DNA from: Maribacter arenosus
GTDB taxonomy: Bacteria > Bacteroidota > Bacteroidia > Flavobacteriales > Flavobacteriaceae
Direction: 5' to 3'
DNA length: 64,000 bases
Assembly: GCF_014610845.1 (NCBI RefSeq)
Contig: NZ_JABTCG010000002.1
Span: forward strand, 186,001 to 250,000
Shown: piece by piece, positions 1 through 64,000 of the stretch
How the letters are laid out: each line of letters opens with the position of its first letter
Numbering within the stretch: position 1 is the first letter of the stretch
Position numbers and translations under genes: made by a program
The notes under the pieces: model-generated
What the model was told of the DNA's origin: nothing
What the model saw: only the letters and a program-made list of their open reading frames with translations
Databases searched by the model: none

Positions 1-270
1 ATTAAAGGCGTTTCAACTTTGTGGCCTTTGGCGTACATGCCTCCCCGACTAGGAGGAAGTAGGGGATTTATACCCTGTTAAGACTTTTGGGTTTCAGGGC
101 GGCCTGCAGCGTTGCTTAAGCTTTTTCCATTTACTAACGAAATCGAAGGGTTTTGGAATAATTGGGGCCTTATACATATTGAGGTATAAACACTTTTAAA
201 ATGGTCTCGTCCACCATAAAGAAATCCCGAATCCAAATCGTACTTTTATAAGATCGTGTAAAGAACCAAA

Positions 271-2781
271 ATGCCCATCGCCAATTTCGACATACAAGGA
301 TTAACTTCTGAAGAAGTGCTACGATCGAGGGCTGCGAACGGGAAAAATATTTTGGAAGGCAAAAAAGACCTTTGGTTTTTTAAGGCACTTAAAAGTCTGG
401 CCCAAGAACCGATGGTCATCTTATTACTTGTAGCATCGGTACTCTATTTTCTAACAGGAAATGTCGGGGATGGTATTTTTTTGGCCGCAGCCATTATAAT
501 GGTATCCGCCATCTCCCTGTATCAAGATGGGCGCAGTCGTAATGCCCTTGAGAATTTAAAGGCATTCGTGCAACCCAATTGCAAAGTCATCCGTAATGGC
601 AAAGTGGTTGAAATCAAAAGTGAGGAAGTGGTTATCGGTGATCATTTGATGGTCGAGGAAGGCACCACCATTGCCGCCGATGGGATCATTATCCACTCCA
701 ATGATTTTTCCGTGAACGAATCAGTCCTTACCGGGGAATCACTTTCGGTCTATAAAGACTCCAACGAGAATAACAATAAAATATATAAGGGCACAACCGT
801 TGCTAGCGGACTCTCCATTGCCATTATTACCGCTATCGGCAACAAGACCGAAATGGGGAAAATAGCAAAAAGCCTGGAAACCATAAAAGAGGAAAAGACC
901 CCCTTAGAAAACCAAATCAACAATTTTGTAAAGAAAATGGTCATTGTTGGGTCTGTCGTTTTTTTGATCGTATGGGGGTTCAATTACTATAATTCATATG
1001 ACATCTTGGACAGCCTGCTCAAAGCCTTAACCTTGGCCATGTCGATTTTGCCAGAGGAAATTCCTGTGGCATTTACCACTTTTATGGCTTTGGGGTCGTA
1101 TCGGTTGATGAAATTGGGCGTCATTGTAAAACAGATGAAAACCGTTGAGACCTTGGGAGGGGCGACGGTTATCTGCACCGATAAAACGGGAACGATTACG
1201 GAAAATAAAATGACCTTGGCGAAACTCTACACCTTATCCTCCGAAAGGATATCGGATATAAAAGATCCCTTGGGAAAGTCAGAAAAAGAACTTATCCAGT
1301 CAGCGATGTGGGCTAGTGAACCCATTCCATTCGATGCAATGGAAATCGCCCTACATAAGACTTACCCAGCGACTACCGATAAGGACGAGCGCCCTGATTA
1401 TAAAATGGTACATGAATATCCATTAGGGGGTGAACCACCCATGATGACCCATCTTTTTGAAGATAAAGAGGGCAATCGTATCGTGGCTGCGAAAGGAGCC
1501 CCAGAGGCATTGATGCAGGTTTCCAAGCTTTCTGAAACCGAAATACAGCATATCAATAATGCTATCGGTGAACTGGCTAAGGAAGGGTATCGCGTCCTCG
1601 GCGTGGGTGTATCAAAATTCAAAGGCACGTCATATCCTCAAAAACAACAAGATCTTACTTTTGAATTCAAGGGAATCATCGCTTTTTACGACCCTCCAAA
1701 AAAGAATATCCAGCATGTACTAAAAGGCTTCGATCAGGCGGGGATAAAAGTAAAAATCGTAACAGGGGATAATCCGCAAACAACAGCCGCCATTGCTAAA
1801 GAAATAGGGTTTAATGGCTATGGATCTAGTATTTCCGGGGATGCATTAATGCAATTATCGCCAGCCCTACTACAAGAACAGGTATCTATAAAAAAAATAT
1901 TTACAAGAATGTTCCCTGAAGCGAAATTGAAAATCATAAATGCCCTTAAAGCTAATCAAGAAATAGTGGCAATGACCGGAGATGGGGTAAATGATGCTCC
2001 AGCGCTAAGGGCAGCCCATATAGGGATCGCCATGGGTAAAAAGGGAACAGAAACCGCCAAAGAAGCCGCTTCGGTCATCTTATTGGACGATGATCTGTCA
2101 CGAATGCTCGATGCCATTTCCATGGGCAGACGTATTTATACCAACCTAAAAAAAGCGATCCAGTATATTATATCAATCCACATTCCCATTATATTGACGG
2201 TCTTTTTTCCCTTGGTTTTAGGCTGGACCTTCCCTAACATCTTTACCCCTGTGCATATCATTTTCTTAGAGTTGATTATGGGACCTACCTGTAGTATCAT
2301 TTATGAAAACGAACCTGTCGAGAAAAATACCATGATCCGTAAACCTCGTGCATATTCGACGACTTTCTTCAACTGGACGGAATTGGCCACCAGCGTTATC
2401 CAAGGGTTGATGATTACCGTGGGAACCCTGGCCACTTATCAGTATGCCGTAAATCTGGATTATAATGAAGCTACTACACGAACTATGGTTTTCGTTACCT
2501 TGATATCTGCCAATATTATATTGACCCTGGTGAACCGTTCTTTTTATTATTCCATTTTCACGACCTTAAAATATCGCAACAATCTCTTGCCATTGATTAT
2601 TTTAATTACGGTAGTTTTAACCGCAATGCTGCTTTTTATCCCTCCGTTGACCCGATTTTTTGATTTTTCATCTTTGGAAGCCGTACAAATTCTTATCAGT
2701 TCGGGTATTGGTTTTCTCTCGGTTATTTGGTATGAAATCATCAAATGGTACAAACGAAGACTTGTCCCCCAAGATTTATAA
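271..2781 (+). CDS. P2-type cation-translocating P-type ATPase
   Basis: An 836-residue inner-membrane pump that would use ATP to move a cation. All P-type landmarks are visible: actuator loop LTGES, phosphorylation motif DKTGT with the aspartate at residue 304, TGD, and the hinge GDGVNDAP. The short cytosolic N-terminus resembles the Ca2+/H+ ATPase N-terminal domain, and the C-terminal third has several hydrophobic segments, as in P2 pumps. The membrane-4 motif is PEEIP rather than the usual PEGLP, so the transported ion cannot be named. No heavy-metal-binding N-terminal domain is present. It starts 270 nt into the window, and nothing convincing is coded before it. A TACTTTTA -7-like element lies at 241-248, but I saw no TGAY-N4-RTCA site 23 nt before it. 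Confidence 0.9.
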   Translation: MPIANFDIQGLTSEEVLRSRAANGKNILEGKKDLWFFKALKSLAQEPMVILLLVASVLYFLTGNVGDGIFLAAAIIMVSAISLYQDGRSRNALENLKAFVQPNCKVIRNGKVVEIKSEEVVIGDHLMVEEGTTIAADGIIIHSNDFSVNESVLTGESLSVYKDSNENNNKIYKGTTVASGLSIAIITAIGNKTEMGKIAKSLETIKEEKTPLENQINNFVKKMVIVGSVVFLIVWGFNYYNSYDILDSLLKALTLAMSILPEEIPVAFTTFMALGSYRLMKLGVIVKQMKTVETLGGATVICTDKTGTITENKMTLAKLYTLSSERISDIKDPLGKSEKELIQSAMWASEPIPFDAMEIALHKTYPATTDKDERPDYKMVHEYPLGGEPPMMTHLFEDKEGNRIVAAKGAPEALMQVSKLSETEIQHINNAIGELAKEGYRVLGVGVSKFKGTSYPQKQQDLTFEFKGIIAFYDPPKKNIQHVLKGFDQAGIKVKIVTGDNPQTTAAIAKEIGFNGYGSSISGDALMQLSPALLQEQVSIKKIFTRMFPEAKLKIINALKANQEIVAMTGDGVNDAPALRAAHIGIAMGKKGTETAKEAASVILLDDDLSRMLDAISMGRRIYTNLKKAIQYIISIHIPIILTVFFPLVLGWTFPNIFTPVHIIFLELIMGPTCSIIYENEPVEKNTMIRKPRAYSTTFFNWTELATSVIQGLMITVGTLATYQYAVNLDYNEATTRTMVFVTLISANIILTLVNRSFYYSIFTTLKYRNNLLPLIILITVVLTAMLLFIPPLTRFFDFSSLEAVQILISSGIGFLSVIWYEIIKWYKRRLVPQDL

Positions 2782-2812
2782 ATCATATATTTGAAATAAC
2801 AAAATCACGATT

Positions 2813-3577
2813 ATGAAGATTATCTCATGGAACGTAAACGGTATACGGGCCGCAGTAAAAAAGGATTTTTTTGAATCGATTGAAAAATTAAACCCGGATA
2901 TCCTCTGTTTGCAGGAAACCAAAGCACAGGCCGATGAGACTGAAAAAGCATTACAACCGTTGCAAGGCTACTATGGCAAGTACAATTCGGCAGATAAAAA
3001 AGGGTACTCAGGGACTGCCTTATTGAGCAGGTCCGAACCTAAGGAAGTAACCCTTGATATGGGAATTGAAGAACATGATTCGGAGGGTAGGATACAATGT
3101 GCGGAATACGAGGGCTTCTATCTGGTGAATGTTTATGTGCCTAACTCAGGACAACAATTGGACCGCTTGGATTACCGCAAAAAATGGGATGCCGATTTTC
3201 TTAACTACCTCAAAAATCTAGAGAAGAAAAAACCCGTCATTGCCTGTGGTGATTTTAATGTAGCACACAGGCCCATAGATTTAAAGAACGATAAATCGAA
3301 TTATAACAAAACAGCCGGCTATACACAAGTGGAAATCGATGGTATGGATAATTTTATAGGTTCAGGTTTTGTGGATGCCTATAGACAGCTACACCCCGAT
3401 GAGGTGGCCTATACGTATTGGAGTTATCGGTTTAAGGCCCGGGAACGCAATACGGGGTGGCGAATCGATTACTTTTTGATTAGCAAATCCCTTGCTGAAA
3501 AACTGCAATCGGTAGAAATTTACTCGGACATTTTCGGTTCGGACCATTGCCCGATCGGTCTTGAAATCGACCTCTGA
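2813..3577 (+). CDS. xth: exodeoxyribonuclease III (AP endonuclease)
   Basis: A 254-residue enzyme of the ExoIII/APE1 family, which cuts the backbone at abasic sites and removes 3' blocks during base-excision repair in the cytoplasm. Visible family motifs are the N-terminal SWNVNGIRA, the metal-binding LQETK, the central GDFNVAH, and the C-terminal SDHCPI containing the catalytic Asp-His pair. Length matches the family. The ATG follows the P-type ATPase stop by 31 nt on the same strand, so the two are probably co-transcribed. It converges with the small minus-strand gene that ends at 3604. Confidence 0.95.
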   Translation: MKIISWNVNGIRAAVKKDFFESIEKLNPDILCLQETKAQADETEKALQPLQGYYGKYNSADKKGYSGTALLSRSEPKEVTLDMGIEEHDSEGRIQCAEYEGFYLVNVYVPNSGQQLDRLDYRKKWDADFLNYLKNLEKKKPVIACGDFNVAHRPIDLKNDKSNYNKTAGYTQVEIDGMDNFIGSGFVDAYRQLHPDEVAYTYWSYRFKARERNTGWRIDYFLISKSLAEKLQSVEIYSDIFGSDHCPIGLEIDL

Positions 3578-3603
3578 ATCATTACTGGTAGAATTGGTCG
3601 CTC

Positions 3604-4032
3604 TTAAAGTTTTTTAACGTACCCGAAGACCATTTTTTTGAATTCCCGAAAATCGTTTTCAAAAAGCACCATGCTTTCGTTCAATCGCTTATGTTCTTCC
3701 CTATAGTCCCCATCGGCAATGCCCTTTTCCCCTTTTTCCAAACGGGACAACATTTTTTCATGCTCCTTGATGTCTTCCGTTAGATAGTCGAATAGGTTTT
3801 CATGGATCTTATCCAGATAATTCAGCATTTTACCATATTCCGATTCCTTTACTTCCCGCTTTTCCAGAATATTGCCGAAGAACTTGGTCTCGTCTTTCCA
3901 AAAGGCAATGGTGTCTAACCATTCACGACTTTCTTGGTGCAATACGTCAAGGCCAGCACCTAACAATAATTCTGTTTTAGGATTTGATAACAAAGTATAC
4001 TTGGTAGAAGATTTTATAGTCGCACCTTTCAT
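3604..4032 (-). CDS. conserved alpha-helical protein of unknown function
   Basis: A 142-residue, charged, mostly helical protein with no signal peptide. I do not recognise the family. The many Glu/Lys-rich heptad-like stretches (residues 25-140) and His residues in HQES, KIHENL and EEHKR suggest a four-helix-bundle type fold, but this is inference. A frame-open extension to 4116 exists. I chose the ATG at 4032 because a complete promoter lies directly upstream: a TGAT-N4-ATCA palindrome at 4083-4094, 23 nt, then a CATTTTTG -7 element at 4052-4059. The longer start would put that promoter inside the gene. The gene is divergent from the LigD-type polymerase gene, which has the same type of promoter, so it is a likely stress-regulon member. 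Confidence 0.7.
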   Translation of the reverse strand: MKGATIKSSTKYTLLSNPKTELLLGAGLDVLHQESREWLDTIAFWKDETKFFGNILEKREVKESEYGKMLNYLDKIHENLFDYLTEDIKEHEKMLSRLEKGEKGIADGDYREEHKRLNESMVLFENDFREFKKMVFGYVKKL

Positions 4033-4082
4033 GGGATGAATTTTTATGGTACAAAAATGCAAACCAGTAGTTTTCCCTGAAA

Positions 4083-4094
4083 TGATTTGTATCA
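4083..4094 (-). promoter_or_regulatory. CRP/FNR-type palindrome upstream of the 3604-4032 gene
   Basis: Read on the minus strand the site is TGATACAAATCA, followed by TTTCA. Exactly 23 nt after it lies CATTTTTG (4052-4059), close to the flavobacterial -7 consensus TAnnTTTG, and the start codon follows about 20 nt later. This spacing is the same as in four other promoters nearby, placing the site near -41 as in class II CRP/FNR activation. The -33 triplet is TCA, not TTG, consistent with activator dependence. Confidence 0.55.
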
Positions 4095-4143
4095 GTCCAA
4101 GACCTGAAAAAGCCAAATAAATCAGGTTGAAAAATCATCGAAA

Positions 4144-4155
4144 TGATCCTTGTCA
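4144..4155 (+). promoter_or_regulatory. CRP/FNR-type palindrome and promoter of the LigD-type polymerase gene
   Basis: The site TGATCCTTGTCA is followed by 2 nt, a TTG at 4158-4160, an 18-nt spacer and TACTTTAC at 4179-4186. The same arrangement (2 nt, TTG, 18 nt, TACTTTAG) precedes hsp20. The predicted transcription start is near 4192, about 85 nt before the ATG at 4278. The match of both the palindrome and the spacing makes it a good candidate binding site for the receiver-CRP protein encoded at 9575-10645. Confidence 0.6.
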
Positions 4156-4277
4156 TTTTGAAACGTCATCAATTCATTTACTTTACCCTGCATTTTTATT
4201 TTGTCCGGAACAAAACCGGATTGGATAAATGTACCACACAATAAAGCTAAATACGATTTATCCAAATACTAAAAATC

Positions 4278-5174
4278 ATGGTCTTGGCGAACACAACATC
4301 TAGCGATAAAGTATTCTTCCCGAAGTCCGGGATCACAAAGGGCGACCTCATACATTATTATGAAACCATAGCAGACTACATGCTGCCCTATCTCGAGGAC
4401 CGGCCGTTAACCATGCATCGTTTCCCTAAGGGAATTTCAGAAGAGGGGTTTTTTCAAAAGAACGCATCCGACTATTTTCCCGATTGGATAAATAAAGCGA
4501 AGGTGAAAAAGAAATCGGGTTGGGTAAACTCTGTCATCTGCAACAACAAAGAGACTTTGTCTTATTTGGCAAACCAAGGGACCATAACTTTCCATGTTAC
4601 CTTAAGTAAAATAGATAAGTTGGACTACCCGGATAAATTGATCATTGATCTTGACCCATCTGTACACGATTTTACGTCGGTCCGTAAAGGAGCCCATCTA
4701 CTTCGGGATTTATTAGTTGAGCAATTAGGACTTTCTGTATATATTATGCTCACGGGTTCTGAGGGTGTTCATTTGGTTGTTCCCCTAATGCGTATTGAGA
4801 ATTTCGATGAGGTTCGGATATTTGCCAAAAAAGTGGTCACCTATATGGCCGAAAAATATCCAAAAGATTTTACCATTGCCATTCGAAAAGACAAACGCAA
4901 AGGACGATTATTCTTGGATTACTTACGTAATTCATATGCGCAGACCGCGGTTTGCCCCTACTCCGTTCGTGCCTTGCAAAAGGCCCCTGTAGCCATGCCA
5001 ATTGCTTGGGACGAACTCGATAAGCTTAACGATTCCCAGGCTTTTAATATTCATACGGCGGGTCATAGGTTAACCAAAAATGAAGACCCTTGGAAAGACT
5101 TCACTAAAAATGCCAAAATTTTAAGTGATGCCAATAAAAGGATGGACTTATTGATCCAGCAAGGGATTTCGTAA
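4278..5174 (+). CDS. stand-alone LigD-type DNA polymerase/primase domain
   Basis: A 298-residue protein matching the archaeo-eukaryotic-primase-like polymerase domain of bacterial NHEJ ligase LigD. Visible features are an N-terminal KVFFPKSGITKGDLI, the metal-binding IIDLDPS with Asp124 and Asp126, the GSEGVHLVVPL loop containing the motif His, and the C-terminal block around LFLDYLRN and AVCPYSVRA. In Mycobacterium and Pseudomonas this domain is fused to ligase and phosphoesterase domains and works with Ku. Here it ends after the polymerase domain, and neither Ku nor an ATP ligase is in the window. The family fills gaps with ribo- or deoxynucleotides at breaks. Together with exonuclease III and its stress-type promoter this suggests a repair role under stress. 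Confidence 0.85.
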   Translation: MVLANTTSSDKVFFPKSGITKGDLIHYYETIADYMLPYLEDRPLTMHRFPKGISEEGFFQKNASDYFPDWINKAKVKKKSGWVNSVICNNKETLSYLANQGTITFHVTLSKIDKLDYPDKLIIDLDPSVHDFTSVRKGAHLLRDLLVEQLGLSVYIMLTGSEGVHLVVPLMRIENFDEVRIFAKKVVTYMAEKYPKDFTIAIRKDKRKGRLFLDYLRNSYAQTAVCPYSVRALQKAPVAMPIAWDELDKLNDSQAFNIHTAGHRLTKNEDPWKDFTKNAKILSDANKRMDLLIQQGIS

Positions 5175-5189
5175 GCTCTTTTGTGTATA

Positions 5190-5681
5190 TCATGTTAACT
5201 CTTGGATTTCAACTGTTTCAAATGGATTTTTAATGATGGTAGAGGTTCTACCTAGGATAAGATATTGTCCTTCTGTCAACTTTTCCAAAGTATTCGAGGT
5301 CTCTTTACTGTTCAGGCCCAAACCCCTCAAAATACCATAAAGGCCTTCGGGCAAAGCACCCAATTTTTTTCCATTAACCTCTTGTACAAATAAGCCCGTA
5401 TAAGGACCGGTGATAAAAACGCTGCCAATATCCGGATTATAGAACAATCCGAATTCTGTCATTGGCCCCAATATTTTTTGCCAATAATTCTCAAGTTTCA
5501 ATTTCAAATCTGCTACAAACACATCATCTAAATTTTGTTGCCCTAGTTTGAACATAATGGTTAAATGGGAATCCGAGTCATTCTTTGTCAAAAAATCCAC
5601 CCATTTTTCAACATATGACAATTGCGCCATGGTATAAAAGAAAACATATGGCTCTTCTTTTTTTATCGATTTAGTTTCCAT
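5190..5681 (-). CDS. conserved hypothetical protein
   Basis: A 163-residue soluble protein with no signal peptide. I do not recognise it with certainty. The C-terminal stretch (GLNSKETSNTLEKLTEGQY, then LILGRT) faintly resembles the end of DUF1269/YflT-type general-stress proteins, in which a small residue-rich segment is followed by a Lys/Glu helix and a short strand. This is a weak impression. A CRP/FNR-type palindrome with correctly placed -7 element precedes it (5773-5784), so it likely belongs to the same regulon as the neighbouring kinase, polymerase and Hsp20 genes. Confidence 0.65.
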   Translation of the reverse strand: METKSIKKEEPYVFFYTMAQLSYVEKWVDFLTKNDSDSHLTIMFKLGQQNLDDVFVADLKLKLENYWQKILGPMTEFGLFYNPDIGSVFITGPYTGLFVQEVNGKKLGALPEGLYGILRGLGLNSKETSNTLEKLTEGQYLILGRTSTIIKNPFETVEIQELT

Positions 5682-5772
5682 AAATAGAATATTCGGTATA
5701 CACTATTGCATACATAGGAGAAGGTCCTGTTTGCTAAATGGTGAAATTATCTTCTAACCATTACCCTTGCAA

Positions 5773-5784
5773 TGACTTAGGTCA
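5773..5784 (-). promoter_or_regulatory. CRP/FNR-type palindrome upstream of the 5190-5681 gene
   Basis: On the minus strand the site is TGACCTAAGTCA, with perfect TGAC/GTCA half-sites. A TTG follows immediately (5770-5772), then 20 nt, then TAATTTCA at 5742-5749. The distance from site to -7 element is again 23 nt. The predicted start is about 55 nt before the ATG at 5681. Confidence 0.55.
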
Positions 5785-5914
5785 ATCCGTTCAGGAAATT
5801 AACGGTTTTAGGGTATAATTGAACGAGTAACCAAAAACGCTAGACCACCATGCCGTTGATGTTCTATGTGCGACAAATAGATTTCCTTTTACAGGGCTTC
5901 ATAGGGAACCTACA

Positions 5915-5926
5915 TGATAAATGTCA
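5915..5926 (+). promoter_or_regulatory. CRP/FNR-type palindrome upstream of the LOV kinase
   Basis: TGATAAATGTCA is followed by TTTCA, the same flank as the 4083-4094 site. TAATTTTA lies at 5950-5957, exactly 23 nt after the palindrome. There is no TTG at -33, so the promoter may depend on an activator. If the receiver-CRP protein binds here, the sensor-regulator pair is autoregulated. Confidence 0.55.
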
Positions 5927-6114
5927 TTTCAATAAGGGTATTCCTGTGTTAATTTTAAATTTAATCCATTACACCCCTATGGTATAACCGCTATCATATC
6001 ACGCATACAATGGAAGCCAGTATAGGATAATGAACTGGGAGCATACAGGTTGCACACCTAAGAGGTGAAAAAATACCTTCATCGACCCTAGTTTAAAGAA
6101 GATAAATAAGCACT

Positions 6115-9100
6115 ATGAAAGCCGACCCAAACGATAACATCCTCTATAAAAACATTTTCGAGGCTTCACTCGATGGTATTCTTGTGGTCGATAAAAACGG
6201 GATAATCATTAAGGCCAATACGACATGTGAATTAATGTTCGGATATGACCAAGGGGAACTATTGGGAAAGAAAGTTGAAGACTTACTACCAAAAAAACTA
6301 CGTAGAACACATAAGGAACAGAGAGCCAGGTATTACGAAAAACCAAGAACACGACCTATGGGCGAGAATTTGGATTTATGGGGGCTAAAAAAAGATGGTC
6401 TTAAATTTCCTTTGCAAATAAGTCTAAGTCCTTCAATCTTCGATAATCAATCTGTTACCATCGCTTACATAAGGAATATTTTACATTCAAAAATGGTGGA
6501 ACAGGAACTAAGGGCCAAAAGAGCCAAATACAAAGCACTTTTGGATGCCCAACCCGATATTATGGTGATTCAAAACTATTCCGGGGATATAATCGATTTC
6601 TATGCTCCGGAACAAACAGAGCTGTATGTTCCCAGAACGGAAATCATAGGAAAAAATATTAAGGAGCTTGTTCCTTCAGAGATGTCCAAAATGATATTGC
6701 AGGCACACAATGAAGCCATAAAATCAAAAAAAACCCAGATTCGTGAATATTCATTAAAGCAAAATCAGCAAAAAGTTGACTATGAATCGAGAACCGTTCT
6801 GCTGAACGACCATAACCTATTGACCATAGTCCGCGATATTACCGATAAAAAAAGAACAGAACAGGAATTAAAGGAAAGTGAAGCCAGGAATAGGGCGGTT
6901 TTGGAAGCGCTTCCAGACACCATAATTGTACATGACAAAAAAGGGAACTATCTCGATATCGAGTCATCAAGCCTGTCATTACAATTATTTGATAGGGAAA
7001 TGACCATTGGGAAGAATGTAAAGGAGATTTTCCCTAAAGAATTGAGTTCAAAAATTGTTGACGTATTGTCAAAAGCGCATAAAACCAAATCACTACAAGT
7101 TTTAGAAGCACCAATACCCGGTCGGGATAGAATAATAGATTGCGAGGGAAGGGTCGTACCTTTTGAAGACGATAAATTGCTTGTGGTATTGCGCGATATC
7201 ACCGAGACCAAGGCAATACGGGATATACTATATGTCCGCAACAGGGCTTTGGAAGCAGCAGGAAACGGAATAATTATCGTGGATGCAAAGCTTCCGGATA
7301 ATCCCATTATCTATTGCAACGATGCTTTTTCTAAAATAACAGGGTACAGCGAAAATGAAGTCTTAGGAAGAAACTGCCGTTTTTTGCAGAAGAACGATCG
7401 TGATCAAAAAGAACTTCGCACAATAAGAAAGGCCATTAAAGAAGGTCGTCCATGCCACGAGGTGATACGCAATTACAAAAAAGATGGCTCCTTGTTTTGG
7501 AACGAACTTACCATTACGCCAGTATTTGACGAACAAGGGGTTCTGACGCATTTTATAGGGGTACAGAACAATGTTACCGAACGTATTAAAGAAGCCCAGA
7601 TCAAAGATCAGATGCGTCAAATCCTGGAAATGATCGCAACGCATACTGCCCTTGAAGAAATCGGCAAAACCATAGTAGAGCTGGTAGAGGGTCATTTAAC
7701 TAACTGTGTTGCCTCTATCTTTATGTTAGATCCAAAGAAAAAAACGCTTCATAAATTGGCGGCCCCCAATCTACCTAAAGGGTTTTGCGATATTATAGAA
7801 GGCGTATCATTGGGACCAGATATCGGTTCTTGTGGCATTGCAGCCTATTTGAGAAAGGAAGTGATCGTTACCGATTTAACAACGAATCCACTTTGGGTCG
7901 ACTATCGGGAAGCGGCATTGAAACACGGACTTAACTCGTGTTGGTCTTATCCTATTTTTTCTTCTGACAAAAAAGTGTTAGGTACTTTCGGTATATATGG
8001 TAGGGCGCCAAAAAAACCTTCAAAAGCGGATAAGGAAATCGTAGGTGCCATCATTCAGTTGATCAGTATCGCCCTAGAAGAACATAATATTCGTGAACAG
8101 TTAAACAAAAGCCATTGGCTTTTGGAAGATTATGCAAAAGAACTCGAACAAACCGTAAATGAACGTACGAACGAACTAAAGGCCACCGTTCAAAAAATGA
8201 TAGAGGCCAACCTTAACCTTGAGGACCAAATCAAAGAGACGAAAGATGCGGAAAATAGAGCATTGGAAAGCCAGGCCATGTTCACGGCCATAGCTAAGAA
8301 TTTTCCCAAAGGGGTTATTATAGTATTCAATACTGATTTTGATATTGTCTATATCGATGGCGGTGAAATGTTCCGTATGGGCTTGGACAAGAGTAAATTT
8401 GAAGGTAAGTGCATCGATGATATAAAAGTATTTTCAAAGCAACGTATTTCCCGAATAAAGGAAGACATAAAAAAAACGATGAAAGGAGAGAGCCTCTCAT
8501 TCGAGACGCGGTTCAGGAACAAATATTTTAGTGTAAATACCTCTCCGTTGATGGGGGGGAATGATGAAATAAAATGGACACTTTTCGTCTATAATGACAT
8601 AACTAAATTAAAACAAGCCGAAACTGAGATTCGAAAAGCTTTAATACGTGAGCAGGAACTCAACGAGTTGAAATCGCGATTCATTTCAATGGCCTCCCAT
8701 GAGTTCAGAACTCCTTTGAGCGCCATCCATTCCTCTGCTATCCTAATAGAAAAACAAAATACCCCGGGAAAAGAAGCTAAACGCGAGAAATATGTAAATC
8801 AGATCAAACATAATGTTAGAGGGTTGGTAGTTATCCTAAACGATTTCCTTTCGTTGAGTAAATTGGAAGAAGGTCGTGTACTGCCCAATCCTGAAAACTT
8901 TGATCTTGTTGCCTTTACGAAAAGGATAGTCTCTGAAATGGAACCCAATCGAAAACGGGGGCAAAATATCAAGGTAGTCTCTAACAAAAAAACCATCACC
9001 GCGTATTTGGATCCTAAACTCATGAACCATATTTTGACCAACCTTTTGAGCAATGCCATTAAATACTCCGAACATGACCAAGAGATCCTGGTTACCCTTC

Positions 9101-9381
9101 AGCACTCGGGAGAATCGGTCTCGGTCAAAGTAAAAGATCAGGGTATAGGTATTCCCAAAGAAGAACAGGACAAACTTTTTCAAAGGTTCTTCCGAGCAAA
9201 TAACAGCATGAACATACAAGGCACGGGACTGGGCCTTAATATCATAAAACAATATACCGAACTTATGGGTGGCACTGTTGGTTTGGAAAGTGAACAGCAC
9301 AAAGGATCAACATTTTGGGTAAGATTCCCAACATTACAACATCTGAATATCCCGAAATCGGAAGAACATAACAATTTATAA
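6115..9381 (+). CDS. multi-PAS sensor histidine kinase with a blue-light LOV domain
   Basis: A 1088-residue soluble kinase with no membrane segments. Order, with approximate residues: PAS (8-125), PAS (138-245), PAS (262-370), LOV (375-492), GAF (500-655), coiled coil (657-722), PAS (724-840), HisKA (850-915, phospho-acceptor His862 in ASHEFRTPL), HATPase (960-1075, NLLSNAIKYS, DQGIGIP, GTGLGL). The LOV domain has the photoactive GRNCRFLQ with Cys421, and the flavin contacts Asn420, Arg422, Gln425, Asn453, Asn463 and Gln484 are all present. In the family, blue light forms a flavin-cysteine adduct that changes kinase activity. The partner regulator starts 193 nt downstream on the same strand. 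The start ATG is the first in the frame. Upstream is a CRP/FNR-type promoter. The GAF and other PAS domains may sense further signals. Confidence 0.93.
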   Translation: MKADPNDNILYKNIFEASLDGILVVDKNGIIIKANTTCELMFGYDQGELLGKKVEDLLPKKLRRTHKEQRARYYEKPRTRPMGENLDLWGLKKDGLKFPLQISLSPSIFDNQSVTIAYIRNILHSKMVEQELRAKRAKYKALLDAQPDIMVIQNYSGDIIDFYAPEQTELYVPRTEIIGKNIKELVPSEMSKMILQAHNEAIKSKKTQIREYSLKQNQQKVDYESRTVLLNDHNLLTIVRDITDKKRTEQELKESEARNRAVLEALPDTIIVHDKKGNYLDIESSSLSLQLFDREMTIGKNVKEIFPKELSSKIVDVLSKAHKTKSLQVLEAPIPGRDRIIDCEGRVVPFEDDKLLVVLRDITETKAIRDILYVRNRALEAAGNGIIIVDAKLPDNPIIYCNDAFSKITGYSENEVLGRNCRFLQKNDRDQKELRTIRKAIKEGRPCHEVIRNYKKDGSLFWNELTITPVFDEQGVLTHFIGVQNNVTERIKEAQIKDQMRQILEMIATHTALEEIGKTIVELVEGHLTNCVASIFMLDPKKKTLHKLAAPNLPKGFCDIIEGVSLGPDIGSCGIAAYLRKEVIVTDLTTNPLWVDYREAALKHGLNSCWSYPIFSSDKKVLGTFGIYGRAPKKPSKADKEIVGAIIQLISIALEEHNIREQLNKSHWLLEDYAKELEQTVNERTNELKATVQKMIEANLNLEDQIKETKDAENRALESQAMFTAIAKNFPKGVIIVFNTDFDIVYIDGGEMFRMGLDKSKFEGKCIDDIKVFSKQRISRIKEDIKKTMKGESLSFETRFRNKYFSVNTSPLMGGNDEIKWTLFVYNDITKLKQAETEIRKALIREQELNELKSRFISMASHEFRTPLSAIHSSAILIEKQNTPGKEAKREKYVNQIKHNVRGLVVILNDFLSLSKLEEGRVLPNPENFDLVAFTKRIVSEMEPNRKRGQNIKVVSNKKTITAYLDPKLMNHILTNLLSNAIKYSEHDQEILVTLQHSGESVSVKVKDQGIGIPKEEQDKLFQRFFRANNSMNIQGTGLGLNIIKQYTELMGGTVGLESEQHKGSTFWVRFPTLQHLNIPKSEEHNNL

Positions 9382-9574
9382 GGTTATGACATCAATAAAA
9401 ATAAACCATAAAAATAGAGGCAGGGAAAAACGCAACTAGGAACATATTGGATAAGGAAACTGCCTGATAAAATTGCCTTATGGAAGCCTAGGACTAAAGA
9501 GTGTTGTATACAAGGAGCGCCCCTTAAAAATCAGCACCGAAAGGATGCGAACTAACGATATTACACAAGAAGCC

Positions 9575-10645
9575 ATGAAAAAAATACTATTGATAGAAGA
9601 TAACATTGATGTTCGTGAGAATACAGCGGATATATTGAAACTTCATAATTATGATGTGGTGACCGCCGAAAACGGGCAAATTGGAATTGAAAAGGCAAAA
9701 CGTTATCCTCCTGACCTGATCCTCTGCGATATTATGATGCCGGTAAAGGATGGGTATGACGTATTGGAAGAACTCAGTAATGCAAAAGAAACGATTGGAA
9801 TCCCATTTATCTTTTTAACGGCCAAATCGGAAAGAACCGATTTTCGCAAAGGGATGAACCTGGGGGCCGACGATTATCTCACCAAGCCTTTTGAGGAACA
9901 TGAACTGATCGAAGCAATTGAAACACGTGTCCGCAAAAACGATTTTCTGCGGAAAGAGTTCTCCAGGAACATAGAAGGTATCAACGCATTTATCCAAGAA
10001 GCCCACAACTACCTGAACCTGGAGCAAATTGAAAAGGAATATCGACCAAAATCGTACGATAAAAAAGATTTCGTTTTTAGGGAAGGGGACGGTGCCCATA
10101 CCTTATACTTTATTGAAAGAGGAGCCATAAAGACCTATCGTTCAACCGAGTCGGGTAAGGAATTCGTAACGGGTATACACAAGGCGGGCGATTTTATAGG
10201 GCAGCTTTCCCTTATGAGCCCAAAAGGGGTCTATCTCGAAACCGCTATGGCTATTGATGCCACGGAGGTATATGCTATACCTAAAGCAGATTTTATTCAC
10301 TTGGTCGATGACAATAGAGAGGTCTCCCATAAATTTATGGATATCATTTCGAACAATCTTATCGAGGTACAGGACCAATTGGTCAATATGGCGTATTCCA
10401 CAGTACGTCAGCGGGTAGCCAAAGCCCTTTTGAGTCTATATAATAAAGGAATCATTAAGGATTCCTATTATGAAGGACTTGATATTCCCAGAGAGGACTT
10501 TGCAGGTATGATCGGTACGGCCACGGAAACTGCAATAAGAACCCTTTCGGAATTTCGGGAAGAAGGACTGATTACCATGGGGCATGCACGAAGGATCATT
10601 CTTTTGGATAAGGAGGAATTGCAGAACATTGCCGATAATTATTAA
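9575..10645 (+). CDS. response regulator fused to a CRP/FNR-type DNA-binding protein
   Basis: A 357-residue transcription factor. Residues 1-120 are a CheY-like receiver with the acidic pocket IEDN, phospho-Asp52 in CDIMMP and TKPF. Residues about 150-265 are a cyclic-nucleotide-binding-like beta roll, and about 275-345 a Crp-type winged helix. The recognition helix reads TATETAIRTL and keeps the Glu and Arg spaced as in FNR/CRP, which contact TGA half-sites. An upstream extension to 9473 is open, but I chose the ATG at 9575 because MKKILLIEDN is the normal receiver start. It follows the LOV kinase on the same strand, so it is the likely phosphorylation partner. The TGAY-N4-RTCA sites nearby fit its predicted specificity. 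Confidence 0.92.
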   Translation: MKKILLIEDNIDVRENTADILKLHNYDVVTAENGQIGIEKAKRYPPDLILCDIMMPVKDGYDVLEELSNAKETIGIPFIFLTAKSERTDFRKGMNLGADDYLTKPFEEHELIEAIETRVRKNDFLRKEFSRNIEGINAFIQEAHNYLNLEQIEKEYRPKSYDKKDFVFREGDGAHTLYFIERGAIKTYRSTESGKEFVTGIHKAGDFIGQLSLMSPKGVYLETAMAIDATEVYAIPKADFIHLVDDNREVSHKFMDIISNNLIEVQDQLVNMAYSTVRQRVAKALLSLYNKGIIKDSYYEGLDIPREDFAGMIGTATETAIRTLSEFREEGLITMGHARRIILLDKEELQNIADNY

Positions 10646-10702
10646 TTATTACGCTTTACATCATCCAGCCCAACCAAAGTATTAATTAAGGAGCACAACT
10701 CC

Positions 10703-13348
10703 TCAATTCTCATGTGAACCTACTATTAACCTTTTTAACAGCTGTGCCAATGCCATTGACCCTAAAGCAAATAAAAATATTGTTGTAAAAAATTCAACCG
10801 ATAAGGTTTTCAATGATAAGACCGATGCGATTGGTAGTATAAGATAGGCACTAAAAGTTATCACGAGTGATAAAAAAATGGCAGACCATACCCATGGGTT
10901 CTTCGTGACTTCATTGTTGAAAAAAGATTCATGTCTTTTGGGTATATTGAACACATTGAATAATTGTGCAAACACCAAAGTATAGAAAGCCATATTGTTG
11001 ATCATAATAGCCTCTAGTTGAAGTACAAAATGTGCGTATGCCACGATTCCCATAACGGCTGTGCTGATACTAAGACCATAAACAAGGATTGCATACCAAT
11101 CTAATCTGTCTATAATCGGGGATTTAGGGTTTTTAGGGGATTGCTCCATTATATCCGACTCTCCCCTACCCAAACCTAAGGCGAGTGCAGGAAAAATATC
11201 GGTCACTAGATTTAAAAATAGAATCTGCAAAGGCAATAAAGGTGCCGGAAGATTCAGTAATGCGGCAAATCCTACTGAAAGGATCTCCGCCAGATTACAT
11301 GACAATAGGTATACCACAAATTGACGGATATTCTGAAAAACCACTCTTCCTTGACGAATAGCGAGTTCTATGGCGGTAAACTTATCATTCTTAAGGATTA
11401 CATCAGCTACCTCCCGTGCAGCTTCAGTTCCCCTGATGCCCATTGCAATGCCAATATCAGCCTTCTTTAATGCCGGTACGTCATTTATACCATCACCGAT
11501 CATCCCGACAATATGATTGTGTTTTTGATAAAAGGAGACTAGATTTAATTTTTGTTGGGGTGTCACACGAGCGAAAATAGTGGCATCGAGCAATTTTTTA
11601 GAATGATTTTCATTTTCTAACGCTTCGAAATCAAGGTCACACCCCCTAAGTGTTTTAAAAGGCGATGCATCTATGTTCAATAGTCCAATTTCCTGTGCAA
11701 TTCTTTGTGAAGTACTTGGATGGTCACCTGTGACCATCACTACCTTAATCCCCGCCTTTTTGTAGATGTCAAGTGTGGCCTTTACATCTTTTCTTGCTGG
11801 ATCTAAAAAGCCTATTAGGCCTAAGAATATGAGTTGGTCCAAAATAGTGTCCTTCGTGGGTGCATTTGCCGTTTCCTTACAAGCGAAAGCCAAGGTACGC
11901 ATGCCTTGTGCAGCCAAGGCATCAACTTTTTTAAACCATGCATCGACATTATGTAAAGGTCTCCTTTCGTCCCCATCTAAATAATAATGACAATGGGCAA
12001 CCAAGCTCTCGAACGCGCCCTTTACATATACCGCGAACGTATTGTTCTTATGTGCTGTGGCCATGAGTTTGCGATCAGCATCAAAAGGAAGTTCAAAATA
12101 TTCAGGATATTCATTTTTAATGGCAAGGGCATCATATCCGAGATACTTTGCAAAATCGATTAAGGCTAATTCAATGGAATCGCCGATATGGTCATTCGCT
12201 CCAACATCCACATTGTTACAGAGGATCGAAGTCAAGATTATTTTTTTTAAGGCAGGTTTCTGTTTTGCATCAAAGCTATTTTCATGGTGATATATATCTG
12301 TCACCGATCCATTGGCAAAAACAATAGTATGGACTTTTAATTGGTCTTCGGTCAAGGTACCCGTCTTATCCGTACATATGATATCGGTGGCTCCCAAAGT
12401 CTGAACGGCTTCCAACTTTTTAATAATGACCTGTTTTTTAGATAACCTGTACATGCCTTGAGCCAATGCAATAGTGGCAACGATAGGCAGCCCTTCTGGA
12501 ATGGAAGCAACCGCTAATGCCAACCCGGTTTCGACCATCAGCAACAACTCTTTTCCGCGTAGAAATCCTAAAACAACAATGATAACCGTAAGAAAAAGTG
12601 TCAGCCAGATGAGCCTTTTCCCCAATTCGTTTAATTTCTTTTCCAAAGGGGTTCGTTCCTTTTCAGCCTCGACCCCCATTTGCTGAATATTTCCCAGCTG
12701 GGTATCTTTACCTATCGCAGTAATAATGGCTTTACCTAAACCCGTTAATACGGTTGTTCCCCTAAAGACCATATTCGATTGATCGGTCAAGGGTGTATTA
12801 ATGGGCAGTGTATCCGTATTTTTGACTATCGGTGTACTTTCCCCTGTAAGGGCGGACTCCTTTATGGACAAACTATCGACATGGATAAGTCGCCCGTCTG
12901 CAGGAATTACATCCCCTGTCTGCAAGTAAATAATATCCCCCACGACAATCTCAGCCGCCTTGATTACCCTTTTCCTACCCGAACGCACCACCATGGTTTT
13001 GGCCTGTCCCATTTTGCGCAATGCTTCCAAAGAACGAATCGCCTGTAACTCCATAAAAAACCCAATGCCAACTGATATCAATATCACAATCAATATGGCA
13101 AAACCTTCCAACTTGTCACTAAAAAAAAATGCTAAAACAGCTGCGATTGAAAGAATATAAACTATGGGGTCGAGCAGCTGATCCTTGAGAATGAACCATC
13201 TACTTTTAGGACCCTGTTCCGGTATTTGGTTCAGTCCATATTTTTGAAGTCGCCGTTGGGCTTCTTTTTCAGTCAGACCTAGCCTATAGTCAGTATCCAA
13301 AGCGCTTAAAATTTCATCTGATGAAAGTGAGAAGGGACTTTGGACCAT
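10703..13348 (-). CDS. P2-type cation ATPase (Ca2+-ATPase-like)
   Basis: An 881-residue membrane pump of the P2 group. Visible are the N-terminal cation-ATPase domain, ALTGESTP in the actuator loop, membrane-4 motif IPEGLP, phosphorylation motif CTDKTGTLTE (Asp327), MVTGDHP and GDGINDVPALKKADIGIAMG. The intact PEGLP and overall layout fit Ca2+- or Na+-type pumps more closely than the ATPase at 271-2781, but the ion is inference. It lies 112 nt downstream of hsp20 on the same strand, separated by a strong hairpin terminator, so it may be expressed by read-through from the hsp20 stress promoter. No separate promoter was obvious. Confidence 0.92.
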   Translation of the reverse strand: MVQSPFSLSSDEILSALDTDYRLGLTEKEAQRRLQKYGLNQIPEQGPKSRWFILKDQLLDPIVYILSIAAVLAFFFSDKLEGFAILIVILISVGIGFFMELQAIRSLEALRKMGQAKTMVVRSGRKRVIKAAEIVVGDIIYLQTGDVIPADGRLIHVDSLSIKESALTGESTPIVKNTDTLPINTPLTDQSNMVFRGTTVLTGLGKAIITAIGKDTQLGNIQQMGVEAEKERTPLEKKLNELGKRLIWLTLFLTVIIVVLGFLRGKELLLMVETGLALAVASIPEGLPIVATIALAQGMYRLSKKQVIIKKLEAVQTLGATDIICTDKTGTLTEDQLKVHTIVFANGSVTDIYHHENSFDAKQKPALKKIILTSILCNNVDVGANDHIGDSIELALIDFAKYLGYDALAIKNEYPEYFELPFDADRKLMATAHKNNTFAVYVKGAFESLVAHCHYYLDGDERRPLHNVDAWFKKVDALAAQGMRTLAFACKETANAPTKDTILDQLIFLGLIGFLDPARKDVKATLDIYKKAGIKVVMVTGDHPSTSQRIAQEIGLLNIDASPFKTLRGCDLDFEALENENHSKKLLDATIFARVTPQQKLNLVSFYQKHNHIVGMIGDGINDVPALKKADIGIAMGIRGTEAAREVADVILKNDKFTAIELAIRQGRVVFQNIRQFVVYLLSCNLAEILSVGFAALLNLPAPLLPLQILFLNLVTDIFPALALGLGRGESDIMEQSPKNPKSPIIDRLDWYAILVYGLSISTAVMGIVAYAHFVLQLEAIMINNMAFYTLVFAQLFNVFNIPKRHESFFNNEVTKNPWVWSAIFLSLVITFSAYLILPIASVLSLKTLSVEFFTTIFLFALGSMALAQLLKRLIVGSHEN

Positions 13349-13369
13349 AACGGTGTATTAAGTAATTAT

Positions 13370-13444
13370 AAAAATAAAAGACAATGCCCCCTTACCTAAC
13401 CAAATCGCATGGACGCTTTTTATGGTTTTTGTAAGAGGGCATTG
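13370..13444 (-). terminator. intrinsic terminator after hsp20
   Basis: Arms at 13431-13444 and 13382-13395 form a 14-bp stem that is fully paired on the minus-strand RNA (one U-G wobble) but has a C-A mismatch on the plus strand. So it acts for hsp20. The loop is about 35 nt, and the stem is followed by a U-rich run. It sits between hsp20 and the downstream ATPase and may reduce read-through. Confidence 0.7.
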
Positions 13445-13460
13445 TTAGACGCAATGGATG

Positions 13461-13925
13461 TTAGGCAATCTCTACCTTTTTAGGTGGTTTTTTCTTGAGC
13501 TCTTCTTTTTTTAATAGATCAAAACTCAATATACCTTCCTTGTACTTGGCTTTTATTGCTTCTTCCTTAACGCTTTCTGGCAATTGCAATGAGCGTTCAA
13601 AAGCATTATAACTGAATTCGCGACGAGTATAATTTTCCTCTTTTTCCTCTTCTGATGTCGATTTTTCAGCAGAAATGTTCAAGCAGCCGTCTTCAATAGT
13701 GATTTCAAAATCCTTTTTGGCGAAGCCAGGAGCTGCAAGCTCTATTTCGAATTTGTCCTCGGTTTCCTTGATGTTCAATGCGGGTTCGGTGGTTTTACCA
13801 TTCCAAAACGTATCGGGAAGCATATTCCTGACCCAAGAACGATTATCGAAAAAATCATCCATATCGAAAAAATCCTGTCTAACAAGATTTCCGAAAGGTC
13901 TTCTTCTAAATTTTACTAGTGACAT
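13461..13925 (-). CDS. small heat-shock protein, Hsp20/alpha-crystallin family
   Basis: A 154-residue cytoplasmic holdase chaperone that binds unfolding proteins. The N-terminus (KFRRRPFGNLVRQDFFDMDD) is followed by an alpha-crystallin domain at about 45-140. Its family pattern is visible: AALNIKE-like strand, FEIELAAPGFAKKDFEI, and the FERSLQLPESV strand ending in GILSFDL. The C-terminal tail KKVEIA resembles the short hydrophobic anchor of the family. Its promoter carries a CRP/FNR-type palindrome just upstream of a TTG-N18-TACTTTAG core. It is probably the first gene of a unit with the Ca2+-ATPase-like gene. Confidence 0.95.
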   Translation of the reverse strand: MSLVKFRRRPFGNLVRQDFFDMDDFFDNRSWVRNMLPDTFWNGKTTEPALNIKETEDKFEIELAAPGFAKKDFEITIEDGCLNISAEKSTSEEEKEENYTRREFSYNAFERSLQLPESVKEEAIKAKYKEGILSFDLLKKEELKKKPPKKVEIA

Positions 13926-13966
13926 AACATTGTGTTTTTAGGTTAAACAATCCTTGAATTTTGACC

Positions 13967-14009
13967 CTAAAGTATAAGGAACCACTGGCGTACAAAATGA
14001 TCCAGGTCA
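13967..14009 (-). promoter_or_regulatory. hsp20 promoter with CRP/FNR-type palindrome
   Basis: On the minus strand: TGACCTGGATCA (13998-14009), 2 nt, TTG (13993-13995), 18 nt, TACTTTAG (13967-13974). The palindrome centre lies close to -41.5 from the predicted start near 13961. Geometry is identical to the 4144-4186 promoter and gives a 36-nt leader before the ATG. Confidence 0.6.
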
Positions 14010-14398
14010 GTACTAAATTATTTTATGATTTTTTTTTGAATCATGGCGCATTTCTCCAAATCCTGTTATTGACCATTGGTTTCTAGCTTCCAAAATAATG
14101 GGTTGTATGCAAGCGTGGGACTATATCTTAACCAAATATTTGACTCGATTATGGGTTGATCAACCACCCTGCCAATTTATGCCAGGGACGATTTCAATAG
14201 GATGGTGGGTCCGAGGAAGAGAAATATGGTTTTTTTCCTGCATTCGAATGTGTTTTAATTATATTTGGTTTAGTGTTTAATCCGAATGTTTTTTTGTTGT
14301 TATTTCAACAAAAAAATGTAATATTTATCTGATAAAATACAATTTTACCCTGCTTTCATAGTTATTTAAAGATGTTTAACCTTTAATAACAATGTATT
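14010..14398. other. 389-nt intergenic region with a perfect 11-bp hairpin
   Basis: No convincing gene. A 60-codon open frame at 14098-14280 has an unlikely composition and no recognisable start signal. The clear structure is an inverted repeat: arms 14289-14299 (T-rich, ending GTTG) and 14306-14316, perfectly paired over 11 bp with a 6-nt loop. It lies about 85 nt before the small lipoprotein gene. TAATATTT follows at 14319-14326 and might be its -7 element. The hairpin could be an operator, a terminator-like leader element, or chance in AT-rich DNA. Confidence 0.45.
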
Positions 14399-14548
14399 AT
14401 GAAAGCAACTAAAGTAGTTTTTGGCTTTGCCGTATTGCTAGCAACCACGGCATTGACCTCATGCACTAATGAATCGACCGCGAATGAAGACCAGCTCTAT
14501 GAGCAACAAGCCATTGATAAGGACGAAATCACAGAGGACGATACTTAA
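14399..14548 (+). CDS. small predicted lipoprotein (49 aa)
   Basis: A 49-residue protein: Lys-containing start, hydrophobic segment (VVFGFAVLLATTAL), then the lipobox LTSC with the acyl-acceptor Cys at about residue 22, then a short acidic tail (Asn/Asp/Glu). After cleavage only about 28 residues would remain, anchored to a membrane. Function is unknown. Short acidic lipoproteins of this kind are familiar in flavobacteria. Its last 50 nt overlap, in another frame, the start of the following membrane-protein gene. Confidence 0.65.
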   Translation: MKATKVVFGFAVLLATTALTSCTNESTANEDQLYEQQAIDKDEITEDDT

Positions 14549-14981
14549 AAACCTAACGGTCTCGATACTTATCATTTGCGTATCGTCGTTACCTTATATA
14601 CATGATCTGATTACCATTAAGGGAGAGGGGCTTGCCCCTTGGGTACCTGACTTTGGACTTGAAAAAGCCCTGACTGCCAGTGATGGCAAGGTCATGGGCT
14701 TTTCGTCTTATAGGGTGTTTCTATATACCCTGCTTATTCACTTGTTTGCCCATATCGGTTGGGTGGGTTGGATGATGGACGCCAAAGGGAAATCATATAG
14801 ATTTGCGCTTCTGGTTCCTGTTGTTCTAAGCGGGTATACCGTTGCTCTTTTGCTTTTCAATGCAAGAGCCACCAAGTACAATGAACCCGATACAAAATTT
14901 TATCTTACACTCATTTTGAGCCTTATTGTGATTTTCAATTTCTTTTTTAACTATAAATTAAAACGTAACAGTCAAGAATGA
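14499..14981 (+). CDS. small membrane protein of unknown function
   Basis: About 160 residues with a basic N-terminus and four likely membrane segments (SILIICVSSLPYI, YRVFLYTLLIHLFAHIGWVG, FALLVPVVLSGYTVALLLF, FYLTLILSLIVIFNFFF). Not recognised as a named family. The frame is open from 14469. I prefer the ATG at 14499 (MSNKPLIRTK), which gives a normal positively charged cytoplasmic end. Either start overlaps the upstream lipoprotein gene by at least 50 nt. It overlaps the next gene by 4 nt (ATGA), so the three are translationally coupled. Confidence 0.65.
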   Translation: MSNKPLIRTKSQRTILKNLTVSILIICVSSLPYIHDLITIKGEGLAPWVPDFGLEKALTASDGKVMGFSSYRVFLYTLLIHLFAHIGWVGWMMDAKGKSYRFALLVPVVLSGYTVALLLFNARATKYNEPDTKFYLTLILSLIVIFNFFFNYKLKRNSQE

Positions 14982-15283
14982 ATCCAAACGGTACACCCTT
15001 CGGTTTCCTCAACGCTTTTGGGGAAAAGTTTAAAAAAATGAACCAAAAGGTCAATTCGATTATCGACAATTTCAATAATGAAAAACTCTATGCAGTCGAT
15101 TATAACAATCTGGTAGAGGAATACCATCAACTTGGGCTTGGCAATATCGATGAATTCTGCTCAAACTATGCTTTTGCACGTCATTTGGGGCAATCTTTCG
15201 ATTCTCCGGAAAGTAGGGAAGCCATGTATCTAGAAATAAGGGATTTCCTTTGGGACCTAAAAAATAATGGGCATATTGAATAA
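14978..15283 (+). CDS. hypothetical protein (101 aa)
   Basis: A 101-residue soluble, mostly helical protein with no signal peptide. I do not recognise it. Its ATG overlaps the stop of the upstream membrane protein (ATGA), strongly suggesting one operon and a related role. It ends 64 nt before the sulfatase lipoprotein on the same strand. Confidence 0.65.
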   Translation: MNPNGTPFGFLNAFGEKFKKMNQKVNSIIDNFNNEKLYAVDYNNLVEEYHQLGLGNIDEFCSNYAFARHLGQSFDSPESREAMYLEIRDFLWDLKNNGHIE

Positions 15284-15347
15284 AGCAACCCATATATAAT
15301 TGTTCACATTTTGTGATTTTGGTCACGCCTATATTCCGGAAATCACT

Positions 15348-16847
15348 ATGAAAAAACTGATTGCCTTTGTTTTTATCGCATCGGTGTTGAATTGTAAGAC
15401 TACTGAAAAATCGACGTGTTCGAAACCCAATATAGTTTTCATTTTTGCAGATGACATGACTTATACCGCTATAAGCGCATTGGGAAATATGGAGATAAAG
15501 ACCCCGAATATCGACCGTTTGGTTGATGCGGGAACCACATTTACCCATGCCTATAATATGGGTGCATGGAATGGTGCAGTATGTACGGCTTCGAGGGCCA
15601 TGCTTATTTCAGGACGCAGTGTTTGGGATGCCGACCAGTTCAGGCAAAAATGGATGGTAGGTCAAGAATTGGACAAAACCTGGGGAAAACTGATGGAAAG
15701 GGCAGGATATGAAACCTATATGACCGGTAAATGGCACATAGACGCGCCGGCTGATTCCGTTTTTAAGTATGTCACCCATGTTCGTCCTGGTATGCCAAGA
15801 GATTCCAGGAGCCATGATGGATCAATTCCACTGATAAATGAAATGCTAAAAAATGGCAAATCAGAATCGGATATCAAAGGGGTAGGGTATAATCGCCCAC
15901 TAACTGAAAATGACACCACTTGGTCGCCTACAGATAAGAAATATGGTGGTTATTGGGAAGGAGGCAAGCATTGGAGCGAAGTCCTTAAAGATGATGCGAT
16001 TGGTTTCATCAATAAGGCAAAAGACAAAGAAACCCCATTCTTTATGTATTTGGCGTTCAATGCCCCCCATGACCCGCGACAAGCACCTCAAGAATACTTG
16101 GATAAATATCCGTTGGAAAATATCAGTTTGCCCAAAAGTTGGATGCCCATGTATCCTTTTAAAGATAGCATAGGTAATGGACCTGGTTTAAGGGATGAGG
16201 CATTGGCACCATTCCCTAGAACCGAATATGCCACAAAGAAACATATTCAGGAATACTATGCGTTGATCACCCATCTTGACGATCAAATTGGGGCAATTCT
16301 TAATGCCTTGGAAGCTAGCGGTAAAATAGATAACACCTATATTATCTTCACGGCTGACCATGGGTTGGCCGTGGGTCGCCATGGGTTGTTGGGCAAGCAA
16401 TCTTTGTTTGACCATAGTATACGCCCACCTTTTATGATTCTCGGTCCAAAAATTCCCAAAGGTGAAAAAATTGATATGGACATTTATTTACAGGATGCAA
16501 TGGCAACAAGTCTGGAACTTGCAGGGATTGAAAAACCGGATTATGTTTATTTCAACAGTTTTTTGGATATTCTCAATGGAACTAGAAATACTAGCCATTA
16601 CGATGCCATATATGGGGGATATGTAAGTACCCAACGTATGATTAGAAAGGAAGGCTATAAATTATTGGTCTACCCTAAATTGAATAAAATCTTACTCTTC
16701 GATATGGCCAACGACCCAGAAGAAATGTATGACCTAGCGGATAAACCGGAACATAAAGTTCGAAAGGAAGCCATGTTCACCGAATTAATGCAATTGCAAA
16801 AAGAACTGAATGACCCATTGGATATAAGTCAGATCAAGCGGTATTAA
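15348..16847 (+). CDS. S1-family sulfatase, lipoprotein
   Basis: A 499-residue exported sulfatase that would remove sulfate esters from a carbohydrate. The N-terminal signal ends in a lipobox-like VLNC. The core begins PNIVFIFADDM with the paired Asp that binds Ca2+. The catalytic motif is CTASR (Cys79), fitting the C-x-(P/A)-x-R rule for formylglycine formation, followed by LISGR. A later TADHG gives the second metal pair. The frame is open from 15300, but MKKLIAFVFI at 15348 is the sensible signal-peptide start. It converges with the L-fucose operon, suggesting action on a fucose-containing sulfated polysaccharide such as fucoidan (inference). The FGE at 20951 could activate it. Confidence 0.92.
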   Translation: MKKLIAFVFIASVLNCKTTEKSTCSKPNIVFIFADDMTYTAISALGNMEIKTPNIDRLVDAGTTFTHAYNMGAWNGAVCTASRAMLISGRSVWDADQFRQKWMVGQELDKTWGKLMERAGYETYMTGKWHIDAPADSVFKYVTHVRPGMPRDSRSHDGSIPLINEMLKNGKSESDIKGVGYNRPLTENDTTWSPTDKKYGGYWEGGKHWSEVLKDDAIGFINKAKDKETPFFMYLAFNAPHDPRQAPQEYLDKYPLENISLPKSWMPMYPFKDSIGNGPGLRDEALAPFPRTEYATKKHIQEYYALITHLDDQIGAILNALEASGKIDNTYIIFTADHGLAVGRHGLLGKQSLFDHSIRPPFMILGPKIPKGEKIDMDIYLQDAMATSLELAGIEKPDYVYFNSFLDILNGTRNTSHYDAIYGGYVSTQRMIRKEGYKLLVYPKLNKILLFDMANDPEEMYDLADKPEHKVRKEAMFTELMQLQKELNDPLDISQIKRY

Positions 16848-16875
16848 ACGCCACTAAATAAATGAACAGTATTTG

Positions 16876-17217
16876 TTACAATTGAAATATTTGTTCCATT
16901 TCAACCCATTTCTCCCCTTTTTTAGCCCAAGGCAATCCCTGTTGATACTTCCACATGAGTTGTTCCCATTCCTGTACCTTGGGATTATTGGCATCCATTT
17001 TAGCTTTTTTATTCGGATCAAAAGTTTCATCAACTTCCATGATCATAAACATACGGTTTCCTGTCAAATAAATCTGCATGTCAACAATTCCGGCTTGTTT
17101 AATGTTTTTTGTTACTTCTGGCCACGTATTTCCCGTCACATGATACCGCTTATATGTTGCTATTGATTCGGGGTTGTCCTTTAAATCGCACGCATAGCAA
17201 ATCCTTTTAGTTTTCAT
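16876..17217 (-). CDS. L-fucose/L-rhamnose-type mutarotase (RhaM-like)
   Basis: A 113-residue cytoplasmic enzyme of the RhaM family, which interconverts alpha and beta anomers of 6-deoxy-sugars. Characteristic signs are the short single domain, the early conserved YKRYH, the central MQIYLTGNRMFMIMEV and the C-terminal W/P-rich WAKKGEKW. It is the last gene of the five-gene minus-strand operon and ends close to the convergent sulfatase. Because the rest of the operon fits L-fucose oxidation, the substrate is more likely fucose than rhamnose. Confidence 0.85.
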   Translation of the reverse strand: MKTKRICYACDLKDNPESIATYKRYHVTGNTWPEVTKNIKQAGIVDMQIYLTGNRMFMIMEVDETFDPNKKAKMDANNPKVQEWEQLMWKYQQGLPWAKKGEKWVEMEQIFQL

Positions 17218-17229
17218 CTGGTAAATTCT

Positions 17230-18546
17230 TTATTTATTATGGATTTTGTACGTTCTATAACCAAAGATGGCTACTACAAGAAAGCAGCATAAGGGCAATG
17301 CAAATGAAAAATTGACCTCTGGAACACCAAGTATTTTGATATCGGTATAACCTGATCCCCCAAAGTCTAAAATAGCACCTTGTAATACAGGCATTATAGC
17401 CCCACCGACAATGGCCATAACCAAAAATGCCGCTCCGAATTTGGCATCTTCACCAACGCCTTCCAGGGCAATGCCATAAATTGTGGGGAACATCAATGAC
17501 ATACATAGAGAAATTCCCACTAGGAAATACAATCCCATCATTCCTTCAATAAAAATAGCCCCCAGACTACATAGTATGGCCCCTAAGGCGAAATACATCA
17601 AGAGTTTACCCGCAAGAACAAATTTTAACAAATAGGTTCCTATCCAACGGCCAGTTAAAAACAAGATTAAAGCCCAATACGCATAAGTGACCGCACTTCT
17701 ATTGTCAATCCCCAAGGTTTCCGAATATTGATAAATATAGGTCCAACACATAATCTGGGCCCCAACGTAAAACATTTGGGCTATAACGCCCTCAACAAAC
17801 TTTTTGCTCTTAAAAAGACGCTTTAACGCACTCCCAACAGTACCTCCGTCCAAGTCTTTCTTTTCCGGCATTTTTACTATGGCTATAAGGACGAGCATAA
17901 ACAAAACAAATAATCCAAGTATTACATAAGGATTTCGAATGACCAAAAGATCGGATGTCCTTACTGCGGTTTTCGCCGTTTCAGAGAGCGTATCATAAAT
18001 GGTTTGGCCTTGCACATCCAAGTCATCGGATCGTAACGACCCCAGTATAAATGTTTGGGCAACGAATAAGCCCATTAAAGCTCCCATTGGGTTAAATGCC
18101 TGGGCCAAATTCAATCTTCGTGTAGCTGTCTCCTCCGGGCCCATTGATAAAATAAAGGGATTAGCGGTTGTCTCGAGGAAAGCCAAGCCAAAAGTCAAAA
18201 TATATAGGGCCGCCAAGAAAAATCCGAATTCCTCATAGGAAGCCGCAGGATAAAACATTAGTGCCCCAATGGCGTACAGTACCAACCCTAGGATGATTCC
18301 TTTTTTATAGGTATACTTTTTTATAAACATGGCTGCAGGAAATGCCATGGTAAAATAACCCCCATAAAAAGCCATTTGTACCCAAGATGCCTGCGTATTG
18401 TTCAATTCCAATATCTTTTTAAACGCCGAGACCATAGGATTGGTGATATCATTAGCAAAACCCCATAAGGCGAACAAAAAGGTAATCAAGATAAAGGGTA
18501 GAACTACATTTTTAGGGACAACCGGAATTTTTCTGGATTTTTCCAT
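17230..18546 (-). CDS. fucP: L-fucose:H+ symporter, MFS family
   Basis: A 438-residue major-facilitator transporter, the length of FucP, with about 12 membrane segments. The N-terminal ITFLFALWGFANDITNPMV, with the essential Asp in helix 1, and ETTANPFILSMG are typical of the FucP/GluP group of 6-deoxy-hexose and glucose symporters. It sits between the mutarotase (12 nt) and the fucose dehydrogenase (20 nt), so fucose is the most likely substrate. Confidence 0.88.
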   Translation of the reverse strand: MEKSRKIPVVPKNVVLPFILITFLFALWGFANDITNPMVSAFKKILELNNTQASWVQMAFYGGYFTMAFPAAMFIKKYTYKKGIILGLVLYAIGALMFYPAASYEEFGFFLAALYILTFGLAFLETTANPFILSMGPEETATRRLNLAQAFNPMGALMGLFVAQTFILGSLRSDDLDVQGQTIYDTLSETAKTAVRTSDLLVIRNPYVILGLFVLFMLVLIAIVKMPEKKDLDGGTVGSALKRLFKSKKFVEGVIAQMFYVGAQIMCWTYIYQYSETLGIDNRSAVTYAYWALILFLTGRWIGTYLLKFVLAGKLLMYFALGAILCSLGAIFIEGMMGLYFLVGISLCMSLMFPTIYGIALEGVGEDAKFGAAFLVMAIVGGAIMPVLQGAILDFGGSGYTDIKILGVPEVNFSFALPLCCFLVVAIFGYRTYKIHNK

Positions 18547-18566
18547 TTTAGAAATTTAGCTGGTGG

Positions 18567-19367
18567 TTAGTTGTCGTCATCGGTCAGTAAAGAACGGTCA
18601 AGATGCACATACCCCCCATCAACAAAGATGAATTGTCCGGTGGTGTGCGAGGATCTATCTGAAATTGTAAATAGGCACGTATCGGCAATTTCCTGGGGCG
18701 TAGTCATGCGGTTTCCAAGGGGTATGTTCTTTACGATGGACTTTAGTTTTTCCTCCCCATTCTCAAGGGATTTGATCCAATTATCATAGGCTGGTGTCCA
18801 ACTCTCGGCAATGATTATGGCATTTGACCGAATTCCATATATAACAAGGTCGACTGCCCACTCTCTGGTCAAACCCAATACGCCTCCTTTCGAAGCAGCA
18901 TACCCAGATGTATTCCCTTGTCCCGTCAAGGCAACTTTGGATCCGATGTTCAAAATATTTCCCTTGGATTTCTTTAAATAGGGAAGTGCATGTTTCACCA
19001 CTAAAAAGTAACTTACCATATTCAATTTTAATGACTCCATGAATTCTTCATAGGTGGCATCCAACCCAACCCCATCATTCACTCCCACATTATTGATGAT
19101 TACATCTATTTTCCCATATTTTTCGATGATGGCATTCATGGCCTTTTCAATCTGCTTTGGTTCTGTGACATCCGTTTTACAAAAGAGGGCATCAATTCCT
19201 TTTTTCTTGATACTTTCCACATACGCAAACCCACGGTCATTCCTATCGATTAGCGCAGGAATCGCCCCTTCGTTCGCTAAATTTTGAAGTATGGTCTCGC
19301 CTATGCTCCCCTGAATGCCAGCAGCCCCTGAGATAACGACTACTTTTCCTTTTAATCCTAAATCCAT
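18567..19367 (-). CDS. short-chain dehydrogenase, probable L-fucose dehydrogenase
   Basis: A 266-residue Rossmann-fold oxidoreductase. The glycine-rich nucleotide loop is SGAAGIQGSIG, the NNVG motif is present, and the catalytic Ser-Tyr-Lys set is seen in the NIGSKVAL segment followed by SGYAASKGG. The C-terminal TGQFIFVDGGYV is typical of SDRs. In the non-phosphorylating fucose pathway the enzyme oxidises L-fucose to L-fuconolactone with NAD(P)+. The specific substrate is inferred from FucP and the lactonase next to it (6 nt gap). Confidence 0.85.
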   Translation of the reverse strand: MDLGLKGKVVVISGAAGIQGSIGETILQNLANEGAIPALIDRNDRGFAYVESIKKKGIDALFCKTDVTEPKQIEKAMNAIIEKYGKIDVIINNVGVNDGVGLDATYEEFMESLKLNMVSYFLVVKHALPYLKKSKGNILNIGSKVALTGQGNTSGYAASKGGVLGLTREWAVDLVIYGIRSNAIIIAESWTPAYDNWIKSLENGEEKLKSIVKNIPLGNRMTTPQEIADTCLFTISDRSSHTTGQFIFVDGGYVHLDRSLLTDDDN

Positions 19368-19373
19368 TCTGTT

Positions 19374-20204
19374 CTATCTTAGATTATAAAATTTTATGGC
19401 ATTACTTCCCATAATCTTTTGCCGCTCGATTGTGCTTAGTTTTGCAATGAAATTAACCACTACTTGCTTTACCCGGGTATAATTCCCAGCCACGAGACAA
19501 ACGGGCCAATCCGAGCCATACATAAGCCTGTCCGACCCAAATGCCCCCAAAACCAAATCCATATAAGGATCGATTTGATCGGGAGTCCATGAACTGAAAT
19601 CGGCCTCGGTAATCATGCCCGATAATTTACAATAAACATTTTCGTACTTGGCAATTTCTTTCATTAAAACAGCCCATCCGTCAAAGAAGCCATCCTTGAT
19701 ATAAGGTTTGGCCAGATGGTCTATAACAAATCGCTGATCTGGAAACTTTTTCACAAATTCCAGGGTAGCTCCCAATTGGTGTGGAAAAACCAGAATATCA
19801 TAAGTATACCCATACTTTTCCAAATGGGATATACCCCTTATAAAATCATGTCGTAGCAAAAAATTGGGGTCCGCTTCCCCTTGAACAATATGTCGAAATC
19901 CCTTTATTTCCTTTTGATCGCTATATTTTTCCAAAACAGCATCAACCCCTTTGTCACGCATATCCACCCAACCTACAATCCCTTTTATAAATTCATTCGC
20001 CTTGGCCAGTTGCACTAAAAATTCGGTCTCCTGTAGCGTTTGATCGGCTTGTATAGCCACACAACCATCGATATCATTTTCTACAAATACCTTCTTTAAG
20101 TCTGATGGTAAAAAATCCTTTCGTATCACAGCTATGGAATCATCTATCCAGCTATGTTTTAAAGGTTCGTACCTCCAGAAATGTTGGTGGGCGTCAATCG
20201 TCAT
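19374..20204 (-). CDS. amidohydrolase-family lactonase, probable L-fuconolactonase
   Basis: A 276-residue TIM-barrel hydrolase of the amidohydrolase_2 group. It starts MTIDAHQHFWRYEP, the hallmark of sugar lactonases of this group, and has VIDHLAKP and LMYGSDWPVC near the C-terminus with metal/catalytic His and Asp. It would open L-fuconolactone to L-fuconate. The next steps (fuconate dehydratase and 2-keto-3-deoxy-fuconate enzymes) are not in the window. It lies 4 nt after the GH29-fragment gene and 6 nt before the dehydrogenase. Confidence 0.88.
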   Translation of the reverse strand: MTIDAHQHFWRYEPLKHSWIDDSIAVIRKDFLPSDLKKVFVENDIDGCVAIQADQTLQETEFLVQLAKANEFIKGIVGWVDMRDKGVDAVLEKYSDQKEIKGFRHIVQGEADPNFLLRHDFIRGISHLEKYGYTYDILVFPHQLGATLEFVKKFPDQRFVIDHLAKPYIKDGFFDGWAVLMKEIAKYENVYCKLSGMITEADFSSWTPDQIDPYMDLVLGAFGSDRLMYGSDWPVCLVAGNYTRVKQVVVNFIAKLSTIERQKIMGSNAIKFYNLR

Positions 20205-20208
20205 GTCA

Positions 20209-20655
20209 TTATTGTAATATGGTTAGCTTAATGACGATTGCCATTTCATTTATGGTTTTCGTTGGAGCTTTAACGGAAAGTCCTTTTTCTTTTCCATTAG
20301 ACCAATCTATTTTTTCATCACTACCTAGAAAGGATCCCTTCCCAATGGTAAGGGCATCGTATATTTTATCTTTGGCAAAAGATTCAAACCCCACCTCCTT
20401 ACCTGGTTCAACCGCCCCAAAGTCAATCGCATCTATTAAATAATCCTTTGTAGTATAGCGAATATCAGTATTCGAATATTTGAGTTTCATGAAAGCCTTA
20501 TGGTTCTTGAAATGACCTTCAGGCTCTTTGGTAGGGCCTTCACCAAAAGTGTACCAAGCATCGGTATCGTAAATGGCCTCTCCAGGTTCTATCTTAGAAT
20601 CATTTTTTACCTTTGGGATAAATTCCCTTGGCTTTCCACAAACAATACATTTCAT
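20209..20655 (-). CDS. GH29 alpha-L-fucosidase C-terminal domain only
   Basis: A 148-residue ORF, first gene of the fucose operon. From about residue 24 it matches the end of GH29 fucosidases: GEAIYDT, a W then YTFGEGPTKEP, IRYTTKDYL and LGSDEKIDW, then the final strands. In GH29 these follow the catalytic (beta/alpha)8 barrel. The barrel, with its nucleophile Asp, is entirely missing. The first 20 residues contain CIVC and do not match a fucosidase, and there is no signal peptide. The frame is intact and the gene is tightly coupled to the next (4 nt). It may be an in-frame deletion remnant or a domesticated sugar-binding domain. It cannot be an active GH29 fucosidase as it stands. Confidence 0.75.
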   Translation of the reverse strand: MKCIVCGKPREFIPKVKNDSKIEPGEAIYDTDAWYTFGEGPTKEPEGHFKNHKAFMKLKYSNTDIRYTTKDYLIDAIDFGAVEPGKEVGFESFAKDKIYDALTIGKGSFLGSDEKIDWSNGKEKGLSVKAPTKTINEMAIVIKLTILQ

Positions 20656-20950
20656 TTATGCTAAAATTGGTCTTGAAAGCAAACACGTTGACATCGGACT
20701 TCTAAGCTAATTAAAACTTATTTAAATAACTATTATAAGGACCAACAAAGCGTTCTTTTATACCAAGGATAAAGTACAATCGATTTTCATTTAGGCATGC
20801 CGGTATTAAAAGGTCCTAGTAGGTTTAATTTTCGTTACCGACACTGTACCCCTTACATAAAAAACACGCTCTATGATGGCAAATCACAATTTATTCCTTT
20901 CTTTAAAGCATTCAATTTAATTTAATGTTTAAACGCCCTTTATAATCTTA

Positions 20951-22105
20951 ATGAAATCTGCATATCAAATACCCAAAATTTTCATCGGAATGGTAACGGT
21001 GTTTACATTAATTCAATGTGGCAATAAAAAACCAACATTAGAACTAAAAGAAAATTCCGAAGAAGTTATAGATACTATAGAGGTTGTCGATTTATCCAAA
21101 CTGACCATTCAAAAACCAATCGACCTGAACACCCCGGAAGGTATGGTTTGGATTCCCGGAGGCGAGTTCATGCAGGGTGCCATCCCAGAGGATAAAATGG
21201 CCATGCCCCATGAAAAACCGGCACATAAGGTAGCTGTAGATGGTTTCTTTATGGATATTACCGAGGTAACGAATGCCCAATATAAAACGTTTGTTGATGC
21301 AACGGGATATATTACTGTGGCCGAAAGAAAAATCGATTGGGAGGAACTTAAAAAGCAAGTCCCGGAAGGCACTGCAAAGCCCCATGATTCCATCATGCAA
21401 CCTGGATCTTTGACCTTTAAAAAAACCAGGAGCCCAGTTCCCAATCTGTATGATTTCTCACAATGGTGGAATTGGACTATAGGCGCCAATTGGAAACACC
21501 CCAATGGCCCAGATTCAAACATAATAGGCAAGGACAACCATCCCGTTGTACATATTGCATACCAAGATGCCTTGGCTTATTGTGAATGGGCGGGCAAACG
21601 ATTACCTACAGAAGCAGAATGGGAAAGGGCAGCCCGCGGGAATAAGAAGGGGAATATCTATTTTTGGGGTAACGACGTATCAGTATTGTCACAAATGGTG
21701 AATAGTTGGGAAGGGGAATTCCCCGTAAATAATACGCAGGTTGATGGTTTTGAACGGCGGGCCCCAGTAAAAACCTATCCTCCCAATGAATTTGGTCTGT
21801 ACGAAATAGCAGGAAACGTGTGGGAATGGACCAATGACTGGTATAGAACAGATCATTACAATAAGGTTTCCAAGGAGAATATAGTATCGGTAAACCCTAA
21901 AGGAGCGACTACCCCCTATAATGTTCGGGAACCCTATGCCAAGGAAAAAATAATGAAAGGGGGTTCATTCTTGTGCAATGCATCCTATTGTGCGAGTTAT
22001 CGGGTTTCCTCAAGAATGGCCACAAGCGTGGATTCTTCATTGGAACACTTGGGCTTTAGAACTGTTGCCTCTGTTGCCATGGTCAAGAATATGAAAAACA
22101 ACTAA
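20951..22105 (+). CDS. formylglycine-generating enzyme-type protein, lipoprotein
   Basis: A 384-residue protein with an export signal ending at the lipobox LIQC (Cys about 23), then an FGE-sulfatase domain from about residue 65. Landmarks are MVWIPGGEF, the TEVTNAQY helix, HPVVHIAYQDALAYCEW, GKRLPTEAEWERAAR, GNVWEW and the active-site segment GGSFLCNASYC. Cys342 and Cys347 are spaced as the two catalytic cysteines of aerobic FGE. FGE uses O2 and copper to convert the sulfatase Cys to formylglycine. The three sulfatases here all have Cys-type motifs and are exported, so the enzyme may act outside the cytoplasm. It is divergent from the fucose operon and 9 nt before galK. Confidence 0.9.
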   Translation: MKSAYQIPKIFIGMVTVFTLIQCGNKKPTLELKENSEEVIDTIEVVDLSKLTIQKPIDLNTPEGMVWIPGGEFMQGAIPEDKMAMPHEKPAHKVAVDGFFMDITEVTNAQYKTFVDATGYITVAERKIDWEELKKQVPEGTAKPHDSIMQPGSLTFKKTRSPVPNLYDFSQWWNWTIGANWKHPNGPDSNIIGKDNHPVVHIAYQDALAYCEWAGKRLPTEAEWERAARGNKKGNIYFWGNDVSVLSQMVNSWEGEFPVNNTQVDGFERRAPVKTYPPNEFGLYEIAGNVWEWTNDWYRTDHYNKVSKENIVSVNPKGATTPYNVREPYAKEKIMKGGSFLCNASYCASYRVSSRMATSVDSSLEHLGFRTVASVAMVKNMKNN

Positions 22106-22114
22106 TATAGAAAT

Positions 22115-23245
22115 ATGCGCTTTTTAGACAATTTCAAACCAGAACTTACTGTTGAATCCCCAGGTAGAATCAATATCATCGGGGAACATACCGATTATAA
22201 TATGGGATTTGTACTGCCAACGGCCATAGAAAAGAAAATAACATTCCAGTTTCAAAAAAATGGATCTGATAAAATCTGCCATGTCTATAGCAAGGGTTAT
22301 GATACCGGGTTCGAACTGTCTTTGGATACGATTGAAATAAGTAAGGTAGAATGGGAAAACTACATCTTGGGTGTTTTGAATGAAATATCAAAAAGGACAG
22401 ACAAACTTAAAGGTTTTGACTGTGTCTTGGAAAGCCATGTGCCCATTGGTTCTGGTGTGAGTTCTTCGGCCGCATTGGAATGCGGATTGGCTTTTGGTTT
22501 AAATGAACTGTTCGGTTTAGGATTGAGCAAAATGGATATTGTAGAGTTGTCACAAGCGGCTGAGCATACCTATGCGGGGACCAAATGCGGTATCATGGAT
22601 CAATTTGCTTCCGTAATGAGTAAAGAAGGGCATGTCATACTTTTGGATTGTGAGTCACTGGAGTACTCCTATATCCCTATACATATAGAGCCATATAAGA
22701 TCGTACTCTTGAACACCAATGTTTCGCACAATCTTGCGTCCGGTGAATACAACAAAAGAAGAGCCCAGTGTGAGGCAGGGGTTGGTGCACTTCAAAAGAT
22801 CTATCCTGAAGTAAAATCGTTACGTAATGCCAATATGGACATGTTGAACAAGGTAAAGGATAAAATCGATAAAACGGTCTACAATCGTTGTGCCTATGTC
22901 ATCCAGGAGAAAATCAGGGTTTTAGAGGCCGTAGAGGCCCTTAAGGGTAATAATCTCAAGAGAGTTGGCGAATTATTGTATAAAACCCATGAAGGGTTGA
23001 GCAAAATGTATGAGGTAAGTTGTCCTGAATTGGATTTTCTGGTGGAGTTTACAAAAGGTAACGATGCGGTCCTAGGCGCACGAATGATGGGCGGTGGTTT
23101 TGGTGGTTGTACCATAAATTTAGTACACGAAGATGCGATAGACGAATTTGTAGCTGCGGCATCAAAAGCTTATGAGAAAGCTTGTAACCTTAAATTAACT
23201 TGGTTTGAAGCCAGCCCTGGCCAGGGAACGTCGATCTTAAAATAA
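22115..23245 (+). CDS. galK: galactokinase
   Basis: A 376-residue GHMP kinase that phosphorylates D-galactose at C1 in the Leloir pathway. It has the galactokinase signature PGRINIIGEHTDYN near the start, the ATP-binding GSGVSSSAALE, the catalytic-region CGIMDQFAS, and C-terminal GGGFGGCTINL. Length is normal. It follows the FGE gene by 9 nt, implying co-transcription. No other galactose gene is in the window. Pairing with FGE suggests use of galactose freed from sulfated galactans or galactofucans (inference). Confidence 0.93.
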   Translation: MRFLDNFKPELTVESPGRINIIGEHTDYNMGFVLPTAIEKKITFQFQKNGSDKICHVYSKGYDTGFELSLDTIEISKVEWENYILGVLNEISKRTDKLKGFDCVLESHVPIGSGVSSSAALECGLAFGLNELFGLGLSKMDIVELSQAAEHTYAGTKCGIMDQFASVMSKEGHVILLDCESLEYSYIPIHIEPYKIVLLNTNVSHNLASGEYNKRRAQCEAGVGALQKIYPEVKSLRNANMDMLNKVKDKIDKTVYNRCAYVIQEKIRVLEAVEALKGNNLKRVGELLYKTHEGLSKMYEVSCPELDFLVEFTKGNDAVLGARMMGGGFGGCTINLVHEDAIDEFVAAASKAYEKACNLKLTWFEASPGQGTSILK

Positions 23246-23422
23246 TATTTGAGCATTGAGTTCAACGAAAATCCGCATAGAAGGTTTAATATATTATAGG
23301 GGAATGAGATCTTGGTTTCGCCCCACAGATGGAAAAGGACATCCTGAATGGCATTATCACATGTCTTTTTTTCGACCGTTATTACGATCGGCAACCGTTA
23401 AAATGTTTATGGTCGGCTAATA

Positions 23423-23478
23423 GATGTTCGCGAACGGCCCAAATGGTTGCCCTGCAAACACATCGCCTTTCGCCAACT
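23423..23478 (+). repeat. 56-bp direct repeat, copy 1
   Basis: This copy differs from copy 2 at only four of 56 positions. It starts GATGTTCG and ends CGCCTTTCGCCAACT. Spacing between copies is 70 nt. Both strands of both copies are free of stops in one frame, which creates false repetitive ORFs. It may be a dispersed non-coding element. Confidence 0.8.
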
Positions 23479-23548
23479 GGATTGACCTTCTAAATTGGAA
23501 AATGGGAAGCGCGATCTGGTATTTTCCCGTCCGGGATTGTTTCTTCAC

Positions 23549-23604
23549 GATGTTCGGAAACGGCCCAAAAGGTGGCCCTGCAAACACATCGCCTTTCGCC
23601 AACT
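23549..23604 (+). repeat. 56-bp direct repeat, copy 2
   Basis: The second copy of the element at 23423-23478, 52 of 56 positions identical. The conserved 3' half (CCCTGCAAACACATCGCC and following) is unchanged, so the duplication is recent or under constraint. Confidence 0.8.
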
Positions 23605-23664
23605 TTGTAGGCATGGTCTTTTTTGATTTCTTCGTTCAATCGCAAGCGATGCGCTCAAAACTAA

Positions 23665-23694
23665 AAAAGCCCTTCACGATTGTGAAGGGCTTTT
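23665..23694. terminator. bidirectional intrinsic terminator
   Basis: A perfect 13-bp stem: AAAAGCCCTTCAC at 23665-23677 with its complement at 23682-23694, and a 4-nt loop. A-run and T-run flank it, so it can end the tRNA-Asp transcript (minus strand) and any plus-strand transcript. Confidence 0.85.
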
Positions 23695-23700
23695 ATGTTG

Positions 23701-23774
23701 CGGTCTGGACGGGACTCGAACCCGCGACCCCCTGCGTGACAGGCAGGTATTCTAACCAACTGAACTACCAGACC
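23701..23774 (-). tRNA. tRNA-Asp (GTC)
   Basis: A 74-nt cloverleaf on the minus strand: acceptor stem GGTCTGG/CCAGACC with G discriminator, D-arm TAGTTCAGTTGGTTAGAA, anticodon stem-loop CCTGCCTGTCACGCAGG with anticodon GTC, and T-arm GCGGGTTCGAGTCCCGT. The CCA end is not encoded. A strong terminator follows at 23665-23694. Confidence 0.97.
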
Positions 23775-23847
23775 GTGCTTAGAGCGGTGCAAATATACAT
23801 TGCTTAATGAAATCCGCAAACAATTTCTTGCAAAATATTCAACACCA

Positions 23848-24777
23848 TCAAAGGAATTTTTGCCGCTCTACCATAAATGTATTCAACACTTTTGAAAAAT
23901 CGCCACGAACATCGACATCCACATACTTTATCTTGTATTGGGCACATTTTAATTTCAGTGCCTCAAAATAAACCTTTATGGCTTTTTCATATCCTGCCTT
24001 TACGGTGTCGGAGAAAAGGTCTATATGTTCCCCGGTCTCAACATCCAGAAAACGCTTGGGGGAATTCCCAAAATCAAAGTGCAATTCCTTGTCCGCATCC
24101 AATAAATGAAATAGCACCACCTCATGCTTATTGTACTTCAAATGGCGTAGCGCCTCGAATATCTTGTCGTCATCGGTTTCGGTCTGAAACATATCGGTAA
24201 ATAAGAAAATAAGACTCCGCCTTTTCAGCTTTTCGGCTATCAAGTGCAGATAGGTATACAAACCGGTCTTTTTACCCGGTTGGGTATCCAAACTGATCTC
24301 GCCTAACTTGGTCAACAACATTTGATGGTGCCTTTCGCTCCCCTTTTCTGGGGCATAGTAATTATAGGTGTCCGAGAAAACACTCAATCCGACAGCATCA
24401 CGTTGTCTTTTAAGCACATTCATTATCGCCGCGATTGCTAAAACCCCAAAACCTATTTTGTTCAAGTTATCGATCGTGGGTCTCTCAATCTTGGGATAAT
24501 ACATGGAAGCCGAATTGTCCAAGATCATATGGCACCTTAGATTGGTTTCTTCCTCATATCTTTTGGTGTACAACTTATCGGTTTTGGCAAATAGCTTCCA
24601 ATCGATATGCTTGGTGCTCTCACCGCTATTATAGATCTTATGTTCAGCGAATTCGGCAGAGAAACCATGAAACGGACTCTTGTGTATCCCACTGATAAAT
24701 CCCTCGACCACCTGTTGTGCCAAAAGCTCCAAATTCTGGAATAAACTTGCCTTATCTAATTCTGATCTAAGATCCAT
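23848..24777 (-). CDS. DUF58 domain protein
   Basis: A 309-residue cytoplasmic protein with the DUF58 core: the N-terminal SGESTKHIDWKLFAKTDKLY segment, then a von Willebrand A-like half with a partial metal site DNSAS and FLFTDMF. In Bacteroidota such genes commonly sit beside MoxR ATPases and BatA-type proteins, of which none is seen here. The role is unknown, perhaps assembly of envelope complexes. It lies between tRNA-Asp and trxA on the same strand. Confidence 0.9.
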   Translation of the reverse strand: MDLRSELDKASLFQNLELLAQQVVEGFISGIHKSPFHGFSAEFAEHKIYNSGESTKHIDWKLFAKTDKLYTKRYEEETNLRCHMILDNSASMYYPKIERPTIDNLNKIGFGVLAIAAIMNVLKRQRDAVGLSVFSDTYNYYAPEKGSERHHQMLLTKLGEISLDTQPGKKTGLYTYLHLIAEKLKRRSLIFLFTDMFQTETDDDKIFEALRHLKYNKHEVVLFHLLDADKELHFDFGNSPKRFLDVETGEHIDLFSDTVKAGYEKAIKVYFEALKLKCAQYKIKYVDVDVRGDFSKVLNTFMVERQKFL

Positions 24778-24806
24778 GCCTTTGCATTGTTCAACTAAAA
24801 TAAAAC

Positions 24807-24840
24807 AAAAAGGCCCTGAAACTACTATCAGGGCCTTTTT
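24807..24840 (-). terminator. terminator after trxA
   Basis: A 13-bp perfect stem (AAAAAGGCCCTGA at 24807-24819 with 24828-24840) and an 8-nt loop, flanked by A and T runs. It lies just downstream of the trxA stop. Confidence 0.85.
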
Positions 24841-24860
24841 GAATTGAAATAATTTTCTTT

Positions 24861-25178
24861 TTACAATAGTGCATCAATGGCATCGGTATAGACTTTCTTG
24901 GGAGAAACCCCTACTTGTCTATTCACGATCTCGCCATTTTTGAATACCAATACCGTTGGGATATTACGTACCCCATATTTTGCCGCAAATTCCTGATTCG
25001 AATCTACATCTACCTTACCAACGACGGCTTTACCGTCATATTCTGCACTCACCTCATCGATGATAGGGCCGACCATTCTACAAGGACCACACCAAGCTGC
25101 CCAAAAATCAACTACTACCGGTTTATCACTTTTTAAAACTACCTCGTCAAAAGTAGCATCTGTTATTTCTAATGCCAT
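24861..25178 (-). CDS. trxA: thioredoxin
   Basis: A 105-residue thioredoxin, the cytoplasmic dithiol carrier for ribonucleotide reductase and other reductases. The active site is WCGPCRM at about residues 28-34, with the buried Asp in VVDFWAAWC and the cis-proline in IPTVLVF. Length is standard. A TAAATTTG -7 element is present about 30 nt before the start on the minus strand, though no good -33 TTG was found. A perfect terminator follows. Confidence 0.97.
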   Translation of the reverse strand: MALEITDATFDEVVLKSDKPVVVDFWAAWCGPCRMVGPIIDEVSAEYDGKAVVGKVDVDSNQEFAAKYGVRNIPTVLVFKNGEIVNRQVGVSPKKVYTDAIDALL

Positions 25179-25278
25179 GTTGTTATATTTTAATTATACA
25201 AATTTAGTCAAATATTTTACCTGAACCTTACGAACACCATATTCGTTTTTCCTATGGCTGTATTGATGGAATTTATCG

Positions 25279-28200
25279 TTAATTCAATTTATAGTGCACT
25301 TCTTTTTCTTCCAGCAGATTTAATAATTCACTGCTAATCTGAACTTTTTGTTTTCTACTTGTTAAATTCACTTTAATTTCCTCCTGCATTTCATAAACCA
25401 CAAAATTCAAGGGATGGCTCCCCTTATGGGATACCAACGTATGCTTTAAATCAACGATATGCTCTTCCCGGAGATTTTCGATATCGAGTTTTATCGTCAA
25501 TTTTTTGGCATAGGTTTCCATTACTTCCTGAAGTAACATGAAACTATTGAACTGCATCCTTGGATCCCCTTTTTGGCCAGTTTCACGATTTACCCATCCT
25601 TCCCTTACAAAAATCTTAACATAAACAAAGGAATTGATCATTAGAAAATGGCGGTACTTCAAATACTCTTCACCAAAAATCCGGAATTCGAACGAATCAG
25701 TGTAATCCTCGATGGTAAACAAGGCCCATCCTTTTCCATTCTTTGAAACACGATGCTGCACATCGGAAATGACCCCCGCAATAGAGATTTCCCGATTTAT
25801 TAGCTCCTCCAAATTATGGGCATTGGAAACACTGGCATTACAGAAAGCATTGATTTCCGTTTTAAAATCATCTAAAGGATGACCTGATATATAAATACCC
25901 ACCACCTCTTTTTCACGACGAAGTTTTTCCATAGTACCCCATTCTTCACAAGGGGGAACCTCTGGTTCGGGAATCTGGACTTCACTGGCATCCCCGAAGA
26001 GACTTACTTGGGCCGAGTTCTCATTCTCTTGATATTTGGAACCGTATTTGATCACTTTCTCCAAAAATGTCACCCCATCACCTTCCTGATGAAAATACTG
26101 GGCCCTATGGGTGGTGCCAAAAGAATCGAAGCCTCCGGCCACGGCCAAACTTTCGAATGCTTTTTTATTAGAGGCCCGCAAATCGATACGTTTGGCCAAA
26201 TCAAATACCGACTTAAAGGGTCCGTCTTCCTTTCTATTGGCAACAATGGTCTCTACCGCAGCGCGTCCTACACCCTTAATGGCCCCCATTCCAAAACGAA
26301 CGGCACCATCCTTGTTTACGGCAAACTTGTAATATGATTCATTGACATCGGGCCCTAGTACATCCAAGCCCATGCGCTTACATTCTTCCATGAAAAATGT
26401 AACCTGCTTAATGTCGTTCATGTTGTTCGAAAGCACCGCTGCCATATATTCTGCCGGGTAATGCGCCTTTAAATAAGCCGTCTGGTAGGCGATATAAGCA
26501 TAACAGGTAGAATGACTTTTATTGAAGGCATAGGCCGCAAAGGCTTCCCAGTCTTTCCAAATCTTTTCAAGTACCTCACGCGGATGTCCGTTCTTCTCAC
26601 CGCCATCCAAGAACTGGGGTTTTAATTTTTGTAGTAGGGAGAATATTTTTTTTCCCATGGCCTTTCGCAATACATCGGCTTCACCCTTAGAGAAATTGGC
26701 CAGCTTTTGGGACAGTAGCATCACCTGCTCCTGGTATACTGTAATGCCATAGGTCTCTTTGAGATACTCCTCCATATCGTCAAGATCATAGGATATCTCT
26801 TCCCGTCCATGCTTACGTGCGATAAAACTGGGAATATACTCCATGGGGCCCGGACGATACAGGGCGTTCATGGCAATAAGATCTTCGAATACCGTCGGTT
26901 TCAGGTCCTTTAAATGCTTTTGCATTCCTGCGGATTCGTACTGGAATATCCCAACCGTATCCCCTCGTTGAAAGAGTTCGTAAGTCTTTACATCATCTAA
27001 GGGAAAATCATCGGGCACCAATTCAATACCATGCTTGGCCTTTACGATCTTGACCGTATCCTTGATCAATGTCAAGGTTTTCAGCCCAAGGAAATCCATT
27101 TTCAACAAGCCGGCACTTTCCACAACCGAGTTATCAAATTGGGTTACATACAAATCGGAATCCTTAGCAGTGGCAACAGGGACGAAGTTGGTGATATCAT
27201 CAGGGGTAATGATTACACCACAGGCATGGATCCCCGTATTTCTGAGGGAACCTTCCAAAACCCTGGCCATATTCACGGTTTGTCCCTCTAAGTCATCCCC
27301 ATCGGCAATATTCAATAGTTGGTTGACTTTTTCCATCTCCTCGGTCCGGAATCTTTTTTTAAGCTCCGCTTCCGGCACACCAAAGATCTTACCGAGCTTT
27401 GACATGGTCGGGATCAACTTGGCAATACGATCGGCATCCCCTAACGGTAAATCCAATACCCTGGCCGTATCCCTAATCGAGGATTTCGCTGCCATGGTAC
27501 CATACGTAATGATCTGTGCTACTTGATTGGCGCCGTATTTATTGATTACATAATCCATGACTCGTCCCCGACCCTCATCGTCAAAATCGATATCGATATC
27601 GGGCATCGACACCCTATCCGGATTCAGGAACCGCTCGAACAGCAAATCATATTTCAGAGGATCTATATTCGTGATGGCTAGGCAATAGGCCACGACAGAT
27701 CCTGCAGCAGATCCCCGACCAGGGCCTACCGAAACATCCATTTTACGCGCTTCACGAATGAAATCCTCAACAATCAGAAAATAACCAGGATACCCCGAAT
27801 TTTCTATAGTTTTTAACTCAAAATCGATGCGCTCCATTATTTCTGGAGTGATATCTTTATAACGTTTTTTAGCCCCCTCATAGGTAATATGCCTCAAATA
27901 GGCATTTTCACCACGTTTACCCCCATCGACCTCATCTTCATCAACCTTAAAATTGGCCGGAATATCGAACTTGGGCAATAGCACGTCCCTTGCTAAATCA
28001 TAGGGTTCTACCTTATCCACGATTTCCTGTATGTTCAGAATAGACTCTGGCAAGTCTTTGAACAACTCGATCATTTCCTCGGAAGACTTAAAATAATACT
28101 CCTGATTTGGCAAGCCGTATCGGTAACCGCGACCACGACCAATTGGGGTGGCTCGCTTCTCACCGTCCTTTACACAAAGTAGAATATCATGGGCCTCCGC

Positions 28201-29664
28201 GTCTTTCTTGGCACAATAATAGGTATTGTTGGTAGCCACCATCTTAACCTGATGTCTTGTTGCAAAATCGATCAATACCTTGTTGACGCGATCCTCATCT
28301 TCCTGACCGTGGCGCATAATCTCAATATATAAATCATCGCCAAATTGTTCTTTCCACCATAATAATGCTTCCTCTGCCTGCTTTTCACCAACATTCAATA
28401 TCTTTCCTGGCACTTCCCCATAAAGGTTGCCTGTCAATACAATGATGTCTTCCTTGTACTTTTGAATGATGTTCTTGTCTATTCTTGGCACGTAATAAAA
28501 TCCTTCCGTATAGGCTATTGAGGACATCTTGGCCAAATTGTGGTAGCCGTTCTTGTTCTTTGCCAAAAGAACTATCTGATAGCCATAATCCTTAACACTT
28601 TTGTTGGTATGGTCTTCACAAACGAAAAATTCACAACCGATTATGGGTTTAATTTCCTTTTCGTTCGTTTCCTCCCCTTTTTCCAAAGCTTTGGTATTTT
28701 TTTCCTGTACCGATTTATTATGTGCCTTTACCATTCTTACAAAATGGAATGCCCCCATCATATTGGCATGGTCGGTCAAAGCAACGGCAGGCATGTGGTT
28801 CTTGGCCGCCGATTGTACCAAATCCTTAATATTGATTGTCGATTGTAAGACGGAAAACTGGGAATGGTTATGCAAATGTACGAATGGGGTATCGGAGAGA
28901 CTTTCGATATTCTCCTTGATCTCTTCCTCGGAAACCCCACCCGTATCCTTTTCCCAAAGGGCATCAGCTATTTTTTTTGATGCTTTTTTAAGATTGATGT
29001 GTTTTAGACCAATGAGTTCTATCTCTTTCGGATTGGCCTCGGAGAATTTTTGAAAGTAATCGGGTTGTACATCCAATTGCTCCTGGGTATAGTGCTTTCG
29101 ACGCACCAATTCGAAAAAACAACGTGTGGTTGCCTCCACATCCGCGGTGGCATTATGGGCTTCCTCAAAAGGTTGGTTAAAAAGATATTCATGAAGCTCT
29201 GTCAGCGTAGGTAGTTTAAATTTACCCCCTCGACCTCCAGGAATTTGGCAAAGCAAGGCCGTCTCCTCGGTACAGGTGTCCAAAACCGGAAGTTCCTGTA
29301 AGGCATTCGCAATACCTAAACGGTGAAATTCGGCCCCCATGATATTGATATCAAAGCCTACATTTTGCCCAACGATGAATTTTGTTTTGGACATGGCCGT
29401 GTTGAATAGCTCCAGTACTTCGGACAAGGAGGTTCCTTTTTGAACGGCCAGTTCTGTAGAAATACCATGTATCTGTTCTGCATCATAGGGTATATTGAAA
29501 CCATCGGGCTTTACCAGATAATCCTGACTTTCGATCAAATTCCCCATGGCATCGTGTAATTGCCAAGCTATCTGTATACAGCGAGGCCAATTATCCACAT
29601 CGGTAAAAGGTGCATCCCATCGTTTGGGCAAACCAGTAGTCTCGGTGTCAAAAATAAGATACAT
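25279..29664 (-). CDS. dnaE: DNA polymerase III alpha subunit with fused 3'-5' exonuclease
   Basis: A 1461-residue replicative polymerase. Residues about 1-190 are a DnaQ-type proofreading domain with all three motifs: FDTETTG (5-11), NVGFDINIMG (about 101-110) and HNATAD (about 170-175). A PHP domain follows from about 260 with HLHNHSQFS and ALTDHANMMG. Then comes the polymerase core with GPGRGSAAGS, MPDIDIDFDD (catalytic Asp) and AYAFNKSHS, a helix-hairpin-helix region, an OB fold and a short C-terminus. In E. coli the exonuclease is a separate subunit. The start at 29664 (MYLIFDTETTG) is preferred over 29685. It is divergent from a sulfatase. Confidence 0.95.
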   Translation of the reverse strand: MYLIFDTETTGLPKRWDAPFTDVDNWPRCIQIAWQLHDAMGNLIESQDYLVKPDGFNIPYDAEQIHGISTELAVQKGTSLSEVLELFNTAMSKTKFIVGQNVGFDINIMGAEFHRLGIANALQELPVLDTCTEETALLCQIPGGRGGKFKLPTLTELHEYLFNQPFEEAHNATADVEATTRCFFELVRRKHYTQEQLDVQPDYFQKFSEANPKEIELIGLKHINLKKASKKIADALWEKDTGGVSEEEIKENIESLSDTPFVHLHNHSQFSVLQSTINIKDLVQSAAKNHMPAVALTDHANMMGAFHFVRMVKAHNKSVQEKNTKALEKGEETNEKEIKPIIGCEFFVCEDHTNKSVKDYGYQIVLLAKNKNGYHNLAKMSSIAYTEGFYYVPRIDKNIIQKYKEDIIVLTGNLYGEVPGKILNVGEKQAEEALLWWKEQFGDDLYIEIMRHGQEDEDRVNKVLIDFATRHQVKMVATNNTYYCAKKDAEAHDILLCVKDGEKRATPIGRGRGYRYGLPNQEYYFKSSEEMIELFKDLPESILNIQEIVDKVEPYDLARDVLLPKFDIPANFKVDEDEVDGGKRGENAYLRHITYEGAKKRYKDITPEIMERIDFELKTIENSGYPGYFLIVEDFIREARKMDVSVGPGRGSAAGSVVAYCLAITNIDPLKYDLLFERFLNPDRVSMPDIDIDFDDEGRGRVMDYVINKYGANQVAQIITYGTMAAKSSIRDTARVLDLPLGDADRIAKLIPTMSKLGKIFGVPEAELKKRFRTEEMEKVNQLLNIADGDDLEGQTVNMARVLEGSLRNTGIHACGVIITPDDITNFVPVATAKDSDLYVTQFDNSVVESAGLLKMDFLGLKTLTLIKDTVKIVKAKHGIELVPDDFPLDDVKTYELFQRGDTVGIFQYESAGMQKHLKDLKPTVFEDLIAMNALYRPGPMEYIPSFIARKHGREEISYDLDDMEEYLKETYGITVYQEQVMLLSQKLANFSKGEADVLRKAMGKKIFSLLQKLKPQFLDGGEKNGHPREVLEKIWKDWEAFAAYAFNKSHSTCYAYIAYQTAYLKAHYPAEYMAAVLSNNMNDIKQVTFFMEECKRMGLDVLGPDVNESYYKFAVNKDGAVRFGMGAIKGVGRAAVETIVANRKEDGPFKSVFDLAKRIDLRASNKKAFESLAVAGGFDSFGTTHRAQYFHQEGDGVTFLEKVIKYGSKYQENENSAQVSLFGDASEVQIPEPEVPPCEEWGTMEKLRREKEVVGIYISGHPLDDFKTEINAFCNASVSNAHNLEELINREISIAGVISDVQHRVSKNGKGWALFTIEDYTDSFEFRIFGEEYLKYRHFLMINSFVYVKIFVREGWVNRETGQKGDPRMQFNSFMLLQEVMETYAKKLTIKLDIENLREEHIVDLKHTLVSHKGSHPLNFVVYEMQEEIKVNLTSRKQKVQISSELLNLLEEKEVHYKLN

Positions 29665-29829
29665 CCAATGTGTTTTTAAGTGCAAAAAAAGTGTTATAAA
29701 AATAGATAAAAGGGGCTTTGGACAAAAGGGTAGTTATTAGGAGTTATCAACGGGAATTCTAAATTACTTCCTTTTAGTGAATCCACAAAAACCGTACCTT
29801 AAGGCCCTATTTAAATATTCGTCTACCCA

Positions 29830-31251
29830 ATGGCCTATTCTACTATTTTTTGGAAGTTGTTATATTCCCTATCTATCAGTATGATCGTATCCCAAACGCC
29901 TATTCATGGACAAATAGACCCTTCAAACCCGCCCAATTTTATCATCATATTCGCCGATGATTTGGGTTATGGCGACTTGAGTTCCTATGGCAATCCAACC
30001 ATACATACCCCAAATTTAGACCGTATGGCGCATGAAGGGCAAAAATGGACGAATTTTTATGCCGCAGCCAGCGTGTGTACACCAAGTAGGGCTGCCCTGT
30101 TAACAGGGAGACTACCTGTACGCAGTGGAATGAGCAGTAATATTCATCGGGTGTTGTTTCCTGACAGTAAAAATGGGTTACCCGCCAGTGAAATCACATT
30201 GGCAGAGCAGCTCAAAAAAGCAGGGTACGCCTCGGCCTGTATTGGCAAATGGCATCTGGGCCATAAAGAACAGTACCTACCAACCAACAATGGTTTTGAT
30301 TCCTATTTTGGAATTCCGTACTCTAACGATATGGACTTTATTGGGAATACCGACTACAATAAGTTGGCCCAAGAAAGCCCAATAGCCATTAAAATGGAGG
30401 ATTATAATGTTCCCCTTTTGCAGAACACCAAAATCATTGAACGCCCGGCGAACCAAAATAATATTACCCAAAGATATTCAGAAGAGGCTGTTTCTTTTAT
30501 TAAAGAACATAAAGATGAACCCTTTTTCATCTATCTGGCGCATAATCTGCCCCATATTCCTTTATTCGCTTCAGGGAATTTTCTTGGCTCTAGTAAACGT
30601 GGATTATATGGCGATGTGGTCGAAGAAATAGACAATGGGGTAGGCCTTATCCTTAAGACATTGAAGGAAACTGGTCTGGCAGAAAACACCATTGTTGTCT
30701 TTACCTCCGACAACGGGCCTTGGCTACCTTTCAAAACCCATGCTGGCAGTGCGGGACCACTTAAAGCAGGCAAAGGCACCACATGGGAGGGTGGTATGCG
30801 GGAACCCACGATTTTCTGGGGACCCGGATTGGTCAAACCCGGTCTGGTCAGCGAACTTGGATCTACGATGGATATATTCGCTACTTTTAGTACTATGGCC
30901 GGTATCGAACTCCCAAAGGACCGTATTATTGATGGGAAAGATTTAAGTGAAACTTTGATTCATCACAAACCAAGCCCAAGAAATAGTATGCTATACTACC
31001 GGGGAACCGAACTATATGCCGCACGACTCGGGGACTTTAAAGCCCATTTTATCACAGAAGGTGAATATGGGCAGTTCGGGGAACTTGAAGTACATGACCC
31101 CCCATTGTTATATAATGTAAATCAGGATATTTCGGAAAATTTCAATATCGCAGGGAATCATCCTGAAATTATCGAACAAATCAAAAAGCTTGTTGAAGAC
31201 CATAAATCCAACTTGGTCAAAGGCAAAGATCAATTGGCCGAAAGGGAATAA
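29830..31251 (+). CDS. S1-family sulfatase (arylsulfatase-like)
   Basis: A 473-residue exported sulfatase. A signal peptide (about residues 1-28, ending near HGQ) is followed by PNFIIIFADDLGYGDL, the formylglycine motif CTPSRAALLTGR with Cys83, GKWHLG, the His/Lys-bearing HNLPHIPLF and FTSDNGPW. The Cys-Thr-Pro-Ser-Arg form needs FGE or anSME for activation. It shares its overall layout with the sulfatase at 32670. It stands alone between dnaE and rpsP, away from any SusC/SusD pair, so its substrate cannot be deduced from context. Confidence 0.93.
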   Translation: MAYSTIFWKLLYSLSISMIVSQTPIHGQIDPSNPPNFIIIFADDLGYGDLSSYGNPTIHTPNLDRMAHEGQKWTNFYAAASVCTPSRAALLTGRLPVRSGMSSNIHRVLFPDSKNGLPASEITLAEQLKKAGYASACIGKWHLGHKEQYLPTNNGFDSYFGIPYSNDMDFIGNTDYNKLAQESPIAIKMEDYNVPLLQNTKIIERPANQNNITQRYSEEAVSFIKEHKDEPFFIYLAHNLPHIPLFASGNFLGSSKRGLYGDVVEEIDNGVGLILKTLKETGLAENTIVVFTSDNGPWLPFKTHAGSAGPLKAGKGTTWEGGMREPTIFWGPGLVKPGLVSELGSTMDIFATFSTMAGIELPKDRIIDGKDLSETLIHHKPSPRNSMLYYRGTELYAARLGDFKAHFITEGEYGQFGELEVHDPPLLYNVNQDISENFNIAGNHPEIIEQIKKLVEDHKSNLVKGKDQLAERE

Positions 31252-31270
31252 AGTAATTTATTTAAAATTA

Positions 31271-31300
31271 TTGCCGAATTAAAGAATTACAGTATATTTG
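31271..31300 (+). promoter_or_regulatory. flavobacterial-type promoter of rpsP
   Basis: TTG at 31271-31273, a 19-nt spacer, then TATATTTG at 31293-31300, a full match to the TTG / TAnnTTTG consensus used by the Bacteroidota primary sigma factor. The leader to the rpsP ATG is about 65 nt. Confidence 0.8.
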
Positions 31301-31371
31301 CAGCCCCTTTTTAAGGGATTTAAAGAAGAATTAATAACCGAGGGTCGGGCACCCTACAAAATTAATGTGAT

Positions 31372-32049
31372 ATGCCAGTAAAAATTAGATTACAAAGACA
31401 CGGAAAAAAAGGAAAACCTTTCTATTGGATCGTAGCCGCCGATGCACGTGCAAAAAGGGACGGTAAATATTTAGAGAAATTAGGAATCTACAATCCTAAT
31501 ACCAATCCAGCGACTATCGAAGTCAATGTTGACAATTCGGTTGAGTGGTTAAATAACGGAGCACAACCTACAGATACTGCAAGAGCAATACTTTCATATA
31601 AGGGTGTTTTATTAAAGCACCACTTAATGGGCGGTGTTCGTAAAGGTGCCTTGACTGAGGAACAGGCAGAAGAAAAATTCATTGCTTGGTTGGCAGAGAA
31701 AGAAAAACTGGTTGCCTCTAAAGTAAGTGGACTTGATAAAGCTAAAGCAGATGCTAAAGCTAAAGCCTTAGCTGCCGAAAAAGAGGTGAACGAAAAACGT
31801 GCTTTGGCCGCTGCAGAAGCAGAATTGCCGGAAGAGATCGTTGAATCTGAAATTGTTGTTGAGGAAGCCCCTAAAGCTGAGGAAGCTACTACGGAAGTAG
31901 TCGAAGAAACTGCTGCGGAAGCACCTGCCGTTGAAGAGAAAACTGCCGAAGCACCTGCCGTTGAAGAAACTGCTGCAGAAGCACCAGCTGCTGTTGAAGA
32001 GGCTGCTAAGGAAGAAGCTGCACCAGAAGCTCCTAAAGAAGAAAAGTAA
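31372..32049 (+). CDS. rpsP: 30S ribosomal protein S16 with long acidic tail
   Basis: S16 stabilises the 30S body. The first about 80 residues are ordinary S16 (MPVKIRLQRHGKKGKPFYW, YNPN, GAQPTDTAR). The protein continues to 225 residues. About 85-150 is a charged helix and about 150-225 is low-complexity Ala/Glu/Pro with three near-copies of TAEAPAVEE. Tails of this sort occur on S16 in Bacteroidota. It has a strong promoter at 31271-31300 and is followed after 15 nt by rimM, the usual pairing. Confidence 0.97.
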   Translation: MPVKIRLQRHGKKGKPFYWIVAADARAKRDGKYLEKLGIYNPNTNPATIEVNVDNSVEWLNNGAQPTDTARAILSYKGVLLKHHLMGGVRKGALTEEQAEEKFIAWLAEKEKLVASKVSGLDKAKADAKAKALAAEKEVNEKRALAAAEAELPEEIVESEIVVEEAPKAEEATTEVVEETAAEAPAVEEKTAEAPAVEETAAEAPAAVEEAAKEEAAPEAPKEEK

Positions 32050-32063
32050 AATGTACCGAAGCG

Positions 32064-32591
32064 ATGCAAAAGGAAGAATGTTTCTACCTAGGTAAGATCG
32101 TTTCAAAATATAGTTTCAAAGGGGAGGTGCTTGCTAAGCTCGATACCGATGAACCTGGGATTTACGAAAATATGGAATCAGTCTTTGTTTCATTGGGAAA
32201 CAATCTGGTTCCATTTTTTATTGAAAAATGTAGCCTCCACAAATCAAACTTGCTACGTATCGATTTTGAAGAGGTAAAGTCAGAATCTGAAGCGGACCGC
32301 CTTATGGGTTCGGAACTTTATCTTCCTCTGACTTTTCTTCCCAAACTTACTGGTGATAAATTCTATTTTCACGAGGTTATCGGTTTCACGGTCAAAGATA
32401 GCGTTCATGGCGATATCGGGATTATTAAAAGTATCAATGACACGACGTCCCAAGCCCTTTTTGAGGTGGTAAAAAACGGAAAGGAACTATTGATTCCGAT
32501 CAATGATGAAATCATTAACAAAGTAGATCGGGAAAACAAAACGATTTTCGTTTCCACACCCGAAGGATTGGTGGAACTATATTTGTCGTAA
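32064..32591 (+). CDS. rimM: ribosome maturation factor RimM
   Basis: A 175-residue 16S rRNA processing factor that binds S19 during 30S head assembly. It shows the N-terminal beta-barrel start (YLGKIVSKYSFKGEVLAKLDTD), the middle LMGSELYLPL, and the PRC-barrel half with FHEVIGFTV, ELLIPI and IFVSTPEGLVEL. It is the second gene of the rpsP operon. Confidence 0.95.
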   Translation: MQKEECFYLGKIVSKYSFKGEVLAKLDTDEPGIYENMESVFVSLGNNLVPFFIEKCSLHKSNLLRIDFEEVKSESEADRLMGSELYLPLTFLPKLTGDKFYFHEVIGFTVKDSVHGDIGIIKSINDTTSQALFEVVKNGKELLIPINDEIINKVDRENKTIFVSTPEGLVELYLS

Positions 32592-32669
32592 AAGGGTTTT
32601 GATTTTAATCTTTTTGTAAGATTCTTAATAAATTCCTCTAATTTTAAGATTGAGAACAAACCCTAAAAC

Positions 32670-34097
32670 ATGACCAAATACGTATTTCCACTCATTCTAT
32701 TGTTCATTTTTGCTTGTAAAAACAATGACTCCCGGTCGGAAACGTCTACCCGCCCACCCAATGTCGTTTTGATCTTTACCGATGACCAAGGGTATCAAGA
32801 TGTGGGTGTATTTGGATCTCCAAATATAGAAACCCCCTATTTAGATCAAATGGCTTCTGAAGGTGTACAATTAACAAGCTATTATTCGGCCCAAGCCGTA
32901 TGTTCTGCATCGCGTGCTGGGATTTTGACCGGATGCTATCCCAATCGTATTGGCATTCATAATGCCTTAGGCCCTGGAAACACCCATGGCATCAATAGTA
33001 GCGAAACCACAATAGCCGAAATGCTAAAAGCCAATGGGTATACTACCGCGATTTTTGGAAAATGGCATTTGGGACACTATCCTGAATTTATGCCCAACCG
33101 GCATGGGTTCGACGAGTATTTTGGCATACCCTATTCCAATGATATGTGGCCCTTTCATCCACAACAAGGTCCTATTTTCAATTTCCCGGACCTACCCCTA
33201 TATGAAAATGAAACGGTCATCGACACCTTGACCGAACAATCGCAACTGACCACCCAAATTACCGAACGGAGCGTAGATTTTATCGAGAGGAACAAGGACA
33301 ATCCCTTCTTTTTGTATGTGGCCCACCCACAACCCCATGTTCCGCTTTTCGTTTCAGATAAGTTCAAAGGAAAATCAAAAAGAGGGTTATATGGCGATGT
33401 GATCATGGAAATCGATTGGTCTGTTGGTCAAATTATTGATGCTCTAAAAAAGAACGGACTCGAAGATAATACCGTAGTTATTTTCACTTCGGACAATGGT
33501 CCTTGGTTGTCCTATGGCAATCACGCCGGTAGTGCCCTACCCCTGCGTGAAGGTAAAGGAACCGCGTGGGAAGGTGGACAGCGGGAACCCTTTATCATAA
33601 AATATCCGGATAAATTAAAGGCCGGTAAAGTGGTCGATATTCCCGTGATGGCGATTGATATGCTACCCACCATCGCCCGGCTTACCAATTCCGAACTGCC
33701 AGGGTTGACCATTGATGGAAAAGATGTTTGGAATGTTATTTCAGGGGAAACTACGGAAAGCCCTCAAAAAGCTTATTTCTTTTATTATCGTGTAAATGAA
33801 CTTTTCGGCGTTCGATATGGCAAATGGAAACTTTATTTTCCACACCGCTATCGAACCATGGAGGGACAGGAACCGGGAAAGGATGGACAGCCTGGTGAAT
33901 ATCGAATGATCGATCTTGAGGAGATTGAACTTTACGATGTGGAAAACGATATCAGTGAAACCAAGAATGTGGCCAAAGAACATCCCAAGGTCGTGGAGGA
34001 AATAAAAATACTCGCTAATAAAATTCGGTCGCGACTAGGGGATTCCTTATTGGAATTGGAGGGTTCTGAGACACGGGAACCGGGACGGATTGACTAA
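32670..34097 (+). CDS. S1-family sulfatase, lipoprotein
   Basis: A 475-residue sulfatase with a short signal ending in the lipobox IFAC (Cys16). The core shows PNVVLIFTDDQGYQDVG, the formylglycine motif CSASRAGILTG with Cys78, GKWHLG, the HPQPHVPLF strand and FTSDNGPWL. It resembles the 29830 sulfatase in layout. It lies 78 nt after rimM on the same strand, so ribosomal-operon read-through is possible. It appears inserted between rimM and trmN6 (inference). Confidence 0.92.
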   Translation: MTKYVFPLILLFIFACKNNDSRSETSTRPPNVVLIFTDDQGYQDVGVFGSPNIETPYLDQMASEGVQLTSYYSAQAVCSASRAGILTGCYPNRIGIHNALGPGNTHGINSSETTIAEMLKANGYTTAIFGKWHLGHYPEFMPNRHGFDEYFGIPYSNDMWPFHPQQGPIFNFPDLPLYENETVIDTLTEQSQLTTQITERSVDFIERNKDNPFFLYVAHPQPHVPLFVSDKFKGKSKRGLYGDVIMEIDWSVGQIIDALKKNGLEDNTVVIFTSDNGPWLSYGNHAGSALPLREGKGTAWEGGQREPFIIKYPDKLKAGKVVDIPVMAIDMLPTIARLTNSELPGLTIDGKDVWNVISGETTESPQKAYFFYYRVNELFGVRYGKWKLYFPHRYRTMEGQEPGKDGQPGEYRMIDLEEIELYDVENDISETKNVAKEHPKVVEEIKILANKIRSRLGDSLLELEGSETREPGRID

Positions 34098-34124
34098 AAT
34101 TCTTATAAAATTGAACCGAAATAA

Positions 34125-34196
34125 TGTCTCGCAGAATACAGTCGAGACGTTTATTCATGACCAATCGAGAAGTTCCCGACCGCGTTCGACGAGACA
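34125..34196. repeat. REP-like compound inverted repeat
   Basis: TGTCTCG at 34125-34131 pairs with CGAGACA at 34190-34196. Inside, GTCTCG (34126-34131) also pairs with CGAGAC (34143-34148), and a GC-rich TTCCCGACCGCGTTCGACG segment follows. The 109-nt gap between the sulfatase stop and the trmN6 start codon is filled by this element. It resembles the dispersed intergenic palindromes rich in CGCG and TCGA seen in Bacteroidota. Confidence 0.5.
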
Positions 34197-34206
34197 CCCA
34201 GCACTA

Positions 34207-34917
34207 ATGAAACCCTTCAAATTCAAACAATTTACCATACATCAAGATCGCTGTGCAATGCAAATTGGCACGGACGGGGTACTCCTAGGGGCATGGACTT
34301 CCCTAGCGAACCATCCAGACGCTATATTGGATATAGGAGCTGGCACAGGTTTACTGGCCCTGATGTTGGCACAACGGTGTGGAGCCAACACAATCGATGC
34401 CCTGGAAATCGATGAAGATGCCTATGAACAATGCGTTGGGAACTTCGAAAATTCCCCTTGGGGCGATCGTCTTTTCTGCTACCATGCCGGATTGGATGAA
34501 TTTATGAATGATATCGAAGAGCAATATGATTTGATAATTTCCAATCCGCCCTTTTATACTGAAGATGTTACCAGCGGTAATTTCGCAAGGGACACGGCAC
34601 GACAAAACCAATCCCTCCCCTTCGAAGAACTGATAAAAAGCGTTTCTATGCTTCTAAAGCCCTCAGGTTTTTTTTCTACCATAATTCCCTTTAAAACGGA
34701 GGGCCGATTTATTTCCCTGGCCGCCCAAAAAGGTTTATTCCCGGAGCGAATCACAAGGGTAAAAGGCAATCCTTCGTCAGAAATCAAACGGAGTTTACTT
34801 GAATTTTCCTTTAATAAAAATAAAGCTTTTGAGGATGAATTGATCATTGAAATCGAAAGACATCAATACACACCGAAGTACACCGAATTGACAAAGTCCT
34901 TTTATTTAAAGATGTGA
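34207..34917 (+). CDS. trmN6: tRNA1(Val) (adenine(37)-N6)-methyltransferase
   Basis: A 236-residue SAM-dependent methyltransferase of the TrmN6 group, which modifies A37 of tRNA-Val. It begins MKPFKFKQFTIHQDRCAMQI, has the SAM loop ILDIGAGTGLLAL, and the N6-adenine catalytic motif NPPFY at 113-117. An open extension to 34090 runs through the palindromic repeat and is not supported. The ATG at 34207 gives the normal length. The gene is probably part of the rpsP-rimM block. Confidence 0.9.
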   Translation: MKPFKFKQFTIHQDRCAMQIGTDGVLLGAWTSLANHPDAILDIGAGTGLLALMLAQRCGANTIDALEIDEDAYEQCVGNFENSPWGDRLFCYHAGLDEFMNDIEEQYDLIISNPPFYTEDVTSGNFARDTARQNQSLPFEELIKSVSMLLKPSGFFSTIIPFKTEGRFISLAAQKGLFPERITRVKGNPSSEIKRSLLEFSFNKNKAFEDELIIEIERHQYTPKYTELTKSFYLKM

Positions 34918-34920
34918 TTT

Positions 34921-35802
34921 CTACACCCATCTTTTTAATGGCCGGGTCAAACAAGTAGGTCCGCCTCCCCCTTTGACGCTTATTTCTTGCCCGCTATAGG
35001 TAAAAACTTCGCATCCTGCTTTTTCAAGCGCCTTTTGGGTTTTTGGGTTGCCATTGACCATAATGCATTTTCGGGGAGCGATAGCCAAGACATTACAGCC
35101 CATACTTTCGAACTCATCATCCGGTACCTCAATCAATTGATATTTTCTACGAATCAGTTCATTTCTAAAACCTACGGGCATTAAAGGGGAATAGACCACT
35201 GCTAGGTTCTTATCTACAGGACTGAAAACCGACATTAGGTGAAATACGTCGCCCGGGCCCCTGTAATGTGGCAATTCAACCACCAGCACATCGATATTAT
35301 AAGGATAGATTAGACTTCTTAATTGCAGTATTCCTTCATCATTGGTTCGGTAGGTATGACCAACGGCAAGCGTATTCTCGTCTAACCAAACAGCATCACC
35401 ACCCTCAAAAGTCCCTGGTGATTCAATAGCGCCCAATACATGTATATCTTCGTCTTCGAAAACTTTTTTCTGTGCATTTGGTTCCCCATTTCTATTAGCT
35501 TTACCCATATTACAAATAATGACTCCATAATTTGTAGCTATTGAAGCGTCACGACAATAAATCGAATCGATACTTAAATCATTCTCCCTTGGAAAATACC
35601 TTACGTCGCACTTGCTGTTTTTAGTAAGCAGGGATTCAAATTCCAAGTATTCACTAATAGAAGCTCCAAAATCAGGTTCGGAAAGATAATTTAAAGGGGA
35701 CCATTCTTTTTTTAATTTAGATTGGCTTATGAACGCCTCTGCTACCAATTTGATATAAACCGTTTTCAAAGGTTTGTATTCGGAATGCGATGTATATTTC
35801 AA
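34921..35802 (-). CDS. dimethylarginine dimethylaminohydrolase / amidinotransferase-family protein
   Basis: A 293-residue protein of the guanidino-group-modifying superfamily (DDAH, arginine deiminase, amidinotransferases). Signs are the substrate-side CRDAS, the EGGDAVWLDENTLAVG strand, the His in GDVFHLMSVF and the catalytic Cys near the end (about residue 284, GGGGPTCLTRP). DDAH turns N-methylated arginine into citrulline and methylamines. Plain arginine or agmatine cannot be excluded. It is 17 nt downstream of the amino-acid permease on the same strand, which suggests uptake and cleavage of a guanidino compound. Confidence 0.82.
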   Translation of the reverse strand: MKYTSHSEYKPLKTVYIKLVAEAFISQSKLKKEWSPLNYLSEPDFGASISEYLEFESLLTKNSKCDVRYFPRENDLSIDSIYCRDASIATNYGVIICNMGKANRNGEPNAQKKVFEDEDIHVLGAIESPGTFEGGDAVWLDENTLAVGHTYRTNDEGILQLRSLIYPYNIDVLVVELPHYRGPGDVFHLMSVFSPVDKNLAVVYSPLMPVGFRNELIRRKYQLIEVPDDEFESMGCNVLAIAPRKCIMVNGNPKTQKALEKAGCEVFTYSGQEISVKGGGGPTCLTRPLKRWV

Positions 35803-35819
35803 AATAATGTTTATTACGG

Positions 35820-37130
35820 TTAGCCTTTATTTCTCCATTTTACAAATACATAAAAGGGAATTCCTATCATCAATAATATAAACCCCCAAAACACTGCTTC
35901 CTCGCCAGCCCCGAAAACGGCCCAAAGGGAGTATGAAAACGCCAAACTTCCCATTCCATATATGCCCAACCAGGGCTGTGATGGCAACTTCTTTTCCAAG
36001 AGGATACTTACATAAGAAGCGGCGGTAAAAAGGTAAGGAATTAATGCAGATAAAGTGCCCAATAATACTAGAAACCTGAATTGTTCTACCAAGCCTTCAG
36101 TATAGTTCATTAACATAACTACGGAGGCCAAGGCGCTGGCAATCAACATTCCATAAACAGGAACACCTTGTTTGTTTTCCTTCTTAAAAATCCTTGGAAA
36201 TAGTTTATCCTTTGCAGTGGCCCTAGGCAATTGACCAACGACCAAAATCCATCCATTAAGGGCTCCAAAGGCAGCGATTGCAGCTCCACCAGCTACCAAA
36301 TAACGCCCGAATTCCCCGGTCATAACCCCCATGGCATCAGCGAAAGGTGCTGGAGATACTTCAAGTTCATCAAGCGGTACCATCCCCATAACCGCCACCG
36401 TACCCAACACATATACCAAGGTTGTGATAATCGTGCCCAGCATAGTGGCCCTTGGGATGGTTTTACCCGGGTTTTTTACATTGTCTGCAGGAATAGTGGC
36501 ACTCTCAAATCCCAAAAAAGCATAAAGGGTCATCGTTGAGGTTATAGCTATAGCTTCAAAATCTGTAGATTCACTAACATTGAAGGGTATAAAATTATTA
36601 ATATCAAAAAAGAAAAATCCCCCCACGATAATCATTACTAAGGGGGTGAGTTTAAGTACCGTTGTCAATACTTGTATTTTTCCCGATTCCCTTACCCCTT
36701 TGGTGTTCACCCAAGTGAGGAACCAAATAGCTCCCAAGCCGGTAATGACCCCTGCGATTGGGTTTTCCCCTAACAATGGAAAAAATACCGATAAAGCGCT
36801 TACAAAAGCAATAGCAATAATCGCAATACCTAACCATACAGAAATCCAATATCCCCAGGCGACTAAAAACCCGGCAAAGTCACCAAACCCTGCCCTGGTA
36901 TACGCATAAGGCCCACCACTTTTATTGACGAGTAATTTACTGAGCTTGCTGAAAACCATAGCAAGCACGAGTGTACCGGCCGAAGATGCAAGCCAGCCCA
37001 AAATACTGATTCCGCCATAAGCGGCCAGTGCGGCGGGCATTAAAAATACACCTGCCCCGATCATATTTCCGATTACAAGGGATGTGCTCATCCATAGACC
37101 TAATTTTTTGGTTTCCTGGGTTTTATTCAT
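35820..37130 (-). CDS. APC-family amino acid / polyamine permease
   Basis: A 436-residue inner-membrane transporter of the amino acid-polyamine-organocation superfamily with 12 likely helices. The first helix contains VIGNMIGAGVFLMPA, the substrate-backbone-binding loop of the family, and a conserved FLGFESATIPADNV follows in helix 6. The group includes arginine/agmatine and other basic amino acid exchangers. It is the first gene of a two-gene unit with the DDAH-like gene and is divergent from a Rieske oxygenase (about 70 nt between starts). Confidence 0.88.
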   Translation of the reverse strand: MNKTQETKKLGLWMSTSLVIGNMIGAGVFLMPAALAAYGGISILGWLASSAGTLVLAMVFSKLSKLLVNKSGGPYAYTRAGFGDFAGFLVAWGYWISVWLGIAIIAIAFVSALSVFFPLLGENPIAGVITGLGAIWFLTWVNTKGVRESGKIQVLTTVLKLTPLVMIIVGGFFFFDINNFIPFNVSESTDFEAIAITSTMTLYAFLGFESATIPADNVKNPGKTIPRATMLGTIITTLVYVLGTVAVMGMVPLDELEVSPAPFADAMGVMTGEFGRYLVAGGAAIAAFGALNGWILVVGQLPRATAKDKLFPRIFKKENKQGVPVYGMLIASALASVVMLMNYTEGLVEQFRFLVLLGTLSALIPYLFTAASYVSILLEKKLPSQPWLGIYGMGSLAFSYSLWAVFGAGEEAVFWGFILLMIGIPFYVFVKWRNKG

Positions 37131-37203
37131 GGTTTGTATTTAGGAAAGGTTCAAGGAGAATTAGTTACATTTGAGAAGCGTGGTTACTAATGTACAAATT
37201 AAA

Positions 37204-38301
37204 ATGCCCATGGGTTACAACTTCCATATTAATAAAGATATCAGTAAGGCAGAAACTTTACCAGCATCATTCTATAGAGACCCAGAAGTTTTCGAGGCCA
37301 TAAAAAATAGGATTTTCTACAGATCATGGCAATGGGTTGGCCATCGCGATTTGGTAGAAAAGCCACAACAAACCCACCCATTTATTGTATTGGACAAGTA
37401 TATGACAGAACCTATGGTTCTGACCAAAGATGAAAAGGGTAACCTTCATTGTTTGAGCAATGTATGTACCCATAGGGGTAATTTGGTTATCGATTCATCC
37501 GGCACTGCCAAAAAATTAATCTGTGGCTACCACGGTAGGAGATTTAAGCTGGATGGTACTTTCGAGCATATGCCCGAATTTCAGGAGACCAAGGATTTCC
37601 CTAGACCATGTGATAGTTTGCGAAAATTCACCTTAAAACATTGGGGACCCTTTTTATTTGTCGGAATTGAACCAGCTTTCGATTTTCAAAAAGTAATCGA
37701 TACCCTAAATGAAAGGGTTGGATTTTTGCCTTTACATGAGTATAAACTTGATGGGAATCGCTCAAAAGATTATTTCGTGAATGCGCATTGGGCCCTTTAT
37801 TGCGATAATTACCTAGAAGGATTTCATATCCCATTTGTTCATGAAGACCTGAATGCAGTGTTGGACTATGGGAATTACGATACCATAATCCATGAATATC
37901 TTAACCTTCAAATTGGATATGCAGAAGGTACTGATACGGCCTTTGAGTTGCCCGAAGGACATATGGACTACGGAAAGAAAATTGCAGCATATTACTACTG
38001 GGTCTTCCCAAATATGATGTTCAATTTTTATCCATGGGGCCTATCGGTAAATATTGTTCAACCTTTGGAAATAGATCGTACAAAGGTTTCCTTTTATAGT
38101 TATGTCTATGATGCGTCTAAATTGGATAAAGGGGCAGGCTCTATTTTGGACAAGGTTGAATTGGAAGATGAGGAAATTGTCGAGGGGGTGCAAAAAGGAG
38201 TACGGTCACAATTCTACCAAGCAGGAAGGTTTTCACCGAAAAGGGAACAAGGGGTACACCATTTTCAAAGGTTATTGGCACACTTCTTAAATAGTAAATA
38301 A
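37204..38301 (+). CDS. Rieske non-heme iron oxygenase, alpha subunit type
   Basis: A 365-residue oxygenase. The Rieske [2Fe-2S] ligands are CTH at about residues 87-89 and CGYH about 20 later. The mononuclear iron site follows as NYLEGFHIPFVH, with an Asp/Glu ligand expected further on. Proteins of this layout include quaternary-amine demethylases (choline, glycine betaine, stachydrine, carnitine) as well as ring hydroxylases. No reductase partner is in the window. A TTG start at 37171 is open, but I prefer the ATG at 37204 (or 37210). Divergence from the permease and DDAH-like genes suggests a shared methylated-nitrogen substrate (inference). Confidence 0.85.
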   Translation: MPMGYNFHINKDISKAETLPASFYRDPEVFEAIKNRIFYRSWQWVGHRDLVEKPQQTHPFIVLDKYMTEPMVLTKDEKGNLHCLSNVCTHRGNLVIDSSGTAKKLICGYHGRRFKLDGTFEHMPEFQETKDFPRPCDSLRKFTLKHWGPFLFVGIEPAFDFQKVIDTLNERVGFLPLHEYKLDGNRSKDYFVNAHWALYCDNYLEGFHIPFVHEDLNAVLDYGNYDTIIHEYLNLQIGYAEGTDTAFELPEGHMDYGKKIAAYYYWVFPNMMFNFYPWGLSVNIVQPLEIDRTKVSFYSYVYDASKLDKGAGSILDKVELEDEEIVEGVQKGVRSQFYQAGRFSPKREQGVHHFQRLLAHFLNSK

Positions 38302-38363
38302 TATCACTCAAGTGCTTTGAAATGTTATATTTCTTTATTTACCTTTGACTTAAACAGCTGGCT

Positions 38364-39542
38364 ATGAAACCCGACCTTTTTGAAGCACCCGATTACTACA
38401 ATCTAGACGACCTATTTACCGAAGAACATCTTTTAGTACGCGATGCAGCCCGCCAATGGGTTAAGCGTGATATTTCACCTATCATTGAGGAATACGCCCA
38501 AAAGGCGGAGTTCCCGAAACAGATTATCGGTGGCTTGGCCGAAATTGGGGCTTTCGGTCCCTATATTCCTGAAGAATATGGTGGTGCCGGCCTAGATCAG
38601 ATCAGCTACGGACTCATTATGCAGGAAATAGAACGGGGAGACAGTGGAGTGCGATCAACGGCTTCGGTACAATCCTCATTGGTCATGTACCCTATTTTCC
38701 AATATGGAACCGAAGAGCAACGCAAAAACTATCTGCCCAAATTAGCCGGTGGGGAACTTATGGGATGCTTTGGACTTACTGAACCCAATCATGGTTCCAA
38801 CCCATCAGGGATGGAAACAAAATTCAAGGATATGGGTGACCATTTTCTTTTAAATGGCGCCAAATTATGGATTTCTAATTCGCCATTTGCCGATATCGCC
38901 ATTGTCTGGGCAAAAAATGAGGTAGGCCGTATACATGGGTTGATCGTCGAACGGGGTATGGAAGGTTTTTCGACTCCTGAAACCCACGGCAAATGGTCCT
39001 TACGGGCATCGGCTACGGGAGAACTGATTTTTGACAATGTAAAAGTGCCCAAGGAAAACCTATTGCCCGGTAAAAATGGATTGGGAGCGCCACTAGGTTG
39101 TTTGGATTCTGCTCGTTTTGGCATTGCATGGGGTGCCATAGGTGCAGCTATGGACTGTTATGACACCGCCTTACGCTATGCCAAGGAACGCATTCAATTC
39201 GGAAAACCTATTGCAGCTACTCAGTTGCAGCAGAAAAAATTGGCCGAAATGATCACGGAAATCACCAAAGCACAATTAATGGCATTTCGTTTGGGGCAAT
39301 TAAAGAATGAAGGTCGTGCAACGACGGCACAAATCTCAATGGCGAAACGCAATAATGTGGAAATGGCGATTAAAATTGCCCGAGAGGCCAGACAGGTCTT
39401 AGGCGGTATGGGCATTACCGGGGATTACAGCATTATGCGCCATATGATGAACCTCGAAAGTGTTATCACCTATGAAGGCACCCATGATATTCATTTATTG
39501 ATTACCGGAGCGGATATTACAGGGATGCCGGCATTTCAGTAA
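38364..39542 (+). CDS. acyl-CoA dehydrogenase, glutaryl-CoA dehydrogenase-like
   Basis: A 392-residue flavoprotein of the acyl-CoA dehydrogenase family. Visible are the FAD-contacting CFGLTEPNHGSNPSGM, KLWISNSPFADI, the subunit-contact RIQFGKPIA, the VLGGMGITGDYSIMRHMMN helix and the catalytic Glu in YEGTHDIH. Sequence and length resemble glutaryl-CoA dehydrogenase, which oxidises and decarboxylates glutaryl-CoA to crotonyl-CoA in lysine/tryptophan breakdown. It starts 62 nt after the Rieske gene on the same strand. Confidence 0.9.
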   Translation: MKPDLFEAPDYYNLDDLFTEEHLLVRDAARQWVKRDISPIIEEYAQKAEFPKQIIGGLAEIGAFGPYIPEEYGGAGLDQISYGLIMQEIERGDSGVRSTASVQSSLVMYPIFQYGTEEQRKNYLPKLAGGELMGCFGLTEPNHGSNPSGMETKFKDMGDHFLLNGAKLWISNSPFADIAIVWAKNEVGRIHGLIVERGMEGFSTPETHGKWSLRASATGELIFDNVKVPKENLLPGKNGLGAPLGCLDSARFGIAWGAIGAAMDCYDTALRYAKERIQFGKPIAATQLQQKKLAEMITEITKAQLMAFRLGQLKNEGRATTAQISMAKRNNVEMAIKIAREARQVLGGMGITGDYSIMRHMMNLESVITYEGTHDIHLLITGADITGMPAFQ

Positions 39543-39554
39543 AATGTGTTGGAC

Positions 39555-39935
39555 CTAGCCCCGTTTGTATTCCAGGAATAGCTCATCATCGGCAATACCG
39601 GGTTCATCAACATAGGTGAGTTCCAATACATTCCATTTTATTACATACATCTATTTTTGTTTGTTTTGGAGTGTAATTACATCCCCATTGATGGTGAAGT
39701 CACCGGCAGCATACGTCATAAACTTAAACTCCCCGGTATTTTCAACCTTTAACATTGTTTTTAAAAATCTATTTGTGCCCCCTAAAATCAGGATTATGGC
39801 AAAAAAAACAAAAACAGGACACATTGGTAAGTGTCTATGTACCTCCCTAAGGAATAGTTAGATTATCATCGGTGTCATTGGAACATGAAATCAAAAGAGC
39901 AATCAATGTACCTATTATAAAACATGTCTTATATC
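39555..39935 (-). pseudogene. decayed lipocalin-like lipoprotein gene
   Basis: Reading the minus strand, a lipoprotein signal remains (IIGTLIALLISC, then Ser-Asn and acidic residues) but hits a stop after NLTIP. Further on and in another frame there is a lipocalin-like end: ENTGEFKFMTYAAGDFTING, VITLQNKQK, an in-frame TAG, then VIKWNVLELTYV and a final DELFLEYKRG before a stop at 39555. Pieces in order and on one strand but split by stops and a frame change indicate a gene in decay. The lipocalin assignment is by pattern only. Confidence 0.5.
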
Positions 39936-40156
39936 TTGGGCTTTATATAAGGATGCTGAAATGCACATTGGTTGTGCTGACAAACTTTTTAAGTGCACAA
40001 TTATGATATATGCTGACATAAAAAACAAAATAGTAGGTGTACACCACAACATTGCCTTGCTACGCATCATTTCTTTTCACCGATGGGTTCAGTAAAGTAC
40101 ATTTACTATGTAATAAAAACGAATTAAATTTTTTCATTTTCATATAGTGTTCTCGT
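39936..40156. other. intergenic, no gene seen
   Basis: With the pseudogene and the terminator it forms a 647-nt stretch (39543-40189) free of intact genes. This part is AT-rich, and I see no reading frame, repeat or promoter match I can support. Confidence 0.4.
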
Positions 40157-40190
40157 AAAAGGGTCTTGCCGTAAAAAGTAAGACCCTTTT
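40157..40190 (-). terminator. terminator of the YdeP-type gene
   Basis: An 11-bp perfect stem (AAAAGGGTCTT at 40157-40167 with 40180-40190), a 12-nt loop and flanking A/T runs. It touches the stop codon of the molybdoenzyme gene. Confidence 0.75.
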
Positions 40191-42502
40191 TAGTTTACTT
40201 CAAATGAAGTTTTTGCCAAACTAACCTTTATGGATTTACTTATGGGCGTCTTGCTCCATTCCGCATACTGATTGTAAGGCACCAAAACATTCGTCTCAGG
40301 AAAATAAGCCCCTAGATTACCTTGGGGGATATTATATGGGATAACCAGGAATCTTTGAGCTGTACGTTTTGTTCCATCATAAAAACTGCTGATATCCACA
40401 ACGTCCATTTTCTGTAGATCCTGTGTTTTCATATCCTCCTTGTTCATAAAAAGTACCCTTCGTTCATTATAGACTCCCCTATATCGATCATCCAAACCAT
40501 AAATTGTGGTATTGAACTGATCGTGGGAACGAATGGTCATCAATAGAAATTCGTTTTTTCCCAAGTTATGGTCCGGTAACTTGTTCAAAGTCAGTTGGGC
40601 CTTGCCATTCGGTAACTTACTGAAATCGCGTTCCCTTACATTATTAGGCAGGTAATAGCCCGACCCCTTCGAATTTGTCTTTGTGTTTTCGAATCCCTTT
40701 ATCACCTTATCGATATATGTCCTGATCATATCATAGTCTTCCCCCAAGGCTTTCCATTGCACGGCATGTTCACTTTTAAAAAAGGTATGGGCCAATTCGG
40801 CAATAAGTTCAGGTTCGCTCTTAATACTTTCTGAGGCAGGCTTTAACAATCCACGGGACTGTCGCACCCGTCCCATACTATTCTCGATGGTAATATAGCG
40901 CTGGGTACCGTTTTTCATATCCTTTTCCGAACGACCAAATGTGGGCAGAATCAAGGCGGTCTTCCCCGTGACCAAATGGGAACGGTTAAGCTTTGTGCTG
41001 ATCTGCACGGTAAGTTCGCACTGTTGTATGGCCTTAGCTGTATATTCCGTATCGCTTGCTGCCATAAGAAAGTTACCCCCAAGACAAACAAAAACTTTTC
41101 CATGCCCATCATGCATGGCCTTCATTGCCCCTACCGTATCATACCCTTCTTTATTTGGGGGAACAAAACCAAGGTGCTTTTCGATACGCTTATTTAGATC
41201 TTTATCCACATAGTGCATGATCCCCACACTGCGATCTCCCTGTACATTACTATGGCCCCTTACCGGACACGTGCCAGCATTCGGTTTGCCCACGGCCCCT
41301 TTTAACAATAACAGATTTACAAATTCCTGAATGGTTGCGACACCATTTTTGTGCTGTGTTAGTCCCATGGCCCAACATATCACGATTTTTGATTTGGAAG
41401 CCAAAAGCTGAACGGCTTCATCTATTTTTTCTTCCTGAATTCCTGATAATTCTATAAGCTCTTGGGTGTCATATTTTTGAATGTCCTCCATTAACGAATC
41501 ATAACCGGAAACGTAGGTGTCTATAAAATCATGATCGAACACCAAACCATTGGATCGATCTAAATCGGTCAGTTTTTTAATAATCGATTTAACCAGCGAA
41601 ATATCTTGATTGATCTTTACCTGTAAATGGATATCCGTTAGATTTTCACCATCGCCCATCATTCCCTTAATACTTTGTGGGTTTTTAAAGTTGATAAGGC
41701 CTGATTCTTCCAAGGGGTTAATACTGATGATCTTTCCGCCATTCTCCTTGCATTTTTCCAGGGCGGAGAGCATTCGGGGGTGATTGGTCCCGGGATTCTG
41801 TCCTGCCACTATGACCACTTCGGCCCCATGGATATTCTCAAGTTTTACAGAACCCTTACCTATACCCAATGTTTGTGATAAAGCCACCCCACTACTTTCA
41901 TGACACATATTGGAACAGTCTGGCATATTATTGGTGCCAAAAGCCCTAGCGAATAATCCGTACAAAAAGGCTGCTTCGTTACTGGAACGGCCCGAGGTAT
42001 AGAATATGGCCTCATCTGGAGTGGTCAATTTTTGCAGCTCGGATGAAATAAGCTCATAGGCCTCCCGCCATGTGATGGGCTCGTAATGTACTTTTCCAGC
42101 CCAAAGCACCATAGGTTCTATAATCCTTCCGAATTTGTTCAATTCAAAATCCGACCGCTGCGAAAGTTCCTCCACGGAATACTGTTCGAAGAAATCTTTA
42201 CCGATATGGGATGAAGTGGCCTCATCAGCCAAGGCCTTAGCCCCATTTTCACAAAATTCCCCTATTTTGGAGGGTTCATCAGGGTCTGGCCAGGCACAAC
42301 TTGGACATTCAAAACCCTCATTCTGATTCATATGAGATAATGCCCGAAAGGATCGAACGACACCCATTTCCTTAAAACTATGGGACATAGCCGCTTTTAC
42401 CCCAGGAAATCCAGCGGCATAACGTGCAGGGGGTTTTAGTTTAATATCGGTGAATGTTGGGGATCCGTGTATGGACACCTTCCTATTTAAATTATGATCC
42501 AT
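40190..42502 (-). CDS. FdhF/YdeP-family molybdopterin oxidoreductase
   Basis: A 770-residue member of the bis-MGD molybdoenzyme superfamily, closest in pattern to YdeP (linked to acid resistance in E. coli) and formate-dehydrogenase-like proteins. The N-terminus shows FECPSCAWPDP, then FYTSGRSSNEAAFLYGLFAR, the SNMCHESSG segment, GQNPGTNHPRML, TCPVRGHSNVQGDRSVGI and a C-terminal dinucleotide-binding domain. No signal peptide, so cytoplasmic. The true reaction of YdeP-type enzymes is unknown. A small gene (42541-42909) lies 38 nt upstream on the same strand and is likely a partner. Confidence 0.9.
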   Translation of the reverse strand: MDHNLNRKVSIHGSPTFTDIKLKPPARYAAGFPGVKAAMSHSFKEMGVVRSFRALSHMNQNEGFECPSCAWPDPDEPSKIGEFCENGAKALADEATSSHIGKDFFEQYSVEELSQRSDFELNKFGRIIEPMVLWAGKVHYEPITWREAYELISSELQKLTTPDEAIFYTSGRSSNEAAFLYGLFARAFGTNNMPDCSNMCHESSGVALSQTLGIGKGSVKLENIHGAEVVIVAGQNPGTNHPRMLSALEKCKENGGKIISINPLEESGLINFKNPQSIKGMMGDGENLTDIHLQVKINQDISLVKSIIKKLTDLDRSNGLVFDHDFIDTYVSGYDSLMEDIQKYDTQELIELSGIQEEKIDEAVQLLASKSKIVICWAMGLTQHKNGVATIQEFVNLLLLKGAVGKPNAGTCPVRGHSNVQGDRSVGIMHYVDKDLNKRIEKHLGFVPPNKEGYDTVGAMKAMHDGHGKVFVCLGGNFLMAASDTEYTAKAIQQCELTVQISTKLNRSHLVTGKTALILPTFGRSEKDMKNGTQRYITIENSMGRVRQSRGLLKPASESIKSEPELIAELAHTFFKSEHAVQWKALGEDYDMIRTYIDKVIKGFENTKTNSKGSGYYLPNNVRERDFSKLPNGKAQLTLNKLPDHNLGKNEFLLMTIRSHDQFNTTIYGLDDRYRGVYNERRVLFMNKEDMKTQDLQKMDVVDISSFYDGTKRTAQRFLVIPYNIPQGNLGAYFPETNVLVPYNQYAEWSKTPISKSIKVSLAKTSFEVN

Positions 42503-42540
42503 ATTTAAATGTAGTTAAACTATGGATAATTAAGGCATTA

Positions 42541-42909
42541 TCAACACATTCCCGCTTTAGGGTTTGGATATTTGTCCGTTTGGTCTTCATGGGTGTTATC
42601 CAAACAGGCAAAATCCTTCTCAAGCAATAGAAAAAATGTGCTGCCATCACCAAGTTCCTCATGATGATCTAGGCCTATCACATTATTGTCATACCATTCC
42701 TTGGCAAAATCTTCAGGCACATAAAGCGTAATAGTGCTACCATTGAAGTCAACCTGTAGATTTTCTATCTGTTTCTGTTTTACCCCATATGTAAAGGTAG
42801 ATGAACTAAATTGGGTAGATTCCTCGATAAAACCCTCTTTACAAAACTTTTTAACTTCGGTGGGGGTCAACCGAAAGCGAACTGAATTTTCTTTGATACG
42901 AATTTTCAT
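42541..42909 (-). CDS. small protein, DUF7009-like, partner of the YdeP-type enzyme
   Basis: A 122-residue soluble protein beginning MKIRIKENSVRFRLTPTEV and ending with a Cys-containing tail (FACLDNTHEDQTDKYPNP, final Cys). I recall a Bacteroidota family (DUF7009) with this start and tail beside FdhF/YdeP-type genes, so this name is tentative. Cys residues and the coupling suggest a helper in cofactor insertion or enzyme assembly (inference). Confidence 0.7.
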   Translation of the reverse strand: MKIRIKENSVRFRLTPTEVKKFCKEGFIEESTQFSSSTFTYGVKQKQIENLQVDFNGSTITLYVPEDFAKEWYDNNVIGLDHHEELGDGSTFFLLLEKDFACLDNTHEDQTDKYPNPKAGMC

Positions 42910-42961
42910 TATTGTCTGAATTTTCTCGAAGATAGTAAAATCAATAAAAGTTAATCAAGAT

Positions 42962-43762
42962 TCAATACTTTTCTGGCACGAAGGTCTGGTACTTCATTGG
43001 GGGGCGTACATAACTTTCATATTGGGGTAAAGGGGGAAGTTTTATCGGTTTGTACTTCATTTTTTCATGTGGAATTTGGCTTAAGATATGGTCAATACAA
43101 TTAAGGCGCGCTTTTTTCTTGTTATCGGCATTAACGACATACCAAGGCACTTGTTTGGTATCGGTATGTGCGAACATATCGTCTTTGGCTTTAGAATATT
43201 CCAACCATCGGGCACGGGATTCCAAATCCATTGGGCTAAATTTCCAGCGTTTCATTGGGTCTTTAATACGGCTTTTAAAACGTTTCTCCTGCTCCTCGTC
43301 ACTGACCGAAAACCAATATTTTAAAAGTATGATACCCGAGCGCACCAACATACGTTCAAAAGATGGGCATGATCGTAAAAACTCGTCGTACTCCTCATCG
43401 GTGCAGAAACCCATTACCTTTTCAACTCCGGCCCTATTGTACCAACTGCGATCAAAGATCACGATTTCGCCAGCTGCAGGCAAATGGGCCACATACCGCT
43501 GAAAATACCACTGGGTTTTTTCTCTTTCCGTTGGCACACCCAATGCTACGACCCTACATACGCGAGGGTTTAGGGGTTCTGTAATTCTTTTAATAGTACC
43601 TCCTTTTCCCGAGGCATCCCGGCCCTCAAAAATAATAACCACTTTTAGACCTTGTGTTCGCACCCATTCCTGGAGATGAACTAGATCTTTCTGTAAACAA
43701 GCAAGTGCATCCTCATAATTATCCCCATTCTCAGCACATGATTTACTTTTAGAATTTCCCAT
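42962..43762 (-). CDS. ppk2: polyphosphate kinase 2
   Basis: A 266-residue single-domain PPK2, which moves phosphate between polyphosphate and nucleotides. It has the Walker A segment EGRDASGKGGT at about 46-56, the Walker B/lid region IFDRSWYNRAG around Asp104, and the conserved LLKYWFSVSDEEQ and RWKFSPMDLESR blocks. Length and sequence fit one-domain PPK2s, which often regenerate NDP/NTP. It stands 53 nt before the YdeP-associated small gene on the same strand. Confidence 0.93.
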   Translation of the reverse strand: MGNSKSKSCAENGDNYEDALACLQKDLVHLQEWVRTQGLKVVIIFEGRDASGKGGTIKRITEPLNPRVCRVVALGVPTEREKTQWYFQRYVAHLPAAGEIVIFDRSWYNRAGVEKVMGFCTDEEYDEFLRSCPSFERMLVRSGIILLKYWFSVSDEEQEKRFKSRIKDPMKRWKFSPMDLESRARWLEYSKAKDDMFAHTDTKQVPWYVVNADNKKKARLNCIDHILSQIPHEKMKYKPIKLPPLPQYESYVRPPMKYQTFVPEKY

Positions 43763-43878
43763 AAAACGAATTTAATAAAAAAGGGGCTAGACTATGACCC
43801 TTCCCAACCAAAGTGGTCTTTTTGACACAAATTTAGTACGCTTCTAAATAACCGGAAATTATTTATTACAATCCTACT

Positions 43879-46800
43879 TTACATATTCCTTCTATACTGA
43901 CCACCTACTTCGAACAATGCCGAGGTAATCTGACCTAAGGAACAATATTTCGTAACCTCCATCAATTTTTCAAAAAGATTTTCATTATATATCGCAGCTT
44001 TTTGCAAATCCTTAATCAGTTCTTCGACCTTAGTGACATTCGCTTTATGCAGATTTTCTTTGGTCCGGATCTGAAATTGTTTTTCCTCTTCCGTAGCACG
44101 TATCACTTCCGTAGGCATTATTGTGGGCGACCCTTTGGAACTCAAAAAAGTATTCACTCCAATAATGGGATATTCCCCTGAATGCTTCAAGGTCTCATAA
44201 TACAGGCTTTCTTCCTGAATTTTGCTGCGCTGGTACATGGTTTCCATGGCGCCCAGAACACCGCCACGCTCAGTGATACGGTCAAACTCCAACAGGACGG
44301 CCTCCTCGACCAAATCGGTCAATTCTTCAATGATAAAAGCACCTTGGATGGGGTTCTCGTTCTTTGCCAAGCCCAACTCCTTATTGATAATCAATTGAAT
44401 GGCCATGGCCCTGCGCACCGACTCCTCTGTCGGGGTAGTAATGGCTTCATCATAGGCATTGGTGTGCAGTGAATTACAATTATCATAAATCGCATAAAGT
44501 GCTTGTAAAGTAGTGCGTATATCGTTAAAATCGATTTCTTGTGCATGCAAGCTTCGCCCCGAGGTCTGAATATGGTATTTGAGCATCTGAGCCCTTTCGT
44601 TGGCTCCGTATTTTATTTTCATCGCCTTGGCCCAAATTTTTCGGGCTACACGACCAATCACGGCATATTCGGGATCGATTCCATTACTGAAAAAGAAGGA
44701 AAGGTTGGGGCCAAATTGATCGATATCCATTCCGCGGCTCAAAAAGTATTCCACGTAGGTAAACCCGTTGGAAAGGGTAAATGCCAATTGTGATATAGGG
44801 TTAGCACCCGCCTCGGCAATATGGTAACCCGAAATGGACACCGAATAAAAATTACGCACCTTCTCTTTTATAAAATATTCTTGAACGTCGCCCATCAACC
44901 GCAATGCGAACTCGGTTGAAAAGATACAGGTATTCTGCGCTTGATCTTCCTTTAAAATATCCGCCTGCACCGTACCTCTAACTTGTGAGAGGGTCTTTTC
45001 TTTTATTTTATTATAGGTTTCCTGTGGAAGCACTTGATCGCCGGTAACACCCAACAGCAGCAGGCCAAGACCATCATTGCCTTCAGGCAGTTTACCATTG
45101 TAATATGGGCGTTCAATGCCCTTTTCTTTATAGCGTTTATCGATCTTTGCTTCGATTTCTTTTTCCAGACCGTTTTCCTTGATATGCAGTTCACATTGCT
45201 GGTCGATTGCGGCATTCATAAAGAAACCCAATAACATGGGTGCTGGGCCGTTGATGGTCATGCTTACCGAGGTCATGGCATGTGCCAAGTTGAAACCAGA
45301 ATACAATTTCTTGGCATCATCAAGACAACAGATGGAAACGCCTGCATTGCCGATCTTCCCATAAATATCAGGACGCCGATCTGGATCGTTTCCATAAAGT
45401 GTAACACTGTCAAAAGCAGTGGAAAGCCGTTTGGCCGGCAAACCCAAACTCACATAATGAAAACGGCGATTGGTACGTTCGGGTCCTCCTTCACCAGCAA
45501 ACATACGGGCCGGATCTTCCCCCATTCTTTTAAACGGATACAGCCCTGATGTATATGGAAACTCACCGGGAACGTTTTCTTGCAGCATCCATCGCAAGAG
45601 GTCGCCCCATGCTTGGTATTTTGGCAAGGCCACTTTTGGAATATCGTTCTGTGAAAGCGATTTGGTATGTGTTTCAATCTTTATTTCCTTGCCCCTTACC
45701 TTAAAACTGTACATGGGGTCTTTATATCTTTTGACCTTTTCATCCCATTGCAGTAGCATTTCCCAATGGTAGGGGTCAAAGTCCATTTTTATACGATCGA
45801 ATTCCGCAACAAGCCTACTTATAAAGTCTTTATCATCAATCGATTTTGAACTCACGGACTCAGAAACTATCCCATGTTTATCCAATTGTGGGGTTGTTCC
45901 AGTAACGGATTCAATCGTTTTAAAAATACCAAATAACTTTTGTGCCAAGAGTACCTGCTCGTTCACCATTTGGTCATATGTGCGGTTGCTCTCCGTGATT
46001 TCCGAAAGGTAACGGATACGGGCCGGCGGGATCACAAAAATCTTTTCAGACATTTCCTTTGAAACGGCAAAGCTGGATTTCAAATTGGTTTCGGTCTTTT
46101 CCACCAGTTGATCCATTACCGCCCTGTAAAGGATATTCATACCGGGGTCATTGAATTGGGAAGCTATGGTTCCAAAAACAGGTAGATCATCCTGAGGCGT
46201 ATCCCACAGATTATGGTTGCGCATGTATTGTTTCTTCACATCACGAAGTGCATCAAGAGCACCACGTTTGTCGAATTTGTTGATGGCCACGAGGTCGGCA
46301 AAATCGAGCATATCGATTTTTTCAAGTTGGGTAGCAGCCCCAAATTCAGGGGTCATCACGTAGAGCGATACATCGCTATGTTCAATAATCTCGGTATCGG
46401 ACTGCCCAATGCCTGATGTTTCTAGGATGATAAGGTTATACTCGGCCGCCTTTAAAACATCCACCGCTTCCTGTATATGTTTTGAAAGTGCCAAATTGCT
46501 TTGACGGGTCGCCAAGCTACGCATGTATACCCTAGGGTTGTTGATGGCGTTCATACGGATCCGGTCCCCAAGGAGTGCACCCCCTGTTTTTCGTTTGGAT
46601 GGATCCACCGAAATTATAGAAAGTGTCTTTTTTGGAAAATCGATCAAAAAACGGCGCACCAACTCATCGACCAAAGACGATTTGCCGGCACCCCCAGTAC
46701 CTGTGATACCCAGCACAGGAGTCGCCTTTTTTCCTATTTCCCGGAACCGGGAGAAAGCTTTTTCAAACTCATCGTGTCTGTTTTCGGCTAAGCTGATCAG

Positions 46801-47316
46801 TCTGGCTATGGTTTGAACGTTTTTTTTATGAAGTAACTGCTTAATGCCTGTATCTCCAGGAAGGGTTAAGGGTGGATTGGGAAAATCGGCCTTTTTGACC
46901 AAATCATTGATCATGCCTTGCAGGCCCATAGCGCGACCATCATCGGGTGAATAAACCTTGGTGATTCCGTAGTCCATTAGGTCTTTAATCTCTTCTGGAA
47001 GAATTACACCGCCACCACCGCAGAAGATTTTGATATGTCCTGCGCCCTTTTCCTGCAGTAAATCATACATATACTTGAAGTACTCGGTATGACCGCCTTG
47101 ATACGAAGTCATTGCAATGGCATTGACGTCTTCCTGAATGGCGGTATTCACCACCTCTTCCACGCTACGATCATGCCCTAAGTGGATGACCTCGACTCCG
47201 GTGGCTTGGATGATACGACGCATGATATTGATGGCAGCATCGTGCCCATCAAAAAGGGAGGCAGCCGTAACGATACGTACTTTAAACTTTGGCACATAGG
47301 GGGCTGTTTGTTTCAT
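43879..47316 (-). CDS. icmF: fused isobutyryl-CoA mutase (IcmF)
   Basis: A 1145-residue adenosylcobalamin enzyme with three parts in IcmF order. An N-terminal B12-binding domain (1-140) carries DGHDAA at 23-28. A MeaB-like GTPase chaperone (about 200-420) has Walker A GTGGAGKS at 206-213 and NKFD. The mutase TIM barrel follows from about 560 to the end, with [18 protein letters not shown]. Methylmalonyl-CoA mutases instead keep B12 binding at the C-terminus and a TMYTGR substrate loop. The family interconverts isobutyryl-CoA and n-butyryl-CoA and some members act on pivalyl- or isovaleryl-CoA. No cobalamin riboswitch was seen in the 139-nt upstream gap. Confidence 0.93.
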
Positions 47317-47455
47317 CTATAATAAACACTCATTATTAGGGTTGTAATTTACGGAATATTCAAGAAAAAGGGTGTGAAATTTGGAATGATTCAAAAACAA
47401 TACGCCTACTTCGATTCCCATTCAAGGAATACAGGCTAAAAATCAAAAGTACACC

Positions 47456-48004
47456 TTAGAACGTCATAGGTTTCAACCTTTCGATGATGTATTTCCCCAT
47501 ATCGAAATCTATAAACGGACTCTGGGTCGGTTTATAAAGGGGATGTTTCGGATGCCCTTTTTGGGTGGGTTCACCAATTATTTTCCATTTCAGATTCAAA
47601 GGTTTCAATTGGGTATATAATCGTATCAAACATTCGGGCAAATATTCCCGAGCTTCTATTAAATCACCAAAGGCCACCCATATCGTATCTATACCCAATT
47701 CCCGAATGGATTGGGCTATATTATTTTCATTTTCCAATTGTAAGTTTTGATTAATTTGGCGGTGTAACTGATTTGGGTCCGTAGCCCTTTGGGGGTATAC
47801 GTTATACATCACCCAGCCATCGAAGCCGTTGAATTTCGAGATCCGTTTTACCGACCGTAATGTATTGTCCAATGCATTGGGCCTTGCCGTACTCGGATTG
47901 ACCCCTATACAAGCCACCATGTTTTCGCTTCTTTCCCCTAAAATATAGCGCGCAGTATCCGTTTCATTATTTTGGTAAAGCCATTCGCTTTTTTCTACTA
48001 CCAT
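47456..48004 (-). CDS. DUF1643 domain protein
   Basis: A 182-residue cytoplasmic protein with the DUF1643 pattern: CIGVNPSTARP near residue 33, a conserved GFDGWVMYNVYPQRATDPNQ block, and an IWVAFGD motif. The family is widespread and of unknown function, sometimes in mobile or defence contexts, but nothing mobile is visible here. It stands alone between icmF and the sugar-mutarotase-like gene, 41 nt after the latter's stop-side neighbour region. Confidence 0.88.
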   Translation of the reverse strand: MVVEKSEWLYQNNETDTARYILGERSENMVACIGVNPSTARPNALDNTLRSVKRISKFNGFDGWVMYNVYPQRATDPNQLHRQINQNLQLENENNIAQSIRELGIDTIWVAFGDLIEAREYLPECLIRLYTQLKPLNLKWKIIGEPTQKGHPKHPLYKPTQSPFIDFDMGKYIIERLKPMTF

Positions 48005-48045
48005 GGTGTTTTCTTAGCACTACTTAAACCTCAACACTATTATGC

Positions 48046-48933
48046 TTAATCTATATTAAACACCTTATAGGTCCTGGACCATTCCCTGGATCCACCGGAT
48101 GGAACATCAATTTGAAAGAATAACTCGGGACTGATCACATGTTTCCACCCCCAGAGATTCACTTTACTGGTTTTAAAACTCCCCGTTTCGCTAATCCCTA
48201 TCTTATGTCTATGATTCACCAATTCCCAGGATGCCTCTACGTTTTCACCTCCTGATAGGTTGCTGAAAAAGAATTGCTCGTTGGGTGTACCGTTGAATCC
48301 AACGCTATTGGACCCTAAGCTAACTTGCTGTTCACTATTCACCGTTTCCTTAAAATATTCGGGCCTTAATTGAAATGGAAATTTCAACTTATAATCAGGT
48401 CCCATCAATGCATTATTCAAGGCCATAAAGTTATGGACGTACTCATCCGTACGAATATCCTTTTCCCCTGTATTCGCTAACCGATAGGCTATGGAAAACC
48501 CACTTTCGTACAAGGCAATCTCTTTTTTTAAAACATAGGCGTAGTCGTTTATGGTATCCGATATGCAACTGATCATGATTATATTCGGAGCGGGGTGTTG
48601 TATTTGAAATTTCGCGGGTCTTATCCTATGTGCTTTATTGAAGCGATATTCATCTGTATCCTTTTGTAATAGCCCTACTCCTATTTTGTGAAACCATCCC
48701 CCAATAGCCGCTTCTTCAAAACCTAGGGCATTATCGATACCGAACTCATTATAAAACCCTTTTCCCAAAGCCAAGTCATCTACAATATCGGTTCGTTCAG
48801 CAATCGATAGGGGTATATTTTGAAACTTCAACTGGGTGATTTTCCCCGTCCAGTCAAATCTTGAAGCGTTATAATTTTCATCCGGAAGGTCGATTTGAAG
48901 TTCCAGGTTTTTATTCTTAAGTTGATGTGCCAT
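48046..48933 (-). CDS. galactose-mutarotase-like fold protein
   Basis: A 295-residue protein with no signal peptide. The beta-rich sequence with QIDLPDENYNASRFDWTGKI, IGGWFHKIGVG, YRLANTG and LWGWKHVISPELFF suggests the aldose 1-epimerase/galactose-mutarotase beta-sandwich. I am not sure of the subfamily or the substrate. A start at 48972 would overlap the upstream gene. MAHQLKNK at 48933 leaves a 17-nt gap and is preferred. It is cotranscribed with the Gfo/Idh oxidoreductase and may act on its product or substrate. Confidence 0.65.
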   Translation of the reverse strand: MAHQLKNKNLELQIDLPDENYNASRFDWTGKITQLKFQNIPLSIAERTDIVDDLALGKGFYNEFGIDNALGFEEAAIGGWFHKIGVGLLQKDTDEYRFNKAHRIRPAKFQIQHPAPNIIMISCISDTINDYAYVLKKEIALYESGFSIAYRLANTGEKDIRTDEYVHNFMALNNALMGPDYKLKFPFQLRPEYFKETVNSEQQVSLGSNSVGFNGTPNEQFFFSNLSGGENVEASWELVNHRHKIGISETGSFKTSKVNLWGWKHVISPELFFQIDVPSGGSREWSRTYKVFNID

Positions 48934-48950
48934 AAGTGTGAAACTAAATT

Positions 48951-50270
48951 TTACCCTTGCCATAATTCCCAAGGGGCCCGATAAATCGGTTTTAAAAAAG
49001 AATTCGCTTCAGGGCTATTCATAATACTACCTTCGCTATCATTCCATTCCAATTTTTCACCGGTTCTATAGGCGATATTCCCCAAATGGGCGACGAGTGC
49101 CGCATTCCGGCCAATTTCAATGGTACAGTTGGGATCTTTTCGGCTTTTAATACACTCATAAAAGTTCTTGGTGTGGGCATCCAATCCATTGGCATGACTT
49201 TTTCGTGGGGGAATCGCCTCGGTAAGGTATTTTCCATCGTGCTGTAATGGCATTACTTTCCAACTGGCCCGGTTAACGGCCAAGATACCGTTTTCCCCTA
49301 TAAAGGCCACCCCGGGTTCCCCTGATTCTTCTAAATAAGGGGAAGTGCCCATGGCCATGAATTGTTCCCAAATGAGGTTAAAATTTCCAAAATCGTAAAC
49401 CGTGGTCAAGGTATCAGGGGTTTCGCTTGCATCATCGGGAAACGCCAGTTTTCCCCCAATGGCCATTACTGAGTTCGGGGCTGAGGCCTTCATTCCTTCC
49501 AAAACCATGTCGATCATATGTACCCCCCAATCGGTCATGAGTCCACCCGCATAATCCCAGAAATAACGGAAAGTGCCATGAAATCGATTTTGGTTAAAGG
49601 GTCTTTTCGGTGCTGGACCCAACCAGCGATCATAGTCAACGCCTTGAGGGGCTTCAGTATCGGGGACCACATTAAATCCACGACCATAATTAACATCGGC
49701 CCAGGCTTTCACCTGTCTTATTCTGCCCAAAGCCCCTGTATGCAAATAGTCAAAAGCGGAGTGCCAATGGGGGTCACTCCGTTGCCACTGCCCTACTTGT
49801 ACGACCCTATTATATTTTCGTGCGGCTTTGACCATTAAATCGGCTTCATGAATGCTATTGGCAATGGGTTTTTCAACATAGACGTCCTTCCCGGACGCAC
49901 AGGCATCAATCATTTGAATGCAATGCCAATGGTCAGGGGTTCCGATGATAACGGCAGTCATATTTTTGAGCCTTAAGAATTCGCGATGATCGGAAAAGGT
50001 TTTAGGCCGTTTTCCCGTTATGGTTTCCAACTCCGAAGCACGTTTTTCCAATACCCCTGTATCGACATCACAAAGAGCCACACAAGCGGTTCCATCATTT
50101 TTAAGGAAAGACATGAGGTCTGCCCAACCCATACCCCTAACACCAATGAGTCCCACGGTAATGCTATCCTTATCCATTACAGTAGATCGGGCCGACACCT
50201 GGCTTAAAGGCAAGGTAGTGGCAATTGATGCCGCCCCGAGATTTTTTAAAAATTTTCTTCGATTCCCCAT
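48951..50270 (-). CDS. Gfo/Idh/MocA-family oxidoreductase with Tat signal
   Basis: A 439-residue NAD(P)-binding protein. It begins with a twin-arginine signal (NRRKFLKNLGAASIATTLPL), so it is exported folded with its cofactor. The Rossmann motif is VGLIGVRGMG, followed by the family signature GTPDHWHCIQ and EKPIANS with the catalytic-region Lys. The C-terminal beta-sheet domain has WDYAGGLMTDWGVHMIDM. In Bacteroidota such exported proteins act on sugars or glycosides, sometimes as glycosidases using NAD transiently (GH109 type). The substrate is unknown. Confidence 0.9.
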   Translation of the reverse strand: MGNRRKFLKNLGAASIATTLPLSQVSARSTVMDKDSITVGLIGVRGMGWADLMSFLKNDGTACVALCDVDTGVLEKRASELETITGKRPKTFSDHREFLRLKNMTAVIIGTPDHWHCIQMIDACASGKDVYVEKPIANSIHEADLMVKAARKYNRVVQVGQWQRSDPHWHSAFDYLHTGALGRIRQVKAWADVNYGRGFNVVPDTEAPQGVDYDRWLGPAPKRPFNQNRFHGTFRYFWDYAGGLMTDWGVHMIDMVLEGMKASAPNSVMAIGGKLAFPDDASETPDTLTTVYDFGNFNLIWEQFMAMGTSPYLEESGEPGVAFIGENGILAVNRASWKVMPLQHDGKYLTEAIPPRKSHANGLDAHTKNFYECIKSRKDPNCTIEIGRNAALVAHLGNIAYRTGEKLEWNDSEGSIMNSPEANSFLKPIYRAPWELWQG

Positions 50271-50466
50271 TTTAAGTTATTTAGCCCTTGAAGGTACTTG
50301 ATCTTTCCTAAAATAAGAAGGCGAAGGCTTCGATTTTATGGCACTATCAGATTGAGGACTTTTGACCCATTATAACCATGGAAAAACATCATTGGTCGGG
50401 GAGGTTAAACTAGACATTCCTCATGGGCATAAGGAGTCTACGAATGCTTGGTGCCCAGTACACCTA

Positions 50467-51213
50467 TTATTTTATAATATGATAGAATATAAAATAGGTC
50501 ATTGCTAGATTGAATCCTGCATGGCCCGCAATGGCCCCATAAATCGATTCCGATTTATTTTTGCAATAAAAAAACAGTCTGCTAGTCAAAAACATCAAGG
50601 TCATCCATAAAATCGCAGGTACAACCAATACCTTCCAATACCCGTCGGTAAATAGGATGCCGAAATGGGCCAAGTGAACCGTCGCAAACGCTAAACTATC
50701 GAAAATTGACGCCTTATTATTCCCAAATCCCGGAACAAAGCTTTGGTGAATCAATCCCCTGTAGACCAATTCTTCCCCAATGGGGCTAAAAGTCATTCCT
50801 ATGAGGGCGAACAATACAAAGAAAATATGCCTATCCTTGCCCGTGAGTTCATTTATTGGAATATTCCCATAAGAATTGGAGATATAAACAAACCAGTTTT
50901 CAATGGTGTCTTGATAAAGATAATATCCGAGAAAAAATACGATCGTACAGGCCAAAATTCCTAAGACGAATGAGATTACCAACCACTGAACTTTATTTGT
51001 CCATGTAATCCCGATCATTTTCCTACCCTCCTTTTTTAACAGCAAAAAAGGGGTAAGCCACATGATTATGAAAATAAGCGAAGTGAAATTGTAGTTCCCT
51101 GTCCGATTGGCCTCCAAAACGACAAGGAATCTTGGTATTCCAAACAACATGATCAATGTCAATCCTAATTGCCAATTGAACTTTAATCTATTGTCTCGGA
51201 AAAGGTTCTTCAT
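50467..51213 (-). CDS. CPBP-family intramembrane metalloprotease
   Basis: About 248 residues with eight likely membrane segments and the CAAX-protease/bacteriocin-processing motif EELVYRGL in the middle, plus a later conserved His in TVHLAHFG. Members cleave membrane-embedded substrates, but the specific function is unknown. The frame opens at 51225. I prefer MKNLFRDN at 51213. It follows the SLC12-type transporter after about 27 nt on the same strand. Confidence 0.85.
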   Translation of the reverse strand: MKNLFRDNRLKFNWQLGLTLIMLFGIPRFLVVLEANRTGNYNFTSLIFIIMWLTPFLLLKKEGRKMIGITWTNKVQWLVISFVLGILACTIVFFLGYYLYQDTIENWFVYISNSYGNIPINELTGKDRHIFFVLFALIGMTFSPIGEELVYRGLIHQSFVPGFGNNKASIFDSLAFATVHLAHFGILFTDGYWKVLVVPAILWMTLMFLTSRLFFYCKNKSESIYGAIAGHAGFNLAMTYFIFYHIIK

Positions 51214-51239
51214 ACGTATAACCAACCTTTTGTTCTTCT

Positions 51240-53432
51240 TTATACTAAAACATTTTCAAATTCGGAATCGGCACAATAAATGGCTGAAATTCGGGATTTA
51301 TTCACCATTTCGACCATATCCTTAACGGTCATTCCTTCCTCTATATTAAAGATATTTACATCCGAATTTCGCTCTTTAATTACATTTTCCAGCAAATCAC
51401 CTTTTTTTATTGAAATTGTAGTGCTTTTGGGAAATCGTACCATAGTATGTAAATCTTCAATGTCCTTATCGGAAAATGTCAATTGCGCATCATTATTCAA
51501 TATATGAACATCAATAGTCCCTTTCCAATTCCGGCAAATTAACAGCGCAATAAGTGTAGATAGGTCATTGTTATTAACACTGAATGTTTCCTTCCAATTT
51601 ACGGGAATACTTGTCATCCATAAACTGAGACTTTTTTCGATTGCCAGACTAGCTGTAGAAAATGGGATATAAACAATCAGTCCAAAATTATTCTTCTTAG
51701 AATCCTTTATAAGTTTATCGTAGTACGCTAAATTGGATGTTGTCGAATCAATGCTTGCAAAAATGATATTCGGTTTAAAAAATGCAGCATTTAACGATTG
51801 CATACTTACATTTACCGTTGTATTGAAATCGGTGTTATCAATTGTTGTATAGGATACCGATAATTCGCTTTCCTTAAACTTTTTAACTGCATTTTTAAGA
51901 AAGTTTTCCAGGTTATTCTGTTCGAATTGATTTTCATTCCGCAAAGCCAATATTTTAATCGAACCTTTAGGATATATAATTGAATGGATAAGTTTAAAAG
52001 AGCTTCTGAGTTCTTTTGGCATTGTAATAGGCATTAGCAAATCAGGTCGCCACGACCTTACTTCTTTTTCTTGTCTCAGATTATTGGTTTTTTTGGTCGC
52101 CCACTCGGCCAAAGCAGTGAAAAGACCACTTCTAGAGTCTCCGGCAGCAGATTTGATGTTCATTTTTACCAGATATAGATAAAAAATCACGATAAAAACC
52201 AATGAAAACAATGCAACTAAAACGTTCATTACGAACATAATGGCAATGGACCCTAAAGCACCAATGGCAGGCACAATCGTTGGTATTTTCAGGGTGGGTC
52301 TATAACTCGGCAAGCCCAAGGTTTGTTCTACCAAGGCGACAATATTTACCATGGCATAGGTTATCATAAAAAACATCGTAAGTATCGGGGCGATAGTATT
52401 CAAATTACGTAATGAGATACCAAAAAGGACAATCACGGCGGTTATTAGCATGGCATTGACCGGTTCTCCCCTTTTAGACAGCTTTGAGAGGAACTTACTT
52501 TTGGGCAGAATATTTTTTTCTCCTAAGGCCAACAAGATTCTAGGAGCACCAACAAACGAACCCAGGGCCGATGAAAGCGTCGCACCCAATAAGCCAGCGA
52601 GAACAATAGGTCCGTACAAGGCTTTGTCAATAAAGATATTGTAGTTGGCCGCCAATTCGGTAGGATCGGCAATAACCGCAGCAACAAATATCAAACTTAC
52701 ATATATGACCGTGGTAATCACTACCGAGGATAATGTTCCTACGGGGATGCTTTTTCGGGGATTGGTTAAGTCCCCAGACATATTCGCCCCTGCCATAACT
52801 CCTGTTACTGCAGGGAAAAAGACGGCAAAGACTATCCAAAAAGATGATCCTTTAAAATTGTTTTCTATAGAGCCAGGGTATTTTCCAAACCATTCTACGT
52901 TAAAATTCAAATCATTAACAAATAATGCGCCGTAAATGGATACTAATGACAAAACAATAATTCCCAATATTACATACTGTATCTTAAAAGCGAAACTGGT
53001 ACTTATAAAGGCAATCGTCATCACCAAGATAAAAATTCCTATGTCAAGGATAAATGGATTTATACCCGGGGTAAGTGTTTGTAACCCTTCTCGAAATCCA
53101 AAAATATACATTGCAACGGCAATGGCCTGTGCGAAGTAAAAAGGAATTCCTATGGCTCCTCCAATTTCCAATCCAAGGGATTGCGAAATCAAACTAAAGG
53201 CACCCCCACTGCCGATCCGGACGTTTGTTGTGATAGAGGACAAGCTGAGTGCGGTGGTAAAAGTAATGGCAACTGATAGCAAAACAATGGCCAAAGCTCC
53301 TACTACCCCGGCGTTGCCAACAACCCATGGCTGGCGTATATACATAATTACACCTAGAATTGTTAGGGTCGTAGGGGTAAACACACCCGAGAAAGTCCCA
53401 AAAGTCTTCTTTTTTATAGTGTTTGTATCCAT
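51240..53432 (-). CDS. SLC12-type cation-chloride cotransporter / amino acid permease-like
   Basis: A 730-residue membrane protein. It starts FGTFSGVFTPTTLTILGVIM and YIRQPWVVG, a hallmark of the SLC12 cation-chloride cotransporter group in the APC superfamily, then about 12 membrane helices to residue 460. A cytoplasmic C-terminal domain of about 270 residues follows, resembling the universal-stress-like regulatory tail of such proteins. The ions carried cannot be read from sequence. It has 280 nt of gene-free DNA upstream, in which I saw no supported site. Confidence 0.88.
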   Translation of the reverse strand: MDTNTIKKKTFGTFSGVFTPTTLTILGVIMYIRQPWVVGNAGVVGALAIVLLSVAITFTTALSLSSITTNVRIGSGGAFSLISQSLGLEIGGAIGIPFYFAQAIAVAMYIFGFREGLQTLTPGINPFILDIGIFILVMTIAFISTSFAFKIQYVILGIIVLSLVSIYGALFVNDLNFNVEWFGKYPGSIENNFKGSSFWIVFAVFFPAVTGVMAGANMSGDLTNPRKSIPVGTLSSVVITTVIYVSLIFVAAVIADPTELAANYNIFIDKALYGPIVLAGLLGATLSSALGSFVGAPRILLALGEKNILPKSKFLSKLSKRGEPVNAMLITAVIVLFGISLRNLNTIAPILTMFFMITYAMVNIVALVEQTLGLPSYRPTLKIPTIVPAIGALGSIAIMFVMNVLVALFSLVFIVIFYLYLVKMNIKSAAGDSRSGLFTALAEWATKKTNNLRQEKEVRSWRPDLLMPITMPKELRSSFKLIHSIIYPKGSIKILALRNENQFEQNNLENFLKNAVKKFKESELSVSYTTIDNTDFNTTVNVSMQSLNAAFFKPNIIFASIDSTTSNLAYYDKLIKDSKKNNFGLIVYIPFSTASLAIEKSLSLWMTSIPVNWKETFSVNNNDLSTLIALLICRNWKGTIDVHILNNDAQLTFSDKDIEDLHTMVRFPKSTTISIKKGDLLENVIKERNSDVNIFNIEEGMTVKDMVEMVNKSRISAIYCADSEFENVLV

Positions 53433-53714
53433 TTTTTCTGATTATACGTTATATCATAATTCTAAATCGATCCTCTGGCCCATTGATTTTATTGCATTAT
53501 GCCCAACGTTTTTAACGATGGTTTCATTTTTGAAAATGGCCGACTGACCATTTCCTCGATTACGCAGAGCTTTTATATAAATGTAAGGATTTCCGTTTTG
53601 GAAATACGCCTGTAATTAATTTTAGATAGCGCACGTGGTTGTTTTTAGCTTAACCCTATGAAGTAAGGTTTTATAGACTTTCACAAGGTTATTTCCAATA
53701 TCCGGTCCCCTCTA

Positions 53715-54044
53715 CTATCTTAAAATTTTATCCATTTCTTTTCCTTTTTCCAATTCGTTGATCAACTTATCTACATATCGAATCGTTTGCATGGGCTTGT
53801 CTTTGATTACCCCAACACGATGGCCACATATTACACCGGTGATTTTTGAAGTATCAGGATTGATTTGGGGCGCTTGCGCAAAGAAAGTTTCGCAATTGGT
53901 TTCCCCTAATTCGCTTAATTGTTTTGAAGTCACATAGGGAGTGTTGATTTTTAGGGTAAAAAACCACACGTCGAAACCCAAGGTTTTTCGAAGAGCAAGA
54001 ATGGTAATCAGGATATTCTGATGGTCCATTGCATCCACTGGCAT
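53715..54044 (-). CDS. DUF2200 protein, N-terminal half abnormal (possible frameshift)
   Basis: A 109-residue ORF. From about residue 46 the sequence follows the DUF2200 family closely: ETFFAQAPQINPDTSKITGV, ICGHRV, IRYVDKLINELEKGKEMDKI. The first 45 residues do not show the family's usual start (a conserved YPxY segment and a WLTG motif). A piece resembling YPDYH...KNLGF occurs in a different frame over the same DNA (about 53960-54030). So the gene may be frameshifted or its start replaced. The function of DUF2200 is unknown. Confidence 0.6.
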   Translation of the reverse strand: MPVDAMDHQNILITILALRKTLGFDVWFFTLKINTPYVTSKQLSELGETNCETFFAQAPQINPDTSKITGVICGHRVGVIKDKPMQTIRYVDKLINELEKGKEMDKILR

Positions 54045-54162
54045 CTCGGACCGGAAGCACCTATTTAGGCCAATAAGATGCCAATACCTAAAATAAAGTT
54101 TACATTATTTGTAAAGAAATACAACATAATTTTCTAGATTTAAGGTTTAACCCAAATGCTAC

Positions 54163-56571
54163 GTGAAATACCTTTATTTTCTTTGGTTCGTGTCGTTTGT
54201 CTGTAGCATACCCTTGAATGCACAGAGTTTTGCAGTTTCCGGGGCAGTAAAGGATGGTGATAACCAAAGCATTCCTTTTGCGACGGTTTTTTTATTACAG
54301 GTAGCGGACAGTACCCAGGTAAAAGGGGTTTCGGCCGATGAGGATGGTAGGTTCGTGATGCGGAATGTACAGCCCAACATCTATCTTATCAAAGCTAGTT
54401 ATATTGGCAAATCTTCTAAATTAATCGGCATAGATGTTTCCAAGGATGTCGCTATGGGAACACTCATTATTGCCGAACAAGTTCAAAATTTGAAGGAAGT
54501 GGTGGTTACCTCCACCAAACCTAAAATCGAACGTAAAGCTGACCGCCTGATTTTCAATGTGGAGAATACCGTCGTTTCACAAGGCAGTTCATGGGATGTG
54601 CTCAAACGAACGCCAGGAGTAATCGCCATAGGTGAAGAATTACAGGTGCGCAACCAATCGGCTACCATTTATATCAATGACCGTAAGGTGCAATTGTCTT
54701 CCCAAGAAGTGCATGATTTATTGGAGAATTATCCTGCCGGACATATAAAATTGATCGAGGTCATTGGCAATCCCCCGGCAAAGTATGATGCCGAAGGTGG
54801 GGCCGTTCTCAACATAGTGACCAATAAAAATATTTCATTGGGCTACAAGGGCAATATTAATAGTACCTATACCCAAGGGGTATTTCCAAAATATACCCTA
54901 GGGACCTCCCATTTTTACAAAACCAAAAAACTGAACCTCTTAGCTTCCTACACCTATGGTCCTCGAAAGGACTATAAGAACATAGAAAGTGAGGCCAATT
55001 TCATCAATGACACCGGTATTTTTTCAAGATGGCAGACCGATTTTGATAAAACATCGAAAGCAAAAGCCCATACCGCACAGTTTAATTTGGACTATACCCT
55101 AGATGAACGAAATAAACTTGATTTTACGACCACCGCATTAGTTTCACCAAACAAGGATTTCGACTATGTACAGTTTACCGAAATGCGAAATACCCAACGC
55201 CTGCTCGATTCTACTTTTATCACCCAAAGCGACCTTTTTGAGGACAAAAACAATTTTTCCGCGGATTTTACCTACACATACGATTTTAAGGCTGGAGGCA
55301 ATCTTCGGTTAAACGGTCATTACACTAACTTTGATTTCCATTCTACCCAAAATGCACGATCCGATTATTCGGATGACAATGGGCAATTTATAAGAACCTA
55401 CGGTTTTTTTACCGATGCCGATCAGGATATTGAAATCTATACCACCCAATTGGATATCTCAACGACACTAGGGAGCCTTGATTTTGAAACCGGGTTAAAA
55501 GGTTCCTTCATCGAGTCTAAAAGTGGTATCGAATATTTCAACACAACTAGTGGAAGTGTTTTTATCGCCAATTTATCCGATGACTATATTTATGATGAAA
55601 AGGTTTACGCTGGGTATGTGAGTCTATCGAAAGATTGGAATAAGGTCAGCCTTAAAACCGGTCTGCGTGCTGAACAGACGCAAAGTTCCGGGTTTTCAAC
55701 CTCCCTTTCCGAAATAAATGATTTGAACTACTTTGAACTTTTCCCCACATTGCATCTACTATTTAAACCCCATACCGATCATAGTCTATCTTTCGATTAT
55801 TCGCGAAAACTGGCGCGGCCCAGATATGAGGACCTGAATCCGTTCCGGTACTATATCAATGAAAATAATTTTTCAGAAGGTAACCCTAACTTGCTTCCCA
55901 ATTTTAGCCATAACTTTAACCTGAACTACACCTTGCAGGATGAATTCTTTTTTGATTTTTATTATAGGGACAATGGCAATTTCATCTCCACATTGGCCTT
56001 TCAGGACAACTTCAACCAGGTTTTGCGCGATATTACACAAAATGTCCTAGGCAGCACTTCATACGGCTTCGATTTCAATTATGGGAAATCGGTAACCGAT
56101 TGGTGGTACCTATATAGTTATATTTCCATTTTTCACGAAGACGAGACCTTTGTCGCCTTGGAAAGTGACAATCAAGAAGTCACCAATACGGTGAATGGGG
56201 GCTATCTTGATCTGACCAACTATCTTACCTTATCAAAGGATGGTACCTTTAAGGGGGAAGTAGGGCTGACCTACCTCTCCGGATTTCTGGAAGGGTCCTA
56301 TAAGCAAGAAGAAACAACGAACCTTACCTTAGGTCTACGGAAAACCCTTTGGAACAATAGGGCATTGATCAGTTTACAGGTAAATGACTTGTTGAACAAA
56401 GCCAACAACCGTATCTCATCTAAATACCTGAATCAGGACAATGCCTATTTTGCGAGGGAAGAGACCCAATATGTTCGATTGGGACTTACCGTAAACTTCG
56501 GTAATTTTAGGTTGGAGGACAATCAACGGGAAATCGATAAAATTGAGCGGGAACGATTGAATGCCAATTAA
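54163..56571 (+). CDS. outer-membrane beta-barrel protein with carboxypeptidase-like N-domain
   Basis: An 802-residue protein. A signal peptide (MKYLYFLWFVSFVCSIPLNA, about residues 1-20) precedes a CarboxypepD-like beta-sandwich (VSGAVKDGDNQSIPFATVFL), a plug-like region (EVVVTSTKPKIERKADRLIF, then IYINDRKVQL) and a C-terminal outer-membrane beta barrel with alternating aromatic strands. This is the Bacteroidota OMP_b-brl_3 group, related to TonB-dependent receptors but without an evident TonB box or SusD partner. The start is GTG. The nearest ATG (54156) is out of frame. Cargo unknown. Confidence 0.88.
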   Translation: MKYLYFLWFVSFVCSIPLNAQSFAVSGAVKDGDNQSIPFATVFLLQVADSTQVKGVSADEDGRFVMRNVQPNIYLIKASYIGKSSKLIGIDVSKDVAMGTLIIAEQVQNLKEVVVTSTKPKIERKADRLIFNVENTVVSQGSSWDVLKRTPGVIAIGEELQVRNQSATIYINDRKVQLSSQEVHDLLENYPAGHIKLIEVIGNPPAKYDAEGGAVLNIVTNKNISLGYKGNINSTYTQGVFPKYTLGTSHFYKTKKLNLLASYTYGPRKDYKNIESEANFINDTGIFSRWQTDFDKTSKAKAHTAQFNLDYTLDERNKLDFTTTALVSPNKDFDYVQFTEMRNTQRLLDSTFITQSDLFEDKNNFSADFTYTYDFKAGGNLRLNGHYTNFDFHSTQNARSDYSDDNGQFIRTYGFFTDADQDIEIYTTQLDISTTLGSLDFETGLKGSFIESKSGIEYFNTTSGSVFIANLSDDYIYDEKVYAGYVSLSKDWNKVSLKTGLRAEQTQSSGFSTSLSEINDLNYFELFPTLHLLFKPHTDHSLSFDYSRKLARPRYEDLNPFRYYINENNFSEGNPNLLPNFSHNFNLNYTLQDEFFFDFYYRDNGNFISTLAFQDNFNQVLRDITQNVLGSTSYGFDFNYGKSVTDWWYLYSYISIFHEDETFVALESDNQEVTNTVNGGYLDLTNYLTLSKDGTFKGEVGLTYLSGFLEGSYKQEETTNLTLGLRKTLWNNRALISLQVNDLLNKANNRISSKYLNQDNAYFAREETQYVRLGLTVNFGNFRLEDNQREIDKIERERLNAN

Positions 56572-56649
56572 GGGCATTTAAAAATAACTTTATATTCTCC
56601 TTTGAAAAGTTATGATGAAGTAGTTCGATAAAAGAGCCCTCCCAGTGAA

Positions 56650-57858
56650 CTACCCTATCGCTTTCTTTTTCTTGCCCGAAAGATCGATCCAAGTGAGCTT
56701 ATGCCATAATTTTTCCAAAGGACCTTGGCCGTATCTATTGATCCACCATTTACAAAAATAAAACAGGAGCACGAAGAGGAGAATGCCCACGGCCAAACTC
56801 ATGGTATGCCGAACCTTGGTCCCGATGCCCAGCCCATAACCAAAAAACACAAAACCCCCGACCATCGATTGCAGTACATAAGCGGTCAAACTCATACGCC
56901 CGCAATAACGGAGACCCTTCAGAATATCTCTAAAATATTGGATTTTATAGAGAAGTATAAAAGAAGCCACCAACACTGTCGTAAAGGCTAGGTTGCCATA
57001 CATATCGACCACTTTCAAGAGCGTATGGGCATATATTTTGGCATCGACAAGTGCTTTGAAGTTCTTTTCCAACAGAAAAAATGGAATAAAAACCGTAGCA
57101 CCCACGATCAGGGCCCGCTTCCAGAATTTATTGCTCTTTTCACTATCGACAAAAAGTTGATTTTTGCCCAACCAATAGCCGAATACAAACAACCCGGCGG
57201 TTTGTAACAACCTACCCACATCATAGGCCCACATTAGCGACATCTTATGACCGTACAGGGTGTTTGCTTTAACCAAACCAAAAAACGAATCGCCCATTTG
57301 ACCTTCTTTCAACGCCTTCCATATATAACCCATTTCCAATACAGGAGGCACATAATTCGGGTCGAAAACGGAACGTAAATAACTGGCCCATTCCAAAGGT
57401 TGTGACAACAGCAATACGATTGTGATCAGTAAGGCCTTAGTATTGAATTTACGAACCAAAAACAAGACGATACCTACCAAGGCATATAGCATCAAAACCT
57501 CCCCAGGAAAGAACATGCCATTGAACAGGGCAAAACAAACCAATAGGAGCATGCGCCATAAAAAACGGGAACCAAAATCGATGTTCTTGGTCTGTTGCTT
57601 GGCGTACATGAGACTAAAGGTAAATCCGAACAAAAGGGCGAAAATAGCATAGCCCTTGCCGCCAAATAAAAAGAAAAAAGTATCCCAAACCCATTGATCC
57701 ATGGTGTTGAGCCAATCGGGCTGGGTGGATTTTTTCGGAAATACATAAAAATTGAAATGCTCAATGCTGTGCAGTAGCATAATGGCCATAATAGCGAAAC
57801 CCCTTAAACTATCCACGACTTCTATTCTAGGTTTTTTCAAGGTGGTTTCGGGAATCAT
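56650..57858 (-). CDS. DUF418 membrane protein
   Basis: A 402-residue inner-membrane protein with about ten hydrophobic segments. The N-terminus VVDSLRGFAIMAIMLLHSIEH and the C-terminal GRMSLTAYVLQSMVGGFVFFGYGLG are the two DUF418 signatures. The family is related to acyltransferase-3/heparan N-acetyltransferase-like proteins, with no established reaction. It is transcribed in the same direction as the LuxR-type gene, with a 55-codon ORF between. Confidence 0.9.
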   Translation of the reverse strand: MIPETTLKKPRIEVVDSLRGFAIMAIMLLHSIEHFNFYVFPKKSTQPDWLNTMDQWVWDTFFFLFGGKGYAIFALLFGFTFSLMYAKQQTKNIDFGSRFLWRMLLLVCFALFNGMFFPGEVLMLYALVGIVLFLVRKFNTKALLITIVLLLSQPLEWASYLRSVFDPNYVPPVLEMGYIWKALKEGQMGDSFFGLVKANTLYGHKMSLMWAYDVGRLLQTAGLFVFGYWLGKNQLFVDSEKSNKFWKRALIVGATVFIPFFLLEKNFKALVDAKIYAHTLLKVVDMYGNLAFTTVLVASFILLYKIQYFRDILKGLRYCGRMSLTAYVLQSMVGGFVFFGYGLGIGTKVRHTMSLAVGILLFVLLFYFCKWWINRYGQGPLEKLWHKLTWIDLSGKKKKAIG

Positions 57859-57891
57859 TCGATGGGTTGTAGAGTCTTAAAGTCCTGAACG

Positions 57892-58059
57892 TTAAAAATA
57901 ATCTATTTTAATGGTCTGTCTTAATTCGGGTGGTTCTTTTATTCGCGCTTGAATCTGGGTAAGCACCCATGCTTCATCTTGCCAAATGGCGGAAACATGT
58001 ATTCTAGTATCCATCTTATCCAAAAATTTTGTTCCCCAACTACGTACAGTACTGTTCAT
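57892..58059 (-). CDS. possible small gene (55 aa)
   Basis: A 55-codon open frame between the LuxR-type regulator and DUF418 on the same strand. It begins MNSTVRSWGTKFLD and has an amphipathic, well-mixed second half (SAIWQDEAWVLTQIQARI and on to IDYF) that reads like real protein. It starts 39 nt after the regulator's stop. There is no match I recognise, and it could be the tail of a lost gene. Confidence 0.35.
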   Translation of the reverse strand: MNSTVRSWGTKFLDKMDTRIHVSAIWQDEAWVLTQIQARIKEPPELRQTIKIDYF

Positions 58060-58097
58060 GTGGTGGTTGAAGATAATTCAGTTTGATGGATCCTAAG

Positions 58098-59045
58098 CTA
58101 TCCGTTCACCATCTGTACCAACTTCATACGGCTATTGATCCCGATCTTGGTATAAATGCGATGCGTATGGTCCTTAACCGTCTGATGGCTAATGAAGAGC
58201 GTATCGGCAATTTGTTGGTTGGTCTTCCCCAAACAAATCTGCTCAACAATCTCTCTTTCACGTTTTGAAATCTGGTATTTTTCAAAAATATATTCCTTTT
58301 TCCCTTCATTCGGATGTTCGGCATGTAAGGGTACAAATACCATATCCGCATTGACTTTCAAAAAAAATAAGGGAACAAAATTGGTCATAAAATAGACCAA
58401 GATCAACGCAGCAAGGCTCCATGGGCCGGAAAAAGCGAAAGGCAATACCACTAATCGTACTACTAGGGCCAAAAGCATGAATAACACAAAACGGTTTATT
58501 ATTTTTTGATGAGATCGATCTTGTTTTTTTGAATACTTCCATACAATAGTGGCGAATAAAATCATATAACCCAGTTCCAAAACGATAAAAATCCCAATCT
58601 CGGTGTTTCTGAGTTGCTCCCCAAAAAGCCATCCTGTGGTATCTACAAAAAAGTAAATCCCTACAATGGCCGTTAGTACGGCGACCAAAAAAGTGAAATA
58701 TATTCCTATAGCTTTGTTCCCTGCATTGACCCCCACCAGTGAAAATCCCATTTTCACCAACATAATCCAAGAAATCATCAGAAAAGGCACGCCTAAAACA
58801 GGTAAAAAATTGGCGACGGCCTTTATTATTTCGTTTTCCAAGGCTATGGATGACAGTAGTACCCGCATGATAATCGGACCCCAAATCCCGTAAAACGCGA
58901 ATGCGAAAAAAGTAACCAGGTAATAAAAATAGTTCCTGAGAAACTCGGTATTGTAGGTGGTAATGAACTGATGGGCCAATAATGTGCTTGCCACTGCGAT
59001 GGCCGTACAAAAAATAAATACCACGATGAAGGTTAAACTAAGCAA
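58098..59045 (-). CDS. membrane-bound LuxR-type transcriptional regulator
   Basis: A 315-residue protein with about seven membrane helices in residues 1-225 and a cytoplasmic LuxR-type helix-turn-helix at about 250-315 (ISKREREIVEQICLGKTNQQ, then the recognition helix HQTVKDHTHRIYTKIG). There is no receiver or autoinducer domain, so a signal would be sensed through the membrane part (inference). It is divergent from the 59188-59871 membrane protein across a perfect palindrome, a likely operator. Confidence 0.88.
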   Translation of the reverse strand: MLSLTFIVVFIFCTAIAVASTLLAHQFITTYNTEFLRNYFYYLVTFFAFAFYGIWGPIIMRVLLSSIALENEIIKAVANFLPVLGVPFLMISWIMLVKMGFSLVGVNAGNKAIGIYFTFLVAVLTAIVGIYFFVDTTGWLFGEQLRNTEIGIFIVLELGYMILFATIVWKYSKKQDRSHQKIINRFVLFMLLALVVRLVVLPFAFSGPWSLAALILVYFMTNFVPLFFLKVNADMVFVPLHAEHPNEGKKEYIFEKYQISKREREIVEQICLGKTNQQIADTLFISHQTVKDHTHRIYTKIGINSRMKLVQMVNG

Positions 59046-59102
59046 GGATAGGAATCTTATAGCCTAAAAGTATGAAAATGTACCTAAATCGACCACTACC
59101 TT

Positions 59103-59126
59103 AGTAGTGAATTTAAAATCACTACT
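59103..59126. promoter_or_regulatory. perfect 8+8 palindrome between divergent genes
   Basis: AGTAGTGA (59103-59110), 8 nt, TCACTACT (59119-59126). It lies 57 nt before the LuxR-type start and 61 nt before the membrane-protein start. A TTG at 59131 and TACTTTTA at 59158-59165 may form the plus-strand promoter, with a longer spacer (24 nt) than usual. The palindrome is a good candidate for the operator of the adjacent regulator. Confidence 0.55.
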
Positions 59127-59187
59127 TAAGTTGGAAGGAATATAAAAAAGACACTCTTACTTTTATATCAACTTAAAATCAATACCC

Positions 59188-59871
59188 ATGGAAATCGTAA
59201 AAGAAGAAAGAAGACCAAAAGCAACCATAACGGGTAGTTATGGTTATGGATGGCAACAAATGTGGAAGCACTTTTTATATTTATTCCTAGTGATGGTCAT
59301 TGTAGGGGTTCTAAATTCACCTGTTTCCGTACTTCAGGAATCCGATGGTGACCTGACTGCCGGATTGATCTTGTTGCAAATTCTTGGCGCTGCGTATTGG
59401 TTGTTATTTTATTCTGTGGTCAAATATGGAGGCGATTTGTTATACCTACGTGCCATACGTAATGAAAAAATTGAGATCAGGGAAATGTTCGATGGTTTTA
59501 AAAAGAACTACGTACATATCATCCTGGCCAATTTACTTGTTTTCGCCATTGTGGGGTTGGGATTTGTCTTTCTCATTATACCGGGAATCATTCTGGCCTG
59601 TAGGTTGGCCTTCGTTTCTTACTTGGTCATGGACAAAAACATGGACCCGGTTGCTGCTGTTGAAAAAAGCTGGGAAATGACTAGAGGACATGGATGGCAG
59701 ATTTTCGGGATGGGCCTATTGGCCATTCCCATTGTCATAGGTGGGCTTATCTGTTTTATCGTTGGTATCATATTCGCCATCATATGGATTTCCGCTGCCT
59801 TTGCGGCCATGTACCATGCTGTTGACCTGGAGGAGCAACAACAATTGAATGGGTATCCGGTTGAAGAATAG
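59188..59871 (+). CDS. membrane protein, glycerophosphodiesterase-membrane-domain/DUF975-like
   Basis: A 227-residue membrane protein with five to six hydrophobic segments. The PGIILACRLAFVSYLVMDKN motif followed by AAVEKSWEMTRGHGWQIF is typical of the YciC/GDPD membrane-domain and DUF975 group, whose function is unknown. It starts 142 nt from the divergent LuxR-type gene and is its most likely target. Confidence 0.75.
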   Translation: MEIVKEERRPKATITGSYGYGWQQMWKHFLYLFLVMVIVGVLNSPVSVLQESDGDLTAGLILLQILGAAYWLLFYSVVKYGGDLLYLRAIRNEKIEIREMFDGFKKNYVHIILANLLVFAIVGLGFVFLIIPGIILACRLAFVSYLVMDKNMDPVAAVEKSWEMTRGHGWQIFGMGLLAIPIVIGGLICFIVGIIFAIIWISAAFAAMYHAVDLEEQQQLNGYPVEE

Positions 59872-59899
59872 CCTAAACCGATAAGGGGAATACATCGTA

Positions 59900-60826
59900 T
59901 TATCCCATGCGATAGCGCATTACAATCTTATGGGAACCGGGAATTTTTCTGTGGTAATAGATAATCTGATTGTCCACGCTTAACGTCGGAGCCTCAATCA
60001 GATCGGAGATGGTTTCCGAGAACAACACCTGGGGTATCGAAAAAGGGTCTTCCGCATCGTTTCTAACTGCCACACAGATCTCAAGCCTTGTGTTTGTGGT
60101 AATGGGCCCTTTTGCGTATCTCGTGTAGTAAAGTTCCAAGTTATCGCTACTGATACAGGGGGCATAATACACATAAGCGGCATCGTTGATGTTTGCCATG
60201 ATCGTTTCAGAGGTAGGTAGGGTCGTAAACATTGTGGCATCTACTTTTTGGGCCACCCCCAATCGAGTTTCACAGGGACCTGTACAATTTTGATCGTCGA
60301 AACGAGCATTGTTGAAATATAAAAACTGTCCATCGAGACTTATCCCGTGATCCATAATCAACCAACCGGGGATGTTCAAATTAAAATCCCCATGTACCCT
60401 GGAAATTCCAGTGACGTTTCCGGCGTTGAAAACCCCGTGAAAAAGATTGTCCAATTCTGCTGGGTAATCCCGGGTAGAGGTCCAGTAGAAATTACCATTG
60501 GAGTCCATATCCGGGACGGCATCCAAATGAAATTCAGCGCTTTGCCCCGTCCCTGTCAATTCCCCGGCCAAGGTAAATGTTGAATCGTTTACTTTAGTCG
60601 CATAGAATAATTTGGTATCGATTCCATCATTTATATTGTTGAAAAACAAATTGGTGCCATCAGGCGATAGGAATGGTTCCATCGCATCGAATGTCAGTCC
60701 TTCTATTGTTACGTCTATTTCAGGACCGAAAGTGGGATAGGAAATCGGTTCTTTGCTATCGCTATCCGCTTTTGAGCAAGATAGAATTGATAGGAGTAAC
60801 AGGATTAAAATAGCTTTTGTTCCCAT
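59900..60826 (-). CDS. lipoprotein with PD40/TolB-like propeller
   Basis: A 308-residue protein with a lipoprotein signal (ILILLLLSILSC, Cys17) and repeated blades of the form AMEPFLSPDGTNLFF, MDSNGNFYWTST, ISLDGQFLYFNN, CISSDNLELYYT. This is the WD40-like PD40 pattern of TolB-type beta-propellers. It is probably exposed at the periplasmic or outer face. The binding partner is unknown. It ends just after the convergent membrane-protein gene. Confidence 0.82.
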   Translation of the reverse strand: MGTKAILILLLLSILSCSKADSDSKEPISYPTFGPEIDVTIEGLTFDAMEPFLSPDGTNLFFNNINDGIDTKLFYATKVNDSTFTLAGELTGTGQSAEFHLDAVPDMDSNGNFYWTSTRDYPAELDNLFHGVFNAGNVTGISRVHGDFNLNIPGWLIMDHGISLDGQFLYFNNARFDDQNCTGPCETRLGVAQKVDATMFTTLPTSETIMANINDAAYVYYAPCISSDNLELYYTRYAKGPITTNTRLEICVAVRNDAEDPFSIPQVLFSETISDLIEAPTLSVDNQIIYYHRKIPGSHKIVMRYRMG

Positions 60827-60979
60827 TTTTTAATCTTGGATGATAAACCTTATATCCGATTTGTAAGTACTGAACTCTATAAAATCCCCTTTTATTGTTC
60901 TACTCCCTGTGTTTTGCCTTTTATGATGGTTATCATTACGGTAAAAGTTAGGAATTGATATAGGTTTACGGCTTTCGTC

Positions 60980-63900
60980 CTACTCTTTATCCGCATTGAC
61001 CTTTTTGGCCTCTTTCTCCTTAAACACCTTGTTCGCGGTTTTCATATCAGAATATCTTGGATCCTGTACATAATCCTGCTTCAACATTTTAATGACCTCG
61101 ATACTCAAAAAACCGAACTCGCTCACCACCTTGCCATAAAAGCGGTATACGCCCCTACCCCTAAAAAAGTATTGGGCCGCCACGGGCGGAAACAATACCG
61201 TATCGAACACGGCACCCTGTTGGTCCAACAAGGTGGCAAAATGCATCCGCTTTCCGGTATGGGTACTCGTATTCTTTACCGTGACCAAATACCCGTAAAT
61301 ATCGATATGGTTTCCCAGATACCTTTCCAAATCCCTGCTACCATGGTCATTTCTAGGGGGCTCTTTCAATAATTCAAAGGGGCTGCAGAGGCAAAAGCCC
61401 AAGAGTTCCAATTGGGTAAAGACCATTTCAAGATCGGTGTTATGCATTTTGGGAATGCTGAACTTCTGATGTCGTGGTGGAAACAGCTTTGGATGGTCTA
61501 CCAACATCCCCTTGGAAAGGAACAAATGTGCCTGCCATAACAACTCATGCTGGTTCACTTTCGTAAACCGAAAAGCATCGATACGGATAAGGATACTCAC
61601 CTGCTCTATGGAGATGGTCACCCGATCCAGAAAATCGGCCAAGGAGGTAAAGACACCGTTCGCTATGCGTTCTTTTAGGATGCGATCCATAACCCGGCTT
61701 TCCAGCTCCTTTAAATACATAAGGCCCAAGTACAAATGCGTACCATAAATACAATTCGCGGGTTGGCTTTTATTTACACAGGGCGCGTGAATGGTAGCCC
61801 CCAACATACGGGCCTCGTGAATGTAACTCTCGGCCCGGTAAAAGCCTCCCCCATTATTGAGTACGGCCACCATATATTCTAACGGATAATAGGCCCTTAA
61901 GAACAGACTTTGGTAACTTTCCACGGCATAGGAAGCGGAATGCCCCTTGGCAAAGGCATAACCGGCAAAACTGGCAATCTGGTCCCAAATCTCGGAAACG
62001 AGCTTCTCATCATAGCCCTTTTCCCGGCAGTTATCGATGAACTTGTCCTTTACCTTCTGAAACTCCTCGCGCGAACGGAATTTGCCGCTCATGCCCCTAC
62101 GCAACACATCGGCTTCCCCCAGATCCAACCCTGCGAAACAGTTGGCCACTTTGATTACATCTTCCTGATAGACCATGACACCATAGGTCTCGGGCATAAT
62201 ATCCAACATCACCGGATGCGCCTTTTCCTCAGCCCGCCCAGGATTACGATGCCGCAGGATATATTCCCGCATCATACCGCTTTTGGATACCCCCGGGCGT
62301 ATGATCGAGCTTGCCGCCACCAACCCCAAATAATTGTCTACCTGCAATTTTTTAAGCAGCATACGCATAGCCGGCGATTCCACATAAAAACACCCCATGC
62401 ATTGGGCGGACTTTATCATATTATTGATATTGGGATCATTCTTAAAGGCTTTGATATCATGAATATCGAACTTCGGGATTTCCTCGGGACGGCTGTCCTC
62501 CAAAATCTCCAAGGTCTCCTTTATTTTTGCCAAGCCACGCTGTCCTAAAATATCGAACTTATAGAGCCCCACATCCTCGGCAATGACCATATCGAACATG
62601 ACCGTGGCAAATCCCTTGGGCGGTAAATGGGTGGCCGAAAACCAATGTACCGGTTTTTCACTGATCAAAATACCACTGGCGTGGATACTCAAATAATTGG
62701 GCATGCCCTTGATCAACTCGCCATACTTCAAGACCAAGCGCGAAACCTCATCCAACTTTGAGGGTTGGTACCGCCCTTCGGCCAATAGATCAATCTCGCT
62801 CTTGGGCAGTCCGAACACCTTACCCAGCTCACGTACCACCCCGCGATGCTTAAACGTTACATAGGTGCCCAAAAGCACGGCATTCTGGAACGTATCAAAA
62901 ATATACTGGGTCATTTCCTCACGGTCGCGCCATGAAAAATCGATATCGAAGTCGGGCGGATTCACCCGATACAGGTTGATAAAACGCTCAAAATACAAAT
63001 CGAGCTCTATGGGATCTACATCGGTGATCCGCAACAGATAGGCTACGATACTATTGGCGCCACTACCACGGCCTACATAGAAAAAGCCCTTCTTTTGGGC
63101 ATGGGAAACAATATCCCAATTGATCAGGAAGTAGGAGACAAAACCCATTCTTTTGATCAGGGTCAACTCTTTGTGCAACCGGTTTAAAATCGTTTCGTTT
63201 ACTTCAGGATAGCGGTACGGCAAGCCCTTTTGGCATAAGTGCCCTAGCAGTTCCTCATCTTTTTCCTTGGTCTGTAAATAGGTCTTTTGGTTCTGGGGTT
63301 CGCGCCCCTCCGAAAAATCGAAATGTATGCTGCAGGAGTTCATCAACTTTTCTGTATTCTCTAAAATAAAAGGGTATTCTGAAAAGGCCGCTGCCAAATT
63401 CTCGATGGGGAACATTTTTTCGTCATCAGAGGCCACCTCCGTTTGGGGAAGCTTGCTCAACAATACATTATTATCAATGGCACGTAAGAGCCGATGGGCA
63501 TTATAATCGCGTTTGTTCCTAAAGGTAACGGGTTGTAAGACCACCAATTTGGGCTTTAACTCCACCAACCTGGAAAAAGGCAATCGCCGCAAATCGGCAA
63601 TCGAAATACCGATGTATTCATCATCGGAAAAGGTGATTTGGTCATTGAGCAATACTTTCTCAAAAGGGTAAATGATATAGGCATTTTCAAAATGTGGGGC
63701 GATGGCGGGCAGCTTTTCCCCTTGATGCAGGTGCCAGGACAAAAAAGCATTCAATTCTTGATAGCCATCATTGTTTTTGGCAAGCCCCACAAAACAGGGC
63801 TCGACCCCGTTCCTAAAATCGATACCGAGAATAGGACGTATGTTGAATTGCTTGGCCTTGCGTACAAAATTGAGTCCGGCCGAGGTATTGTTGATATCGG

Positions 63901-64000
63901 TCAGGGCCAATTGGGTCACATGGTTCGCTTGGGCCAATTGCAAGAGTTCGAGTTCGGAAAAGGTTCCGAAGCGTAGGCTATAATATGTATGGCAGTTTAA
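60980..64000 (-). CDS. DNA polymerase III alpha-type, DnaE2-like (5' end beyond window)
   Basis: At least 1006 residues. The open frame runs off the window edge: residues before 63943 read LNCHTYYSLRFGTFSELEL in frame, which is the PHP start of DnaE proteins, so the TTG at 63943 is not the true start. The core shows FYVGRGSGANSIVAYLLRIT, PPDFDIDFSW (catalytic Asp), YAFAKGHSASYAVESYQSLF, then helix-hairpin-helix and an OB fold. It is shorter than the dnaE at 25279 and lacks the exonuclease. This fits the DnaE2 class, which does translesion synthesis with ImuA/ImuB. Those genes would lie upstream, outside the window. Confidence 0.88.
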   Translation of the reverse strand, partial: LNCHTYYSLRFGTFSELELLQLAQANHVTQLALTDINNTSAGLNFVRKAKQFNIRPILGIDFRNGVEPCFVGLAKNNDGYQELNAFLSWHLHQGEKLPAIAPHFENAYIIYPFEKVLLNDQITFSDDEYIGISIADLRRLPFSRLVELKPKLVVLQPVTFRNKRDYNAHRLLRAIDNNVLLSKLPQTEVASDDEKMFPIENLAAAFSEYPFILENTEKLMNSCSIHFDFSEGREPQNQKTYLQTKEKDEELLGHLCQKGLPYRYPEVNETILNRLHKELTLIKRMGFVSYFLINWDIVSHAQKKGFFYVGRGSGANSIVAYLLRITDVDPIELDLYFERFINLYRVNPPDFDIDFSWRDREEMTQYIFDTFQNAVLLGTYVTFKHRGVVRELGKVFGLPKSEIDLLAEGRYQPSKLDEVSRLVLKYGELIKGMPNYLSIHASGILISEKPVHWFSATHLPPKGFATVMFDMVIAEDVGLYKFDILGQRGLAKIKETLEILEDSRPEEIPKFDIHDIKAFKNDPNINNMIKSAQCMGCFYVESPAMRMLLKKLQVDNYLGLVAASSIIRPGVSKSGMMREYILRHRNPGRAEEKAHPVMLDIMPETYGVMVYQEDVIKVANCFAGLDLGEADVLRRGMSGKFRSREEFQKVKDKFIDNCREKGYDEKLVSEIWDQIASFAGYAFAKGHSASYAVESYQSLFLRAYYPLEYMVAVLNNGGGFYRAESYIHEARMLGATIHAPCVNKSQPANCIYGTHLYLGLMYLKELESRVMDRILKERIANGVFTSLADFLDRVTISIEQVSILIRIDAFRFTKVNQHELLWQAHLFLSKGMLVDHPKLFPPRHQKFSIPKMHNTDLEMVFTQLELLGFCLCSPFELLKEPPRNDHGSRDLERYLGNHIDIYGYLVTVKNTSTHTGKRMHFATLLDQQGAVFDTVLFPPVAAQYFFRGRGVYRFYGKVVSEFGFLSIEVIKMLKQDYVQDPRYSDMKTANKVFKEKEAKKVNADKE

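Follow-up and report, generated by a model that had tools for sequence, protein, structure and literature searches.

At five promoters in the window, a 64,000-nt stretch of Maribacter arenosus DNA, a TGAY-N4-RTCA site lies exactly 23 nt before a −7-like element, and the same geometry recurs across the genome. These sites form, close to certainly, an FNR-type class II regulon. The five-promoter regulon proposed in a preliminary description of this DNA was far too small, as there are 47-76 candidate sites in the genome. A histidine kinase with a LOV domain and a fused receiver-CRP response regulator (RR1) are encoded side by side in the window, and we consider it probable that they form an autoregulated system which drives the stress branch of this regulon.

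A fixed distance between site and promoter box

The genes of the window that concern us are these:
3604..4032, minus strand: orphan protein of 142 aa, from a small-protein family (alignment A1)
4278..5174, plus strand: 298-aa LigD primase-polymerase domain protein (PF21686, E=1.8e-88)
5190..5681, minus strand: 163-aa orphan protein
6115..9381, plus strand: 1088-aa histidine kinase with GAF and several PAS domains, including a LOV domain (GRNCRFLQ), from Pfam
9575..10645, plus strand: RR1, 356 aa, with receiver, cNMP-binding fold and Crp helix-turn-helix (PF00072, PF00027, PF13545)
10703..13348, minus strand: P-type ATPase, Ca2+-ATPase-like, behind Hsp20 (PF00122/PF00689)
13461..13925, minus strand: 154-aa Hsp20 small heat-shock protein (PF00011, E=4e-24)

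Neither the 142-aa orphan protein, whose family has 8 members in this genome, nor the 163-aa one had a match in Pfam or NCBIfam. The best NCBIfam match of the P-type ATPase, TIGR01522, was under the cut-off, and the scan of the window found no gap-23 site of the gene's own. The five promoters are as follows:
Promoter 1, 4052..4094, minus strand: TGATACAAATCA (4094-4083), 23 nt, −7 element CATTTTTG (4059-4052); upstream of the 142-aa orphan gene
Promoter 2, 4144..4186, plus strand: TGATCCTTGTCA (4144-4155), 23 nt, TACTTTAC; upstream of the LigD-type polymerase gene
Promoter 3, 5742..5784, minus strand: TGACCTAAGTCA (5784-5773), 23 nt, TAATTTCA; upstream of the 163-aa orphan gene
Promoter 4, 5915..5957, plus strand: TGATAAATGTCA (5915-5926), 23 nt, TAATTTTA; upstream of the LOV kinase gene, then the receiver-CRP gene
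Promoter 5, 13967..14009, minus strand: TGACCTGGATCA (14009-13998), 23 nt, TACTTTAG; upstream of Hsp20, with the Ca2+-ATPase-like gene behind

All five sites were recovered at the coordinates and on the strands implied by the preliminary description, and each at exactly the 23-nt distance it had reported. The TTT said to follow the sites is present at four of them and absent at the 5784 site, where TTG stands instead. The −7 element of promoter 1, CATTTTTG, is off-consensus. With a −7 pattern that also admits the off-consensus CAnnTTTG, the five gap-23 sites of the window compare with a mean of 0.04 and a maximum of 1 in 300 dinucleotide shuffles. The window has 14 copies of the bare 12-mer, against a mean of 4.13 in shuffles.

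Genome-wide enrichment of motif plus spacing, named beforehand as a check, was borne out: motif-N23-TANTTT gave 47 matches in 4.17 Mb and 0 in the reversed control. When TANTTT was allowed at gaps 12-34 there were 105 matches against 26 in the control; among the 100 of these that were listed, 46 had gap 23 and every other gap had at most 8. TANNTTTR at gaps 16-30 gave 85 matches against 5, with 62 of the 85 at gap 23 and at most 6 at every other gap. The two −7 forms combined yield 76 gap-23 sites. TANTTT was rejected as the sole −7 form for being too restrictive: near relatives have TAnnTTT in their kinase promoters.

The class II position of CRP and FNR activators is −41.5. In the mapped transcriptome of Flavobacterium psychrophilum, a TAnnTTTG box lies at −12 to −5 (PMC9723704; neither 'fnr' nor 'crp' occurs in the main text). 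A gap of 23 nt to a box so placed puts the 12-mer at −47 to −36 with its centre at −41.5, in agreement with the class II centre near −41 proposed earlier, the position of the −7 box being borrowed from this other flavobacterium. The gap-23 peak has the form expected of class II promoters, with starts inferred from the borrowed box position.

The genes behind the sites point in the same direction. Of the 47 strict sites, 45 have a downstream open reading frame of at least 60 aa, some of these frames being doubtful (short or with GTG/TTG starts), and two have none within reach; three of the 47 lie inside a reading frame. A Pfam scan of 44 of the 45 target genes (L045 was left out) gave no match for nine. 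Among the others were Usp proteins, pyruvate/2-oxoacid:ferredoxin oxidoreductases, a ferredoxin, PPDK, cytochromes c, a multiheme cytochrome, flavodoxin, thioredoxin, ferritin, dodecin, CBS, RseC, a Pyr_redox_2 family flavoprotein, the LigD polymerase and Hsp20, together with outer-membrane, transport and lipid genes that have no obvious link to the rest. Twenty of the 29 further canonical (TANNTTTR) sites were fetched; 19 of them had a reading frame, of which 10 were scanned with Pfam, and three of the further sites lie inside a same-strand frame. Here we found the cbb3 oxidase genes ccoNO, 259 nt downstream of a canonical site with the gap-23 geometry, a NuoEF-like protein, Usp proteins, a pyridoxamine-oxidase-like protein and a radical SAM protein that we read as HemN-like. 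The cbb3 oxidase ccoNO and HemN are classic FNR-type targets. We take the target set for a low-oxygen and stress regulon of FNR-like type.

Motif and spacing are kept at all five promoters in four near Maribacter loci, as a check for conservation had demanded, although some −7 elements are weaker. Promoter 1 keeps its motif, gap 23 and CATTTTTG in 4 of 4. The motif of promoter 2 is also present in all four, with gap 23 and a weak −7 in L081, as is that of promoter 3, with gap 23 and a weaker −7 in L057 and L081. For promoter 5, all 12 Hsp20 homologues in the loci of RR1 orthologues have the motif, 11 of them with a −7 of the scanned type at gap 23, and the central bases of these sites vary between species. 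The kinase site, in the form N23-TAnnTTT, was present in 8 of 15 relative loci (L057, L058, L059, L081, L068, L069, L070 and L072). In L061-L065 a site stands before the next upstream same-strand gene, 12-353 nt from the kinase; the kinase of L071 has a site at gap 24 only, and at L066 a kinase-promoter site was not found. Sites are dense in these loci, where 40 of 169 other reading frames of at least 150 aa have one upstream, so the excess at the kinase promoter is modest and slightly lowered our confidence in the overall reading. Conservation and co-occurrence back the earlier proposals of autoregulation of the kinase gene and of a regulation that it shares with the two orphan genes, Hsp20 and the LigD polymerase.

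Candidate regulators, the proposed circuit and its signal

Six HTH_Crp_2 proteins are encoded in the genome, and three have similar recognition helices: RR1 (GTATETAIRTLSEF) and two encoded elsewhere.
C12:113778-114476: standalone FNR-like protein (GTATESAIRIISEF), about 3 kb from ccoNO
C1:211 kb: RR2, a second receiver-CRP protein (GMATETLIRTLSSF), preceded by a histidine kinase gene, as at RR1

The preliminary description had named RR1 as the reader of the sites. This is plausible, but RR1 is not the sole candidate, since RR2 and the standalone protein carry a similar helix. A gap-23 site with a weak −7 also lies upstream of RR2's kinase gene.

RR1 belongs to the CRP/FNR superfamily, with PF00027 and PF13545 exceeding the cut-off, and CRP, FNR and FixK2 structures align with its AlphaFold model over the CRP part; the arrangement of the domains is uncertain, as pTM is 0.49 and mean pLDDT 78.8. 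No NCBIfam model reached its cut-off among the 25 of 108 matches listed for RR1. Its receiver (PF00072) has the acidic pair, phospho-acceptor Asp and Lys of a response regulator, and all 22 sequences compared (picked by filter, from two overlapping sets) keep the Asp and Lys. The Fe-S cluster cysteines of classical FNR are missing from RR1: the receiver forms its N-terminus and contains the protein's sole Cys. By eye, RR1 has Q and E at the cAMP contacts that we take to be E72 and R82 of CRP, which speaks against cAMP dependence. The standalone protein keeps four Cys in 7 of 7 aligned sequences, for a putative cluster, with a spacing that is presumably unlike that of E. coli FNR.

In the circuit that we propose, a CRP/FNR-family dimer at −47 to −36 would contact RNA polymerase at the −7 box promoters of Bacteroidota, and the standalone FNR-like protein, RR1 and RR2 are the three related candidate users of this geometry. 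The four-cysteine standalone protein would probably serve an oxygen branch of cbb3 oxidase, HemN-like protein, ferredoxin oxidoreductases and cytochromes. RR1 and RR2 are each encoded behind a sensor kinase of their own, RR1's having PAS, LOV and GAF domains. This LOV kinase is predicted to phosphorylate the RR1 receiver, whereupon the CRP part would presumably bind TGAY(C/G)(C/T)nnRTCATT and turn on the stress branch (Hsp20, the pump encoded after it, the LigD polymerase, Usp and orphan proteins) as well as the kinase gene itself. What we observe are the sites, their fixed spacing, their enrichment in the genome and the family, conservation and co-occurrence; that RR1 binds and is phosphorylated, that it activates and does not repress, and that the signal is blue light or the redox state of the flavin, we infer. 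The wiring overall would resemble FixL-FixJ-FixK with the receiver fused directly to the CRP/FNR protein.

Blue light is a plausible signal, the conserved LOV domain being the one basis for it. At the sequence level the kinase has a LOV core with its Cys, HisKA and HATPase, and its LOV part has its best match among solved LOV photoreceptors at E=2.6e-38. The circuit may be right and its signal another, with LOV sensing flavin redox state or oxygen, or with PAS/GAF dominant; for the signal only, we regard this as a serious possibility, though the lesser one. Redox and stress genes are numerous among the targets, and the orthologous kinases of L062 and L066 are without LOV. Against this, 14 of the 17 kinase rows in the alignment retain LOV and its cysteine, in contrast to the variable first PAS, and the closest solved relatives are LOV proteins. 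The third row without the cysteine, L060, is a cut contig; it was included in the alignment, from which L067, cut by a contig end, was excluded. FixL-like heme sensing by the first PAS was rejected, the His of the FixL-like stretch not being conserved in the orthologues.

Which protein reads the sites

RR1 has 17 orthologues (identity 58-85%), and their loci are rich in sites, with 52 gap-23 matches in 305 kb and 0 at gap 23 in the reversed control. Near the 17 orthologues there are 61 sites at gaps 22-24; TGAY is followed by C/G in 38 of them, and by C/G then C/T in 31. The pattern TGAYSYNNRTCAT-N22-TANTTT was found 46 times in genomes with RR1 (8 of 10) and 28 times in the other genomes (16 of 110); adding TCATT left 37 against 7, and a strict form, TGAYSTANRTCATT (T, A and TT fixed), 18 against 2. 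The P-values of these comparisons are descriptive, as the pattern was picked after seeing the ortholog-locus sites and the genomes are not independent; some species of the ortholog loci may also recur among the 120 family genomes (G handles). GC bias may lie behind the sub-motif, but the strict form still stands at 18 against 2, in genomes unmatched for GC. In these comparisons the C/G-C/T sub-motif tracks RR1. No sub-motif sites were found in G063 and G054, both with RR1. The window sites at 4144, 5773 and 13998 fall in the sub-motif, and those at 4083 and 5915, the latter in the kinase promoter, fall outside it. RR1 likely reads the Hsp20/LigD-type sites and that of its own kinase gene.

Across 120 sampled genomes of the family, gap-23 sites numbered 1299 against 126 in the reversed control, about tenfold. 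The median per genome was 10 in the 100 genomes with a relative of the CRP part at E<=1e-12 and 1.5 in the 20 without. Regulator classes, assigned from the matches listed and open-frame length, gave medians of 7 sites for the standalone type only (45 genomes), 9 for RR2 only (21 genomes), 15 for standalone plus RR2 (23 genomes) and 2 for no regulator (21 genomes), with 14-47 sites in the 10 genomes with any RR1, all among the matches listed. G048 was an outlier, with 18 sites and no close CRP-part relative; it is 82% complete and 6% contaminated. In a phylum sample of 148 genomes scanned with TANNTTTR, 20 genomes of the same class and other orders gave 98 matches against 8 in the control, and most genomes beyond the class had none or one to three.

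Might the standalone FNR-like protein or RR2 read all the sites, leaving RR1 with other or minor targets? The helices GTATESAIRIISEF and GMATETLIRTLSSF are similar to GTATETAIRTLSEF, cbb3 and HemN-like genes share the geometry, and the site before the kinase itself, TGATAAATGTCA, shows the A/T centre that prevails in the family. The 45 genomes with the standalone type only, among the matches listed, have their median of 7 sites, and G032, of the same genus, has no RR1 match yet 36 sites, four of them in the sub-motif. The standalone type is not needed, however, because sites are kept without a close standalone copy in G056 (34 sites; RR1 and RR2; next match E=2.4e-9, 26% identity) and in six RR2-only genomes (G096, G101, G074, G069, G090 and G105; 7-21 sites). 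It thus seems that the receiver-CRP proteins, and elsewhere the standalone type, may each be enough to keep such a regulon. With the sub-motif tracking RR1 and the density of sites around RR1 genes also against it, we consider another reader of all the sites unlikely.

Use of the sites by a repressor, or dual use, is very improbable. CRP/FNR proteins can repress too, but a repressor requires no fixed phase and 62 of 85 matches at one gap mark class II activation. Chance palindromes in AT-rich promoters would suit the frequent bare 12-mer but are refuted by the reversed control (47 against 0), the shuffles and conservation.

A separate arrangement was seen in relatives of RR2. Six loci of Chitinophagaceae/Sphingobacteriales type, three of them close kin, hold 12 sites at gap 45, and all 12 have a second, degenerate site starting with TGA exactly 10 nt on, at the gap-23 place; the same feature accompanies 8 of 94 other motif matches in these loci. 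This suggests tandem dimers, which would sit at −63.5 and −41.5.

Known systems and significance

FNR, FixK and ANR govern regulons with class II promoters in Proteobacteria. The present sites are alike in their palindrome, near TTGAT-N4-ATCAA and centred at −41.5, and in having cbb3 oxidase, HemN-like, Usp and Hsp20 targets. Unlike those regulons, the promoter box here is TAnnTTTG, and of the three candidate readers two are fused to receivers and encoded next to kinases, RR1 being without the cysteine cluster. In the FixL-FixJ-FixK system of rhizobia, a sensor kinase acts through a receiver on a CRP/FNR activator. That order is proposed here too, but with the receiver and CRP parts fused, a LOV domain in the kinase, and a FixL-like His in the first PAS that its orthologues do not keep. 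In the DosR dormancy regulon of mycobacteria, Hsp20, Usp, a cation ATPase and orphan stress genes likewise answer to a response regulator that a kinase controls, but DosR is of LuxR/NarL type and the regulator here is of CRP type with class II geometry. LOV histidine kinases (with solved relatives such as 6ph4 and 3t50) share the LOV domain with its cysteine motif, and differ in that a long PAS/LOV/GAF chain stands here beside a CRP-type response regulator.

In the open-licence literature searched, no receiver-CRP regulator of Bacteroidota was named, and no description was found of a LOV kinase acting via a CRP-type response regulator. Confirmation of RR1 would give a LOV kinase that works through such a regulator. 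More tentatively, and at slightly under an even chance, the −41.5 position may be common to an oxygen-type sensor and receiver-CRP fusions in marine Flavobacteriaceae, so that blue light and low oxygen converge on it, the regulators being parted via the central bases (C/G-C/T against A/T) with the geometry fixed.

Flavobacteria are major marine degraders whose regulons are poorly known. The motif and its exact distance to the box make a simple search, with 47-76 candidate targets in this genome, and the regulon gives many orphan genes a link with low oxygen and stress. It would also be a natural case of several activators at one promoter position.

Islands and spacing in the M. arenosus genome

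A second kinase/receiver-CRP island lies at C1:207000-222000 (locus L056; C, contig), where TGAY-N4-RTCA motifs at the usual gap of 23 nt from the -7 element precede two genes of the Usp type, a thioredoxin gene and members of the small-protein family. Another island in this genome is dense in sites and carries the following genes.

C18:534-567 kb: MlaE, flavin reductase, Usp, multiheme cytochrome, YtxH-like gene

The genome has 9 sites of the sub-motif in which C/G then C/T follow TGAY, a form linked to the window's receiver-CRP fusion (RR1), and 4 of them fall within this island. The gap was 24 rather than 23 nt at two sites with this centre, at C1:496 kb and C1:576 kb (L051, TGACCTATATCA; L052, TGACCTAAGTCA).

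Genes beside the motif, and a family genome

The small-protein family of alignment A1 (signature W.S.L.F..DEL.F-like), for which no Pfam match was found, has eight members in the genome.

Window 3604-4032
C1:204-222 kb
C12:162 kb
C12:185 kb
C20:423 kb

A gap-23 motif with a -7-like element lay upstream of 6/8, the -7 being weak in two of these six. The protein of window 4278-5174 has a LigD polymerase domain as its sole domain, and an exonuclease/endonuclease/phosphatase-family gene lies two genes away. Despite 18 gap-23 sites in G048, a family-sample genome (82% complete, 6% contaminated), no close relative of the RR1 CRP part was found there.

Probable tandem sites at gap 45

Twelve motif sites with a 45-nt gap were spread over six loci of RR2-like relatives (L073, L074, L075, L076, L078, L082). 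All twelve were accompanied by a second, degenerate site whose TGA starts exactly 10 nt past the first, compared with 8/94 other motif matches at these loci; none of the twelve second sites had the full consensus. This arrangement suggests that the pairs are tandem dimer sites, spaced by 22 bp.
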